48,563 nt of DNA from Roseospira marina (GTDB lineage: Bacteria; Pseudomonadota; Alphaproteobacteria; Rhodospirillales; Rhodospirillaceae). Within the stretch, counting starts at the first letter, position 1; every line of letters starts with the position of its first letter. The notes below the pieces were generated by a model. That model saw nothing but the letters and a program-made list of their open reading frames with translations, had not been told where the DNA came from and searched no databases. Positions 1-48,563 of this stretch are shown here, in pieces. The stretch lies in the NCBI RefSeq assembly GCF_014197855.1, contig NZ_JACIGJ010000022.1, forward strand, positions 1-48,563, written 5' to 3'. A program made the position numbers and the translations under genes.

Positions 1-507
1 GGCCTGTTCACGTTCCAGACCGACACCGTGCCGTTCGCGGACATGGCGCGGGACAGCGCGTGGCGTTGGGCGTCGCAGGACCGCGCGGGGGCCGCCCCCG
101 CCTATCAGTACACCGGGCCGGGGGCGGATACCCTGACCCTGTCCGGCACCCTGATGCCGGAGGTCACGGGCGGCCCGGTGCATCTGGATACGCTGCGGCG
201 CATGGCCTCGGAGGGCAAGGCGTGGCTGCTGATGGACGGCCAGGGGCGGCGGCGCGGGACATGGGTGGTGTCTGGTGTGAGCGAGACCCGCACGCACATG
301 ATGAACGACGGCACCCCGCGCAAGGTGGACTTCACCCTGTCCCTGACACGGTACAGTGACGACGACATCGCCGGGCGCGGCGCCCTCACGGACAGCCTGC
401 CGGGCCGTCTTGGGGCCGTCACCACCGACGACGTCATCGCCGGCGCGCGCGACGCGGCCGGCGCCCTGGTCGGGGCCGTCGGCGATCTGTGGAGCCTGTA
501 CCGGTGA
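1..507 (+). CDS. phage tail protein, P2 gpU family (5' end cut by window)
   Basis: The reading frame is open from base 1 and ends with TGA at 505-507, giving 168 visible residues. The first visible residues (GLFTF, then DTVPFADM, then WRWA) match the start of P2 gpU, whose N-terminus reads GLFVF-x-TVPY. The GTG at 28 is therefore internal and the true start lies a few codons left of the window. The core TLSGTLMPEVTGG and the downstream GKAWLL are family signatures. In P2 this protein is needed for tail completion at the head-proximal end. The 3' end overlaps the start of the next tail gene by four bases (GTGA), which indicates translational coupling. Gene X, which separates U and D in P2, is absent here. 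Confidence 0.85.
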   Translation, partial: GLFTFQTDTVPFADMARDSAWRWASQDRAGAAPAYQYTGPGADTLTLSGTLMPEVTGGPVHLDTLRRMASEGKAWLLMDGQGRRRGTWVVSGVSETRTHMMNDGTPRKVDFTLSLTRYSDDDIAGRGALTDSLPGRLGAVTTDDVIAGARDAAGALVGAVGDLWSLYR

Positions 508-1637
508 TCCCGGCGTGGCGCGTCACCGCCGACGCCGTGGACGTGACGGCGGCCGTGGCGGCGGGCCTGCTGTCCCTGACCGTGACCGACAAGCCCGGGT
601 TGGATTCGGATGAACTGACCCTCGCCATCGCCGATCCCACGGGCTCCCTTACGCTGCCCCGGCGGGGTGTGATCCTGCGCGTGGCCCTGGGCTGGCAGGG
701 ATCGCCCCTGATCGACAAGGGGCGGTATCGGGTCGACGAGGTCCGCCACGCCGGCCCGCCCGACCGGATCGAGATCAAGGCCCGCGCCGCCGACCTGACC
801 GGCGGCCTGCGCGCCCATCGCGACGAGTCCTATGACGAGACCACGCTGGGCGCGGTGCTCCAGGCCGTCGCGTCCCGGCACGGTCTAGCGCCGGCCATTG
901 CCGCATCCCTGGCTTCGTTGCCGATTCCCCATCTGGATCAAGCCACGGAATCCGACGCCCACCTGGTGACGCGCCTGGCGCAACAGGTCGACGCCATCGG
1001 CACCATCAAGGACGGCCGCCTCGTCTTCACCCCGCGGGGAGCCGGTGTGACCGCCGAGGGCGCGACCCTGCCCGCGGTCACCGTAGCGCGGACGGAAACC
1101 GCGTCCCATGCGTTCGGCATCCAGGATCGGGAGGGCGAAACCACCGGCGTCCGCGCCGTCTGGCGCGACCATGACGCCGCCGAGGACCGGGCCGAACTGG
1201 CTGGCGCCTCCGGGACCGTCACCACCTTGCGGCGGGTCTATCCCTCCCAAGCCGAGGCCGCCGCCGCCGCCCGCGCCGCCCTGACCGACATCGCGCGTGG
1301 GCAAAGGGATTTGCGCCTGTCCCTGGCGTTCGGCCGGCCGGAGATCATCGCCGGCCAGCCCCTGGCCGTGACCGGGTTCCGCCCGGAGATGGACGGGGTT
1401 CAATGGGTCGTCGAGACCGTCCGCCACACTCTCGATGCCGCCGGCGGCTTCCGCTCCGACATCGAGGCCGTCGAACAGCAACCCCCCGCCCAGCGCAACG
1501 GGTCGGACAGTGGATCGGACGGCGGATCGGGCGGCGGATCGGGCGGCGCCGCCGTAGACATTACGTCTCTGCGCGAGAGCGGGGTGGATTGGTCGGGCCT
1601 CTCCGCCGCCGAACGAGCCGAGAGGGCGGGCGCCTAA
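504..1637 (+). CDS. phage late control protein gpD (baseplate hub, VgrG-like)
   Basis: This 377-residue protein resembles P2 gpD, the tail hub protein related to T4 gp27 and VgrG. The N-terminus (PAWRVTADAVDVTAAV, then LLSLTVTDKPG) and the repeated beta-strand pattern fit the family. GTG at 504 is chosen because it overlaps the gpU stop codon in a GTGA arrangement. A GTG at 489 would lengthen the overlap and has less support. The C-terminal 50 residues are unusual. A Gly/Ser/Asp-rich linker, encoded by 12-base tandem repeats at 1500-1547, joins the hub to a short tail rich in Ala, Glu and Arg. Such linkers are prone to length change by slippage. Confidence 0.82.
   Translation: MIPAWRVTADAVDVTAAVAAGLLSLTVTDKPGLDSDELTLAIADPTGSLTLPRRGVILRVALGWQGSPLIDKGRYRVDEVRHAGPPDRIEIKARAADLTGGLRAHRDESYDETTLGAVLQAVASRHGLAPAIAASLASLPIPHLDQATESDAHLVTRLAQQVDAIGTIKDGRLVFTPRGAGVTAEGATLPAVTVARTETASHAFGIQDREGETTGVRAVWRDHDAAEDRAELAGASGTVTTLRRVYPSQAEAAAAARAALTDIARGQRDLRLSLAFGRPEIIAGQPLAVTGFRPEMDGVQWVVETVRHTLDAAGGFRSDIEAVEQQPPAQRNGSDSGSDGGSGGGSGGAAVDITSLRESGVDWSGLSAAERAERAGA
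1500..1547 (+). repeat. tandem 12-bp repeat encoding a Gly-Ser linker in gpD
   Basis: Three consecutive 12-base units, GGATCGGACGGC and twice GGATCGGGCGGC, occupy 1512-1547. A degenerate fourth unit precedes them. The unit length is a multiple of three, so changes in copy number keep the reading frame and only alter the length of the glycine/serine linker near the C-terminus of gpD. Confidence 0.85.
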
Positions 1638-1732
1638 ACCGCCCCACACGCAACGCAACTCTCGTTGCTCCCGCACATCCCAAGCGTTAGGCTTCCGACC
1701 GGAGATCACCTTCGGCCGGGGGGAGCCGGGAC

Positions 1733-2830
1733 ATGAGCGTGACGTCCAAAGCCATTGCGGTTGAGGACCTGTATCCGATGCCTCACCAGGGCGTCCACGT
1801 CATCACCACCGAGCTTTTGGCTGCCGTCTACGGCACGGAACCGGATCGCATTCGGCGGAACCATAGTCGGAACGCAGATCGGTTCGTCGAGGGGAAACAC
1901 TTCTTCAAACTGGTGGGCGACGACCTCAAATCGTTTCGCACCCGAGCAGAGGGTCTTAAAGACCCTCTGCTCGGTATCGCAACGAACGTCAACGCTCTGA
2001 CCGTGTGGACCGAACGCGGCGCCGCACGCCACGCCAAGATGCTGGAGACGGATCAGGCGTGGGAGGTGTTCGAGAAACTGGAGGACGCCTACTTCGAACG
2101 TGGTCCCGTCCTCCCCGTTCCGCGACCGAACAGCCCTGACACCAGCGGATATGGCAAGCAGTCCTGCGAGCGGTTCGTTGAAGAGTGCGAGCGGTTGGGC
2201 TTTCGAAACCCCGAGGCCTTCGCCGAGGCCATTGGGTGGCCGAAGTCGAAGCTGTTTCACTACGCGGAAATGCACGCTCTTATTACAAAAGACGACGACT
2301 TTAAGCGTTTTCTTGGTCAGAACTTCGATTTGAAGTATTGGTTTTGGGGGACGCGGCAGTATTCCGAAGATGAGATGGCGCTTCTATATGCCTTGCGGAC
2401 CCTCTCGGAGCCCGACCGCCTTCGCGCTCTCAAGGCTGTGGAACAGGTCTATCGTACACCGGTCGGGCCGGCCTTAACCGACGAAACGGACGATCCATCC
2501 TTGCCGGCGAAAGCGGCGCCCCCACGCACACCGGCGCTGTTCTCCAACCTGACCGGACCGTTTTTCGACGCGCTCGATGAACTGACGGAAGACAAGATAC
2601 CCTGGAACCATTCGCGCGCCCCGAACCTGATCGCCTTCGACCTGATGGAAGTGCGCGACCTGTTCATGGCGAACGGCATCGATGTTGAGATCACACCGCT
2701 CCTATGCCGGGCACTGAAGACGTGTGAGGACCCCGTGTTCCAGGCCGTCAAGCCGGTCAACAGCGCACTCAAGCGCGGCGTGCAAGTGCGGTGTTGGGTG
2801 TTTGAAAAAGCCGGCTCAGTGCGAAGGTGA
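1733..2830 (+). CDS. phage ORF6N-domain regulator/antirepressor (copy 1)
   Basis: A 365-residue protein whose first about 120 residues form an ORF6N-type DNA-binding domain. The TTELLAAVYGTE start, NADRFVEGKHFFKL and the WTERGAARHAKML segment are typical. Such domains occur in phage antirepressors and regulators. The remaining part, about residues 130-365, has no motif I recognise. A GGGGGAG stretch before ATG 1733 serves as ribosome site. The gene lies downstream of the late gene gpD, outside the early operon. Its N-terminal domain is clearly paralogous to the gene at 10833-11600, but the C-terminal parts differ. A perfect 33-bp palindrome lies inside codons 70-81. ORF6N assignment is firm; the regulatory target is unknown. 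Confidence 0.8.
   Translation: MSVTSKAIAVEDLYPMPHQGVHVITTELLAAVYGTEPDRIRRNHSRNADRFVEGKHFFKLVGDDLKSFRTRAEGLKDPLLGIATNVNALTVWTERGAARHAKMLETDQAWEVFEKLEDAYFERGPVLPVPRPNSPDTSGYGKQSCERFVEECERLGFRNPEAFAEAIGWPKSKLFHYAEMHALITKDDDFKRFLGQNFDLKYWFWGTRQYSEDEMALLYALRTLSEPDRLRALKAVEQVYRTPVGPALTDETDDPSLPAKAAPPRTPALFSNLTGPFFDALDELTEDKIPWNHSRAPNLIAFDLMEVRDLFMANGIDVEITPLLCRALKTCEDPVFQAVKPVNSALKRGVQVRCWVFEKAGSVRR
1942..1974. repeat. perfect 33-bp palindrome inside ORF6N gene copy 1
   Basis: Left arm CCGAGCAGAGGGTCTT (1942-1957), single central A at 1958, right arm 1959-1974 exactly complementary. It sits inside codons 70-81 of the ORF6N gene, and the central base is the first base of codon 76 (Lys of a Leu-Lys pair). 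The paralogous gene has a palindrome of the same length, centre and codon phase at 11045-11077, with a different arm sequence. No T-run follows, so it does not look like a simple terminator. Confidence 0.95.
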
Positions 2831-2869
2831 TGGTTCTATTTTATTGATGCTATATGTGGAGGATGCAAA

Positions 2870-3679
2870 ATGTCCGAAAAATCGGAGAAATTTTCCAGCA
2901 AGCTGGATGAATTGATTCATATGGGTGACAATCTGTTTCAATCAATTCAATACGAGTGCCGTCCGGAAGAATACAAAAAAGAAGTTTTACGTATATTAGG
3001 AAAAGAAAAATTTAATGATCATATTAATAAATTGCCTTCATTCAATGAAGAGTATCAGACTTGGTTTTCGGAGGCGCAGGCCCTTGTTAAACAAGTAATG
3101 CCAGATAGATTGACAGATTTTAACTCACACTATGAAAGTCCGCGTGTCAGAAAAATTATCTCTTATCAAAATTATATGATACGAGATTTCCTGCAGGGCC
3201 TTACTATTAGAAATAGTATTGGGGAGGTGATCGTGGGTGGTAGTGCGGCTATTCCTGAATTTAGGCAGCAGTTAAATATTGTAAGGGCAGCAAAAAAGAA
3301 CCTCGATAGTGCTCTTATGGACATATCAGGAATAATGCAGGCGGACTTGTTTGACTCTGAAGTTGATAGCGCGCGGGCGCTGGCCAAAGCAGGTCATTTG
3401 CGTGCGGCTGGCGCCGTGTGTGGGGTTGTCATTGAGAAGCACCTGTTGCAGGTGTGCCAAAACCATTCCATACGGATTACAAAAAAGAACCCGTCTATCA
3501 GTGATTTGAACCAAGCCCTTAAGGACAATGGAAATGTGGATGTGCCTCAATGGCGGTTCGTGCAGCACTTGGCTGACATCCGGAACCTTTGCGATCACGC
3601 GAAAGAGAAAGAACCGACTAAGGAACAGATTGATGATTTAGTTGCCGGCACAGATAAGGTTCTGAAAACAGTATTCTGA
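2870..3679 (+). CDS. HEPN-like protein, AT-rich prophage cargo gene
   Basis: A 269-residue protein with a strong ribosome site (GGAGGA at 2858-2863) six bases before ATG. The C-terminal half looks like a HEPN all-alpha domain. A helix with AAGAVCGVVIEKHL leads to DIRNLCDHAKEKEP, which contains R-x4-H (Arg238, His243), the catalytic signature of HEPN ribonucleases. The N-terminal half is charged and helical, with no motif I recognise. Base composition is markedly AT-richer than all neighbours, with AT-rich codons throughout, so it was probably acquired recently. It sits between late-gene and repressor segments, a place where P2-type phages often carry extra genes. A toxin or anti-phage role is an inference; other HEPN proteins have non-nuclease roles. 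Confidence 0.6.
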   Translation: MSEKSEKFSSKLDELIHMGDNLFQSIQYECRPEEYKKEVLRILGKEKFNDHINKLPSFNEEYQTWFSEAQALVKQVMPDRLTDFNSHYESPRVRKIISYQNYMIRDFLQGLTIRNSIGEVIVGGSAAIPEFRQQLNIVRAAKKNLDSALMDISGIMQADLFDSEVDSARALAKAGHLRAAGAVCGVVIEKHLLQVCQNHSIRITKKNPSISDLNQALKDNGNVDVPQWRFVQHLADIRNLCDHAKEKEPTKEQIDDLVAGTDKVLKTVF

Positions 3680-3724
3680 CATAGCCATCTATTCAGGCGC
3701 ATAGTTTCTGTGAGTCACCTTTGT

Positions 3725-3742
3725 CAAGCGCGTCGGCGCTTG
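3725..3742. terminator. hairpin between convergent cargo and repressor genes
   Basis: A 7-bp stem, CAAGCGC with loop GTCG and GCGCTTG, lies in the 135-base gap between the convergent HEPN-like and repressor genes. A second small stem (CGCCA, T-run, GGCG) lies near 3790. Position suggests termination for one or both transcripts, but neither hairpin has a canonical downstream T-tract. Confidence 0.35.
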
Positions 3743-3814
3743 CTGCCTATGAAAGGGTTGCGTCGTTTGGGCGCGCCCGTTATGACCCGCCATTTTTTGG
3801 CGTTTGAACCAGTC

Positions 3815-4387
3815 TCAGGCCGGGCGTTTATCGCTCGTGGGGTGGGTGGTCGCGGCGCGTAATCTGCGCCGCAAGGCGATCTGGTGTTCCGCCAAGGCGT
3901 CGAGGCGGTCTCCCGGGCCGGCGGCTTGGGATGTGATCGTGCCGTACCACTCGGCCGCCAACTCCCCCAGGGAGCGGTCGGGGATCGCTTGACCCTCGGC
4001 TTTGTAGACCGCCCGAATCGTGTCGACGATTCGTCCCATAAGGTCGCCGTCGAGGCTGGTAGGGCGCGCCGGTTCCCGAAGGTGATCGGGGTTCGGCGTT
4101 CCGGCGGCATAGGCGGACTGGAGCGCCGCCTCATCCTCTCCCGTCAAGAGCCAGTGAATGTTCACCCCGACCTTCGCAAGGCCCTGAAGGTGCCGCAGTT
4201 TCGGGGAGCGCGTTCCTGCTTCATACCGTTGATAGGCGCTCCGCGATACGCCCATGAGTGCGGCGAAATCCTCCTGAGACCGATTCCGCATTTCCCGGGC
4301 CTGAACCAAACGGAGCGCCACCTCGCGGTCCGCCTCCGGTTCCTGCTCCCGTTCGGGTGCTTCTCCGCTAGTTTGCTTTTGTTGCAT
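3815..4387 (-). CDS. phage CI-like repressor, XRE-family helix-turn-helix
   Basis: A 190-residue protein on the minus strand with an N-terminal XRE/Cro-type helix-turn-helix at about residues 26-80 (REMRNRSQEDFAALMGVSRS followed by AYQRYEAGTRSP). This is followed by a segment ending in HWLLTGED, typical of phage repressors. There is no Ser-Lys peptidase domain, so it is not LexA-like; the C-terminal part probably serves for oligomerisation. It is divergent from the Ner-like gene at 4532, and the shared 144-base gap should hold the operators of the lysogeny switch. By position and domain it is the maintenance repressor of the prophage. Confidence 0.8.
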   Translation of the reverse strand: MQQKQTSGEAPEREQEPEADREVALRLVQAREMRNRSQEDFAALMGVSRSAYQRYEAGTRSPKLRHLQGLAKVGVNIHWLLTGEDEAALQSAYAAGTPNPDHLREPARPTSLDGDLMGRIVDTIRAVYKAEGQAIPDRSLGELAAEWYGTITSQAAGPGDRLDALAEHQIALRRRLRAATTHPTSDKRPA

Positions 4388-4531
4388 CCGTTCGGAAGCC
4401 CGCTTTTCGACAATAAAAACAACGATATAAACTTATGTTGGCATATAGAAGCAGCCATTCGGCGGCTAGTCCGAGGCCAATAGCTTCGTTTTGGGTTTGA
4501 CAGCTTCCGTTTGGACGCCTACCGTTCGCGC
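4388..4531. promoter_or_regulatory. divergent early/repressor promoter region of the prophage
   Basis: This AT-richer gap separates the repressor from the Ner-like gene. On the plus strand TTGACA at 4497-4502, a 17-base spacer and TACCGT at 4520-4525 form a good promoter that would start transcription at or just before ATG 4532. An imperfect inverted repeat beginning CAAC near 4417 and ending GTTG lies on the repressor side and is a candidate operator. The promoter boxes are read directly; operator identity is a guess. Confidence 0.5.
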
Positions 4532-4924
4532 ATGGAACCTGCACCTGCAACCCAAGACATGCCGATCAACCCCGTCCACCGGCGGGATTGGATCGGCTAC
4601 CAGCTTCGGCTGCGAAACCTGAGCTTCCGGGCCATTGCCCGCCAGGAAGGGGTCTCGCACCAAGCCGTGTGCGCCGCCGCCCGAGGCAGCAGCAGCCGGC
4701 CCTTGCAAGAGGCTCTGGCCGCCGCGCTCGGCCTGACACCCCAGGCGCTGTTCCCGGAACTCTACGACGAGGCCGGGCAGCGCCTCGGGTCGACGCGCGC
4801 GCCCCAGCGTAGCACGCCCCCGGCGGCCGCGACATGCCCCTTGAGCCCTCCGGCCACTCTGCCGGAGGCCGCGCTCCCCTACACCCGGATTGAGGAAAGT
4901 GTTTTCCGCCATGCGACCTCATAG
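4532..4924 (+). CDS. Ner/Nlp-like winged helix DNA-binding protein (Cro-type role)
   Basis: A 130-residue protein with a Ner/Nlp-type domain near the N-terminus (HRRDWIGYQLRLRNLSFRAI, then ARQEGVSHQAVCAAARG, then LGLTPQALFPELYD). It resembles the Mu Ner and SfsB/Nlp families, which act as Cro-like repressors in lytic growth. The C-terminal 50 residues are Pro/Ala-rich and look disordered. ATG 4532 follows the predicted start of transcription almost directly, so the message may be leaderless; ATG 4559 is an alternative start. It is divergent from the repressor and overlaps the next gene by 14 bases, forming the head of the early operon. Confidence 0.68.
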   Translation: MEPAPATQDMPINPVHRRDWIGYQLRLRNLSFRAIARQEGVSHQAVCAAARGSSSRPLQEALAAALGLTPQALFPELYDEAGQRLGSTRAPQRSTPPAAATCPLSPPATLPEAALPYTRIEESVFRHATS

Positions 4925-5429
4925 CCCTGCCGTTTACGCCGGCATCAAGAGCGCGTTCCGGCGCCTGCTGGCGGAATGCGGCGACCTGCGCGAGGCGGCC
5001 GCCGTCACCCGGGTCGGCAAAACCATGCTGGCTGAATACGGCTCCCGGAACCACCCGGAGACCTATCCCCCGGCGGACGTGGTCGCCGACCTTGAGGCCC
5101 ACGTCGGGGAACCGATGGTCTCCCGGCAACTCGTCCGCCTCGCCGCCGATCGGCCGGAGCCGGAGGCCGCCCTTCCGGACGACGTCGCCGCGGTGTTGCA
5201 CATGGCGACGCGGGGGCAGGTGGCGCTGGGCGAGTTGGCCCGGTGTGCCGTCGAGGCCGCCGAGGACGGGGTTCTGTCCGATTCCGAACTGGCGGAGCTG
5301 ATCCAGCGCGCGGAAACACGCATGCACGTGGCCCAGAGCGACTACGACGCCCTCATGAAGCTCCGCGAAACCCGGCGCGGACAGCCCCACCGCCGCACGG
5401 CGGCAAAATCCGGGAGATCACCACGATGA
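4911..5429 (+). CDS. phage regulatory protein, CII/CP76-like
   Basis: A 172-residue protein that fits the family of phage regulatory proteins placed directly after a Cro/Ner gene (CII-like, Phage_CP76). The stretch VGKTMLAEYGSRNHPETYPP followed by ADVVADLE and the LVRLAA tail are reminiscent of that family. The N-terminal helices would form the DNA-binding part. ATG 4911 is preferred over TTG 4890; a purine-rich GAGGAAAG lies about 10 bases upstream. The start overlaps the Ner-like stop and the end overlaps the Ogr-like start (ATGA), so the three regulators are translated together. The family call rests on position and weak motifs. Confidence 0.55.
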   Translation: MRPHSPAVYAGIKSAFRRLLAECGDLREAAAVTRVGKTMLAEYGSRNHPETYPPADVVADLEAHVGEPMVSRQLVRLAADRPEPEAALPDDVAAVLHMATRGQVALGELARCAVEAAEDGVLSDSELAELIQRAETRMHVAQSDYDALMKLRETRRGQPHRRTAAKSGRSPR

Positions 5430-5719
5430 AACGCCCCAAGGGTCGCCACGCCCAGAGTGTGTTCCGCAATCAGGCCCGCTGCCCCGTGTGCGGCACGGGC
5501 TGCCGCACCGCCAAGACTCACCACCTGACCGCCGCCGTGACCGAGATCACCTACGTCTGTCCCAACGAGGACTGCGGCATGGTCTGGGTCGGGCAGTTGT
5601 ATCCGCTGCGCATCCTGGAGCCCTCGCGCCTGCCCGCCGCTCCGCCTCGCGCGGTCCCGGTTCCGGCGGCCGATGAGCGCGGCGCCGAGCTGGTCCTGAC
5701 GCTCGCGTCGGGCGGCTGA
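5426..5719 (+). CDS. Ogr/Delta-like zinc-finger late-gene activator
   Basis: A 97-residue protein whose first 60 residues match P2 Ogr and P4 Delta. It has Cys-Pro-x-Cys (CPVC), a TAKTHHLTAAVTE stretch, and a second pair CPNEDC followed by an aromatic GMVWV segment. In P2, Ogr binds zinc and recruits RNA polymerase to the late promoters. The C-terminal 35 residues are Pro/Ala-rich. ATG 5426 overlaps the previous stop. In P2 the ogr gene lies downstream of gpD in the late region, whereas here it sits in the early regulatory operon, a different arrangement. Confidence 0.75.
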   Translation: MKRPKGRHAQSVFRNQARCPVCGTGCRTAKTHHLTAAVTEITYVCPNEDCGMVWVGQLYPLRILEPSRLPAAPPRAVPVPAADERGAELVLTLASGG

Positions 5720-5744
5720 TCCAGGGGAAGCGGGGGACCCAACC

Positions 5745-8363
5745 ATGCGTGACGATATCGCCGCCGACGTGCGGCAACGCCTGATCCATGACTACAAGCT
5801 GCGCCCCCGGGGCGAGTGGCTGCAACGCGGCACCTGTCCGCAGTGCGGCGAAAAGGAGCTGTACGCCAACGGCACGGAACCCTGGGCGATCCGCTGCGGC
5901 CGGCTGAACAAGTGCGGGTTCGAGGCTTCGACCAAGGACCTGTACCCCGACGCTTTCGGGCGGTTGAACGAACGCTATCCCGCCACGTCCGAGAAACCCA
6001 ACGAGACGGCGCACGCCTATATGGGGTTCGTCCGGGGCCTGCCGGAGGCCGCGCGCGGTTGGTATCGCCAGGGGCGGTTCTGGCATCCGACCGGCGACCG
6101 CGCCACCGCGACCGTGCTGTTCGAAATCGCTCCCGACGTCTGGATGGAACGGTTCGTTGAGCCGGTGCGGGTGCGCGAGGACGACGGCGACGTCACCGTT
6201 CGCAAGCAGCACTTCCACGGCAAGTTCAAGGGTTTCGCGTGGGCACCGCCCAAGCAGCGCATTGGCGAGGAACTCTGGATCGTCGAGGGCTGCATTGACG
6301 CCGCCTCCCTGGCCTGCGCCGGGCTGTCCGCCGCCGCCACCCTGTCCGCGTCCAACTACCCGGGCGACTACCTGAAACGATTGGCGGACACGGGTACACG
6401 CCCGGTCCTGGTCTGGGCGTTGGACAACGACCCGGCCGGCCATCGCGCCATGCGCCGCCACATCGCCCGCGCCGAGAAAGACGGCTGGACCTGCCGCGCT
6501 GCCCTGGTGCCGCGCGACGGCCGCACGAAGCGCGATTGGAACGACCTCTGGCTCGCCGGCGCCCTGGCTGACGACAAACGGGACGACACCCTCGACCGCT
6601 GCCGCTTCCACGGCGACCTGTTCCGCGCCCGCTCGGCCAAGGAAAAGGGCCTCCTGATCCATCGCCGCAAGAGTGCCACCGCCTTCGGCCTCGACTTCGA
6701 TTGCCGCACATGGTGGTGGAAGCTGGACCAGGAGCGCCTGAACAAGGCCACCATGGAGGGGCTGTCCCGCGAGGCCGCCGAGGACATGGCCGCCGAGTGC
6801 CATGAGATCTGCAACTGCGCGGTGTCGTTCCTGTACTTCCAGCAGTCCAAGCTGACGGACGAAAGCTGGTACTACACCCGCGTGGACCTGCCGGACGGCC
6901 GCACGCTGAAGAACACCTTCCGGGGGCCGGACATCTCGTCCGCGTCGGAGTTCAAGAAACGCCTGATCTCCATCGCGCCGGGCGCGTTGTACAGCGGATC
7001 GTCCCAGCAACTGAACTGGATCGTCGGCCGCTACCTCCGCCGGATCCGTGTCGTCGAGACGGTCGAGTTCATCGGCTATTCCCGCGAACATGAAACCTAT
7101 GTGTTCCCGGACGTCGCCGTGCATCACGGCCGCGTCCACCGGATGAACGACGAGGACTTTTTCGAGGTCGGGCGCCTGTCGATCAAGAGCCTCAACGGCT
7201 CGCTCGCCCTGCACATCGGTAAGGCAACGGAGTACCGCGCCGACTGGCCCGATCTGGTCTACCGCGCCTATGGCGCCCAGGGCCTGATCGCCGCCGCGTT
7301 CTTCCTGGGCTCCCTGGTCGCCGAACAGATCCGCGCGGTCCACAAGTCGTTTCCGTTCCTGGAAATCGTCGGCGAGGCCGGGGCGGGCAAGTCCTCCCTG
7401 ATCGAGTTCCTCTGGAAGCTGGTCGGCCGCGTCGATTACGAGGGCTTTGACCCGAACAAGGCGACCAGTGCGGCCCTGGCCCGCAACTTTTCCCAGGTGG
7501 CGAACCTGCCGATCTCGCTGATCGAAAGCGACCGGGACAGCCCGGACAGCAAGCAACGGCAATTCGATTGGGACCAGATGAAGACCGCCTACAACGGCCG
7601 CGCCGTGCGGTCGCGCGGGGTGAAGAACGGCGGCAACGAGACCTATGAGCCGCCGTTCCGGGCCTCGGTCCTCATCAGTCAGAACGCGCCCGTAAACGCG
7701 TCCGAGGCCATCCTGTCGCGCATCGTGCATCTGCTGTTCGATTGCTCCGGCCACTCCACCGAGGGCAAGGAGGCCGCCGACGAGTTGTCCGCCTTGCCCG
7801 TGGAACACCTGTCCCACTGGCTCATCCTGGTCTGTCAGGCCGAAGACCGGATCATGGAAACCCTGCGCGGCCGCACCCCATTGCACGAACGCGCGTTGCT
7901 GGCCGATCCCGCCATCCGGTCCCACCGCATCGCCAAGAACCACGGCCAGATGATGGCCCTGGCCGAGGTGTTGTGTGACCTGTGCAAGGTCCCCGACCCG
8001 CGCCGCCAGGACGTGCTGGAGACCCTGCACACCGCCGCCACCCGCCGCCAGGACGCCATCGCCTCCGACCATGCCGTGGTCGAGGAATGGTGGGAACTGG
8101 TCGAGTTCCTGGACCCCGACGGCGACAAGCTCAACCACAGCCGCAAGCCCGAGCAGCTCCTCGCGCTCAACCTCAATCAGGTGATCCAGATGGCCCAGCA
8201 GCGCCAGCAGGTGTTGCCCGCCACCTCCGCCGACCTGAAGCGGCACCTCAAGACCAGCAAGAGCCGCAAGTTCCTGGGCATCAAGACCGTGAACTCCGGT
8301 CAGCACGGGGACTTCTACAACCGCGCCGTCAAGTGCTGGTGCTTCGAACAGCGCCCGTCCTGA
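5745..8363 (+). CDS. phage primase-helicase (zinc ribbon, TOPRIM, P-loop ATPase)
   Basis: An 872-residue replication protein with domains in the order expected for phage or plasmid primase-helicases. A zinc ribbon (CPQC at residues 31-34, then a second Cys pair before GF) comes first. A TOPRIM domain follows, with ELWIVEGCIDAASLACAG as the Glu strand and VLVWALDNDPAG as the Asp-x-Asp strand. A Walker A motif GEAGAGKSS starts near residue 543, with a probable Walker B ISLIESD near 590. It would synthesise primers and unwind DNA at the phage origin. Its length is normal for such fusions. It is the largest early gene and starts 25 bases after the Ogr-like gene. Confidence 0.83.
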   Translation: MRDDIAADVRQRLIHDYKLRPRGEWLQRGTCPQCGEKELYANGTEPWAIRCGRLNKCGFEASTKDLYPDAFGRLNERYPATSEKPNETAHAYMGFVRGLPEAARGWYRQGRFWHPTGDRATATVLFEIAPDVWMERFVEPVRVREDDGDVTVRKQHFHGKFKGFAWAPPKQRIGEELWIVEGCIDAASLACAGLSAAATLSASNYPGDYLKRLADTGTRPVLVWALDNDPAGHRAMRRHIARAEKDGWTCRAALVPRDGRTKRDWNDLWLAGALADDKRDDTLDRCRFHGDLFRARSAKEKGLLIHRRKSATAFGLDFDCRTWWWKLDQERLNKATMEGLSREAAEDMAAECHEICNCAVSFLYFQQSKLTDESWYYTRVDLPDGRTLKNTFRGPDISSASEFKKRLISIAPGALYSGSSQQLNWIVGRYLRRIRVVETVEFIGYSREHETYVFPDVAVHHGRVHRMNDEDFFEVGRLSIKSLNGSLALHIGKATEYRADWPDLVYRAYGAQGLIAAAFFLGSLVAEQIRAVHKSFPFLEIVGEAGAGKSSLIEFLWKLVGRVDYEGFDPNKATSAALARNFSQVANLPISLIESDRDSPDSKQRQFDWDQMKTAYNGRAVRSRGVKNGGNETYEPPFRASVLISQNAPVNASEAILSRIVHLLFDCSGHSTEGKEAADELSALPVEHLSHWLILVCQAEDRIMETLRGRTPLHERALLADPAIRSHRIAKNHGQMMALAEVLCDLCKVPDPRRQDVLETLHTAATRRQDAIASDHAVVEEWWELVEFLDPDGDKLNHSRKPEQLLALNLNQVIQMAQQRQQVLPATSADLKRHLKTSKSRKFLGIKTVNSGQHGDFYNRAVKCWCFEQRPS

Positions 8364-8392
8364 CGCGCGCCCCAAGGCATGGAGACCCCGCC

Positions 8393-8653
8393 ATGGTGTT
8401 GTCCGACATCCTTCTCGACATTGCCCAGGACGTTCGCCGCGAGGCCCTGATCGGCCCCGACGCCGACTCCCTGTTCCTGACCGCGAACCGTATCTCGGCC
8501 GCCGCCCTGCACCTGGCCGACATCGAGCGGCGCGAAGACCAGGACGGCCCAGCACCCGGGTCGGACCCCGCCGACGTCCTGGCCGTCGAAAGCCCGCTTG
8601 ACCAGCTCGTCAACGCCGTCCGCGCCGTCGAACGCCGGGGCACCGCGTCATGA
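8393..8653 (+). CDS. hypothetical prophage protein, 86 aa
   Basis: A small helical protein starting at ATG 8393 with GGAG at 8381-8384. No family is recognised. The sequence MVLSDILLDIAQDVRREALI, then SLFLTANRISAAALHL, predicts amphipathic helices. Its stop overlaps the start of the next micro-gene (ATGA). The conserved spacing and the overlap support it as a real gene of the early operon. Confidence 0.6.
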   Translation: MVLSDILLDIAQDVRREALIGPDADSLFLTANRISAAALHLADIERREDQDGPAPGSDPADVLAVESPLDQLVNAVRAVERRGTAS

Positions 8654-8751
8654 GCCTCTCCACCATGGTCCGCGAGGGCCTCGTCCTCGCCGGCCTGTTC
8701 GTCGTCCTGATCCTGTGGTCGATCCTCGGCCACGCCGTTTTGGAGTCCTGA
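8650..8751 (+). CDS. 33-residue single-span membrane peptide
   Basis: ATG 8650 overlaps the preceding TGA (ATGA) and the frame ends with TGA 8749-8751. The product begins MSLSTMVREG and continues with a hydrophobic stretch of about 17 residues (LVLAGLFVVLILWSILG), then HAVLES. This predicts one transmembrane helix. It lies exactly between two translated genes, three bases before GapR. Function is unknown; small phage membrane peptides can modulate host membrane proteins or superinfection, but nothing here shows that. Confidence 0.55.
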   Translation: MSLSTMVREGLVLAGLFVVLILWSILGHAVLES

Positions 8752-8754
8752 TCC

Positions 8755-9033
8755 ATGACCGACACCACCACCGAAACCGCCGGCACCAACACCAACGACG
8801 TCGGTGGGATCGCCGCTGACCAGCTCCGGTCCTTCATCGAACGCATCGAGCGGTTGGAAGAGGAAAAGGAAAACCTCACCACCGACATTCGCGACGTCTA
8901 CGCCGAGGCCAAGTCCACCGGCTTCGACACCAAGATCATGCGCCAGCTCGTGCGCCTGCGGAAAATGGACCGCGACGACCTGGCCGAACAGGACGAGGTC
9001 CTCGATCTCTACCGCCGCGCCGTGAACGTGTAG
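8755..9033 (+). CDS. gapR: GapR-family (DUF2312) DNA-binding protein
   Basis: The 92-residue product matches the DUF2312 family strongly: AADQLRSFIERIERLEEEKE, then DIRDVYAEAKSTGFDTKIMR, then LVRLRKMDRDD and LDLYRRAV. The Caulobacter member GapR forms a coiled-coil clamp on AT-rich, overtwisted DNA and assists replication and topoisomerases. The host chromosome probably has its own copy, so this is a phage-borne paralogue. Its place behind the primase-helicase suggests a role in phage replication or in steering host nucleoid structure. Residues 1-15, rich in Thr and Asn, form a disordered N-terminus. Confidence 0.88.
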   Translation: MTDTTTETAGTNTNDVGGIAADQLRSFIERIERLEEEKENLTTDIRDVYAEAKSTGFDTKIMRQLVRLRKMDRDDLAEQDEVLDLYRRAVNV

Positions 9034-9045
9034 GGGGGCGTCGTT

Positions 9046-9453
9046 ATGACCGTGCCTCCGGCGGCAACGCCCTGTCGCGCCCTGTCCATCAAGCAGCCCT
9101 GGGCGCACCACATCGTGTGCGGCCGCAAGGACGTCGAGAACCGCTCATGGAACACGGCGTATCGCGGGACGCTCCTGGTTCACGCCGCCCGGTCGACCGC
9201 CGAGGATCCCGACCTGATCCGACGCCTTGATCTGCCCTTGGGCGGCATCGTCGGCGCGGTCGACGTGGTCGAGTGCGTGACCGACCACCCGAGCCCCTGG
9301 TTCTTCGGGCCGATCGGGTGGGTGTTGGCGAACCCCAGGCCGCTCCCGTTCACGCTCTGTCGGGGTCGGTTGGGGTTGTTCACGCCCGACCTGACGGCCC
9401 GGCAATGGGAGACGATCGCGGTCGCGCTGACCGCCGGGGCCGGTGCGTCATGA
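9046..9453 (+). CDS. ASCH-domain protein
   Basis: A 135-residue protein with a clear ASCH fold signature: ALSIKQPWAHHIVCGRKDVE, then NRSW-N-TAYRG and LLVHAA. ASCH domains are PUA-like beta barrels thought to bind RNA or modified nucleosides, and some have amidohydrolase activity on modified cytidines. In phages they are common in early operons, but their job is not settled. The end overlaps the next gene by four bases (ATGA). Confidence 0.8.
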   Translation: MTVPPAATPCRALSIKQPWAHHIVCGRKDVENRSWNTAYRGTLLVHAARSTAEDPDLIRRLDLPLGGIVGAVDVVECVTDHPSPWFFGPIGWVLANPRPLPFTLCRGRLGLFTPDLTARQWETIAVALTAGAGAS

Positions 9454-9752
9454 CCGCGCCGGCGATGGTCCGGGAGGCTGTGCGCCTGTTCAACGAGGGC
9501 TGGCCGGCGACGGCGCAATTCTGTGCTTACGACGCCGGCACCAGCGCGGGCGAGGCCTTGGCTCCGCGGGCCGCCTGTCCGTTCGACAGCCAGGTCTTTC
9601 CCGCACTCGCCGCTGCCTGGGAGCGCGGCCGGAGCCAGACCATCGCCTTTCAGGCCGGCCAGAGCCGGCGCATCGATGGCGCTCCACGGCCCCGTCTTAC
9701 CCTTCGTCACGTCGGCGGCACCCACGCCGCCCACGCCCACCCCGAGGACTGA
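9450..9752 (+). CDS. hypothetical prophage protein, 100 aa
   Basis: The frame starts at ATG 9450, overlapping the ASCH gene stop. It ends at TGA 9750-9752, two bases before the methyltransferase start. Residues MVREAVRLFNEGWPATAQFC and the stretch AACPFDSQVFPALAAAWERG look globular and helical; the end is Arg/His-rich. No family is recognised. Gene packing supports it as real. Confidence 0.5.
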   Translation: MTAPAMVREAVRLFNEGWPATAQFCAYDAGTSAGEALAPRAACPFDSQVFPALAAAWERGRSQTIAFQAGQSRRIDGAPRPRLTLRHVGGTHAAHAHPED

Positions 9753-9754
9753 CC

Positions 9755-10486
9755 ATGACCGCCGCCCCGCATCCGACCCTGTGGCCGCATCTGGCGAGCG
9801 CCATGCTCGCCGGGTCCCATGCGTCCCTAACCGCCCAGGCCGTGGCCGCCGAATGCTACGAGACGCCGGACTGGGCCGCGCGCCGGGTCCTTGAGGTCGA
9901 GATCCTCACCCGCCGCGTGCTCGATCCCTGTTGCGGGACCGGCATCCTGTCCCGGGCGGCCCGCGCCGCCGGCTATGACGTCGGGTCCCTGGACCTGCAC
10001 CGGTGGGGCTATCCCGATCAGCACGGACAGGCCGACTTTCTGGCCGACCCGCCGGCCTGGATCGCATGGCCGATGTTCCGGGAGACCCCGGCCTACCTCC
10101 GCCACAACATGCCGCTGCCTCTGTCCGGCGTGAGCGTGTTCATGAACCCGCCGTTTTCCCAGGCCACCGGCTTCGTCGATCGGGCGTTCGCGTTGGGTGC
10201 CCGCAAGGTCCTGTGTTTCCAGCGGCTGGCATGGCGGGAAAGCCAAACCCGCCGCGCGTGGTGGGACGCCCGGCCGCCGGCGCGCATCTGGTTGTGTGGC
10301 GACCGCGCGCTCTGCTGGCGCTTCGATATCCCGCCCGAGGCCCGCACGGGCGGCTCCCCGACTGCCCACGCGTGGTTCGTTTGGGAACAGGGCCATCGCG
10401 GCCTCGAGGCCGTCGCCACGATCTGGAAGGACGGGCGGGAGCGCGTCCCAGAACCCCCAGACCACACACCAGGGGATCTGCCATGA
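9755..10486 (+). CDS. phage DNA methyltransferase-like protein (class I, NPPF motif)
   Basis: A 243-residue protein with an AdoMet-binding motif I (RVLDPCCGTGILSRAAR followed by GYDVGSLDL) and a catalytic motif IV NPPF, typical of N6-adenine or N4-cytosine methyltransferases. No target-recognition domain of usual size is seen and no restriction partner is adjacent, so it is an orphan enzyme. Phages use such enzymes to protect DNA or to time gene expression. ATG 9755 is chosen from gene packing; the stop overlaps the Bro-N-like gene (ATGA). Confidence 0.72.
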   Translation: MTAAPHPTLWPHLASAMLAGSHASLTAQAVAAECYETPDWAARRVLEVEILTRRVLDPCCGTGILSRAARAAGYDVGSLDLHRWGYPDQHGQADFLADPPAWIAWPMFRETPAYLRHNMPLPLSGVSVFMNPPFSQATGFVDRAFALGARKVLCFQRLAWRESQTRRAWWDARPPARIWLCGDRALCWRFDIPPEARTGGSPTAHAWFVWEQGHRGLEAVATIWKDGRERVPEPPDHTPGDLP

Positions 10487-10836
10487 CCAAAATTCTAACA
10501 TATCACGTCGGGTCAATGCCGTTCCGCGTCCAGAAACAGCAATGCGTGCCGTTGTTCGTCCTGCGCGACCTGTGCCGGATTCTCGGCTTCTCCGGCGAGG
10601 CGGACGCACTCCGGTACCTGAGGGACCACGCCGACGATCCGGACGATGTGGTGACGGGATGGATCCACGATCCGGCGGAGCCCGCCGAGTCCCCCTTCGT
10701 CGCGGTCGCCCTCTGTTCCGTTTTCGCCCTGTCCTGCGCGCCAAACGCCGTTGGAGCCAATCGGTTCGAGACCGTTCTGGTGACCGAAGCTATGCCCGTT
10801 CTCTTTCACATGAGGATCAAGGAGGCGGTACGATGA
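10483..10836 (+). CDS. Bro-N-like phage regulator
   Basis: A 117-residue protein with the pattern of the BRO N-terminal DNA-binding domain: FRVQKQQCVPLFVLRDLCRI, LGFSGEADALRYLRDH, then the C-terminal VTEAMPVLFHMR. It lacks the C-terminal domain of full antirepressors. It overlaps the methyltransferase stop and the next ORF6N start (both ATGA), so three genes are coupled. A part in overriding repression is a reasonable guess from family and position only. Confidence 0.55.
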   Translation: MTKILTYHVGSMPFRVQKQQCVPLFVLRDLCRILGFSGEADALRYLRDHADDPDDVVTGWIHDPAEPAESPFVAVALCSVFALSCAPNAVGANRFETVLVTEAMPVLFHMRIKEAVR

Positions 10837-11600
10837 ACTCCAGGTCCCTCTCCTCCGTTTCTGTCGAGGACCTTCGCCCCATCACCTACCGGGGCGAACC
10901 GGTCCTGACCACCGAACTCCTGGCCGAGGCCTACGGGACGGACCCAAAGCGGATCCAGAACAACCATGCGCGCAACGCCGACCGCTTCGTGGACGGCAAG
11001 CACCTGTTCAAGATCAGCGGGGAAGAACTTCGCTTGTTCCGGACCCGGTGTGACCCTCTTAAAGAGGGTCACACCGGCATCGCAATGAAGGCGCAGTCGG
11101 CCACGCTTTGGACCGCGCGCGGCGCCGCCCGGCACGCCAAGATGTTGGAGACGGACGCCGCCTGGGAAGTCTTCGAAAAGCTGGAGGATTCCTACTTCGA
11201 CCGCCGGCCGGAAAGCCGGGTGAAGGCCGACGCTCACCTGTTCGTCGGAAGTGGGGAGTACGTCGACGCTCGCCGCGTGCCCAACAGCGCCCGGTTCTGC
11301 GAAGAGGTCGCCCGCCTCGGCTATGAGAGCCCCAAGGCATTTGCCGCTTCGGCCGCCTGGACCGGCTCCAAGCTCTGGTACATCGAGCATGGCAACACCC
11401 TGCCCAGCAAGTCGGAGGACCTGAAGCTGTTGATCGGGCGCGGCTTCGATCTCCGTTATCTGCTGTACGGCGAGCGCACGGTCTCCCGGGCCGAACTGGA
11501 CCTGATCGCCGCCTACCGCGACGGCGACACCGCCGGTGTCCAGCGCATCACGGCCGCTCGGCCGCCGCGCATCACCGACCAGACCAACGGCGAGACCTGA
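10833..11600 (+). CDS. phage ORF6N-domain regulator (copy 2)
   Basis: A 255-residue protein whose N-terminal about 120 residues align closely with the gene at 1733: TTELLAEAYGTDPKRIQNNH, NADRFVDGKHLFKI and WTARGAARHAKMLETDAAWE are shared. The C-terminal part differs and has no recognised motif beyond a helical LLIGRGFDLRYLLYGE stretch, which loosely echoes the FDLKYWFWG of copy 1. ATG 10833 overlaps the Bro-N stop. Codons 71-82 contain a perfect 33-bp palindrome at the position where copy 1 has its own. Such proteins often act as antirepressors. Confidence 0.78.
   Translation: MNSRSLSSVSVEDLRPITYRGEPVLTTELLAEAYGTDPKRIQNNHARNADRFVDGKHLFKISGEELRLFRTRCDPLKEGHTGIAMKAQSATLWTARGAARHAKMLETDAAWEVFEKLEDSYFDRRPESRVKADAHLFVGSGEYVDARRVPNSARFCEEVARLGYESPKAFAASAAWTGSKLWYIEHGNTLPSKSEDLKLLIGRGFDLRYLLYGERTVSRAELDLIAAYRDGDTAGVQRITAARPPRITDQTNGET
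11045..11077. repeat. perfect 33-bp palindrome inside ORF6N gene copy 2
   Basis: Left arm CCGGTGTGACCCTCTT (11045-11060), central A at 11061, exactly complementary right arm 11062-11077. The centre is the first base of codon 77, the Lys of a Leu-Lys pair, the same place as in copy 1. Against copy 1, arm positions 4-7 and 10-12 differ and all seven changes are matched on the other arm. Confidence 0.95.
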
Positions 11601-11604
11601 CGCC

Positions 11605-11670
11605 ATGCCCCGCACACCCGCCACGAGACCGACCGAGGGCTCGCTCTGGACCAAAGGGGGACAGCCGTGA
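11605..11670 (+). CDS. possible 21-residue leader peptide before excisionase gene
   Basis: ATG 11605 opens a frame of 21 codons (MPRTPATRPTEGSLWTKGGQ, then P) that stops at TGA 11668-11670, overlapping the ATG of the next gene. It fills the otherwise empty gap. No ribosome site is obvious and the product has no recognisable feature, so it may be chance. Confidence 0.2.
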   Translation: MPRTPATRPTEGSLWTKGGQP

Positions 11671-11903
11671 TGCGCGTTTCGAGGGACATGTCCCGCTTTC
11701 CCGACTGGCCCCGTCTCATGACGGCCGACGAAGCGGCCGCATATCTGTCGATCTCGGCCAACACGCTGCGCACGCACGTCCCTATCGCACCGGTTCGGAT
11801 CGGCGGGTGCGTGCGCTATGATAGAAAGAAGCTGGATGAATACGCCGACGGTGACGCTTCCTCAGGGGAATCCGCCACCTGGGCGGACGAACTGTTCGGG
11901 TGA
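11670..11903 (+). CDS. AlpA/excisionase-like helix-turn-helix protein
   Basis: A 77-residue protein with a MerR/AlpA-type helix-turn-helix (LMTADEAAAYLSISANTLRT, then PIAPVRIGGCVRYDRKKLDE), as found in excisionases and phage AlpA-like regulators. AAAGGGGG before ATG 11670 serves as ribosome site; a GTG three bases earlier is also possible. It lies three bases upstream of the integrase, the classical place for a directionality factor. Residues after 55 are acidic and probably flexible. Confidence 0.72.
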   Translation: MRVSRDMSRFPDWPRLMTADEAAAYLSISANTLRTHVPIAPVRIGGCVRYDRKKLDEYADGDASSGESATWADELFG

Positions 11904-11906
11904 TCC

Positions 11907-12992
11907 ATGCCTGTCTACCGGATCAAAGGTATCAAGCGGGTGCGGAATCCAAGAACGGGCGCCTACTACCTGTATCACCGAGGGACGGGAAAGCGCCTGC
12001 GAGAAAAGGAGGGTACGGCCGCGTTCCTTGAGGAAGTGGCGGCCCTCGATCGGAACGCGGAGGATAGGCAGTCGGACCCGAAGGCGCCGGCCGGTACATG
12101 GGGCTGGCTGCGCGAACTGTACCTCGCCAGCCCGAAGTATGCCCAGCTCGCGCCGCGCACCCGCAAAAGCTACCGGGCCGTTCTGGACTATCTGGCAGAG
12201 CCCAACCCGGAGCGCCCCGGGAAGGGGATGGACCCGGTTCCCTTGGATCGGATCGACAGCCCGTCCGTCATGCGCCTGCGCGACGCGACGCACGACCGCC
12301 ATGGTTGGCGGCAAGCGAATCTGGTTCTCGCCGTGATTTCGCTCGTGTGGAATTGGGGGCGGCCCTATGGCTACGTCACGGGGTCCAATCCGGCCGAGAA
12401 GGTGCCGCGCATCAAGCGGCCGCGTGACAAACCCGCCGCGAACCGGCCGTGGACGGACGACGAGCTGGCCAGTGTTCTTGCGACGGCACAGACGGGTGTG
12501 CGTGAGGCCGTGGCGCTGGGGGCCTATACCGGCCTTCGCCAGGGCGATGTGCTGGCGCTGCCGTGGTCCGCGATCGAGGACGGTTGGCTCCGGTGCCGGC
12601 AGTCAAAGACCGGCGAAGAGGTTTGGATCCCCGTGCATCGGGACCTTGCCGCGATCCTGGAGCAGGCCGAGCGCCGCGCCACGGTGATCGTCGCCGGCGC
12701 GCGCGACCGGCGGCCGTACAGCGGCGATGGCTTCCGGACGCTGTTCTTTCGCCTGATCCGCAAGCTGGAGGCCGAGGGCCGCATCGGCCAGGGCCTGACG
12801 TTCCATGGTCTGCGGCACGGTCTCGCGACGCGGCTGGCGGACGCCGGCGCGGACGACCGTACCATCGCGGCAATCACCGGCCACAAGCAGGTGTCCATGG
12901 TGCAGCGTTACACCCGCACGGCCGACAAACGGCGCCGCGCCCGGGCGGGAATGGACCTGCTGGAAGGCGGCAAGCCAGAGGACAAGCCGTGA
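11907..12992 (+). CDS. int: phage tyrosine integrase
   Basis: A 361-residue tyrosine recombinase. The N-terminal part is the arm/core-binding region. The catalytic domain shows TGLRQGD (Arg211), HGLRHG (His-x2-Arg), GHKQ (His) and the nucleophile in QRYTRT (Tyr335). This is the complete R-H-R-H-Y set, so the enzyme looks active. It points toward a tRNA-Lys gene and ends 94 bases from it, as expected for insertion at the tRNA 3' end. Together with the AlpA-like gene it forms the recombination module of the prophage. Confidence 0.92.
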   Translation: MPVYRIKGIKRVRNPRTGAYYLYHRGTGKRLREKEGTAAFLEEVAALDRNAEDRQSDPKAPAGTWGWLRELYLASPKYAQLAPRTRKSYRAVLDYLAEPNPERPGKGMDPVPLDRIDSPSVMRLRDATHDRHGWRQANLVLAVISLVWNWGRPYGYVTGSNPAEKVPRIKRPRDKPAANRPWTDDELASVLATAQTGVREAVALGAYTGLRQGDVLALPWSAIEDGWLRCRQSKTGEEVWIPVHRDLAAILEQAERRATVIVAGARDRRPYSGDGFRTLFFRLIRKLEAEGRIGQGLTFHGLRHGLATRLADAGADDRTIAAITGHKQVSMVQRYTRTADKRRRARAGMDLLEGGKPEDKP

Positions 12993-13007
12993 ACAAACGG
13001 CCCTAAG

Positions 13008-13038
13008 TTTGGCAAATGTTCGGGAAAAATTTGGCAAA
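13008..13038. repeat. direct repeat TTTGGCAAA, candidate integrase/excisionase arm sites
   Basis: TTTGGCAAA occurs at 13008-13016 and again at 13030-13038, 22 bases apart, about two helical turns, so both copies face the same side of the DNA. They lie between the integrase stop and the tRNA, where arm-type sites of an attachment site are expected. Function is inferred from place and spacing. Confidence 0.4.
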
Positions 13039-13067
13039 AAGGGGCAGATAGGTTGACCTACCTGCCT
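13036..13067 (-). terminator. rho-independent terminator of the tRNA-Lys gene
   Basis: Read on the minus strand, GGCAGGTAGG, loop TCAA and CCTATCTGCC form a 10-bp stem with one A-C mismatch, followed by CC and a run of five T. It begins 20 bases beyond the tRNA 3' end, in the tRNA direction. It lies on the phage side, so the prophage would supply the terminator to the host tRNA. Confidence 0.65.
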
Positions 13068-13086
13068 CTTAACATATTGATTTAAT

Positions 13087-13162
13087 TGGTGTGCCCAGCA
13101 GGACTCGAACCTGCGACCCGCTGATTAAAAGTCAGCTGCTCTACCATCTGAGCTATGGGCAC
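13087..13162 (-). tRNA. tRNA-Lys (anticodon UUU)
   Basis: On the minus strand a full cloverleaf is visible. The acceptor arm GTGCCCA pairs with TGGGCAC, the D-loop has AGATGGTA, and the anticodon loop CTTTTAA has UUU at positions 34-36 closed by GCTGA/TCAGC. The T-loop is GTTCGAGTC, the discriminator is A, and CCA is encoded. Its 3' end faces the integrase gene, so it is the probable attachment target, with the last part of the gene restored by phage DNA. The identity elements and stems look intact, consistent with a working tRNA. Confidence 0.95.
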
Positions 13163-13624
13163 GCCGTGGGAGGGCGCTGGTGTTCGAACGACCGGACGCA
13201 GGCGGACATCGGCACCGGGGTCGGGCGCGAAACACGCCGCCGCGCGGCGCGCACTGTATGGGCTGACCGGGGCCGGGTCAACCTCGTCGCCGTGCCGTAC
13301 GGCACATGGCACACGGCAGGCGGCATGGGGCACGGGGCCCAACGTGCCGGACGGGAATGCGAGGTCTCGCCGAGCGGATCGGGAGCCGGTGTGCCCGAGC
13401 CCTCCGTCGCGCATCCCGCCCGGCTCGATCGCCCCGCGATACGTGTCCGAACGGTGGCGGCGGGGGCGGCGTCGGCGGCGGGAGCGGGCTGGAGGGGGGC
13501 AGCCTGGGCGCTAGCCACACCGGGACGCCTCTGCTAGCGTCGGGACCCGGTGATCCTGCGTTTTGGCTCTGGCGACATCGGTTGCGCGGTCCCAGGGCGA
13601 CCAACGAGAGAAGTGGGCCGCGCC
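13163..13624. other. gene-free gap between tRNA-Lys and sulfotransferase gene
   Basis: About 460 bases without a convincing gene. Several frames are open but overlap each other, lack codon bias and lack ribosome sites. I see no repeat or clear promoter; the upstream part should hold the tRNA promoter (minus strand) and the right part that of the sulfotransferase gene. Confidence 0.5.
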
Positions 13625-14479
13625 ATGCAGAGCACAATCGTTCGCGAGTACATGGACCTCGCCTCCAACGTCACCTACTGGGGGCGGCGTTTGGCGTTCG
13701 ACGCCCCCAAGCTTGCGGGCCGTGGCCTGGGCGCGTTTGTTCGGACACACGTGCGCGTTGGGGCGGGGGCCTCACCCGACGGCGACACGCAGATCCTTGT
13801 CGGCACGCACCACAAGGTCCTGACCGTCTTCTTCAACCGGACCTTCCGGACGTTCGGCTTCCTGACCAATCGGCGGGTGTCGAGCGGGACGGGGGACGCC
13901 CTGCGCCTGGATGCGGACATCATCCTGGACCACCACGCCTATTTCCGGGGCTTTCAGCCTGGGCGGCCGTTTCGTGGCCTTCATGTGATCCGCGATCCCC
14001 GGGATGTGCTGGTGTCCTCGGCGAACTATCACCTGAAATCGGCGGAGGGCTGGCTGCATGTGCGCCGGCCGGAGTTCGGCGACCAGACCTATCAGGAGCA
14101 TATCCGCAGCCTGCCGACGATGGAGGCCCGACTCCTCTTTGAGATCGACCATGCGTCGGGCGAGACGATTCGCGACATGCACTCGTGGTATGAGGGCCGG
14201 CCGGGCTTCCGCGAGCTGCGCTACGAGGACCTTGTAACGGAGCGCGCCGTGGCCGAGTTTTCACAGGCCGTGGCGGACTGGCCCCTGTCCGACAAGGATC
14301 GGGACCTGCTGATCGCCGTGTTCGACTACTTCTCGATCCGGGGCCGGGGCAGCCGGCGGAACGCCCACATCCGCAACCCGTCGCCCGGCCAGTGGCGGCA
14401 GCATTTCACGCCCCCCGTGCTCGCGCGCTTTACGGAGGCCTTCGGTCCCGTCGTCGAGGATCTGGGCTACACGTGGTAA
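13625..14479 (+). CDS. sulfotransferase-domain protein
   Basis: A 284-residue protein resembling bacterial sulfotransferases that transfer sulfate from PAPS. VGTHHKVLTVFFNRTFRTF is the counterpart of the 5'-phosphosulfate loop, although the usual lysine-Ser/Gly-Thr loop is modified. LHVIRDPRDVLVSSANYH is a good 3'-phosphate-binding segment with the RDPRD signature. ELRYEDLV is also typical of the family. The C-terminus (HIRNPSPGQWRQHFTP) fits the PAPS-binding RxGxxGxW-like motif in degenerate form. The substrate is unknown. ATG 13625 is used, as the region upstream lacks similarity. It is monocistronic beside the prophage target site. Confidence 0.72.
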   Translation: MQSTIVREYMDLASNVTYWGRRLAFDAPKLAGRGLGAFVRTHVRVGAGASPDGDTQILVGTHHKVLTVFFNRTFRTFGFLTNRRVSSGTGDALRLDADIILDHHAYFRGFQPGRPFRGLHVIRDPRDVLVSSANYHLKSAEGWLHVRRPEFGDQTYQEHIRSLPTMEARLLFEIDHASGETIRDMHSWYEGRPGFRELRYEDLVTERAVAEFSQAVADWPLSDKDRDLLIAVFDYFSIRGRGSRRNAHIRNPSPGQWRQHFTPPVLARFTEAFGPVVEDLGYTW

Positions 14480-14482
14480 CGA

Positions 14483-14511
14483 AAACCGCCGCCGGTGCGC
14501 GGGGGCGGTTT
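14483..14511. terminator. hairpin between convergent sulfotransferase and pqiC genes
   Basis: AAACCGCC (14483-14490) pairs with GGCGGTTT (14504-14511) around a 13-base GC-rich loop, four bases after the sulfotransferase stop. The flanking A and T residues allow some function in both directions. The rest of the gap up to 14595 shows nothing else. Confidence 0.5.
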
Positions 14512-14595
14512 GGTGACGAGGATCCGGGATCGCAGGGGACTGTAGCCGGCGGAGGACTGCAAAGAGGTGTTGATCGGACGTCCGGGGCCGCGCCG

Positions 14596-15261
14596 TCAGG
14601 ACGGAGCGGCGGGCTCCGGCACAGGCGCGGCGCCACCGCACACGTCCGGCGCGCCCTCGACGGTCCGGCGCAGGCTGTCGCTGATGTGGGCCGCCAGTCG
14701 GCGGCTCACCGTGGCCAGGGCATCGGCGGCGGCGGCCGCGTCCGCGCTGTCGAGCGGCTGGCTCCCCGTCCAGCGGCAGATATGGACCGTGTCGTCGGAC
14801 AGGGACCGCAGCGTCCACGAGCCCGCCACGGCGGCGGCGGCCCCCGGAACAGCGTCGAACCGCTCGATCCGAATCGCCAGCCGGTAGCGGGGCAGTGCCG
14901 TCGCGTCCGCCGGCACCGGGGCCTGATAGGTGTCCGTGGCCCGCACCGTCCGCCACAGGTCGTCCGCGACCACCTGCTTCATGTCGTCCGCCACGGGGGC
15001 CAGCCAACGGTCCGTCTGCAGGACGGTGATCTGACCGTTCCGGTCTTTCAGCACGAGGTTGTCACGGGCCGCGCCCTCGGGCACGACAACGGGAAGGATC
15101 TGGACCAGAACCTGGGCCGCGGCGACCGAATCCGGACCGGTCTCGGCGGGAACGGACTGCGACAGCGTGTGATAGCGGACCGGCGGCGAGGTCACGCAGG
15201 CGGCCAGCATGGACAGACCCAGGATCACGGGGATGATGCGGCGAAGGACGAGAGCGGTCAT
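14596..15261 (-). CDS. pqiC: PqiC-like outer-membrane lipoprotein of the Pqi transport system
   Basis: A 221-residue lipoprotein (ABC-transport auxiliary/PqiC family). The start MTALVLRRIIPVILGLSMLAAC gives a signal peptide with lipobox LAAC, so Cys22 would be lipidated. Further marks are YHTLSQ after the Cys and a DDLWRTVRATDTYQAP region. In E. coli PqiC sits in the outer membrane and docks the PqiB tube. The ATG at 15261 is chosen because it puts the signal peptide at the N-terminus; an upstream GTG-type extension would bury it. It is the last gene of pqiA-pqiA-pqiB-pqiC, separated from pqiB by 159 bases that hold a large palindrome. Confidence 0.8.
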   Translation of the reverse strand: MTALVLRRIIPVILGLSMLAACVTSPPVRYHTLSQSVPAETGPDSVAAAQVLVQILPVVVPEGAARDNLVLKDRNGQITVLQTDRWLAPVADDMKQVVADDLWRTVRATDTYQAPVPADATALPRYRLAIRIERFDAVPGAAAAVAGSWTLRSLSDDTVHICRWTGSQPLDSADAAAAADALATVSRRLAAHISDSLRRTVEGAPDVCGGAAPVPEPAAPS

Positions 15262-15383
15262 GACATACACATAGGCAGTGGCCGGGACGAACCAATGCCT
15301 CACCATATACGAGGCGGCGCTGCGCAGGACTCATCGCCGCCGTGTTATTTCGCGCCATGCGGCGCGGCGGCCGGTCGGCCTTG

Positions 15384-15418
15384 CCCGTCTGCGGTGCGAT
15401 GATCGCACCGCAGACGGG
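15384..15418. repeat. perfect 35-bp palindrome between pqiB and pqiC
   Basis: Arms CCCGTCTGCGGTGCGAT (15384-15400) and its exact complement (15402-15418) flank one G. On the minus strand it starts three bases after the pqiB stop. It is followed by CAAGGCC and no T-run in that direction; a short TTTT follows only on the plus strand. It may lower pqiC expression, stabilise the upstream message or bind a protein. Confidence 0.9.
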
Positions 15419-15420
15419 TT

Positions 15421-17136
15421 TTACCGGTCCGAGGGCCGGCCCGTCAGCAGGGCCTCGGGATTGCGTTCCAGGCTGTCGGTCAGAGCCTTGAGCGAGCGGG
15501 CGGCTTCGGTGACCGCGCGCAGGGCCTGACGGGCCTCCTGCTGCAACGGTGAGTCCCCCGCCATGCTATCGTCGATCCCCCGAAGCGTCTGGGTCGCCGT
15601 GCGCCCCGCCCGCACCACTTCCGGCAGGACGGCGGTGTTCACCGTCTCCGCCAGTGTCTGCAGCCGGGTGACGGTGGCGGTCAGCCCGGTCAGGACGGAT
15701 TGCACCTCCGGCATCGTGTCGCGGTCGACCTGGTCCGCCACGCTTTCCAGCCGTGTCAGGGTGCCCTTCGCCGCCGTCAAGACGCCGTGGACATCCTCCG
15801 CCAGCGTGTCGAACGGAATCTGCGACAGTTTTTGCAGGACGGCCTGTGCCTGCTGCTGGAGTGCCTGCAGATCGCCGGGGACGGTCGGCAGTTCCGGCGG
15901 GCTCTGGTCCGCATCGAACCGGGCCGGTGCCGCCTCCGGGAAGACGTCCAGGGCGACATACAGCCGTCCGGTGAACAGGTTGCCCGAGCGCAATTGGGCG
16001 CGAAGCCCACGGTCGACCAGTTCGGACAGCATCGCCAGACGCGCCTCTGGCGTGGAGTCGCGTGAAAACGTCGCGATGGCGCCGCCCAGGCGCTGGGGAT
16101 AGGTGTCCACCACCACCCGTGACGTGAAGGTCGCGCGCGCGTCGTTGTAGACGATATCCATGGACCGGATTCGGCCGATATCCACCCCCCGGAAGTCCAC
16201 CGGCGCGCCGACGGACAGCCCCCGAATGCTCTCGTCGAAGTGCAGCACCAGCGTTTGCGGATCGCTGTCCGTCGCCTTCATCGCCTCGGTGTGATCGGAC
16301 GCCAGGGTAAACGTGTGGCCCTCCTCGGCGGGATCGGCCGGTGGGGCGCCGTCCGGGGCCTCGAACGCCACGCCCCCAAGCATCACGGTGGCGATGGACT
16401 GGGTTTGCAGCGTCACGCCGGACGCATCCATCCGGAGGTCGATGCCGCTGGCGTGCCAGAACCGAGTGTCGAGGGTCACGAAGCGATCGTAGGGCGCTTT
16501 CACGAACACCCCGAGCTGAAGGCGCGGCCGGTCCGGTTCCAGTGAAAACCGCTCGACCTGCCCCACCTGGATGCCCCGGAAATACACCGGCGACCCGATG
16601 TCGAGCGAGCCGAGCTCGTCCGCGTGCAGCACGTAGCGACGGCCCGGCACGTCGGAGGGCACGACGGGCGGATCCTCCTCGCCCGTGAACGTGGTCACGC
16701 GCGAGTCGCCATTGCCCGGATCGACGGCGATATAGGACCCGGACAGCAGGGTCCCGATCCCGGAAATGCCCGAGCCCGCGAAGCGCGGGCGCACCACCCA
16801 GAACCGCGTGCCCTCGACGGCAAAGGATTCGGCTTCCTTCACCAGATCGATGGTGGCCACCACGCGCGAACGGTCCTCGCTGAGACCAACGTCGGTGACG
16901 CTGCCGATGTCGACGTCGCGGTAGGTGACCTTGGTGGTGCCGGCCTCGATCCCTTCGGCGGAGGCGAAGGAGACCGTGATGGTCGGGCCGCGCGCGGCCA
17001 GAACGTTGAACAGCAGCCCCAGGCCGATGAGGGCGGCGACCAGCGGAATGCCCCAGACTAGCGACGGCCGCCAGCGCCGGGTCTGGACGATCTCGGGCTC
17101 GGTCGGGCGGGGGCTGGTGGCGGCGTCATCGGGCAT
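15421..17136 (-). CDS. pqiB: PqiB, MCE-domain intermembrane lipid transport protein
   Basis: A 571-residue MlaD/MCE protein. After a cytoplasmic N-terminus comes one membrane helix (SLVWGIPLVAALIGLGLLF). Three MCE domains follow, recognisable by the recurrent V-x-YRG/DVDIGSV-like strand: VTYRDVDIGSVTDVGL, VYFRGIQVGQVERFSL and VDFRGVDIGRIRSMDI. A long helical segment rich in Leu, Thr and Ala after about residue 420 would form the tube seen in E. coli PqiB. The protein bridges the periplasm for lipid movement. ATG 17136 lies inside the end of the preceding pqiA gene, an 11-base overlap, which supports coupling. The length is close to the E. coli protein. Confidence 0.88.
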   Translation of the reverse strand: MPDDAATSPRPTEPEIVQTRRWRPSLVWGIPLVAALIGLGLLFNVLAARGPTITVSFASAEGIEAGTTKVTYRDVDIGSVTDVGLSEDRSRVVATIDLVKEAESFAVEGTRFWVVRPRFAGSGISGIGTLLSGSYIAVDPGNGDSRVTTFTGEEDPPVVPSDVPGRRYVLHADELGSLDIGSPVYFRGIQVGQVERFSLEPDRPRLQLGVFVKAPYDRFVTLDTRFWHASGIDLRMDASGVTLQTQSIATVMLGGVAFEAPDGAPPADPAEEGHTFTLASDHTEAMKATDSDPQTLVLHFDESIRGLSVGAPVDFRGVDIGRIRSMDIVYNDARATFTSRVVVDTYPQRLGGAIATFSRDSTPEARLAMLSELVDRGLRAQLRSGNLFTGRLYVALDVFPEAAPARFDADQSPPELPTVPGDLQALQQQAQAVLQKLSQIPFDTLAEDVHGVLTAAKGTLTRLESVADQVDRDTMPEVQSVLTGLTATVTRLQTLAETVNTAVLPEVVRAGRTATQTLRGIDDSMAGDSPLQQEARQALRAVTEAARSLKALTDSLERNPEALLTGRPSDR

Positions 17137-17764
17137 CGTCGGAGCGTCCGTGATGGTCCCACAGCAGGCGGGGATCGAAACTGTGCGCGGCCAGCATGCT
17201 GAGCACGACCATGGCGCCGAAGGCCGCCGCGCCCGGACCGGCGGTGATCGTGGCAAAGGACCGGAACTGCACCATGCCGGCCATCAGGGCTACGACGAAC
17301 ACGTCCAGCATGGACCAGCGGCCGATCAACTCGACCACGCTGTACAGGCGGCCCAGTGGGTGCGCGTCGGCGCGGAAGGGCTTGCGCGCCCGCCACGCCA
17401 GGAACGCCAGGGCGACGATTTTGGTTATGGGCACGACCACGCTCACCGTGAAGATGAGAACCGCGAGTTCGGGGGAGCCCGAGGTCCAGAAGTAGGCCAC
17501 GCCGCTGATGATGGTGTTGTCGGAGGTGTGGAACAGGGTCGACGTCCGCATCACCGGCAGCAGGTTCGCCGGAATGTACAGAATGGCGGCGGCGATCAGA
17601 AAGGCCCAGGTGCGCGCCAGGCTGTCGGCCTTGCGGGCGTGGACGGCCGCGCCGCAGCGCGGGCAGCGCACGGGGGCGCGATCATCGCCCATTCCGTCCC
17701 CGGGGGCGTGACACACCGTGCGGCAGACCAGGCACACGCGCAGGCCGGCGGTCAGGGCCTTCAT
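17126..17764 (-). CDS. pqiA: PqiA-like membrane protein (second half-size copy)
   Basis: A 212-residue integral membrane protein of the paraquat-inducible A family. It starts with a rubredoxin-like Cys motif (VCLVCRTVCH, then VRCPRCGAAVH), followed by four predicted membrane helices beginning TWAFLIAAAILYIPANLLPV. The IGRWSMLDVFVVALMAGMVQ stretch is characteristic of the family. In E. coli PqiA is one 417-residue protein with two such halves; here the halves are separate genes. It begins four bases inside the end of its partner and overlaps pqiB. Confidence 0.85.
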   Translation of the reverse strand: MKALTAGLRVCLVCRTVCHAPGDGMGDDRAPVRCPRCGAAVHARKADSLARTWAFLIAAAILYIPANLLPVMRTSTLFHTSDNTIISGVAYFWTSGSPELAVLIFTVSVVVPITKIVALAFLAWRARKPFRADAHPLGRLYSVVELIGRWSMLDVFVVALMAGMVQFRSFATITAGPGAAAFGAMVVLSMLAAHSFDPRLLWDHHGRSDDAR

Positions 17765-18402
17765 CGGGCGGCCTCCTGGTGGGGGACGGGCCGCCACAGC
17801 ACGCGCAGGTCATAGGACAGGATGGCCGCCAGCAGGACCGTCAGCGCAATGAACGCCCACAAGGCCACCCCCGGAACCACATCGGCCATCCTGGACAGCT
17901 TGATGAGGGAGACGAGCACCCCCAGCATCAGAACCTCGATCATCCCCCAGGGCCGCACAGCCTGGAGCGCGCGCAGCAGCGGCGCATACAGGGCCGGACG
18001 CCGCCCCGTCGTGACCGACAGCAGCAGCACGAACAGGGCCAGCAGGTCGAACAGCGGGAACAGCCAGGCGGTCAGGAACACCAGGACGGCGGCGGGTTCC
18101 TGCCCCTCCGTCCAGAGCGCGGCCACGCTGCCGAGCAGGGTCGCCTCGCTGAGGATCCCCTGCGCTCGGAGCACCAGGATCGGAAACGTGTTGGCGACGA
18201 CGAAGGCGATCAGCGCCGCCGTTACGATGGCCAGCATGTGATCGGGCCGGCGGCGCGGCCTGCGGTACAGGGTCGTGCCGCACCGGGTGCACCGGGCGCG
18301 TTCCCCGGGCCGCACGGCGCGGCGGACATGCAATTCGTCACACTCGGGACACGCGGCGAGGTCCGCCTCGGTTCCGTCCCCTTCGGCCGCCACTGGGGTC
18401 AT
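17761..18402 (-). CDS. pqiA: PqiA-like membrane protein (first half-size copy)
   Basis: A 213-residue protein homologous to the N-terminal half of PqiA. It has the zinc-ribbon-like LAACPECDELHVRRAV and ARCTRCGTTLYR, then four membrane helices starting MLAIVTAALIAFVVANTFPI, and the family segment VRPWGMIEVLMLGVLVSLIK. It is the first gene of the operon. ATG 18402 is used; a GTG two codons upstream is equally possible. PqiA is the inner-membrane partner of PqiB in lipid transport and membrane stress resistance. Confidence 0.85.
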   Translation of the reverse strand: MTPVAAEGDGTEADLAACPECDELHVRRAVRPGERARCTRCGTTLYRRPRRRPDHMLAIVTAALIAFVVANTFPILVLRAQGILSEATLLGSVAALWTEGQEPAAVLVFLTAWLFPLFDLLALFVLLLSVTTGRRPALYAPLLRALQAVRPWGMIEVLMLGVLVSLIKLSRMADVVPGVALWAFIALTVLLAAILSYDLRVLWRPVPHQEAAR

Positions 18403-18423
18403 CCGCACCTCATGTCGCGCTCA

Positions 18424-18502
18424 AGCATCTGGCGGGATCCAGATGCTCCACAAAATGCTTTAGGTGAGGACGACGGCGGCCCGTTCCAAGCCGCCGTCGT
18501 CC
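18424..18502. terminator. two hairpins between betT and pqiA genes
   Basis: A 13-bp perfect stem, GGACGACGGCGGC (18468-18480) with its complement at 18490-18502, lies about 40 bases after the betT stop in transcript direction and is its likely terminator, although no T-run follows. A second 9-bp stem, AGCATCTGG (18424-18432) with its complement at 18439-18447, lies about 20 bases before the first pqiA start and could be an operator or a leader structure. Confidence 0.55.
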
Positions 18503-18545
18503 CCGTCGCTTACATCATGCGCGTTCCTGAGGCTGGGCGCACGGC

Positions 18546-20513
18546 CTACCGCGTCAGGTGCAGGAACTGCACGTGCTTCTGGTACTGCGACAGGATGTCG
18601 CCGATGATCTGCTCGCGGGTGTAGCCGAACACGTCGTAGTTCTGGCTGCCCTCCGACAGGTAGACCTCCGCCCGGCAGTACTGGTCGTTCGGATTGCGAT
18701 CGGTCCGCTGCGGCCCGTTGGCGAAGGCGTAGTCCTCCGAGGCCTCGTACATCGTGGGTTTGACGGCGTAGAGGAAGTCCTGTTCCGCGCCGTGGTGGAT
18801 GGTCAGCGCGGCTTCGCCGCCCTCCAGGCGCACCTCGGCCTCCAGGCGTCCCAGCCGCCGGGTTTCCTCGGCCACGTCCTCCATGGCCCCGTACACCGTG
18901 TTGTGCAGAAAGGCCTCGATCCGGCCGGGCTGCGGCTGGTGCACGATGTTCGCCAGCCAGCGCCGCCAGTCGACCTCGGCGCCCCGGATCTGCACGGCGC
19001 TGGACAGGTGGAAGGACTGGCGCCGCGCGGCCTCGATCCGCAGACTTTTCAGCAGCGCGTAGCAGACCAGCAGCATGATGAACGTGAACGGCAGCGCGGC
19101 CGTGATGGAGGCGGTTTGGAGGGCTTTCAGTCCGCCGGCCAGCAGCAGGGCGGCGGCCACCAGCCCCTCGGTCAGCGCCCACATGGTCCGCTGCCAGACC
19201 GGTGATTTTTCGGCGCCGCCGGACGTGATGATGTCGATGACCAGCGAGCCGGAGTCCGATGAGGTGACGAAGAACGTCACCACCAGCACCGTCGCCAGCA
19301 CCGAGGAGATCGAGGCGAACGGCAGTTGTTCCAGGAAGGTGAACAGCGCCAGCGGAACATTGTCGTCCACGGCCTGCGCGATGGCACCGGCGGCGGCGCC
19401 CTGGTCCAGGCTGATCGCCCCGTTGCCGAAGAAGCTCAGCCAGATGAAGGTGAAACCCACCGGCACCAGCAGCACGCCGACCACGAACTCACGGATGGTG
19501 CGGCCCCGGGAGACGCGGGCGATGAACATGCCGACGAACGGCGACCACGCGATCCACCACGCCCAGTAGAACAGCGTCCAACCGCCGATCCATGCGTTCG
19601 GCTCGTAGGCGTACAGGGTGAAGGTCTTGCTGACGACCTCGGACAGATACGCGCCCGTGTTCTGCACCGTGACCTTCAGCAGGAACAGCGTCGGCCCAGC
19701 CAGCAGCACGAAGGCGAGCAGAATAAGCGCCAGAATCAGATTCAGGTTGGACAGCCGTTTAATGCCCGCGTCCAGCCCGGCGACCACGGAGGCGGTCGCC
19801 ATCAGGGTGATGACCGCGATCAGGATCAACTGGACGCCCGTGGTCTCGGGCACCCCGAACAGATGCGCCAAGCCGGCGTTGACCTGCAACACGCCCAGGC
19901 CGAGCGAGGTCGCCACGCCGAACATGGTGCCCAGCACGGCGAAGATGTCGGCGGCATGGCCGATGGGACCGTGGATGCGGTCGCCGATCAGAGGGTGCAG
20001 GGCGGAGCGGATGGTCAGGGGCAGATTTTGCCGGAACGCGTAGTAGGCCAGCGCCAGACCGATCACGGCGTAGATGGCCCAGGCGTGGATGCCCCAGTGA
20101 AAGAAGGTAATCTTCATCGCCTCGCGGGCGGCCTCCATGTCGCCGCCGGCCCCGGTGGGGGGCGACATGAAGTGCATCATCGGCTCGGCCACGCCGAAGA
20201 ACATCAGCCCGATGCCCATACCGGCGCTGAACAGCATCGCGAACCAGGAGACATAGCTGTAGTCGGGCCGTGAATCGTCCGGTCCCAGGCGGACCTGACC
20301 GTGGGCGGACACCGCAAGCCCCAGCGCGAAGACGACGAAGATCGCGACCGCAAGCATGTAGAACCAGCCGAAGGTGTCGACGATCCAGTTCTGAACGGCG
20401 GTGAAGGTATCGCTGGCGGTGTCGGGAAACGCCACGCCGAAGATGACGAACGCGAGTGTCAGGCCGGCCGAGCCCAGAAAGACCGGAGGGTTTATGGTAG
20501 CGGGTATGCGCAT
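18546..20513 (-). CDS. betT: BCCT-family betaine/choline transporter (BetT-like)
   Basis: A 655-residue protein with twelve predicted membrane helices and the BCCT signature FYWAWWIAWSPFVGMFIARV in helix 8. The glycine-rich MLFSAGMGIGLMFFGVAEP motif in helix 3 and FFVTSSDSGSLVI further on are diagnostic. The last about 150 residues form a cytoplasmic domain, as in long BetT proteins that sense osmolarity. It would import choline or betaine with sodium or protons for osmoprotection. It is transcribed alone; the 479-base gap upstream should hold its promoter. The exact substrate cannot be read from the sequence. Confidence 0.88.
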   Translation of the reverse strand: MRIPATINPPVFLGSAGLTLAFVIFGVAFPDTASDTFTAVQNWIVDTFGWFYMLAVAIFVVFALGLAVSAHGQVRLGPDDSRPDYSYVSWFAMLFSAGMGIGLMFFGVAEPMMHFMSPPTGAGGDMEAAREAMKITFFHWGIHAWAIYAVIGLALAYYAFRQNLPLTIRSALHPLIGDRIHGPIGHAADIFAVLGTMFGVATSLGLGVLQVNAGLAHLFGVPETTGVQLILIAVITLMATASVVAGLDAGIKRLSNLNLILALILLAFVLLAGPTLFLLKVTVQNTGAYLSEVVSKTFTLYAYEPNAWIGGWTLFYWAWWIAWSPFVGMFIARVSRGRTIREFVVGVLLVPVGFTFIWLSFFGNGAISLDQGAAAGAIAQAVDDNVPLALFTFLEQLPFASISSVLATVLVVTFFVTSSDSGSLVIDIITSGGAEKSPVWQRTMWALTEGLVAAALLLAGGLKALQTASITAALPFTFIMLLVCYALLKSLRIEAARRQSFHLSSAVQIRGAEVDWRRWLANIVHQPQPGRIEAFLHNTVYGAMEDVAEETRRLGRLEAEVRLEGGEAALTIHHGAEQDFLYAVKPTMYEASEDYAFANGPQRTDRNPNDQYCRAEVYLSEGSQNYDVFGYTREQIIGDILSQYQKHVQFLHLTR

Positions 20514-20992
20514 GGCTGGCTCTCTCAGGATCGAGGGTCTGACCGGCGTGTCCGGCCCGCAGACAGGATGGGGACCTCAGGAGGCGGCCGGCGCGGACGG
20601 CCGGCCGGAACCGGATGCAGCGGGGACCCGCCGCCGACGCGACCTGGAGCACGGTCGCGAGGCGGATGCGTCATCCGGTCACGGGCCGCGGGGCCGATCC
20701 CCCCTGATTCGTGGAAAGAGGCAGCCTAGAGAGTTCCGCCTGGATTGTCACCTGCGGCTACTCCAGATGGGATCAATTCGGCCGAAAGGGGCCTAAGAAA
20801 CGAGCAATGCGTGTTTGCGCCCTGTGTCTCCAGGGGTATCGACGGCGCCTCCCGTCCATGCGGGCGTGGGGTGCCCCCCGTGGGGTGCCCCCTATGGTTC
20901 GCGTGCAGGCGGCCCCGAAGGCGCTTTCGGACTCAAATCGCCCCGCGTGCCCGACCGTCCCCGGCCGGACGTGTCGCAGGGGGCCCCGCCGG
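20514..20992. other. gap upstream of betT with a small tandem duplication
   Basis: No gene is supported. A GTGGGGTGCCCCC unit occurs twice in tandem at 20866-20892, and each copy can fold as GGGG-TG-CCCC. It lies about 100 bases beyond the cytochrome c stop in transcript direction and may act in termination. No clear promoter boxes for betT stand out in this GC-rich stretch. Confidence 0.35.
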
Positions 20993-22336
20993 TCAGCGCA
21001 TTTGCAGGATGATGACCTCCCCGCTGGCGGCGTCGGTGTCTTCGCGCAGTTCGGCGACCGCTTCCGCCGACACGGGGCCGCCGGTGTTGCCCCAGGCGGC
21101 GCGCACGAAGGTCAGGACCTCCGCGATTTCGTGATCGGACAGCTTCGCCCGCAGCGCCGGCATCCGGTAGATATCGGGAATGCCCTTGGCCACCGCGCGT
21201 CCGGCCCCGTTCAGCGTCAGGTTGATCGCCGAGGCCGGTTCGGACGACAGCAGGGAACTCGCCCCCGCGAGGGACGGGATCCAGGGGCCGCGTCCGCGCC
21301 CGTCCGTGCCGTGGCAGAACGAGCATTGCGCCATGTAGATCGCCGCGCCCGGCGCCTCCGGCGCCGTGCCGTTGGACAGGCGCTCGGCCGTGGCCGGGTC
21401 GTACTGCCAGGGCGGGCCGTCCCGGTCCGGATCGCCCGGCAGGGATTTCAGATAGTGGGCGATGGCGTGGAGGTCCGCATCCGTCAGGAACTGGGTGGAG
21501 TTGTTGAACGCATCCAGCATGGAGCCGAACACCACGCTGTGGCGGTTCCGGCCGTCCCGCAGATAGCCGATGATCTCGTTCTCGGTCCAGCGGCCGAGGC
21601 CGGTGTTCGGGTCGTTGCGCAGACTGGGGGCGTACCAGCCGTCAAGCAGCGCGCCCGACAGGAACGCGGTGTCGCTTTCGTCAAAGGCGACCTCCTGGAA
21701 GGCGAAGCCGCGCGGCGTGTGGCAGCTTCCGCAATGCCCGGGCCCCTGCACCAGATAGGCCCCCCGGTTCCACGCGTCATCGCGGTCCGGGCTTGGCTCA
21801 TAGGGGCCGTCGTCGGAGAACAGCAGGCTCCAGAACGCCAGCGGCCAGCGCATGTTCAGCGGCCACGCGATGGTGGTGGGCCGGTTGTCCTGCCGCACCG
21901 GCTTCACCTGGGTCATGAAGAAGTCGTACAGCGCCTCGACGTCGGCGTCGCTGAGGTTGGCGTAGGACGGGAACGGCATGGCCGGGTACAGGCGGTGCCC
22001 ATCGCGCGCGACCCCGCGCCGGACCGCGTTGTCGAACTCGGCCAGGGTGTAGGCGCCGATGCCGGTGTCGTCGTCGGGCGTGATGTTGGTGGTGTAGATC
22101 GTGCCCAGCGGCGAGCCCATGGCCCGGCCGCCCGCGAACGGCGCACCGTGCTCGGTGGTGTGGCAGGCGACGCAGTCGGCGAGACGGGCGGCGTATTCGC
22201 GTTGCTCCGGCGGCGTGGCGTGCGCCGCCGAGGCCGGACGGTCATCGAAGGGTGACGCGGGAATCCGGGCGGCGAACCACCAGAGCCCGGCGGCGGCGAC
22301 CCCGAGGATCGCCAGAACGGCTGTGAACCATCGCAC
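20993..22336 (-). CDS. tri-haem cytochrome c subunit of a molybdenum hydroxylase
   Basis: A 447-residue exported cytochrome with three haem-binding CxxCH motifs (CVACH, CGSCH, CSFCH) spaced over three domains, each with a downstream Met ligand candidate. The N-terminus MRWFTAVLAILGVAAAGLWW is a signal anchor. Proteins of this kind are electron acceptors of membrane-linked alcohol and aldehyde dehydrogenases and of isoquinoline oxidoreductase-like enzymes. It follows the two hydroxylase genes in the same direction and would pass electrons to the respiratory chain. The start is GTG 22336, with AAGGA upstream. Confidence 0.85.
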   Translation of the reverse strand: MRWFTAVLAILGVAAAGLWWFAARIPASPFDDRPASAAHATPPEQREYAARLADCVACHTTEHGAPFAGGRAMGSPLGTIYTTNITPDDDTGIGAYTLAEFDNAVRRGVARDGHRLYPAMPFPSYANLSDADVEALYDFFMTQVKPVRQDNRPTTIAWPLNMRWPLAFWSLLFSDDGPYEPSPDRDDAWNRGAYLVQGPGHCGSCHTPRGFAFQEVAFDESDTAFLSGALLDGWYAPSLRNDPNTGLGRWTENEIIGYLRDGRNRHSVVFGSMLDAFNNSTQFLTDADLHAIAHYLKSLPGDPDRDGPPWQYDPATAERLSNGTAPEAPGAAIYMAQCSFCHGTDGRGRGPWIPSLAGASSLLSSEPASAINLTLNGAGRAVAKGIPDIYRMPALRAKLSDHEIAEVLTFVRAAWGNTGGPVSAEAVAELREDTDAASGEVIILQMR

Positions 22337-22357
22337 GGTCGGTCATCCTTCTTCCGT

Positions 22358-22395
22358 GGGACCGGCGTTCTTGGGACCGGCGTTCTTGGGGCCGG
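22358..22395. repeat. 15-bp tandem repeat before the cytochrome c gene
   Basis: GGGACCGGCGTTCTT is repeated exactly at 22358-22372 and 22373-22387, followed by a degenerate GGGGCCGG copy. A related 15-base array (GGTGACCGGCGTTCC, GGTGACCGGCCTTCT, then GGCGACCGG) lies at 24615-24653, inside the other end of the hydroxylase gene. Confidence 0.85.
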
Positions 22396-22404
22396 GAGGG
22401 GCCG

Positions 22405-24687
22405 TCAGGCCGCCCCCTCGAACCGTGTCCGCGACAGGGGCAGGCTGCGAACCCGCCGTCCGGTGAGGGCGGCCACCGCGTTCGCTACGGATGGCGGCAC
22501 ACCCGGCACGCCCGGTTCGCCGATTCCGCCCATCGGCGCCCCGCTTTCCACGATCCGCACGTGGACCGTCGGCATCTGGTCCGGCGGCAGGATGGGATAA
22601 CCATCGTAGTTGCGCGCCTGGGGTACGCCGTCCTTGTAAACCACCTCTTCCAGCAGCGTGGCGGACAGGCCGATGGCGACCGCACCGGTCACCTGGGCCT
22701 CGATGATGGCCGGGTTGACGATGCGGCCCGGGTCGATGGCGACCCACACGTCGTGCACCCGCACCCGGCCGTCGGCGATCGACACCTCGGCGATGGTCGC
22801 CACTTCGCTGCCGAAGGGCGAGGCCATGGCCACACCGCGCGCCCGCCGGCGGCCGTCGTCGGCGGTGAACGGCCCGCGCTTCCAGCCGCCGGACAGCTCC
22901 GCCACCGCCTTCAGCAGGGTCGTCAGGCGCGCGTTGTCCTCCAGCAGCCGGAGGCGCAGCGCGTAGGGATCCTGACCACCGGCGTCGGCCATCTCGTCCA
23001 GAAACGTCTCCGAGAAGAAGTCGTTCATGGAATGGCCGACCGAGCGCCAGAAGCCGATGATCGCCGGGTCGTCGATGGGAAGGTGCGCCACGCGCCGGTT
23101 GGGAATGGCGTACGGTTTGCCGGAAAGGCCTTCCACGGCCGAACTGTCCGCCGTGTCGGGTTTGCGGCCGAACCAGCGGCCCATTGGTCCTTCGCCCACC
23201 GCCACGGCGTCCAGGGCGACGGGCAGGCCGTTCTCGTCCAGGCCAGCGCGGAAGCGGGCCACGCCGAGCGGCCGGACCGCGTCGCGCAGGAACTCCTGCT
23301 CCCGGCTCCAGATCAGCTTGACCGGACGCCCGGCCGCCTTGGCCATCGGAATGGCTTGTGGGAACGGGTTGGCCGTGTCGTAGATGAAATGCCGGCCGAA
23401 GAACCCGCCCAGCATGGGGGAGTGGATGATGACCTTCTCGGGCGCGATCCCGGCGGCTTTGGCGGCCGCGCCCTGGAACATTTCCGGCGCCTGGTTGGGA
23501 ACCCACATCTCCAGCGTGCCGTCGTCGTTCCACCGCACCAGCGCGGACGGCGGCTCCAACTGCGCGTGCGCGAGGTAGGGCGCGGTATAGGTCGCCTCGA
23601 CGACCGTGGCGGCGCTGTCCAGGGCCGCGCGCACATCGCCGTTCGCCTCGAACGCGATCCCCTCGCCGGGCGCTGCGCTCAGCGTGGCCGTCCGCTCCTC
23701 CGAGGAGAAGTCGGCGGGCATCGCATGGTCGGCGCCGGGCTCCGCCTCCGTCCAGTCGATCTGGAGCGTCTCGGCGGCCCGGTGCGCCCGCCACCAGCTA
23801 TCGGCCAGCACCCCGACCGCACCGGGCAACCGGTGGATGGAATGGACCCCGGGCATGTCCCGGACCTGGGCTTCGTTGGCGATCGCGCCCGGCTCCATCC
23901 TTAGGCGGGGCGCATGCTGAACCGCGCCGTGCAGCATGTCGTCCAGCGACAGGTCGATGGCGAACTGGGCCTTTCCGGTCGCCTTGTCGGGGATGTCCAG
24001 CCGCGAGACGGACGCGCCGATCCAGCGGAAGTCCGCGCGCGCCCGCAGCGTCAGATCCGCCGGGTCCGGCAACGGCAGGCTGGCGGCCGCCTCGGCCACA
24101 TCGCCGTAAGCGAGGCTCCGGCCGGACGCCGCATGCACGACCCGCCCCGGTTCCGTGGACAGCTCTGCGAACGGCACGTCGAGCCGGGTCGCGGCCGCCT
24201 GCAACAGCATGTGCCGGGCCGAGGCCCCCAGGGTGCGCATCCGGTCATAGCTTCGGCGCACCGACATGCTGCCGCCGGTGAACCGGATGCCGTCGAACAG
24301 CAGGTAATCGGGACCGGGCGGAGCACACTCGACCGTGAAGTGGGCCGGGTCGACGTCCAGTTCCTCGCCGACGACCTGGGGCAGGGCTGTGAACACGCCC
24401 TGGCCGCCCTCAATGAACGGGGTGCGGAACAGGACGGAGCCGTCGGGCCGGATCTCCAGGAAGGCGCTGACCCGCGTGCCGGGCTCTATGGCGGGTTCTT
24501 CGGCCTCCTGCGCCTGGGCCGGACCTCGGCCGGGCAGGGCGACGCCCAGCACCAGGGCGCCCGCCGACGCCCCGAGGAAGCCGCGCCGGGAGAGTTTCAG
24601 GATGGAGCCGTCGCGGTGACCGGCGTTCCGGTGACCGGCCTTCTGGCGACCGGGCGGCCCGGAGCCCAGGGGGGATTGATCGGTCAT
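22405..24687 (-). CDS. molybdopterin-binding hydroxylase large subunit (IorB-like)
   Basis: A 760-residue protein of the xanthine oxidase family, isoquinoline 1-oxidoreductase beta type. A twin-arginine signal, KLSRRGFLGASAGALVLGVA, follows a 35-residue N-terminal extension, so the enzyme is exported folded with its cofactor. The large Mo domain shows GGFFGR, GHSMNDFF and, near the end, GGIGEPGVPGVPPSVANAV, whose Glu in GEPG is the catalytic base of the family. It is paired with a 2Fe-2S subunit and a cytochrome c, so it is a periplasmic dehydrogenase and not an oxidase. The substrate could be an aldehyde or N-heterocycle. RBS GGGAGGA precedes ATG 24687. Confidence 0.85.
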   Translation of the reverse strand: MTDQSPLGSGPPGRQKAGHRNAGHRDGSILKLSRRGFLGASAGALVLGVALPGRGPAQAQEAEEPAIEPGTRVSAFLEIRPDGSVLFRTPFIEGGQGVFTALPQVVGEELDVDPAHFTVECAPPGPDYLLFDGIRFTGGSMSVRRSYDRMRTLGASARHMLLQAAATRLDVPFAELSTEPGRVVHAASGRSLAYGDVAEAAASLPLPDPADLTLRARADFRWIGASVSRLDIPDKATGKAQFAIDLSLDDMLHGAVQHAPRLRMEPGAIANEAQVRDMPGVHSIHRLPGAVGVLADSWWRAHRAAETLQIDWTEAEPGADHAMPADFSSEERTATLSAAPGEGIAFEANGDVRAALDSAATVVEATYTAPYLAHAQLEPPSALVRWNDDGTLEMWVPNQAPEMFQGAAAKAAGIAPEKVIIHSPMLGGFFGRHFIYDTANPFPQAIPMAKAAGRPVKLIWSREQEFLRDAVRPLGVARFRAGLDENGLPVALDAVAVGEGPMGRWFGRKPDTADSSAVEGLSGKPYAIPNRRVAHLPIDDPAIIGFWRSVGHSMNDFFSETFLDEMADAGGQDPYALRLRLLEDNARLTTLLKAVAELSGGWKRGPFTADDGRRRARGVAMASPFGSEVATIAEVSIADGRVRVHDVWVAIDPGRIVNPAIIEAQVTGAVAIGLSATLLEEVVYKDGVPQARNYDGYPILPPDQMPTVHVRIVESGAPMGGIGEPGVPGVPPSVANAVAALTGRRVRSLPLSRTRFEGAA

Positions 24688-24698
24688 GGTGTCCTCCC

Positions 24699-25148
24699 TC
24701 ACGCCGTTTCGGCGGCTTGCCGGACGGCGGCCGTGATCGCGGTATAGGTTCCGCAGCGGCACAGGTTGACCATCGCGGTGGCGATGTCGGCGTCGGTCGG
24801 GTGCGCGTTCTGCTTCAGCAGCGCGGTCGCCGACAGGACCTGACCGGACTGGCAGTAGCCGCACTGCGGCACCTGATGATCCACCCAGGCCGCGACGACC
24901 TTCTGGCCGACCGGGTCGTCGGTGACGGCCTCGATCGTCATGATCTCCGCCCCGGCGACGCTCTCCACCGGCGTTACGCAGGAGCGAATTGGGTGCCCGT
25001 CGGCGAGCACGGTGCAGGCCCCGCACTGCGACAGGCCGCACCCGTACTTGGTTCCGGTCATCCCCAGTGTGTCCCGCAGGACCCAGAGCAGGGGAGTGTC
25101 CGGCTCGACCTCGACCGGATGGCGGGATCCGTTGATCGTCAGTTCCAT
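24699..25148 (-). CDS. 2Fe-2S subunit of the molybdenum hydroxylase (IorA-like)
   Basis: A 149-residue protein with the two [2Fe-2S] clusters of the xanthine oxidase small subunits. The plant-type site is KYGCGLSQCGACTVL and the second, helical site is CGYCQSGQ with NLCRCGTY. The start MELTINGSRHPVEV is standard for the family. It has no signal peptide and is probably carried across the membrane bound to the Tat-exported large subunit. It is the first gene of the three-gene operon, 11 bases ahead of the large subunit gene. Confidence 0.9.
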   Translation of the reverse strand: MELTINGSRHPVEVEPDTPLLWVLRDTLGMTGTKYGCGLSQCGACTVLADGHPIRSCVTPVESVAGAEIMTIEAVTDDPVGQKVVAAWVDHQVPQCGYCQSGQVLSATALLKQNAHPTDADIATAMVNLCRCGTYTAITAAVRQAAETA

Positions 25149-25515
25149 GCGGCTCTCCTTGGCGGTTCGACGGCGGCCCTGTGGGAGGGCCTGCGCGGTG
25201 CCCGACGCGGTCCTTCGGCGGGTCGCGGCACGCCGGATGCCTGGGCGCGGAGGGAACGCGGGCCCGTCTCCGGCCCCTTCGGTCCGCGTGGGCGCGCAGC
25301 CCAACGGAGCATGTGGGTGTGCGACCGTTATAAATGGGTCCGGATCCGACACAAATTTAGGGGGCCGCGTCACAAACGGACAGGAGGGCCCCCTCACAAA
25401 TCGGTGTTTCGCGGCGGGGATGGGATCGCCCGACGTCGTGCGCCGCGCCGGCCCCTGCTATGCGGGGGCGTTCCGATGTTGGACGGGCGGCCGTTGTTCC
25501 CGGTCCGCCGTGCCG
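25149..25515. promoter_or_regulatory. upstream region of the hydroxylase operon with CACAAA repeats
   Basis: This 367-base gap holds no gene I can support. TCACAAACGG (25370) and TCACAAATCGG (25394) plus a related ACACAAATTT (25350) are spaced about 20-25 bases, near two helical turns. An inverted repeat AGGGGGCC (25359-25366) and GGCCCCCT (25387-25394) overlaps them. These could be operator sites for the operon starting at 25148. Confidence 0.35.
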
Positions 25516-26001
25516 TCAATACGCCAGCGTGACGGAAACGGCGTTTTCGCCCGGGCCGGCCGTGAAGCGCGCCGACTCGTAGCTTGGAATCCCCAGCAGT
25601 GTGGCGCCGTCGTTCGAGACGCCGTAGCCTTCCAGCGGATACCCGAAAAAGTTTCGGTTGAAGTCTCCGTCCCCGTCCTCATCGTGATACACGGTGATGG
25701 CGTAGGACGTGCGCTCCGGCACCGCGAGGCAGGCTTCGGTAACGCCCTGTCGCGCGGCGACCCGCACCCGCCCCAGCTTTTTCCCGGGGGCCAGAAAGTC
25801 GTCTGGATTATCGCCGTACACGGTGATGGTCATCAGGCCGTCGCCGCTGCGAACACCGAACACCGAGACCGTCAGCCGAACCGGATGGCCGTCCTCGACG
25901 CAGGCGGTCGCGTCCCCGGTGTATCGGGGCGCCGCGCGCGCGGCCTCCGGGCCGACCACGATCGCGAGCAGGCAGGCTGCAATGCACCCAAATGCTCTCA
26001 A
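25516..26001 (-). CDS. exported DUF2141-family protein
   Basis: A 161-residue protein with a signal peptide (MRAFGCIAACLLAIVVGPEA, then ARA before APRYTG) and a beta-rich DUF2141 domain. Recognisable features are LMTITVYGDNPDDFL, AITVYHDEDGDGDFNRNFFG and EGYGVSNDG. The family has no settled function; the acidic DEDGDGD stretch suggests calcium binding. TTG 26001 is preferred as start because GGAGG lies five bases before it and it puts the signal peptide at the end; GTG 26013 in the same frame is the alternative. It is monocistronic. Confidence 0.72.
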   Translation of the reverse strand: MRAFGCIAACLLAIVVGPEAARAAPRYTGDATACVEDGHPVRLTVSVFGVRSGDGLMTITVYGDNPDDFLAPGKKLGRVRVAARQGVTEACLAVPERTSYAITVYHDEDGDGDFNRNFFGYPLEGYGVSNDGATLLGIPSYESARFTAGPGENAVSVTLAY

Positions 26002-26147
26002 AACACCCTCCACGGTTCTGTTCGCCCGGCGTTCCGCCGCGATGGGACGAAGACGCGACGCGAACCCTGTCGTTCCGTCCTGAGGTAATGTGAAGCCGAC
26101 GAAATGGAAGCCCGAACCGCGCGGCGGAGGCGGAGGTGGAGAGGCGG

Positions 26148-27509
26148 TCAGGCGACGCGCGCGCGGAACCAGCGCAGCACCGGCAGCAGAAAGGCAATCA
26201 GGGTGATCACCGTTGCGAACAGCCGTGCCCAGCCGGCGCCGATCAGGCCGAACTGGTGCACGAGCAGCAGCAACACCGGAATATAGAGCGCCGAACTCCA
26301 CAGCCGGGCGCGCAGCGCGGTCCCGGCCTCCCCGCCGCTGATGAGCACCGGCTCCAGCGGAAAGGCGGCGATGGACACGACGCCCGCCGCCACCAGCCAC
26401 AGCATGACGGGATAGGCCGCCACGAAATCCGGCCCGAGCACCAGCCCGAGCAGCCATTCCCCCCCGAGCCAGGCCACGAGCAGGCTCAGGCTGGCCCCGG
26501 CGCCGGCCAGCAGGGCGGCGCGTCCCACCAGCGAGCGCATGGTCTGGATCGCGCCTTCGGTCGACAGCTTGGCCAGTTCCGGATAGATGGCCGGCACCAG
26601 CAGCTTGGCCGGTTTGGACAACGCCGTGCCGACTTGACGCGCCACCCGGAACAGCGCCGCGTCACTCGGCCCCAGCAGCCCGCCCACGGCCAACGTGCTG
26701 AGATGGTTGGAGATCAGTCCCAGGCTTGCGTTGAGATTGGTGGACCAGACAAAGCTCCAGATCCGCGGGAAGTCCGCGGTCCAGGGACCGCCCCACCACC
26801 GGAACCCGTCCAGGAGCCCGCGCCCCTTCACCTCGCGCCACGCCGCGTAGAACAGGGACAGCCCGGCCACGGTCGTTCCAAGATACCAGGCGACCAGGAA
26901 GCCGCCCGTCCCGGCATCCATCCCCCAGGCCACCAATCCGGCCGCCAGCCGCACCACACTGCCCAGCGTGCTTTGCACGGACAACAGATCGAAGCGATCC
27001 ACCAGCCGCAGCACGCCCGTTGGGGTGGCGCTGACCATGAACAGAATCGAGGTCGCGTACACCATCACGCCGGGTTGCAGGTCGTCCGACCAGCCCAGGT
27101 GCGGGCCAACCCACCAGGATAGCGCCATGGCCAGCCCGATGCCGAGCACGGCGCCGAGGCCATCCAGCACGACGGTGAAGCGCAGCAGGCGCTGGACGGT
27201 CTCGACCTGCCCCTCCATCACCGGCCCGGTGCCGTACCGCAACACAGCCTGCCACGACTGGAACTTGGCGATGTCGCCCATGGTCTGGATGAAGGCATGG
27301 ATCAGGATCAGAACGCCGAACGCTTCCGTGCCCAGGGCCCGCGCCGCCACCGCCATGGCCGCCAAACTGAACACGGCGTTGAGGCCCTTGCCTCCGAGCA
27401 GGATGCCGGCGTTGGCGAACAGCTTTTTCAGCCGGTCGTCGAACAGCCACGCGGACCGCACCGGGCCGAGGCCGCGTGATTTCTGTGACTCAGGACCCAT
27501 GGACCCCAT
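26148..27509 (-). CDS. polysaccharide/lipid flippase, MATE-like (Wzx family)
   Basis: A 453-residue integral membrane protein with about twelve predicted helices of the oligosaccharide flippase type. Helices such as LLAGAGASLSLLVAWLGG and FLVAWYLGTTVAGLSLFY, and the conserved VARQVGTALSKPAKLLVPAI loop, fit the family. Such proteins move lipid-linked sugars or lipids across the inner membrane. It is divergent from the fatty acyl-AMP ligase that opens the sphingolipid operon and shares its 700-base control region, so it may move a sphingolipid or glycolipid. That link is only positional. The start is uncertain: ATG 27509 or ATG 27500. Confidence 0.72.
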   Translation of the reverse strand: MGSMGPESQKSRGLGPVRSAWLFDDRLKKLFANAGILLGGKGLNAVFSLAAMAVAARALGTEAFGVLILIHAFIQTMGDIAKFQSWQAVLRYGTGPVMEGQVETVQRLLRFTVVLDGLGAVLGIGLAMALSWWVGPHLGWSDDLQPGVMVYATSILFMVSATPTGVLRLVDRFDLLSVQSTLGSVVRLAAGLVAWGMDAGTGGFLVAWYLGTTVAGLSLFYAAWREVKGRGLLDGFRWWGGPWTADFPRIWSFVWSTNLNASLGLISNHLSTLAVGGLLGPSDAALFRVARQVGTALSKPAKLLVPAIYPELAKLSTEGAIQTMRSLVGRAALLAGAGASLSLLVAWLGGEWLLGLVLGPDFVAAYPVMLWLVAAGVVSIAAFPLEPVLISGGEAGTALRARLWSSALYIPVLLLLVHQFGLIGAGWARLFATVITLIAFLLPVLRWFRARVA

Positions 27510-27675
27510 CTGTGTGACGACTGACCCAACGGATGCGTGCACGGGTCTCGGCCCGTCCGGACCCGTTCGGCGCCATTCGGGTGGTGGCGGCCGGCCCGAC
27601 AGAGCGCCGGCGCGGTGTCCGGACCAGACGGGATTCCGGGCCAAAAGCCATACATTAAAAGGGGAAATCCCTCTA

Positions 27676-27711
27676 TTGTCGGGGCCAGCCTGATAGTGTA
27701 ACGTCCGTTAC
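27676..27711 (+). promoter_or_regulatory. promoter overlapped by a TetR-type inverted repeat
   Basis: TTGTCG (27676-27681), a 17-base spacer and TAACGT (27699-27704) resemble a sigma-70 promoter toward the acyl-AMP ligase. The -10 box lies inside GTAACG-TC-CGTTAC (27698-27711), a perfect 6+6 inverted repeat of the form bound by many TetR/AcrR repressors. A TetR gene ends the same island at 42495. The pairing of that regulator with this site is inference. Confidence 0.45.
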
Positions 27712-27987
27712 TGTGAATAAAATGCTACAGTCAGTGTGCCGGAGAACGCAACGGGGATCTCCGCGGTGTGGGGCGTGGCTGTCCTGACCCGTGGGAGCCG
27801 CCGCGTGGTGTTCGTGGGCGGGCGCCTTACCCCGTTGGGCGGTCCTGCGCCGGGCCGGGCAGACAGGGACGAGGCCCGCCACATGTGGGGCCGTCACGTG
27901 GGGCATTGACGGCAATTGAGGGGCCGAAACCTGAACGACGGCCATCGATGGGGTTTCCGGGGTGTGGGCATACCCCGGATCAGGGAA

Positions 27988-28016
27988 CGGCGACGGTTCG
28001 ATGTCGCCGCGTTTTT
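27988..28016 (+). terminator. rho-independent terminator in the leader of the sphingolipid operon
   Basis: CGGCGAC (27988-27994), an 8-base loop and GTCGCCG (28003-28009) are followed by CGTTTTTGT. This is a canonical intrinsic terminator on the plus strand. It lies about 280 bases after the predicted promoter and 210 bases before the first codon of the acyl-AMP ligase, and no gene lies between. It could end a small RNA or work as an attenuator. Confidence 0.65.
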
Positions 28017-28227
28017 GTATGGGGCTGACCGGGCCACCGAGCGTGCGGCAGGCGCAAACGAACCGTCGCGCCTGTTCGGACATCGCATTGCACACATCAT
28101 CCGCACTCTTGAGCAACCATGCTGATACGCCGCCAAGCCCTCGCATCGGCTCTTCGGACGTCCGACACCGGCACGCCCGTCTTCGTACACCGGACGACGA
28201 CGCGGTCGCACTCTGGGCGAACCCCCT

Positions 28228-29976
28228 TTGCGAGATGATGGGTTAGACATCGTGGAACTGTTGTCGGCGTCGCCGTCCACCCGCCCCGTGCCTGTTCGCA
28301 GGGCCTCCTTTGCGACCCTGACCGACGCGTTGGACGATGCGGTGATGGGGCAGCATGGCCTGAATTTTTATTCAGGGAAAGGCCAGCGCGTCGAGAGCGT
28401 CAGCTATAGCGACCTCCGCAGCGAGGCGCAGGCGTTCGCCCGGCGTCTGCGGGCCGCCGGCTTCGCGCCCGGCGCCCGCATCGCCCTGATAGCGGAGACG
28501 AGCGGCGCCTTTGTGCGCGCGTTCTTCGGGTGCGCCTACGCCGGCGTGGCCCCGGTGCCCATGCCGCTGCCGATGGCGTTCGGCGGGCGCGCGGACTACG
28601 TCCAGCACATCCGTGGCATGCTCCAGGCCGCCCGGGTCTCCGGTGTGTTCGGCCCGGCGTTCCTGGCGGACTGGGTGGCAGAGGCGGCCGACGGGCTGGA
28701 CCTGCGGGCGATCGGCGATTTTACGGCGCTCGACGGCCATGAGGACGATGGGGCCGACCTCCCCGTCGTGGCGCCCGACGACGTTGCCTATCTGCAATTC
28801 TCCTCGGGCAGCACCCGGTTCCCCTCGGGGATCACCGTCACCCACCGCTCGTTCATGGCCAACGCCCGCGCCATCGTGCAGCACGGCCTGCGAGTTCGGG
28901 AGGGCGACCGGGCGGTGTCGTGGCTGCCGTTCTACCATGACATGGGGCTGGTCGGGTTTCTGCTGGTCCCCATCACCGCCCAGATCTCGGTCGATTTCCT
29001 GCCGACCCACGAGTTCGCGCGGCGGCCCCTGACGTGGCTGTCCCTGATCGCGCGCAACAAGGGCACGCTGTCCTACAGCCCGAGCTTCGGCTACGAACTG
29101 TGCGCGCGGCGCGCCGCCACGGCCCGGCCCGAGGGGCTGGATTTGTCCTCGTGGCGGGCGGCCGGAATCGGCGGCGACATGATCCGCCCGCATATCTTGG
29201 ACAGCTTCGCCGAGACCTTCGCGCCGCACGGCTTCGACCGCCGCGCCTTCATGCCCAGCTACGGCATGGCCGAGACGACCCTGGCGGTCAGCTTCGCCCA
29301 CCCGGACGTCGGCGCCGAGGTGGACCATGTGGACACCGATGTGCTGGAGGGCGAGGGCCGCGCGGTGGCGCCGCAGACACCCGAGGCGCGCTCGCGCGCC
29401 TTCGTGCTGTGCGGGCCGCCGCTGCCGGAGCACGCGGTCGAGATTCGCGGCGCCGACCGGACGCCTCTGGGGGAGCGACAGGTGGGCCGCCTGTTCGTGC
29501 GCGGGCCGAGCCTGATGCGCGACTACTTCGACCAGCCGGACAAGACCGCCAGCGTCCTGTCCGAGGACGGATGGTTCGACACCGGGGACCTCGGCTATCG
29601 GGTCGGGGAGTCGCTGGTCATCACCGGCCGCGCCAAGGATCTGATCATCGTCAACGGCCGCAACATCTGGCCGCAGGACCTGGAGTGGAGCGCGGAGCGT
29701 GTGACCGGCCTGCGCAGTGGCGATGTCGCCGCGTTCGCCGTCGACCAGGGCGACGCCGAGGATATCGTGGTGCTGGCCCAGTGCCGCACCTCCGAGATCG
29801 AAGCCCGCAAGGCGCTGAAGGCCGCCGTGGCCGGCGCGCTGCTGCGCGAGCATGGGGCGGAGGCACAGGTGCTGCTCGTGCCGCCGCACAGCCTGCCCCA
29901 AACGTCGTCCGGCAAGCTCAGCCGCAGCCGTGCCCGCCAGCTCTTTCTGGGCGGTGCGTTCGGAGACGGCCTATGA
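28228..29976 (+). CDS. fatty acyl-AMP ligase (acyl-ACP synthetase of sphingolipid cluster)
   Basis: A 582-residue ANL-superfamily enzyme of the FAAL/FadD32 type. The phosphate loop YLQFSSGSTRFPSGI, the PSYGMAETTLA motif, WFDTGDLGY and RAKDLIIVNGRNIWP are all present, and the C-terminal SSGKLSRSRAR holds the catalytic lysine region. It would activate a fatty acid as acyl-AMP and load it on the acyl carrier protein encoded downstream at 31045. In Caulobacter an equivalent gene belongs to the ceramide cluster. TTG 28228 and GTG 28252 are both possible starts, neither with a strong ribosome site. It overlaps the next gene by ATGA. Confidence 0.83.
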   Translation: MRDDGLDIVELLSASPSTRPVPVRRASFATLTDALDDAVMGQHGLNFYSGKGQRVESVSYSDLRSEAQAFARRLRAAGFAPGARIALIAETSGAFVRAFFGCAYAGVAPVPMPLPMAFGGRADYVQHIRGMLQAARVSGVFGPAFLADWVAEAADGLDLRAIGDFTALDGHEDDGADLPVVAPDDVAYLQFSSGSTRFPSGITVTHRSFMANARAIVQHGLRVREGDRAVSWLPFYHDMGLVGFLLVPITAQISVDFLPTHEFARRPLTWLSLIARNKGTLSYSPSFGYELCARRAATARPEGLDLSSWRAAGIGGDMIRPHILDSFAETFAPHGFDRRAFMPSYGMAETTLAVSFAHPDVGAEVDHVDTDVLEGEGRAVAPQTPEARSRAFVLCGPPLPEHAVEIRGADRTPLGERQVGRLFVRGPSLMRDYFDQPDKTASVLSEDGWFDTGDLGYRVGESLVITGRAKDLIIVNGRNIWPQDLEWSAERVTGLRSGDVAAFAVDQGDAEDIVVLAQCRTSEIEARKALKAAVAGALLREHGAEAQVLLVPPHSLPQTSSGKLSRSRARQLFLGGAFGDGL

Positions 29977-30941
29977 CGCGCACCGTGGCCGTGACCGGTG
30001 GCACCGGATTTCTCGGGCGGGCCGTCGTCGCCACCCTGGTTCGGGACGGCTGGCGGGTGCGCGTGCTGGTGCGCCGCAGCGCGGCCCCCTGGTCCGAGCC
30101 CGGGCTGGGGGCCAAGCACGAAGCCGACCATGAAACAGAGCTGGTGTTCGGCGATCTGGCGGACCCGGCGGCGCTGCGGCGGTTGGTGCGCGGTGCGGAT
30201 GCCGTGGTGCACGCGGCGGGTGCGATCGCGGCGCGCGACCGGGCCGCGTTCATGGCCGTCAACCGTGACGGCAGCGCGCGCCTCGGCGCGGCGGTGGCCG
30301 CCGAGGCACCGGCCGCGCGGCTGGTGCATGTGTCGTCCCTGGCCGCCCGTGAACCCCAGCTTTCGGACTACGCGGCCAGCAAGCGCGCCGGCGAGGATGC
30401 CCTGCGCGCGGCCTGTGGCGCCGCGTCGTGGGTGGTGGTGCGGCCGCCGGCCATCTACGGCCCGCGCGATCGGGCGACCCTGCCGGTGTTCCGGGTGGCG
30501 TCCGGTCCGCTGGCCCCCGTGCTGCACGGTCCGGAAGCGCGGGTTTGCCTGATCCATGTCCAGGACGTGGCGGAGGCCATCGCCGCCCTGTGCGCCGACG
30601 GTCCGTCCGGCCGTGTGTTCGAACTCAGCGACGGGCGGCAAGAGGGCTATTCCTGGCGCGCCATCGTCGACGAAGCGGCGCGCGCGGTGGGCGGAACCCC
30701 CCGCATCGTCCGCGTGCCGGCGGCCCTGATCCGACTGGTCGGCGCCGTGGCGGGGGCGGCGGGGCGCCTGACCGGCCGCGCCGTCCTGCTGTCGCGGGGC
30801 AAGGTGCGGGAGATGCTGCATCCGGACTGGTCGTCGGCGCCCGAACAGCAGCCGCCGCCGTCGCTTTGGTCGCCGCGTGTCGCCTTGCCGGAGGGCTTCG
30901 CCGCGACCGTCCGGTGGTACCGCGAGGCCCGGTGGCTATGA
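29973..30941 (+). CDS. NAD(P)-dependent epimerase/reductase, CerR-like (ketosphinganine/ketoceramide reductase)
   Basis: A 322-residue extended short-chain dehydrogenase. It has the nucleotide-binding VTGGTGFLGRAV, the HVSSLAA strand and the active-site YAASK (Tyr-x3-Lys), followed by VVVRPPAIYGPRD. In Caulobacter the homologous CerR reduces 3-ketoceramide, and its gene lies beside spt and an ACP, the same setting as here. ATG 29973 overlaps the acyl-AMP ligase stop. The enzyme type is clear; the substrate follows from context. A general sugar epimerase is the alternative, but the neighbours argue against it. Confidence 0.78.
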   Translation: MTRTVAVTGGTGFLGRAVVATLVRDGWRVRVLVRRSAAPWSEPGLGAKHEADHETELVFGDLADPAALRRLVRGADAVVHAAGAIAARDRAAFMAVNRDGSARLGAAVAAEAPAARLVHVSSLAAREPQLSDYAASKRAGEDALRAACGAASWVVVRPPAIYGPRDRATLPVFRVASGPLAPVLHGPEARVCLIHVQDVAEAIAALCADGPSGRVFELSDGRQEGYSWRAIVDEAARAVGGTPRIVRVPAALIRLVGAVAGAAGRLTGRAVLLSRGKVREMLHPDWSSAPEQQPPPSLWSPRVALPEGFAATVRWYREARWL

Positions 30942-31044
30942 CATTCCCCGCGCGCCGCCATCCCCAGGGACACGATGCGCCGCGCCCCGGTCGCCCCTGG
31001 CGGTGTGCGATCGGCGCCGTCGAGCAACAGTGAAGATGCGAACC

Positions 31045-31293
31045 ATGAGCCAAAAAGACGAGATCGTTGCGGTGATCATCGAGATGATCGGCGCCTTGCC
31101 CCAGCCGCCCGCGCAACGGGCGACCCCCGAGACCAACATCGCCCGGGATCTGGGCTTGGATTCCCTCGCCGTCATGAATCTGGTCATGCAACTCGAAGAC
31201 CGTTTCGACGTCTCCATGCCCATGGACCGACTGGCGGAGGTCCAGACGATCGATGACTTGGCTGTCACCATCGCCGACCTTCAGGGAGGCTGA
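31045..31293 (+). CDS. acyl carrier protein dedicated to sphingolipid synthesis
   Basis: An 82-residue acyl carrier protein with the phosphopantetheine site in DLGLDSLAVMNLVM (Ser of DSL) and the usual helix spacing. ATG 31045 fits a GAAG ribosome site nine bases before it; ATG 31036 is an alternative. It lies eight bases before the serine palmitoyltransferase gene, and about 100 bases after the reductase gene. Together with the acyl-AMP ligase it would supply the acyl chain for condensation with serine. A separate housekeeping AcpP is expected elsewhere. Confidence 0.88.
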   Translation: MSQKDEIVAVIIEMIGALPQPPAQRATPETNIARDLGLDSLAVMNLVMQLEDRFDVSMPMDRLAEVQTIDDLAVTIADLQGG

Positions 31294-31300
31294 CCCCAGA

Positions 31301-32602
31301 ATGGCGATTCTCGATAAATTCAAGCCGCAGCAAGCGGCCTACACGGCCATGAAGACGACGGGACGCGATCCGTTCTCCGTCTGCTTCGACGAGGTCGTGA
31401 CCCCCAGCGAGGCCGTCCTGAAGGGACGGCGCATCATTCTGTTGGGCACGAACAACTACCTGGGCCTGACCTTCGACCGCGAGTGCATCCAGGACGCCGT
31501 CGCGGCGGTCCGGCAGGCCGGCACGGGCACGACCGGGTCGCGCATCGCCAACGGCACCTACGGCGATCACGCCCAACTGGAACGCCGCCTGGCCGCCTTC
31601 TACGGCTGCCGCTCGGCCATGGTGTTCTCGACCGGCTATCAGGCGAACCTGGGCATTCTGTCTACGGTGGCGGGGCGTGGTGACACCATCCTGATCGACG
31701 CCGACAGCCACGCCAGCATCTACGACGGCTGCCGGCTCGGTGGGGCCGAGGTCATCCGCTTCCGCCATAACGATCCCGATGACCTGCACCGCCGTCTGCG
31801 GCGCCTGGGCGATGCGCCGGGCAACCGGCTGATCGTGGTGGAGGGCATCTACAGCATGCTCGGCGACACCGCGCCCTTGACGGAGATCGCGGCGGTCAAG
31901 CGGGAGTGGGGCGCCTCTTTGCTGGTGGACGAGGCCCATTCGCTGGGTGTCCTGGGCGAGACCGGGCGCGGTCTGACCGAGGAAGCCGGGGTGATGGACG
32001 ACGTCGATTTCATCGTCGGCACGTTCAGCAAGAGCCTGGGGGCGGTTGGTGGCTTTTGTGTGTCCAACCTGCCGGATTTCGACGTGCTGCGGGTCGTCTG
32101 CCGGCCGTACATGTTCACCGCGTCGCTGCCGTCGGCGGTTATCGCGTCGGTCACGCGGGCGCTGGCCCACGTGCACGAGCGTCCGGAGCTGCGGGAGCGT
32201 CTGAGCCGCAACGCGCACCGCCTGTACCGGGGGCTCGCTGCCGAAGGGTTCGTGCTGGGGCCCCGGGTCAGCCCGATCGTCTCGATCCGGCTGCCGTCCT
32301 CGGAGGTCGCCATCGCGTTCTGGAACGCGCTGCTGGACGCCGGGATCTACCTGAATCTGGCGTTGCCGCCGGCGACGCCCGACAACGCGCCGCTGCTGCG
32401 CTCCAGCGTCAGCGCCGCGCACAGCGACGACCAGATCGACGCCGCCCTTGAGGCGATGGTCGGCATCGGGCGCTCGCTGGGCGTCATCGCGGCCCCCGCC
32501 CGACGGGCGCGGGATGACCAGCGGGCGGGCGTCCGGTTGGGTGAGGCCACCTGGGGCCAACCCGGCCACGGTCCCGCGCGTGTGGCTGTGACAGGGAGTT
32601 GA
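31301..32602 (+). CDS. spt: serine palmitoyltransferase (alpha-oxoamine synthase family)
   Basis: A 433-residue PLP enzyme of the alpha-oxoamine synthase family. Key features are DADSHASIYDGC (cofactor-stacking His), LLVDEAHSLGVLG and the PLP lysine in VGTFSKSLGAVGGF (Lys244). Family members include serine palmitoyltransferase, AONS (bioF) and ALA synthase. The adjoining ACP, reductase and acyl-AMP ligase point to the first step of sphingolipid synthesis, condensation of serine with an acyl thioester. There are no biotin or haem genes near. GGGAGG lies 11 bases before ATG 31301. A 35-residue C-terminal tail after AAPARRARDD appears disordered and is longer than usual. Confidence 0.85.
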   Translation: MAILDKFKPQQAAYTAMKTTGRDPFSVCFDEVVTPSEAVLKGRRIILLGTNNYLGLTFDRECIQDAVAAVRQAGTGTTGSRIANGTYGDHAQLERRLAAFYGCRSAMVFSTGYQANLGILSTVAGRGDTILIDADSHASIYDGCRLGGAEVIRFRHNDPDDLHRRLRRLGDAPGNRLIVVEGIYSMLGDTAPLTEIAAVKREWGASLLVDEAHSLGVLGETGRGLTEEAGVMDDVDFIVGTFSKSLGAVGGFCVSNLPDFDVLRVVCRPYMFTASLPSAVIASVTRALAHVHERPELRERLSRNAHRLYRGLAAEGFVLGPRVSPIVSIRLPSSEVAIAFWNALLDAGIYLNLALPPATPDNAPLLRSSVSAAHSDDQIDAALEAMVGIGRSLGVIAAPARRARDDQRAGVRLGEATWGQPGHGPARVAVTGS

Positions 32603-32604
32603 GT

Positions 32605-33384
32605 GTGAAGGCGATCGTTCTCAGTGCGGGGCAGGGCAAACGACTGTCGCCGTTGACCGACTCCCGCCCCAAGTGCTTGTTGCCGTTCGGGGGCCGGTCC
32701 CTGCTGGAGTGGCAGATCCGGGCGCTGGCGTCGCAGGGCGTGACCGAGGTCGTCGTCGTTGTCGGCTTCGGCGCCGAGGCGGTGGAACAGGAACTGGCGC
32801 GGATCGCCCTGCCGGACCTGCGCCTGCGGGCGCTGTTTAATCCGTTCTTCGACGTCGCCGACAACATCGGCAGTTGCTATGTCGCGCTGCCGGAGATGAC
32901 GGGCGACTTCCTCATCCTGAACGGCGATACGCTGTTCGAGCCGGCCGTTCTCGAAACGCTGCTGGCGCGGGCGACGGCCCCGGTGACGGTGACCATCGAC
33001 CGCAAGGCGCGCTACGACGCCGACGACATGAAGGTGTGCCTCGACCAAGGCCGCCGGCTGTGCGCCATCGGCAAGACCCTGGCGGCCGACAGCGTGAACG
33101 GCGAGTCCATCGGTATGCTGTTGTTCCGGGGCGACGGTGGGGCGCGGTTCGCCGAGTCCATTCAGGCCGTGATCCGGGAGACTGATGGGCCGCGCCGCTG
33201 GTATCTGTCGGCGATCGACCGGCTGGCGCGGGCCGGCGGCGCCGTGGAGGTCGTTTCCATCGAGGGACGCCAGTGGGGCGAGATCGACTATCCCGCCGAC
33301 CTTGAACGCGCCCGGCGAATGGCCGAGGGCTGGATCGCGACCGAGAGCGCCACGGTGGTGACCGCCTACGGGGTCGGGTCCTGA
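32605..33384 (+). CDS. nucleotidyltransferase, phosphocholine-cytidylyltransferase-like
   Basis: A 259-residue sugar/alcohol-phosphate nucleotidyltransferase. It has the signature LSAGQGKRLSPLTDSRPKCL followed by LPFGGRSLLEWQI, the metal-binding LILNGDTLF and the QWGEIDYPADL end. It is close to the LicC-like family that makes CDP-choline or CDP-alcohols. GTG 32605 follows GGGAG by six bases and lies two bases from the spt stop, so it is part of the same operon. It could make a CDP-activated head group for the CDP-alcohol phosphotransferase at 39209. The substrate is not readable. Confidence 0.75.
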   Translation: MKAIVLSAGQGKRLSPLTDSRPKCLLPFGGRSLLEWQIRALASQGVTEVVVVVGFGAEAVEQELARIALPDLRLRALFNPFFDVADNIGSCYVALPEMTGDFLILNGDTLFEPAVLETLLARATAPVTVTIDRKARYDADDMKVCLDQGRRLCAIGKTLAADSVNGESIGMLLFRGDGGARFAESIQAVIRETDGPRRWYLSAIDRLARAGGAVEVVSIEGRQWGEIDYPADLERARRMAEGWIATESATVVTAYGVGS

Positions 33385-33419
33385 CCACGCGCGGCCGAAT
33401 GGGAGCCTGAGACGACGCT

Positions 33420-33878
33420 ATGACCGATGCGACGCCCCGTAATGCCACGATGCAAAAGTTCGGGTATCCGGGCACTCTGGTGACCGAGACGCCCCACTGG
33501 GTCGTGCTCGTCCGCCCGCAGCAGGTGACGCTGGGGTCCCTGGTCGTGGTCTGCCGGGAGCCGGCGACCGCCTTCGGCCAGATCAGCCCGGCGGCGTTCG
33601 CCGACCTTGGCCCCGTCATGGCCGGGGTGGAGGCCACGCTGCGGGCGTTCGTCTCCTATGAGAAGATCAACCATCTGATGCTGATGATGGTGGACCCGGA
33701 CGTTCATTTCCACGTCATTCCCCGGTATGCCGAGCCCCGGCGGTTCGAGGACGTCGCGTTCCCCGATGCCGGCTGGCCCGCCGTGCCCGCTCTGGGCACC
33801 GCCGTCACGCCGTCGCCGGACACGCTCGACCGGATCGTGGCAACGCTGCGGGACCGCTGGACCGGCCACACAGTCTGA
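33420..33878 (+). CDS. HIT-family nucleotide-binding protein
   Basis: A 152-residue HIT-family protein with the motif DPDVHFHVIPRY. The two later histidines of the H-x-H-x-H triad are present, including the central catalytic one, while the first position is Asp. HIT proteins hydrolyse or transfer nucleoside monophosphates. In this operon it could process CDP- or AMP-linked intermediates, for example clearing acyl-AMP or splitting a dinucleotide. It follows the nucleotidyltransferase by 35 bases and precedes the LptF-like gene. The function in the pathway is inference. Confidence 0.7.
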   Translation: MTDATPRNATMQKFGYPGTLVTETPHWVVLVRPQQVTLGSLVVVCREPATAFGQISPAAFADLGPVMAGVEATLRAFVSYEKINHLMLMMVDPDVHFHVIPRYAEPRRFEDVAFPDAGWPAVPALGTAVTPSPDTLDRIVATLRDRWTGHTV

Positions 33879-33915
33879 CGCCCCCGCGAGGGAGGATCAA
33901 ACAGGGGACCGCTCG

Positions 33916-35115
33916 GTGCGCCTGATCGATCGGTATATTCTGCTCCAGGTCATGCCGCCGCTCGGAGTCTCCCTGGCGGTCCTTCTCGTGGGGCTGGTGT
34001 TGGAGCGGATCCTCCGCCTGTTCAACATCATCGCGCAACAGGGCCAGCCGTTCGGGTCGATTCTGGCCATGGCCCTCAATCTGGTGCCGCACTACCTGGG
34101 GCTGGCGCTTCCGGCGGCTTTTTTCATCAGCCTGTTCCTGGTCGCGGCGCGGTTCAGCGAGGAGAACGAGCTGGACGCGATCCGCAGTTGCGGCTTGTCG
34201 ATCCGGCGCTTCAGCCGCCCCCTGATCGGTCTCGGGCTCGTGCTGGCCGTGGTGGCGTTCGCGCTGTACGGCTATCTTCAGCCCTACTCGCGCTATGCCT
34301 ATCGCGCCATCCTCCACACCGTCACCAGCGCGCCGTGGGATGCGTCGGTGGTCGCGGGTACCTTCGTCGATCCGGGTGACGGCTACACGATCTACGCCGA
34401 CCGGATGGACGACGGGGGCGCCGGCCTGGAAAACGTCTTCGTCCATGAACGGCGGAAGGACGGCGCCACCATCACGACCACGGCGGCGCGCGGGCTGATG
34501 CGGCTGAGCGACGACCATCGCTGGCTTCGGGTGGTTCTGGAGGACGCGGTTCAGATCCGCGACACGGGCATCGCCACGCCGACGGTGGTGGCGTTCGATC
34601 GGCTCACGCTGACCCGTCCGTTCACTCTGGCCGAGCCCCGGTTCCGGCGGCGCGGCAAGGGCGAGCGCGAACTCACGCTGACGGAGCTGCGGGCGGAGCT
34701 GGACGATCCCTGGTCCACGATCCCGGACGACGCGCTGAGGGCGGAGTTCCATTCTCGTCTGGTCCGGTCGGTGTCCCTGCTCGTGCTGCCCATGCTGGCG
34801 ATCCCGATGGGGCTGGCCGCAAAGCGGACCTTCCGCTGGCAGGGCATCGCGCTCGCGGCGGTGATTCTGCTGCTGTACCATCACACGCTTCAGTTCGGCG
34901 CCAGTCTGGCCGCGCTCGGGCGCGTGGACCCGCGCCTCAGCCTATGGGGTCCGTTTGTGGTGTTCACAATCGCCTGCGCCGTGCTGTTCCTGACCCTGGA
35001 ACGCCGGGCGGGCGTCCTGCCCTTCGACGCCCTGTTCACGCGCCTCGACGCGGTCACCCGGGGGATTGCCGGGTGGGCCCGCCGGCGGATGCCAGACCGA
35101 AAGGCACCGCGGTGA
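33916..35115 (+). CDS. lptF: LptF-family lipid-export permease
   Basis: A 399-residue permease of the LptF/LptG (YjgP/YjgQ) family. It has three N-terminal helices (the first about MRLIDRYILLQVMPPLGVSL), then a periplasmic beta-rich domain of about 160 residues (residues 120-290), and three C-terminal helices beginning LVRSVSLLVLPMLAIPMGLA. The conserved LALPAAFFISLFLVAARFS and ENELDAIRSCGLS match the family. GTG 33916 follows AGGGGA. It overlaps lptG by GTGA. Unlike the canonical locus no lptD, surA or pdxA gene follows; instead lipid synthesis genes surround it, so it may export a sphingolipid. Confidence 0.85.
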   Translation: MRLIDRYILLQVMPPLGVSLAVLLVGLVLERILRLFNIIAQQGQPFGSILAMALNLVPHYLGLALPAAFFISLFLVAARFSEENELDAIRSCGLSIRRFSRPLIGLGLVLAVVAFALYGYLQPYSRYAYRAILHTVTSAPWDASVVAGTFVDPGDGYTIYADRMDDGGAGLENVFVHERRKDGATITTTAARGLMRLSDDHRWLRVVLEDAVQIRDTGIATPTVVAFDRLTLTRPFTLAEPRFRRRGKGERELTLTELRAELDDPWSTIPDDALRAEFHSRLVRSVSLLVLPMLAIPMGLAAKRTFRWQGIALAAVILLLYHHTLQFGASLAALGRVDPRLSLWGPFVVFTIACAVLFLTLERRAGVLPFDALFTRLDAVTRGIAGWARRRMPDRKAPR

Positions 35116-36206
35116 CCCTTACGTCCACCCTCACGTCCTACGTCTCGCGGGCGTTCCTGGGACGGTTCCTGGGCGTGCTGCTGGGGTTCGCCGCGGTGTT
35201 GCAACTGCTCGACCTGCTCGACACCGCGAGCACGGTTCTGGAGGGCGGGCGCGGTGCGACCGACCTTGTGACCTACATCGGCTTGCGCTTGCCCCTGCTG
35301 GTGAACCAGATCGTGCCGCTGGCGGTTCTGATCGCCGCGCTGGCGACGTTGCTGGGGTTTGCCCGGCGCAGCGAGATCGTCGCCATGAAGGCCGCCGGCG
35401 TGTCGCCCTGGAACTTCCTCAAGCTTCTGGCTCCGGTCGTGGCCGTCATTGCCGTCTTGCACATCCTGCTGTTCGGCCAGGTGGTGCCGTGGAGCGAGCA
35501 GGCTTTGCGGGACTGGTGGGCGAGCCACGTTGAGGCGCCGGACGCCGACGCGGCGGCGGACCCGGTGTGGCTGCGGGCCGGTCCGGATATCGTCTCCATT
35601 GATCGGGTGGACGATGCGGGCCGCCACCTGAGCGGCGTCACCATCGTCTCCCGCGACGAGAAGGGCCGGGCGGACGAACGCCGCGTTGCGCGCGCGGCCG
35701 ACTGGATAGAGGAAGGCGAGGACGGGGGCCAGTGGACGTTGCGCGATGTCGCCATTCTGCCCCTGACCGGAGGCGCCCAGGCCGAAACCCATCGGGAGAG
35801 CATGCCCTGGCCCGCGGGCCCCGCGCCCGAGACCATCGCGTTCGTGGCCGATCCCACGGAGTTCCTGTCCCCGCAGCGCAGCCTGTCCATCCTGCGCGGG
35901 GCCTGGTCCGGCACCAAGCCCCAGGCGTATTACGCCACCCAGCTTCAGGCGACCCTGGCCGTTCCCCTGTCGTCTTTTGTTATGCTGCTGTTGGCGCAGC
36001 CCGCGTTGCGCGGCCTGCGGCGTGGCGAGCGGTTCGGCGTCGGCATGGCCATGGGCCTGGCGCTCGGCCTGCTGTTCCTTCTGGTGCAAGGGCTGCTGTC
36101 GGCGCTGGGAGAAACGAACACGCTGCCCCCCACGCTCGCGGTCTGGTCGCCCCTGCTCCTGTTCGCCTGCATCGGCGGGACGATCCTTCTGTATCTGGAG
36201 GAATAA
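35112..36206 (+). CDS. lptG: LptG-family lipid-export permease
   Basis: A 364-residue partner of the gene before it. It opens with TSYVSRAFLGRFLGVLLGFA and has LPLLVNQIVPLAVLIAALAT plus RRSEIVAMKAAGVSPWNFLK, a coupling-helix region typical of LptG. A periplasmic domain follows (about residues 140-280) and three closing helices end in a short tail. Canonical LptFG with LptB extracts LPS. This pair needs an ATPase, and none is encoded in the island, so LptB might be shared. GTG 35112 overlaps the lptF stop. GGAGGA at the gene end serves the next gene. Confidence 0.83.
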   Translation: MTLTSTLTSYVSRAFLGRFLGVLLGFAAVLQLLDLLDTASTVLEGGRGATDLVTYIGLRLPLLVNQIVPLAVLIAALATLLGFARRSEIVAMKAAGVSPWNFLKLLAPVVAVIAVLHILLFGQVVPWSEQALRDWWASHVEAPDADAAADPVWLRAGPDIVSIDRVDDAGRHLSGVTIVSRDEKGRADERRVARAADWIEEGEDGGQWTLRDVAILPLTGGAQAETHRESMPWPAGPAPETIAFVADPTEFLSPQRSLSILRGAWSGTKPQAYYATQLQATLAVPLSSFVMLLLAQPALRGLRRGERFGVGMAMGLALGLLFLLVQGLLSALGETNTLPPTLAVWSPLLLFACIGGTILLYLEE

Positions 36207-36209
36207 CCC

Positions 36210-37343
36210 ATGCGTCCCCCGTCGCCGGCCCCCGCTCTCGTCATTGAGCCGGTCACCGGCCGCCGCGCCATGGCGCGGTTCATCCGCCTGCCGTACACCC
36301 TGCACCGCGACGATCCGCACTGGATCCCGCCGCTGCGCATGGAGCGCCGCGCCGCCCTGTCGGCGTCCGGCAATCCGTACTTCCGGCATGCCGACGTGGC
36401 GTTCTGGATCGCCCGGCGGGACGGCCGGGACGTCGGCCGCATCAGCGCGCAGATCGATCATCTGGCGGAGCCCGGCACCGGTCATTTCGGCCTGCTGGCC
36501 GCGGTCGACGACTGTGCCGTGGTGGCGCGCCTGATGGCGACGGCGGAGGACTGGCTGCGGGCGCGGGGATCCCGGCGCGTGCTCGGTCCGTTCAACCTGT
36601 CGATCAACGAGGAAACCGGCCTGCTGGTGGACGGGTTCGAGACCCCGCCCATGCTGATGATGGGGCACGACAAGCCCTATCTGGACGGCTTGCTGACCGG
36701 CGCGGGCTACACCAAGGCCACGGATGTGCTGGCCTACCGTGCCGACAACCCCGACCTGCCCGGCATGGCGGCCGTGCTGGACCGGCCGCTGCCGCCGAAC
36801 GTGCGCATCCGGCCGCTGAACAGGAAGGCCTACCGCGATGAGGTCGGCGTGCTGACCGCGATCTTTAACGACGCATGGCGCGACAACTGGGGCTTTGTGC
36901 CGCTGACCCCGGAGGAGATCGACCACATGGCCGCGCAGATGAAGCCGCTGATCCATGAGCGGCTGGTCTGGTTCGCCGAGGTGGACGGGGAGCCGGCGGC
37001 CTTCGCGGTCTGCCTGCCCAACCTGAACGAGGCCATCCGGGATCTGAACGGCCGCCTGCTGCCCCTGGGCTGGGCCAAACTGCTGTGGCGCCTGAAGGTG
37101 TCGGGCGTGAGCAGCGCCCGCGTGCCGCTGATGGGGGTGCGGCGCAAACACGCCGGGACCATGATCGGCAGCCTGCTAGCGTTCCTGATCATGGGCGCGA
37201 TCCAGCGGGAGGCCCGGGCCCTGGGCCTGCGCAGCCTGGAGATGTCGTGGATTCTGGAGGACAACACCCCCATGCGCCGCATCGCCGAGGCCATCGGCGG
37301 GCGCGCCTACAAGACCTACCGCATTTACGAGAAGACGCTGTGA
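36210..37343 (+). CDS. GNAT-family acyltransferase, candidate bacterial ceramide synthase
   Basis: A 377-residue two-part GNAT protein. The C-terminal half has VPLMGVRRKHAGTMIGSLLA as CoA-binding segment and EMSWILEDNTPMRRIAEAIG as the closing motif. The N-terminal half carries HWIPPLRMERR and GPFNLSINEETGLLVDGFET. I recall that the Caulobacter ceramide synthase (bCerS) is a GNAT-related acyltransferase in the same cluster as spt and cerR, and this protein is the only matching candidate in the island. It would acylate the long-chain base. It starts four bases after lptG with a strong GGAGGA. Identity as bCerS is inferred, since GNAT proteins are diverse. Confidence 0.68.
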   Translation: MRPPSPAPALVIEPVTGRRAMARFIRLPYTLHRDDPHWIPPLRMERRAALSASGNPYFRHADVAFWIARRDGRDVGRISAQIDHLAEPGTGHFGLLAAVDDCAVVARLMATAEDWLRARGSRRVLGPFNLSINEETGLLVDGFETPPMLMMGHDKPYLDGLLTGAGYTKATDVLAYRADNPDLPGMAAVLDRPLPPNVRIRPLNRKAYRDEVGVLTAIFNDAWRDNWGFVPLTPEEIDHMAAQMKPLIHERLVWFAEVDGEPAAFAVCLPNLNEAIRDLNGRLLPLGWAKLLWRLKVSGVSSARVPLMGVRRKHAGTMIGSLLAFLIMGAIQREARALGLRSLEMSWILEDNTPMRRIAEAIGGRAYKTYRIYEKTL

Positions 37344-37391
37344 GCCGGCGCCCCGATCATCCGGTCGTGATGCCGCGTGACCGACGCTCCA

Positions 37392-37412
37392 CCTCCCCCC
37401 GTCGGGGGGAGG
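37392..37412. repeat. small intergenic palindrome (9-bp stem, GTC loop)
   Basis: CCTCCCCCC (37392-37400), GTC and GGGGGGAGG (37404-37412) form a tight hairpin in the 115-base gap before the next gene. It resembles short GC-rich intergenic repeats common in alphaproteobacteria. It may be a weak attenuator within the operon or a dispersed repeat. Confidence 0.7.
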
Positions 37413-37458
37413 AACGTGCGGCCACAAGCCGTGACCGACGGTGTCCCGGAGACGCCCT

Positions 37459-38283
37459 ATGAGCCCGGAACACGCGCCCACGATCACGGCGATCGTGCTG
37501 GCCGGCAGTCGCGGCCCGTCCGATCCGGTCGCCGCCGCCGCCGGTGTGTCGCATAAGGCGCTGGCCCCGGTCGCGGGCGTGCCCATGCTGGCACGGGTGC
37601 TGGACACGCTGGCCTCCGTGCCGCGCATCGGTCGTATCGTCGTGGTGATCGAGCGGCCCGATCTGGTGCGGGAGCATCCGGCTTTCGCGCGATTCCAGGA
37701 TCGGCTGACCATCCTCCCCGCCGCGCCGTCGCCCAGCCGCAGCGTGCTGGCGGCGCTGGACCACGACCCCGCGCCTGGGTCCTATCTGGTCACCACCGCC
37801 GACCACCCGCTGCTGACCCCGGCGATGGTGGAGCATCTCTGGACCCATCAGCCCGCCGAGGCCGACGCGGCCGTCGGGCTGGCCCGGTCGGAGACCATCC
37901 AGGCGGCCTACCCGGACACGCGCCGCACCTATCTGCGCTTCCGCGACGGCGCCTACAGCGGCTGCAATCTGTTCGTTCTGCGCACCCCGGCGGCGCGGGC
38001 GGTGGTGACCTTCTGGCGGCGGGTCGAGCAGGACCGCAAGAAGCCGTGGCGCATGATCCGCCTGCTTGGCCCCGGGCTGCTGCTGGCCTATGCGCTGGGC
38101 CGCTTGACGCTGCCGACCGTGCTGGCCGCGCTCGGCCGGCGCACCGGAACGACGCTTGCGGCGGTCGAGATGCCGTTCGCCGACGCGGCGGTGGACGTGG
38201 ACCGGCCGGGGGATCTGGCCTTGGCGGAGGCCATCCTGGCCCGCCGCGCAGGTGCCGCGTCCGACGCTCAGGGGGCCGTGTGA
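37459..38283 (+). CDS. MobA-like NTP transferase
   Basis: A 274-residue nucleotidyltransferase of the GT-A-like fold. The start ITAIVLAGSRGPSDPVA followed by HKALAPVAGVPMLARVL is a variant of the LAGG-x-R-x-K signature in which the first Arg loop is altered. YLVTTADHPLLTP carries the metal-binding Asp, and the segment YSGCNLFVLRTP resembles related proteins near CDP-alcohol phosphotransferases. It would activate a phospho-alcohol with CTP. Its 3' end overlaps the opposite metallophosphoesterase gene by 16 bases. The altered loop makes activity less certain than for the enzyme at 32605. Confidence 0.65.
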   Translation: MSPEHAPTITAIVLAGSRGPSDPVAAAAGVSHKALAPVAGVPMLARVLDTLASVPRIGRIVVVIERPDLVREHPAFARFQDRLTILPAAPSPSRSVLAALDHDPAPGSYLVTTADHPLLTPAMVEHLWTHQPAEADAAVGLARSETIQAAYPDTRRTYLRFRDGAYSGCNLFVLRTPAARAVVTFWRRVEQDRKKPWRMIRLLGPGLLLAYALGRLTLPTVLAALGRRTGTTLAAVEMPFADAAVDVDRPGDLALAEAILARRAGAASDAQGAV

Positions 38284-39191
38284 TGCGCCTCGGTGGTCAC
38301 CGCGAAGCGGGCGTCGGTGCGGAAGCCGTCCGGGGTGTAGCCGCGCACCACAGCGGACAGGCGCCAGCCGCCACCCGCCGGTCGGGTGACCGTGTAGTGG
38401 ACCCAGCGGGCCGGTGTGGCGCCCGCGACCGGCGCGGCGGAGGCGGACGAGACCCCGATCACCGGCACCGGGCCATTCGGGCCGGGCAGGGACCCGATGT
38501 GGTCGCGGTGATGATGGCCGTGCAGCACCAGCTCGGCCCCGACCCGCGCCAGAGCGTTTTGCACACGCGGGCGGTCGCGCAGGGCTCTGCGCTCCGATTC
38601 GCCGACCCGCAGCGGCGGATGGTGTATCAGCACGACCCGGAACCGATCGCGCCGGCCCAGATCGGCCAGGATCGCCTCCAGGCGCGCGGCCTGTTCGGCG
38701 CCGATGCGGCCGGTGGCCAGCAGGGGCAGGCTCGGCGCGGCCGTCGAGACGCCGACGAAGGCCACCGGCCCGCGCATGCGCACGAAGGGGAAGGCGTCGG
38801 GCTCCGGGGTGTCGCCGGTCAGCCAGGGCGCCCACCGGCCGAGGCCGTCGGTCCAGGGGACCGCGACCATGGCGTCATGGTTGCCTGGGACGACGGACAC
38901 GCGGTCCGGCGGTCCGATCCGGTCCAGCCACGCCCGCGCCCGTTGGACCTCGTCCGGCAGCGCGAGATTGGTGAGATCCCCGGTGAGCACGATATGATCC
39001 GGCGCCTGGGCCGCCACGTCGGCCAGAAGCGCGGCCAGAACCGCCGGCTGATGAATCCGCTGCCGCTTGAGGCGCCAGGACAGCCGGCCCAACCGGCGTT
39101 TGACCCCGAGCCACCGCACCCCGGCCGCGTCGTCGGGCCGCAGGGGCAAATGGGGGTCCGAAAAATGAGCGAAACGAAACTCGACCGGCAT
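38268..39191 (-). CDS. calcineurin-like metallophosphoesterase
   Basis: A 307-residue phosphoesterase on the opposite strand with all metal-binding motifs: FSDPHLPL (Asp-x-His), VLTGDLTN (Gly-Asp), VPGNHDAM (Gly-Asn-His-Asp), VLIHHPPL and LHGHHHRDH. It resembles CpdA-like cyclic nucleotide or lipid-phosphate phosphoesterases. It interrupts the direction of the island but lies between two of its genes, divergent from the CDP-alcohol enzyme with 17 bases between starts. It might dephosphorylate a lipid phosphate or a phospho-alcohol intermediate. The role is inferred. Confidence 0.8.
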   Translation of the reverse strand: MPVEFRFAHFSDPHLPLRPDDAAGVRWLGVKRRLGRLSWRLKRQRIHQPAVLAALLADVAAQAPDHIVLTGDLTNLALPDEVQRARAWLDRIGPPDRVSVVPGNHDAMVAVPWTDGLGRWAPWLTGDTPEPDAFPFVRMRGPVAFVGVSTAAPSLPLLATGRIGAEQAARLEAILADLGRRDRFRVVLIHHPPLRVGESERRALRDRPRVQNALARVGAELVLHGHHHRDHIGSLPGPNGPVPVIGVSSASAAPVAGATPARWVHYTVTRPAGGGWRLSAVVRGYTPDGFRTDARFAVTTEAHHTAP

Positions 39192-39208
39192 AAGGAGGGA
39201 TACACCCC

Positions 39209-40381
39209 GTGAACGGTGTCGCAGATCATGCCTTGAACGACGACGGCGCCGCTGTCGAGTCCGGACCGCCGCCGGTCGGCCGGATTCTTGGAGATTGCCC
39301 GGTCCGGTTGTGGGGCATGACCTCGGCGGAGCGGCTGCGGCGGTCCCTGCGTCGCGCCGGGGTGACCGAGGTGGCCCCCTGGGACGGCACCGTCACGCCG
39401 GGCCGTCGGCATCTGCTGGTGCGCGACGATCACGTGTACGACGCGATCCTGATGAAGGATCTGGCGGGCGTCCGCAATGTGGTGCTGACGACGGAGAGCG
39501 GCGAGCCCGTCGCGGCCTGTGTGGACGCGGCCCGCGTCGAAGCCGTCGCGGCGGCACTGACGGCGGGCGGTCCCCTCCCGGACGACCTGCGGACCGTGAC
39601 CCCGGGTGTGCTCAGTTCCGCCCACAACGCCATCCTGCGCAAGCGGGAGACGCCGTACCTGCTGCCCCTGACGGCAGAGACCCGCCCCGCCGTGGAGCGG
39701 CGCATGTTCGCCGGGTCCTACAAGGGGGTCACCGATTTGGTGACCAAGTACCTGTGGCCGGCGCCCGCGTTGCGCGTCACCCGTTGGTGCGCCGGGCGGG
39801 GCATCACGCCGAACCAGGTCACGAGCGCGAGCTTCGTCCTGATGCTTCTGGCCCTGGTCGCGTTCCTGTACGGCTGGTACCTGCCCGGGCTCGTCATGGC
39901 CTGGGTCATGACCTTCCTGGACACCGTCGACGGCAAGCTGGCGCGCGTCACCCTGACGTCCAGCCCCTTCGGTAACATCTTCGACCACGGTATCGACCTG
40001 ATCCATCCGCCGTTCTGGTACTGGGCCTGGATCGCGGGGCTGGGCAGTGTCGGGCTGGCGCTGGCGTACAGCGACGCTATCGTCGTCGTGATCTTCGCGG
40101 CCTACATCCTGCAGCGGATTCTGGAGGGCGTGTTCCCCCTGCTGTTCACGGTCAAGATGCACGTCTGGCGCCGCTTCGACAGCCGGTTCCGCCTGATCAC
40201 CGCGCGCCGCAACCCGAACCTGATCCTGCTGACGGTCGGTGCGCTGGCCGGGCGCCCGGATCTGGGGGCGCTGGCGGTCGCGATCTGGACCGTGCTGTCC
40301 CTGCTCGTGCACATCGGGCAGGTCGTGCAGGCATCCAAGGCGCGCCGGAACGGCCCGCTGGTCTCGTGGTTAGCGCAATGA
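39209..40381 (+). CDS. CDP-alcohol phosphatidyltransferase with N-terminal nucleotidyltransferase-like extension
   Basis: A 390-residue membrane enzyme. The full CDP-alcohol motif is present from residue 238: D238-x2-D241-G-x2-A-R-x8-G-x3-D259-x3-D263. About six membrane helices surround it. The N-terminal 150 residues (RILGDCPVRLWGMTSAERLR, LVRDDHVYDAILM) look like a decayed nucleotidyltransferase domain without the Gly-x-Gly-x-Arg loop. The link ETPYLLPLTAETRPAVERR, then SYKGVTDLVTKYLWPAPA, then GITPNQVTS is like fused enzymes of the IPCT-DIPPS type. It would join a CDP-activated partner to an alcohol to make a phosphodiester lipid. GTG 39209 follows AGGAGGG. Confidence 0.8.
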   Translation: MNGVADHALNDDGAAVESGPPPVGRILGDCPVRLWGMTSAERLRRSLRRAGVTEVAPWDGTVTPGRRHLLVRDDHVYDAILMKDLAGVRNVVLTTESGEPVAACVDAARVEAVAAALTAGGPLPDDLRTVTPGVLSSAHNAILRKRETPYLLPLTAETRPAVERRMFAGSYKGVTDLVTKYLWPAPALRVTRWCAGRGITPNQVTSASFVLMLLALVAFLYGWYLPGLVMAWVMTFLDTVDGKLARVTLTSSPFGNIFDHGIDLIHPPFWYWAWIAGLGSVGLALAYSDAIVVVIFAAYILQRILEGVFPLLFTVKMHVWRRFDSRFRLITARRNPNLILLTVGALAGRPDLGALAVAIWTVLSLLVHIGQVVQASKARRNGPLVSWLAQ

Positions 40382-41325
40382 CACGGGTCGGACTCATCAT
40401 CAACCCGTACAGCCGGCACAACCGCGCCGGGGTGTTCCGCCGTGCGGTGGCGGAGCAGGGGGATGCGTTTCTTTGGGTGGAGCCGCGCACGCCGGCGGGC
40501 CTGGCCGAGGCGCTGACGGACTTCCGGCGCCAGGGCGTGCGGGTGGTCGCCGTGAGCGGCGGGGACGGCACCCTGCGCGATGTGCTGACCGCGCTGCCCG
40601 CCGTCTATGGCGACGACGCGCCGGATATTGCGCTGATGCCGGCCGGCAAGACCAACCTCGCCGCCCGGGTCGTCGGTGGGACCCGCCGGGACCTGCGCGG
40701 CCTGCGCCGCCTGTGCGACGCGGCGCGCGATGGAACCTTGACGCGCACCACATGGCCGCTGCTGGAGGTCTCCTGGCCGGATGCGCCGGAGCGGCGGGTG
40801 CGCGGCTTTCTGTTCGGTGCCGCCGCCTTTGCCGAGGGCACCCGGATCGCCGCCCGCCATATCCAGGGGGCCGGCGTGCACAACGGGCTGTCCGTGGCGC
40901 TGTCCATCGCGGTCACCGCCGCCGCCACCCTGTTCGGCCGCCGCCGCCGCGCCCTGCTGGCGGGGGAGGCGATGCGCGTTACGGTCGACGGGGCCCCCGC
41001 GCGCGGCGGGCACCATTTCATCACCCTGGCCACGACGCTCGACCGCCTTGTGCTCGGCCTGACGCCCTTCTGGGGCGAGGGGGCGGGGCGGCTCCGCTGG
41101 CTGGATGTGGCCGCGCCGCCGCAGCGGCTGATGGCGGCCCTGGTCCCGGTCCTGCGCGGCCGGCCGCGTCCCTGGATGACCGACGCGGGCTATGCCAGCG
41201 GCCGGGCCGACCGGCTGCACATTGAAACGGACCAGCCTGTCGTGGTGGACGGCGAGATGTTCGAGCCCGGGGCGGGCGGTCTCGTCGTGTCCACCACGGC
41301 GCCTTTGGGGTTTGTGGCGCCATGA
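40378..41325 (+). CDS. diacylglycerol/ceramide kinase-family lipid kinase
   Basis: A 315-residue DAGK_cat protein: VGLIINPYSRHNRAG at the start, the ATP-binding VSGGDGTLRDVL (Gly61 to Gly64), IALMPAGKTNLAAR and the C-terminal VVVDGEMFEPG. Bacterial members phosphorylate diacylglycerol, and I recall that the Caulobacter enzyme CpgB is a ceramide kinase of this family in the sphingolipid locus. Here the neighbours make ceramide, so ceramide-1-phosphate is a plausible product. ATG 40378 overlaps the CDP-alcohol enzyme stop and the end overlaps the next gene (both ATGA), so three genes form a tight unit. Confidence 0.78.
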   Translation: MTRVGLIINPYSRHNRAGVFRRAVAEQGDAFLWVEPRTPAGLAEALTDFRRQGVRVVAVSGGDGTLRDVLTALPAVYGDDAPDIALMPAGKTNLAARVVGGTRRDLRGLRRLCDAARDGTLTRTTWPLLEVSWPDAPERRVRGFLFGAAAFAEGTRIAARHIQGAGVHNGLSVALSIAVTAAATLFGRRRRALLAGEAMRVTVDGAPARGGHHFITLATTLDRLVLGLTPFWGEGAGRLRWLDVAAPPQRLMAALVPVLRGRPRPWMTDAGYASGRADRLHIETDQPVVVDGEMFEPGAGGLVVSTTAPLGFVAP

Positions 41326-42263
41326 TCACGTTGTCGAGCCAGCGTCTCGCCGCCCATATCGTCGATGACCTGACCCAACCCGTCATGCCGGAGGCACGCG
41401 CGCTTGCCGACGCAATCGTGGCGCGGCACGGGGCCAGCGTCGCGGCCGTGCTGTTCTACGGCTCCTGCCTGCGCACCCAGGACACCAGCGGGATCCTTGA
41501 CCTGTACGTTCTGACCGACGACCTGCGGGCGTATCACGGTCGCGTCCTTCCGGCCGTGCTGAACCGGATCGTGCCGCCGACGGTCGCCTATCTGGAGGTG
41601 CCGGGCGCGACCGGGACGATCCGCGCCAAGGTGGCGGTGATGGGCACGGCCGCGTTCGCCCGCGCGGTACAGGGTGGCCGCCTCGACACGACCCTGTGGG
41701 CGCGCTTCTGTCAGCCGTCGGCGCTGCTGTACGCCCGCGACACCCAGGCCCGCGCAGCGGTGGTGGCGGCGGTCTCGGATGCCGTGATCACCGCCAGCCG
41801 TTGGGCGATCTGGCTGGGGCCGCCGAAGGGGTGGCCGGCCGACTACTGGACGACTCTGTTCCAGCACACCTATCGGGCCGAGTTGCGCGCCGAAGGAGCG
41901 GACCGATCCGCGCTGGTGTACGGCTGGGCGGCGGAGCGCTACGACCGCCTGTTGCCCCTGGCGCTGACCCGGGCGGGCATCCCGGTCACCACGGCGCCGG
42001 ACGGGCGGATGATCCCCCACGGTGTCGATCGCGACGCGGCCCGCCGCGCCTGGGCGCGGCGCCAGCGCGTGGGCAAGCTGTTGAACATGGTTCGCCTTAC
42101 CAAGGCCGTGTTCACGTTCGAACATGGCGCCGACTACATTCTGTGGAAGCTGGAGCGGCACAACGGACGGCCTGTTCCGGTCTCGGACTGGGAGCGTCGG
42201 CACCCGATCCTGGCCGCGCCCCGCGTGCTGCTGCGATTGTCCCGTGAGGGGTTCATTCGATGA
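41322..42263 (+). CDS. pol-beta-type nucleotidyltransferase, Tam41-like (candidate lipid-phosphate cytidylyltransferase)
   Basis: A 313-residue protein with a nucleotidyltransferase start, VAAVLFYGSCLRTQD (Gly-Ser), then ILDLYVLTDDLRAYH. Order and spacing resemble mitochondrial Tam41, a CDP-diacylglycerol synthase: YGS loop, D-x-hydrophobic-VVDD, a Trp/Tyr-His pair, then a segment with LWARFCQPSALLYARDTQARAA like the Tam41 LYIAGRLQKPV. This is remote similarity by eye. It is coupled by ATGA to a lipid kinase and next to a CDP-alcohol phosphotransferase, so making CDP-ceramide or CDP-DAG is an attractive reading. A housekeeping kinase-like nucleotidyltransferase is the alternative. Confidence 0.55.
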   Translation: MITLSSQRLAAHIVDDLTQPVMPEARALADAIVARHGASVAAVLFYGSCLRTQDTSGILDLYVLTDDLRAYHGRVLPAVLNRIVPPTVAYLEVPGATGTIRAKVAVMGTAAFARAVQGGRLDTTLWARFCQPSALLYARDTQARAAVVAAVSDAVITASRWAIWLGPPKGWPADYWTTLFQHTYRAELRAEGADRSALVYGWAAERYDRLLPLALTRAGIPVTTAPDGRMIPHGVDRDAARRAWARRQRVGKLLNMVRLTKAVFTFEHGADYILWKLERHNGRPVPVSDWERRHPILAAPRVLLRLSREGFIR

Positions 42264-42494
42264 CAGGGCAAAGACAAAACAAAAAACAAAGCAAAAGACG
42301 GGGACAGGGGCGCGCGTTGCCAAGATCGGGCCGCATTCACGCTCGCGCGTTACGGGTCATCGTAAAACATTCACATATGGTTGCGCCCGAACTCTTGACA
42401 GCCGGCTCGCCCCCGGCTGGGATTGTATGAGATTTGAGAGCGGATTGTGCGTGCCATACTCTGAGGTCACCCCGAAAGACAGGCGAAACGGATC
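42264..42494. promoter_or_regulatory. control region of the tetR gene
   Basis: AT-richer than its surroundings, with an A-rich stretch just after the preceding stop. TTGACA lies at 42395-42400, and a weak -10 (TGGGAT, 42418-42423) follows after 17 bases. An inverted repeat TTACG-N6-CGTAA (42350-42365) lies about 30 bases upstream of the -35 box and could be an autoregulatory operator. It differs in spacer from the repeat at 27698. Confidence 0.4.
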
Positions 42495-43196
42495 GTGGTG
42501 TCGCGAAGCGCTCTTGACTCATATCGTCCAAAGGTGACGGCACCGGTGGCGCAGCGACGCGGCCGGGCACGCGGTGAATCCCGGCGTGCGGAGATTCTGG
42601 ACGCCGCCCTGCGCATCTTCCTGCGCAGCGGGTACAAGGGGGCGACCATTGATCTCGTCGTCTCCGAGGCGAATGCGTCGAAGGCCACGGTGTATAGCTA
42701 TTTCGGTGGCAAGGAAGGTCTCTTCATCTCCATCTTGGAGGAGCGCACGGAGCACGTGCTCTCGGACCTGTTCGCCCAGGATATGATTGATCCGCATGCT
42801 ATCGGCGCGGCCGACGTGCCCGGTGTCCTGGAGCAGATCGCCCGGCGGCTGCTGACGGCCTCGCTGGCGCCGGAGGCGCTCGGCATTTATCGGCTGGTTC
42901 TGTCCGAGGGCCGTCACTTTCCCGAGGTGGCCCGCACCTTTTACCGACTCGGACCGGATCGCGCGAGGCGACGGCTCGCCCGCATCCTGACGACCTGGCG
43001 GGAGCACGGATGGATCGTCGTGGACGACCCGGACCGGACCGCGCGGCACTTCCTGACCATCGCTCTCGGCGATCTGCATCTGCGCGGCGTGGCCGGTCTG
43101 CTGCCGGACGATCTGGATGCCGCCATCGACGACCACGTCAAAGAGGCCTTGGCCTTCTTCTGGACCATCGTGGGATGGACGCCGCCGCCCGCGTGA
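42495..43196 (+). CDS. TetR/AcrR-family transcriptional regulator
   Basis: A 233-residue regulator. The N-terminal helix-turn-helix is clear: RRAEILDAALRIFLRSGYKG, ATIDLVVSEANASKATVYSY, then FGGKEGLF. The ligand domain has LGIYRLVLSEGRHFPEVART, typical of the AefR-like C-terminal family that senses lipids or small hydrophobic molecules. It follows the sphingolipid island in the same direction after a 231-base gap with its own promoter candidate, so it may control the island or a drug-efflux gene elsewhere. The N-terminus is uncertain: GTG 42495, GTG 42498 or GTG 42534. Confidence 0.82.
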   Translation: MVSRSALDSYRPKVTAPVAQRRGRARGESRRAEILDAALRIFLRSGYKGATIDLVVSEANASKATVYSYFGGKEGLFISILEERTEHVLSDLFAQDMIDPHAIGAADVPGVLEQIARRLLTASLAPEALGIYRLVLSEGRHFPEVARTFYRLGPDRARRRLARILTTWREHGWIVVDDPDRTARHFLTIALGDLHLRGVAGLLPDDLDAAIDDHVKEALAFFWTIVGWTPPPA

Positions 43197-43209
43197 GACG
43201 CTCCGGCGA

Positions 43210-43244
43210 CCCCCGCGCCGTCCTGCGTCGGGACGGGCGCGGGG
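43210..43244. terminator. bidirectional terminator hairpin between tetR and cytochrome b561 genes
   Basis: CCCCGCGCC-GTCC at the left and GGAC-GGGCGCGGGG at the right pair with a single bulged base around a short loop. It occupies the gap between convergent genes. No long T-run follows, so it depends on stem strength. Confidence 0.5.
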
Positions 43245-43264
43245 CGGAGCGGGGGCGGAAAGGG

Positions 43265-43813
43265 TCAGGCCGTCCGATCGGGCAGCATGCGGCTCAGCGT
43301 GTCGTCGCGGTCGATGAAGTGGTGCTTCAACGACACCAGGGCGTGGCCCGCGACCAGCAGCAGCACCAGATAGCTGCCCCACTCGTGCACGATATGCCCG
43401 GTGGCGGCGAGCCACCCGACCTCGCCCTGCGCCGGGATGGTGTACAGGCCGAGCAGGGAGACGGGATGGTTGTTGTACAAGGACATCACGATCCCCGACA
43501 GGGGCAGCAGCACCGTGGCCACCAGCAGCGTGGCGTGCAGGGCGGTGCGCAGGGTCTCGGCGAGAGCGGGTTGACCCTCCACCGCGCCGGGGCTGCGTTG
43601 CAGGGCGCGCCAGCCCAGCCGCAACAGCGCCAGGGTCAGCGCGAGCACGCCCAGGAGCTTGTGCACCTGGATCAGGTCGCCCTTCATGGGGCTGCGCGGC
43701 AGGCCCTCCAGGATCAGGCCGAACGCGATCAGGCCAAGAATGAGGGCCGCGATGGCCCAGTGGTTGATGATGCTGATCCAGCCGTAGCGGGATCGGGTGT
43801 CGGCAAGCGCCAT
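43265..43813 (-). CDS. cytochrome b561-family membrane cytochrome
   Basis: A 182-residue four-helix membrane protein of the bacterial cytochrome b561 type. Haem-ligand candidates are His in SIINHWAIA, in LIQVHKLLG, in LHATLLVAT and in GHALVSLKHHF. The family passes electrons from quinol, sometimes to superoxide. AGGAG lies eight bases before ATG 43813. It is convergent with the tetR gene and divergent from the dienelactone hydrolase. The 341-base gap after its start (43814-44154) shows no gene and no clear promoter boxes. Confidence 0.83.
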   Translation of the reverse strand: MALADTRSRYGWISIINHWAIAALILGLIAFGLILEGLPRSPMKGDLIQVHKLLGVLALTLALLRLGWRALQRSPGAVEGQPALAETLRTALHATLLVATVLLPLSGIVMSLYNNHPVSLLGLYTIPAQGEVGWLAATGHIVHEWGSYLVLLLVAGHALVSLKHHFIDRDDTLSRMLPDRTA

Positions 43814-44154
43814 GGGTGTCTCCTGAGGCAGACCATTCGAAACGGGGCTCACAGGGCGGGGGCTGCGCTGGTCCGGCACGCGCTCTCCACGCCCTGTGCA
43901 AGATCCCACCGTACGGTGGCCCCATCACATCCCTATGACGGTGTGTCCCGACCTGTAAGCCGAATCATGGCAAACTCTGACTGTTTTTGACGAAATGTGA
44001 CACGGTCGCCCCCGGTTCGATCCGGTCCGGCAGTCCTTCCAGCTGCGTCCGGTGGCTTCCGTGCGCGACAGGTGCGGGCCGTGTGTGCCACACTCGCCCG
44101 CCACACCGGTCGCGCGCCACGCCCGTGCCAACGTCCACCAAAAGGAGTGCGCCC

Positions 44155-44835
44155 ATGGGCGAAACGATCACCCTGAACGCATCCGACGGGCATACCTTCT
44201 CCGCCTACTGCGCGGATCCGACGGAGGCGCCCGCACGGGGCGGCCTTGTCGTGATCCAGGAGATTTTCGGGGTCAACGGCCACATCCGGCGGGTCTGCGA
44301 CGACTTCGCGGCGCGCGGGTTCCGGGCCGTGGCGCCGGCGCTGTTCGACCGCGCCGAACGGGGTGTGGAGCTGGACTACGACCAGGCCGGCACGGCGCGC
44401 GGCCGCGAGATCCGCGGCGCGCTGGGCTGGAGCGAGCCCCTGCGCGATATCGACGCGGCGCGCAATCTGGCCGCCAGCGCCGGCCCCGTCGCCGTGGTGG
44501 GCTACTGCTGGGGCGGGTCGCTGGCCTGGCTGGCCGCCTGCCGGCTGGCCGGGTTCGGGGCCGCCGCCTGCTACTACGGCGGCCAGATCGTCCAGTTCGC
44601 CGACGAAAACCCGCGCTGCCCGACCCTTCTGCACTTCGGCGCGCTCGATCCGCTGATCTCCATCGACGCCATCGCCAGCATCCGCGCCGCCCATCCCGAC
44701 CTGCCGATCCTGGTCCACCCCGGGGCGGGCCACGGTTTTAACTGCGAGGCCCGTGCCGACCACCGGCCGGAGATCGCGGCGGTCGCGTTGGACCGCACCC
44801 TGACGCTGTTCGCCCGCGCGCTGGGCCGAGGCTGA
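44155..44835 (+). CDS. dienelactone hydrolase family protein
   Basis: A 226-residue alpha/beta hydrolase with the triad of dienelactone hydrolase: Cys in VVGYCWGGSLAW, Asp in HFGALDPLIS and His in HPGAGHGFN. The start MGETITLNASDGHTFSAY and IQEIFGVNGHIRRV are typical. It hydrolyses lactones or esters in aromatic degradation or detoxification; the exact substrate is unknown. AAGGAG lies seven bases upstream of ATG 44155. It precedes msrQ by eight bases, so both may share a transcript. Confidence 0.87.
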   Translation: MGETITLNASDGHTFSAYCADPTEAPARGGLVVIQEIFGVNGHIRRVCDDFAARGFRAVAPALFDRAERGVELDYDQAGTARGREIRGALGWSEPLRDIDAARNLAASAGPVAVVGYCWGGSLAWLAACRLAGFGAAACYYGGQIVQFADENPRCPTLLHFGALDPLISIDAIASIRAAHPDLPILVHPGAGHGFNCEARADHRPEIAAVALDRTLTLFARALGRG

Positions 44836-44843
44836 GCGGTCCG

Positions 44844-45497
44844 GTGGCCGCGCCCGCGACGATCCCCGGCCCAGAGGCCGCGCGCTCTCCCCGAGGCGAT
44901 CGGCGGCGTGGGCGCGCCGGGCTGGACCGGGCGTGGTGGTGGGGCGTGTTTCTCGGCTGTGCCCTGCCCCTGCTGGCGCTGGTCCTGTGGGCGGCGACCG
45001 GCGATCTCGGCGCCAACCCGATCGAGACCGTCGTCCGCCATCTGGGCGATTGGGCGTTGCGCCTGTTGATCCTGACGCTGGCGCTGACACCCCTGCGGCA
45101 TCTGACCGGCTCGTCCCGCCCGGTGCGCTACCGCCGCATGATCGGCCTGTGGGCGTTCGCCTACGTCTGCCTGCATGTCCTGGCCTATGTCGTCGTGGAC
45201 ATCGGTCTGCACCTGCCCACCCTGATCGATGACCTGACGAAGCGCCCCTACATCATGGTGGGCATGGCCGGCGTTCTGACCCTGATCCCGCTCGCGGCAA
45301 CCTCCACCAAGGGCATGATCAAGCGCCTGGGCGGCCGGCGTTGGCAGCGGCTGCACCAGTTGGTCTACGCCGCCGGCATCCTGGGGGCGGTGCATTACCT
45401 CCTGATGGTGAAGGCCGACATCACCGAGCCCCTGGTCTATATCGGGCTTCTGGTGCTGCTGTACGGCATCCGGGTGGGGCGCTGGGTGGCGCGCTGA
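44844..45497 (+). CDS. msrQ: MsrQ, haem-binding membrane subunit of methionine sulfoxide reductase
   Basis: A 217-residue membrane protein with six predicted helices and conserved histidines: ETVVRHLGDWALRLL, LALTPLRHLTG, YVCLHVLAYVVVDIG and WQRLHQLVYAAGILGAVHYL. These match MsrQ (YedZ), which feeds electrons to the periplasmic MsrP. No msrP gene is adjacent, which is unusual, since the pair is usually an operon. The N-terminus is Arg- and Pro-rich. Start GTG 44844 follows closely on the hydrolase stop. Confidence 0.85.
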   Translation: MAAPATIPGPEAARSPRGDRRRGRAGLDRAWWWGVFLGCALPLLALVLWAATGDLGANPIETVVRHLGDWALRLLILTLALTPLRHLTGSSRPVRYRRMIGLWAFAYVCLHVLAYVVVDIGLHLPTLIDDLTKRPYIMVGMAGVLTLIPLAATSTKGMIKRLGGRRWQRLHQLVYAAGILGAVHYLLMVKADITEPLVYIGLLVLLYGIRVGRWVAR

Positions 45498-45614
45498 TCC
45501 GGCGGGATTGTTCGCAAGAAAACGTCTTGTGCCGCCGCGCGAGACCTTGCAGCGTACGGAATGCGACCGTGTGTCCTGCCTCAAACCGCCCACCGCCCGC
45601 AGGAGGATCCCCCG

Positions 45615-46952
45615 ATGACCGCCCAAGGTGCTGGTGTTCCGCCGTCCGTCAACGACCTGTCGTCGTTCTGGATGCCCTTCACCGCCAACCGGCAGTTCAA
45701 GGCCGCACCGCGCATGCTCGTGGGGGCGCAGGGTGTGCACTACACCACCGACGACGGTCGCCAGGTGCTGGACGGGACCGCCGGCCTGTGGTGCTGCAAC
45801 GCCGGGCACGGCCACCCCGCCATCGTCCAGGCGATCCAGGCGCAGGCGGCGGAGCTGGACTACGCCCCGGCCTTCCAGATGGGGCACCCGAAGGCCTTCG
45901 CCCTGGCCAACCGGCTGGCCGGGATGCTGCCGGGCGACCTGGACCATGTGTTCTTCACCAACTCCGGCTCCGAAAGCGCGGACACCGCGCTGAAGATCGC
46001 GCTGGCTTACCACCGTATGCGCGGCGAGGGCAGCCGCACCCGCCTGATCGGGCGTGAGCGCGGCTATCACGGGGTGAACTTCGGCGGCATTTCCGTCGGC
46101 GGCATCACCAACAACCGGCGCTTCTTCGGCACCCTGCTGACCGGTGTGGACCATCTGCCCCACACCCACCGGCCGGAGAAGAACGCCTTCTCGCGCGGCC
46201 AGCCTGCGCACGGCGCCGAACTGGCAGACGATCTGGAGCGCCTTGTCGCCCTGCACGGTGCGGAGACCATCGCCGCCGTGATCGTCGAGCCCATGGCCGG
46301 CTCGACCGGCGTGCTGATGCCGCCGAAAGGCTACCTGGAGCGGCTGCGGGCGCTCTGCGACCGGCATGGCATTCTGCTGATCTTCGACGAGGTCATCACC
46401 GGGTTCGGCCGTCTGGGCTCGTCCTTCGCCTGCGAGCACTTCGGGGTGCTGCCGGACATCGTGACCACGGCGAAGGGCCTGACCAGTGGGACCGTGCCCA
46501 TGGGCGCCGTGGTGACGCGCAAGGGCATCTACGATGCCTTCATGAGCGGCCCGGAAACGGCCATCGAGCTGTTCCACGGCTACACCTATTCCGCCCACCC
46601 GCTGGCCTGCGCGGCGGCGTTGGCGACCCTGGACGTGTACCAGAGCGAGGATCTGTTCGGCCGCTGCGCGGCGTTGGCGCCCTATTGGGAAGAGCGGGTG
46701 CACGGCCTGAAGGGCAAGCCGCACGTCATCGATCTGCGCAACATGGGCCTGATCGCGGGCATCGAGTTGGAACCCCGGCCCGCCAAACCCACCGAACGGG
46801 CGTTCGAGGCCTTCCTGAAATGCTACGAGGCGGGCCTGATGATCCGCACCACCGGCGACATCATCGCCCTGTCGCCCCCTCTGACCATTGACCGGGAGCA
46901 CATCGACACGATCTTCGACACCCTGGCTACGGTGCTCGACATCTTGGACTGA
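45615..46952 (+). CDS. class III aminotransferase (beta-alanine/pyruvate type)
   Basis: A 445-residue PLP enzyme close to omega-amino acid:pyruvate transaminases. Family features are FWMPFTANRQFKAAPRML at the start, GTAGLWCCNAGHGHP, HVFFTNSGSESADTALKIA, IFDEVITGFGRLGSSFA and the PLP lysine in TTAKGLTSGTVPMGAVV. It probably transfers the amino group of beta-alanine or another omega-amine to pyruvate. AGGAGGA lies just upstream of ATG 45615. It is convergent with the diguanylate cyclase, 18 bases apart. Substrate preference cannot be read from sequence. Confidence 0.87.
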   Translation: MTAQGAGVPPSVNDLSSFWMPFTANRQFKAAPRMLVGAQGVHYTTDDGRQVLDGTAGLWCCNAGHGHPAIVQAIQAQAAELDYAPAFQMGHPKAFALANRLAGMLPGDLDHVFFTNSGSESADTALKIALAYHRMRGEGSRTRLIGRERGYHGVNFGGISVGGITNNRRFFGTLLTGVDHLPHTHRPEKNAFSRGQPAHGAELADDLERLVALHGAETIAAVIVEPMAGSTGVLMPPKGYLERLRALCDRHGILLIFDEVITGFGRLGSSFACEHFGVLPDIVTTAKGLTSGTVPMGAVVTRKGIYDAFMSGPETAIELFHGYTYSAHPLACAAALATLDVYQSEDLFGRCAALAPYWEERVHGLKGKPHVIDLRNMGLIAGIELEPRPAKPTERAFEAFLKCYEAGLMIRTTGDIIALSPPLTIDREHIDTIFDTLATVLDILD

Positions 46953-46970
46953 GAGAGCCAGCGGGCGCGA

Positions 46971-48308
46971 TCAGAGGCGTTGGTCCGCAATCGGAACGGC
47001 CTGCTCGTCCGGCGGCGCATAGTAGCGGAACGTGTTGCGGCCGCCGGTCTTCGCGGCGTACATGGCCGCGTCGGCCCGCTTGAGCAGGGTTTGCGCGTCC
47101 GCGGCATCGTCCGGATAAAAGGCGAGTCCCAGCGAGACGCCGACGCGCACCGTCACGGTTTCCAGGGGCATCGGCTGTGTGATCCGGTCGATGAGAGCGG
47201 CCGGGACGCGGTCGCTCATCCGGCCCGGTCCCTGATTCTCCATCAGGATCACGAACTCGTCCCCGCCCATGCGGACCGCCGTGTCGGACGCCCGGAGCTG
47301 GCTGCGAATCCGGTCGGCGACCGTCTGCAGCAAAAGGTCGCCGATATCGTGGCCGTACGCATCGTTGATGTCTTTGAACCGGTCGAGGTCGACGAAGATC
47401 AGGGCCAGACGGCCCTTCTCCCGCTGCGCCCGGACGATGGCGTGTTGCAGGCGGTCCTTTAGAACAAGGCGGTTGGGCAGGTTGGTCAGCGCGTCGTGAA
47501 ACGCGAGATGGCGAATCTGTTCGTCCTGCAGGTGGCGGCCCGTGATGTCGCGACACACCGCCACATAGCGCACGCGCCGGTTGGCGGAGTCGGCGGCGCG
47601 GTTGATGGTCATGGATTGCAGATAGGCTTCGCCGTCCTTGCGGCGGTTCCAAACCTGTCCCCGCCAGACACCGTGCGTCGCCAGGGCGTCCCACATGGTT
47701 CGGTAGAACTCGTTGTCGTGCCGGGTCGAGCGCAAGACGCCCGGGTTGTGGCCGATCAGTTCCTCCGGACTGTAGCCCGTGATCTGGGACAACGCCGGAT
47801 TGATGGTCAGGATGTGGCCGTCCGCATCGGTGACCATGATGCCTTCCGACGAGTGCGCGTAGACGGCGGCCGCCAGCCGAAGCTCCTCCTCCGCGCCCGA
47901 AAACCGCCGATAGAACCGATGCATGGCCTCGATCGATGTGCAGACGAGCAGCGCATCCACCAGGAACACGGCGTTGGAGAGAATCATCTCCCGCTCGAAA
48001 TCGACCTGCCAACTCATATAGGGCGGCCAGAACAGGTACGTTGCCAAAACGGTGCCGATCCCCGCGGCCACCATGCCGGGGCCGAACCCCCCGATGACGG
48101 CGGCGATCGCCACGGACGGGAAGAAGGTGATGTACTGAATGCCGCCGTCCAGGGGGGCGATCACGAGGCGCAAACCCAGCGCCAAGGCCATCAGCACGAC
48201 GACAAAAAGACAAACTAAGGCGCGTTCCCTTGGAGATGCGCCTTTTGATTGAAATCGGCCTAATAAGAAATCAAAGAGGCGGCCGCTTCTAAACCAAAAG
48301 TTTGACAT
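46971..48308 (-). CDS. membrane-bound PAS-GGDEF diguanylate cyclase
   Basis: A 445-residue signalling protein. After an N-terminal cytoplasmic tail come membrane helices of the DUF4118 type (ALVCLFVVVLMALALGLRLV, PSVAIAAVIGGFGPGMVAAG and others). A PAS domain follows (about residues 140-260; DADGHILTINPALSQITGYS). The GGDEF domain begins at about 285. The active motif MGGDEFVIL is intact and an inhibition site R-x2-D (RASD) lies five residues before it, so it should make cyclic-di-GMP with product inhibition. No EAL domain is present. ATG 48308 is used as start. Confidence 0.86.
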   Translation of the reverse strand: MSNFWFRSGRLFDFLLGRFQSKGASPRERALVCLFVVVLMALALGLRLVIAPLDGGIQYITFFPSVAIAAVIGGFGPGMVAAGIGTVLATYLFWPPYMSWQVDFEREMILSNAVFLVDALLVCTSIEAMHRFYRRFSGAEEELRLAAAVYAHSSEGIMVTDADGHILTINPALSQITGYSPEELIGHNPGVLRSTRHDNEFYRTMWDALATHGVWRGQVWNRRKDGEAYLQSMTINRAADSANRRVRYVAVCRDITGRHLQDEQIRHLAFHDALTNLPNRLVLKDRLQHAIVRAQREKGRLALIFVDLDRFKDINDAYGHDIGDLLLQTVADRIRSQLRASDTAVRMGGDEFVILMENQGPGRMSDRVPAALIDRITQPMPLETVTVRVGVSLGLAFYPDDAADAQTLLKRADAAMYAAKTGGRNTFRYYAPPDEQAVPIADQRL

Positions 48309-48563
48309 GTGACGGACTCGGCGCACGACAAAGACGTGTTGAATACCTGCCGCCGACCGTCTCCCTCACACGACGACGCCCGTGTCATGCTGATAATAGG
48401 GAAGCCGGACCCTTCCGGAAAGCCTGGATCTTGGTCCCGGGCCGAACCGGATGGGAGGACGGGATTCACCTGAGCAACCGGAAACATTGGTAACGTTTTG
48501 GACCGATGACATAGGTAACACTTTTTGCCTCTGATCACCGCCTGGACCCGGGTCTGGATCGCG
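48309..48563. other. window end: gap with a possible insertion-sequence edge
   Basis: No gene is supported in this stretch. Near the end, ACATTGGTAACGTTTTG (48484-48500) and ACATAGGTAACACTTTTTG (48509-48527) form an imperfect direct repeat of 25-base period. From memory such GGTAAC-type arrays border IS481-like elements. The transposase would lie beyond base 48563, so this is a weak call. Confidence 0.3.

Follow-up and report, generated by a model that had tools for sequence, protein, structure and literature searches.

Palindromes within phage antirepressor-type genes as probable recognition sites of the DNA-binding domains encoded by the same genes

Regulators of the antirepressor type are common in phages, and most of their DNA targets are, to our knowledge, unknown. 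In the lac system, repressor operators lie inside or overlap genes (O2 in lacZ, O3 at the end of lacI); Rickettsia palindromic elements are in-frame, tolerated in proteins and dispersed over many genes; and the stoperators of cluster A mycobacteriophages occupy many sites per genome. The palindromes described here resemble the lac operators in that a regulator's putative site lies in coding DNA, but they sit in the codons of the DNA-binding domain itself, at one place per family, and covary with its predicted recognition helix. With the Rickettsia elements they share in-frame symmetry that proteins tolerate, whereas no dispersal in unrelated genes is seen among the listed records, which fall in one gene class (60/60 of 665 records). 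Like the stoperators (see also PMC6550527), they would be phage regulator sites away from promoters; here, however, there are not many copies per genome: the window, and likewise five of six other phages, has a single strong site, which lies within the gene of the regulator itself. In the GntR residue-base correlation code (PMC4494728), specificity residues likewise covary with motif bases, the motifs being drawn from regulons, whereas here every gene supplies its own motif. Searches of the open-licence PMC literature, PMC3430580 and PMC5571608 included, found no description of such self-encoded sites.

The window, that is, the whole stretch of Roseospira marina DNA that was analysed (48,563 nucleotides), contains two genes of this type with the following features.

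1733..2830, plus strand: ORF6N antirepressor-type gene 1, 365 aa (Pfam, PHROG)
1841..1870, plus strand: predicted recognition helix of gene 1, P37-R46 (motif alignment, homology to modelled gene 2)
1942..1974, no strand: palindrome of gene 1, half-site GGGTC-TT (sequence)
10833..11600, plus strand: ORF6N antirepressor-type gene 2, 255 aa (Pfam, PHROG)
10944..10973, plus strand: predicted recognition helix of gene 2, model residues 38-47 (models, covariation)
11045..11077, no strand: palindrome of gene 2, half-site CCCTC-TT (sequence), its codons being residues 71-82

Both genes belong to the ORF6N family (PF10543; E-values 1.5e-17 and 2.1e-18, 64.1 and 66.8 bits against a gathering cut-off of 27.8) and to the PHROG class of anti-repressors, and they lie in a prophage region that also contains an integrase and the P2-type tail genes GpU and GpD. 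Positions 1942-1974 read CCGAGCAGAGGGTCTT-A-AAGACCCTCTGCTCGG and positions 11045-11077 read CCGGTGTGACCCTCTT-A-AAGAGGGTCACACCGG, both perfect 16-1-16 palindromes, with centres at 1958 and 11061 that each fall on the first base of the Lys codon in a Leu-Lys pair, at homologous codons of the two genes. The arms differ at exactly 7 of 16 positions (14 bases), every difference is matched on the opposite arm, and the encoded peptides have changed (AEGLKDPLL versus CDPLKEGHT), all of which the sequence-only reading had claimed and the sequence, Pfam and PHROG data confirm. From base composition alone, 1.7e-4 palindromes with arms of at least 16 and a spacer of at most one base are expected in the window. 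The sole longer one, a perfect 17-1-17 palindrome at 15384-15418, separates two long minus-strand reading frames; it is perhaps a terminator and apparently unrelated to the ORF6N palindromes.

The symmetry is widespread among homologues. Regions bounded by the GxxL-terminated helix and the WTxRGAARHAK motif were sampled from at least 301 loci (4 in the own genome; 80, at least 120 and 80 in viral stretches; 17 genome loci), and symmetry was counted with one region per distinct peptide, that is, in 124 of 144 unique regions. Specifically, 95 of the 124 surpass their own synonymous recodings in palindrome score (p<0.05), the other 29 do not, with a mean palindrome score of 9.09 compared to 4.60 for the recodings and 4.45 for other windows of the same genes, so that the two palindromes of the window are no local oddity, the outcome that the sequence-only reading had named as its refutation. 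In 35-mers picked as palindromic, whose pairing rates are thereby inflated, the centre falls on codon position 1 in 6, position 2 in 100 and position 3 in 12 of 118 cases. The protein sequence is an unlikely reason for the symmetry, because the arms vary widely yet pair and the centres occur in all three frames. In the commonest frame, furthermore, 39 of the 60 mismatches at arm position d10 occur where full symmetry would create an in-frame stop. Own palindromes at the homologous place are found in Lactococcus phage TP901-1, Azospirillum phage Cd and viral contigs such as L305, and one with arms of only 7 is found in Paenibacillus phage Eltigre.

In the genes compared, the bases at d4-d7, on the left as well as the right arm, change with residues of a predicted helix that each gene itself encodes further upstream. 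This helix, encoded about 85 bases upstream of the palindrome in the window genes, is the second of a predicted helix-turn-helix. The covariation set of window-type genes comprised 112 members after removal of genes without the helix motif (20/143), with two palindromes (4) or in duplicate (7). With helix positions numbered before a conserved Asn, the informative ones are -5, -4, -2 and -1. In a stretch of 21 residues, the left-arm bases d7 to d4 find their best columns at -2, -5, -5/-1 and -1 (z 17.7 to 24.2), and those of the right arm at -2, -5, -1 and -4 (z 13.8 to 22.4). When all 47 variable columns of the domain are admitted for 123 genes, the best columns are -2, -5, -1, -1 (left) and -2, -5, -1, -4 (right), so that eight of eight lie inside the helix, with z of 17 to 28. 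At a domain identity of 0.45-0.60, pairs sharing three of three helix residues match in 3.41 of 4 bases (23 pairs), compared to 0.94 for pairs sharing none (1995 pairs). Below 0.5 identity, pairs sharing at least two helix residues match in 2.02 bases, whereas 100 shuffles of the helices, which ignore relatedness, give 0.94+-0.08 and never more than 1.15. At equal overall identity, half-sites are predicted by shared helix residues.

Individual genes illustrate this correspondence. Gene 2, with specificity residues K39 R40 (I) Q42 N43 by motif alignment, models and covariation, combines KRIQN with CCCTC in frame 0; two viral contigs (L008, L027) combine KNIQN with CCATC/CCCTC or CCCAC in frame 1; and an Acinetobacter locus (L091) combines KNIQN with CCATC in frame 2. 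In agreement with gene 2, CCATC or CCCTC stands on at least one arm in viral contigs with KNIQN or KHIQN, in L091 and in Azospirillum phage Cd (KVLQN), which differ from gene 2 in frame or lineage. Similarly, a Roseospira relative (L006; VRIRQ, GTATC) agrees with a Trabulsiella locus (L093; VRIRQ) in another frame. For gene 1 (DRIRR, GGGTC), to which motif alignment assigns D38 R39 (I) R41 R42, the window-type genes offer no independent partner, the nearest being DYIRK genes with RKGTC, and certain helix residue classes are mixed in their half-sites.

A related rule emerges from ORF6N genes of the TEQG type, of which 24 were used, with five genes of other subtypes excluded. Base d4 pairs with one helix residue throughout (Q with A in 15/15, R with C in 5/5, E with G in 4/4; z 14), and d7 of the left arm pairs with the residue four positions earlier (K with G in 13/13, R with A in 8/9; z 13). 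The d4 rule is kept on both arms by five genes outside the set in which it was found (L463, L543, L565, L566, L568) and is broken by the L473 row, in which another of the units of a tandem gene is shown; one further match from the scan for such test genes (second L448 row) does not lie in an ORF6N gene, and viral scans turned up 5 and 0 additional loci of the TEQG type. In TEQG-type genes, a single palindrome, TCACAAATTGTGA, read in two frames, yields the peptides SQIVT and VTNCD. For the other families, genes with p >0.1, off-position or of minority parity were removed. In 15 Rha genes, counted by hand, d5 follows one pattern (N-T 9/9, D-G 5/5, H-C 1/1) and d4 another (R-C 10/10, Q or E-G 4/4, A-T 1/1), and the corresponding covariation in AntA, KilA-N and Bro-N (12, 16 and 15 genes) is suggestive at most.

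Structural models of gene 2 place helices at residues 27-34 and 38-47 with a short turn between them, similar to a helix-turn-helix, and the covarying residues K39, R40, Q42 and N43 sit in the second of these. The palindrome codons (residues 71-82) correspond to the end of a modelled helix (63-76) and part of a loop (77-88), with a mean pLDDT of 67 and 63 for residues 71-80 and of 85 and 80 for residues 81-90 in the first and second model, respectively. A PDB sequence search gave no match, and Foldseek gave best E-values of 0.82 and 0.23; the fold matches are middling and include DNA-bound winged-helix domains.

The feature reaches beyond the two genes and beyond one family, to six N-domain families. 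Up to 30 loci per family were surveyed from 200-249 genomes, and after removal of fragments, stop-containing genes and identical copies, 17/22 AntA, 30/30 Bro-N, 29/30 ORF6N, 27/30 Rha, 9/11 P22_AR_N, 20/29 KilA-N and 14/17 ANT loci were kept. Palindromes exceed the synonymous control (p<=0.05) in 12/17 AntA, 12/30 Bro-N, 24/29 ORF6N, 17/27 Rha, 6/9 P22_AR_N and 18/20 KilA-N genes, compared to 0/14 for the C-terminal ANT domain and a background of 6/97 for windows of ordinary phage CDS. Among the significant genes, the palindromes cluster at one relative position in every surveyed N-domain family except KilA-N: those within 0.05 of the family median number 10/12 for AntA, 10/12 for Bro-N, 23/24 for ORF6N, 17/17 for Rha, 5/6 for P22_AR_N and 9/18 for KilA-N. 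The parity of the centre is, furthermore, family-specific (odd in ORF6N 24/24 and Bro-N 15/15; even in AntA 12/12, KilA-N 16/19 and Rha 15/18). The HK022 roi gene, Rha-like by eye and encoding what is presumably a DNA-binding phage protein, holds no palindrome scoring above 6 and none above 5 near the Rha position, scores read here without a control. Five viral contigs (L345, L346, L352, L367, L376) combine a C-terminal half 97-100% identical to TP901-1 ORF6 with AntA-like N-domains, and their palindrome changes along with the N-domain. Another locus (L003; G000 contig 29, 11514-11909), whose open frame has just 143 residues, is a 93% identical copy of the C-terminal half of gene 2 and may be what a domain exchange or loss has left behind.

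Additional copies of the sites are rare. Seven phage records were examined, and six phage palindromes plus the two of the window were scanned for, each with its own 23-mer; Fostie has no palindrome at the homologous site. The window palindromes have no extra copy in the 48.5-kb contig, and of the six phages only Acinetobacter phage TCUAN1 (L326) carries one, a second copy of its own allele (12409-12431, 20/23 bases) just past the gene end (12396), between annotated genes and followed by a terminator-like hairpin. Such a location speaks for a role at the DNA level. Across 297 genes with flanks, matches besides TCUAN1 reach 17-18/23 bases and are paralogues or at chance level, possibly except for L158, in which a separate inverted repeat, ACAGAGTAACTTCCGGTTACTCTGT, about 5.3 kb from the ORF6N palindrome resembles the gene's own site (17/23 bases). 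In some viral-contig genes the palindromic unit of 30 bp occurs in tandem, in all frames; three of them (L154, L165, L220) carry three or four units with differing arms, each adding ten loop residues. Four of nine tandem genes with a known code contain an exactly fitting unit, and, as read by eye, L062, L175 and L206 encode, in a form that escaped the scan, the RLSLSES unit that single genes sharing their helix typically have.

The available data are compatible with a model, which we consider very likely, in which every palindrome serves as the DNA site that the N-terminal domain of its own gene recognizes. An operator of this kind was among the roles first proposed for the window palindromes, and it is now strongly supported by helix/half-site covariation at the sequence level. 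As in an intragenic autoregulatory operator, a symmetric site lies inside the regulator's own gene, and covariation points to it as cognate to the encoded domain, presumably also in gene 1. The N-domain would be a winged helix-turn-helix that binds the palindrome as a symmetric dimer, at a site placed in the codons of a permissive loop (about residues 71-82 of gene 2). Bound protein may then restrict transcription of its own gene, as negative autoregulation by roadblock or promoter contact, and limiting its own expression is the most likely role of such self-binding. With site and domain within about 300 bases, mosaic phages could swap the module while protein and site stay together.

Competing explanations account for parts of these observations. 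An mRNA hairpin in the coding region, also raised by the sequence-only reading, would control translation or decay through a stem that is kept while its sequence is free. Short-loop stems, compensatory changes and occurrence in all frames fit this idea, as does an excess of G-U over A-C pairs at d8-d9, which amounts to 29 versus 12 in 84 window-type palindromes and, in the palindrome-selected 35-mers, to 28 versus 3 at d8 and 22 versus 7 at d9. There is, however, no overall G-U preference: window-type genes show 11 G-U versus 9 A-C outside d8-d9 (d10 left out), the same 35-mers show 3 versus 15 at d3-d7, and 949 stem positions in 89 genes of six families hold 10 G-U, 26 A-C and 25 others in a search that scored G-U equal to A-C. 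As arm bases also track helix residues, the hairpin is quite improbable, even if the excess at d8-d9 makes it slightly more plausible and template switching slightly less so. The latter, if acting alone, would repeatedly turn a tolerant loop palindromic by arm copying without any function. Perfect arm copies in some genes, and a coded loop that looks tolerant in the models and accepts tandem units, are in line with this, and template switching may be the mutational route that keeps the arms equal. By itself, however, it fails to explain the correlation of the arms with a distant helix, the recurrence at one place in several families and the background rate in other phage genes, which renders it highly improbable as the whole account.

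A selfish in-frame palindromic element of the Rickettsia kind, the mobile element among the originally suggested roles, finds some resonance in the tandem units. Against it, the arms are nearly unique in the window's genome: a genome-wide scan with 13-base half-sites (at most one mismatch) recovered, besides the own arms, two single-mismatch matches for gene 2 and one for gene 1. Of 5426 E. coli genomes, moreover, 659 contain a 37-base unit, at 1243 places in all, and each of the 60 listed records lies in an antirepressor-type gene, which leaves this possibility extremely unlikely. The same negligible probability attaches to the proposal that some other phage protein, such as a CI repressor, uses the site as its operator. 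The genes do lie in regulatory regions of temperate phages, for instance behind cI and mor in TP901-1, but the half-sites track the helix of their own gene, and the AGTTCA-type repeat at the mor end of TP901-1, one of those we take to be CI operators, is unlike the ORF6 palindrome.

Beyond the single site, we lean towards a more general view in which ORF6N, Rha, AntA, KilA-N, P22_AR_N and Bro-N genes are self-addressed modules, with DNA-binding domain and operator forming one inseparable stretch that domain shuffling never splits, so that genome sequences by themselves suffice to derive a DNA recognition code; some of the conserved family peptides (in ORF6N, for example, SQIVT and VTNCD) would then be reading frames of an operator rather than protein motifs. 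If true, the binding specificity of many such proteins would be readable from sequence and their recognition code testable at once, and conserved peptides in these families would have to be viewed with caution as possible by-products of a DNA site. Such an arrangement would also explain how mosaic genomes swap DNA-binding domains yet retain control.
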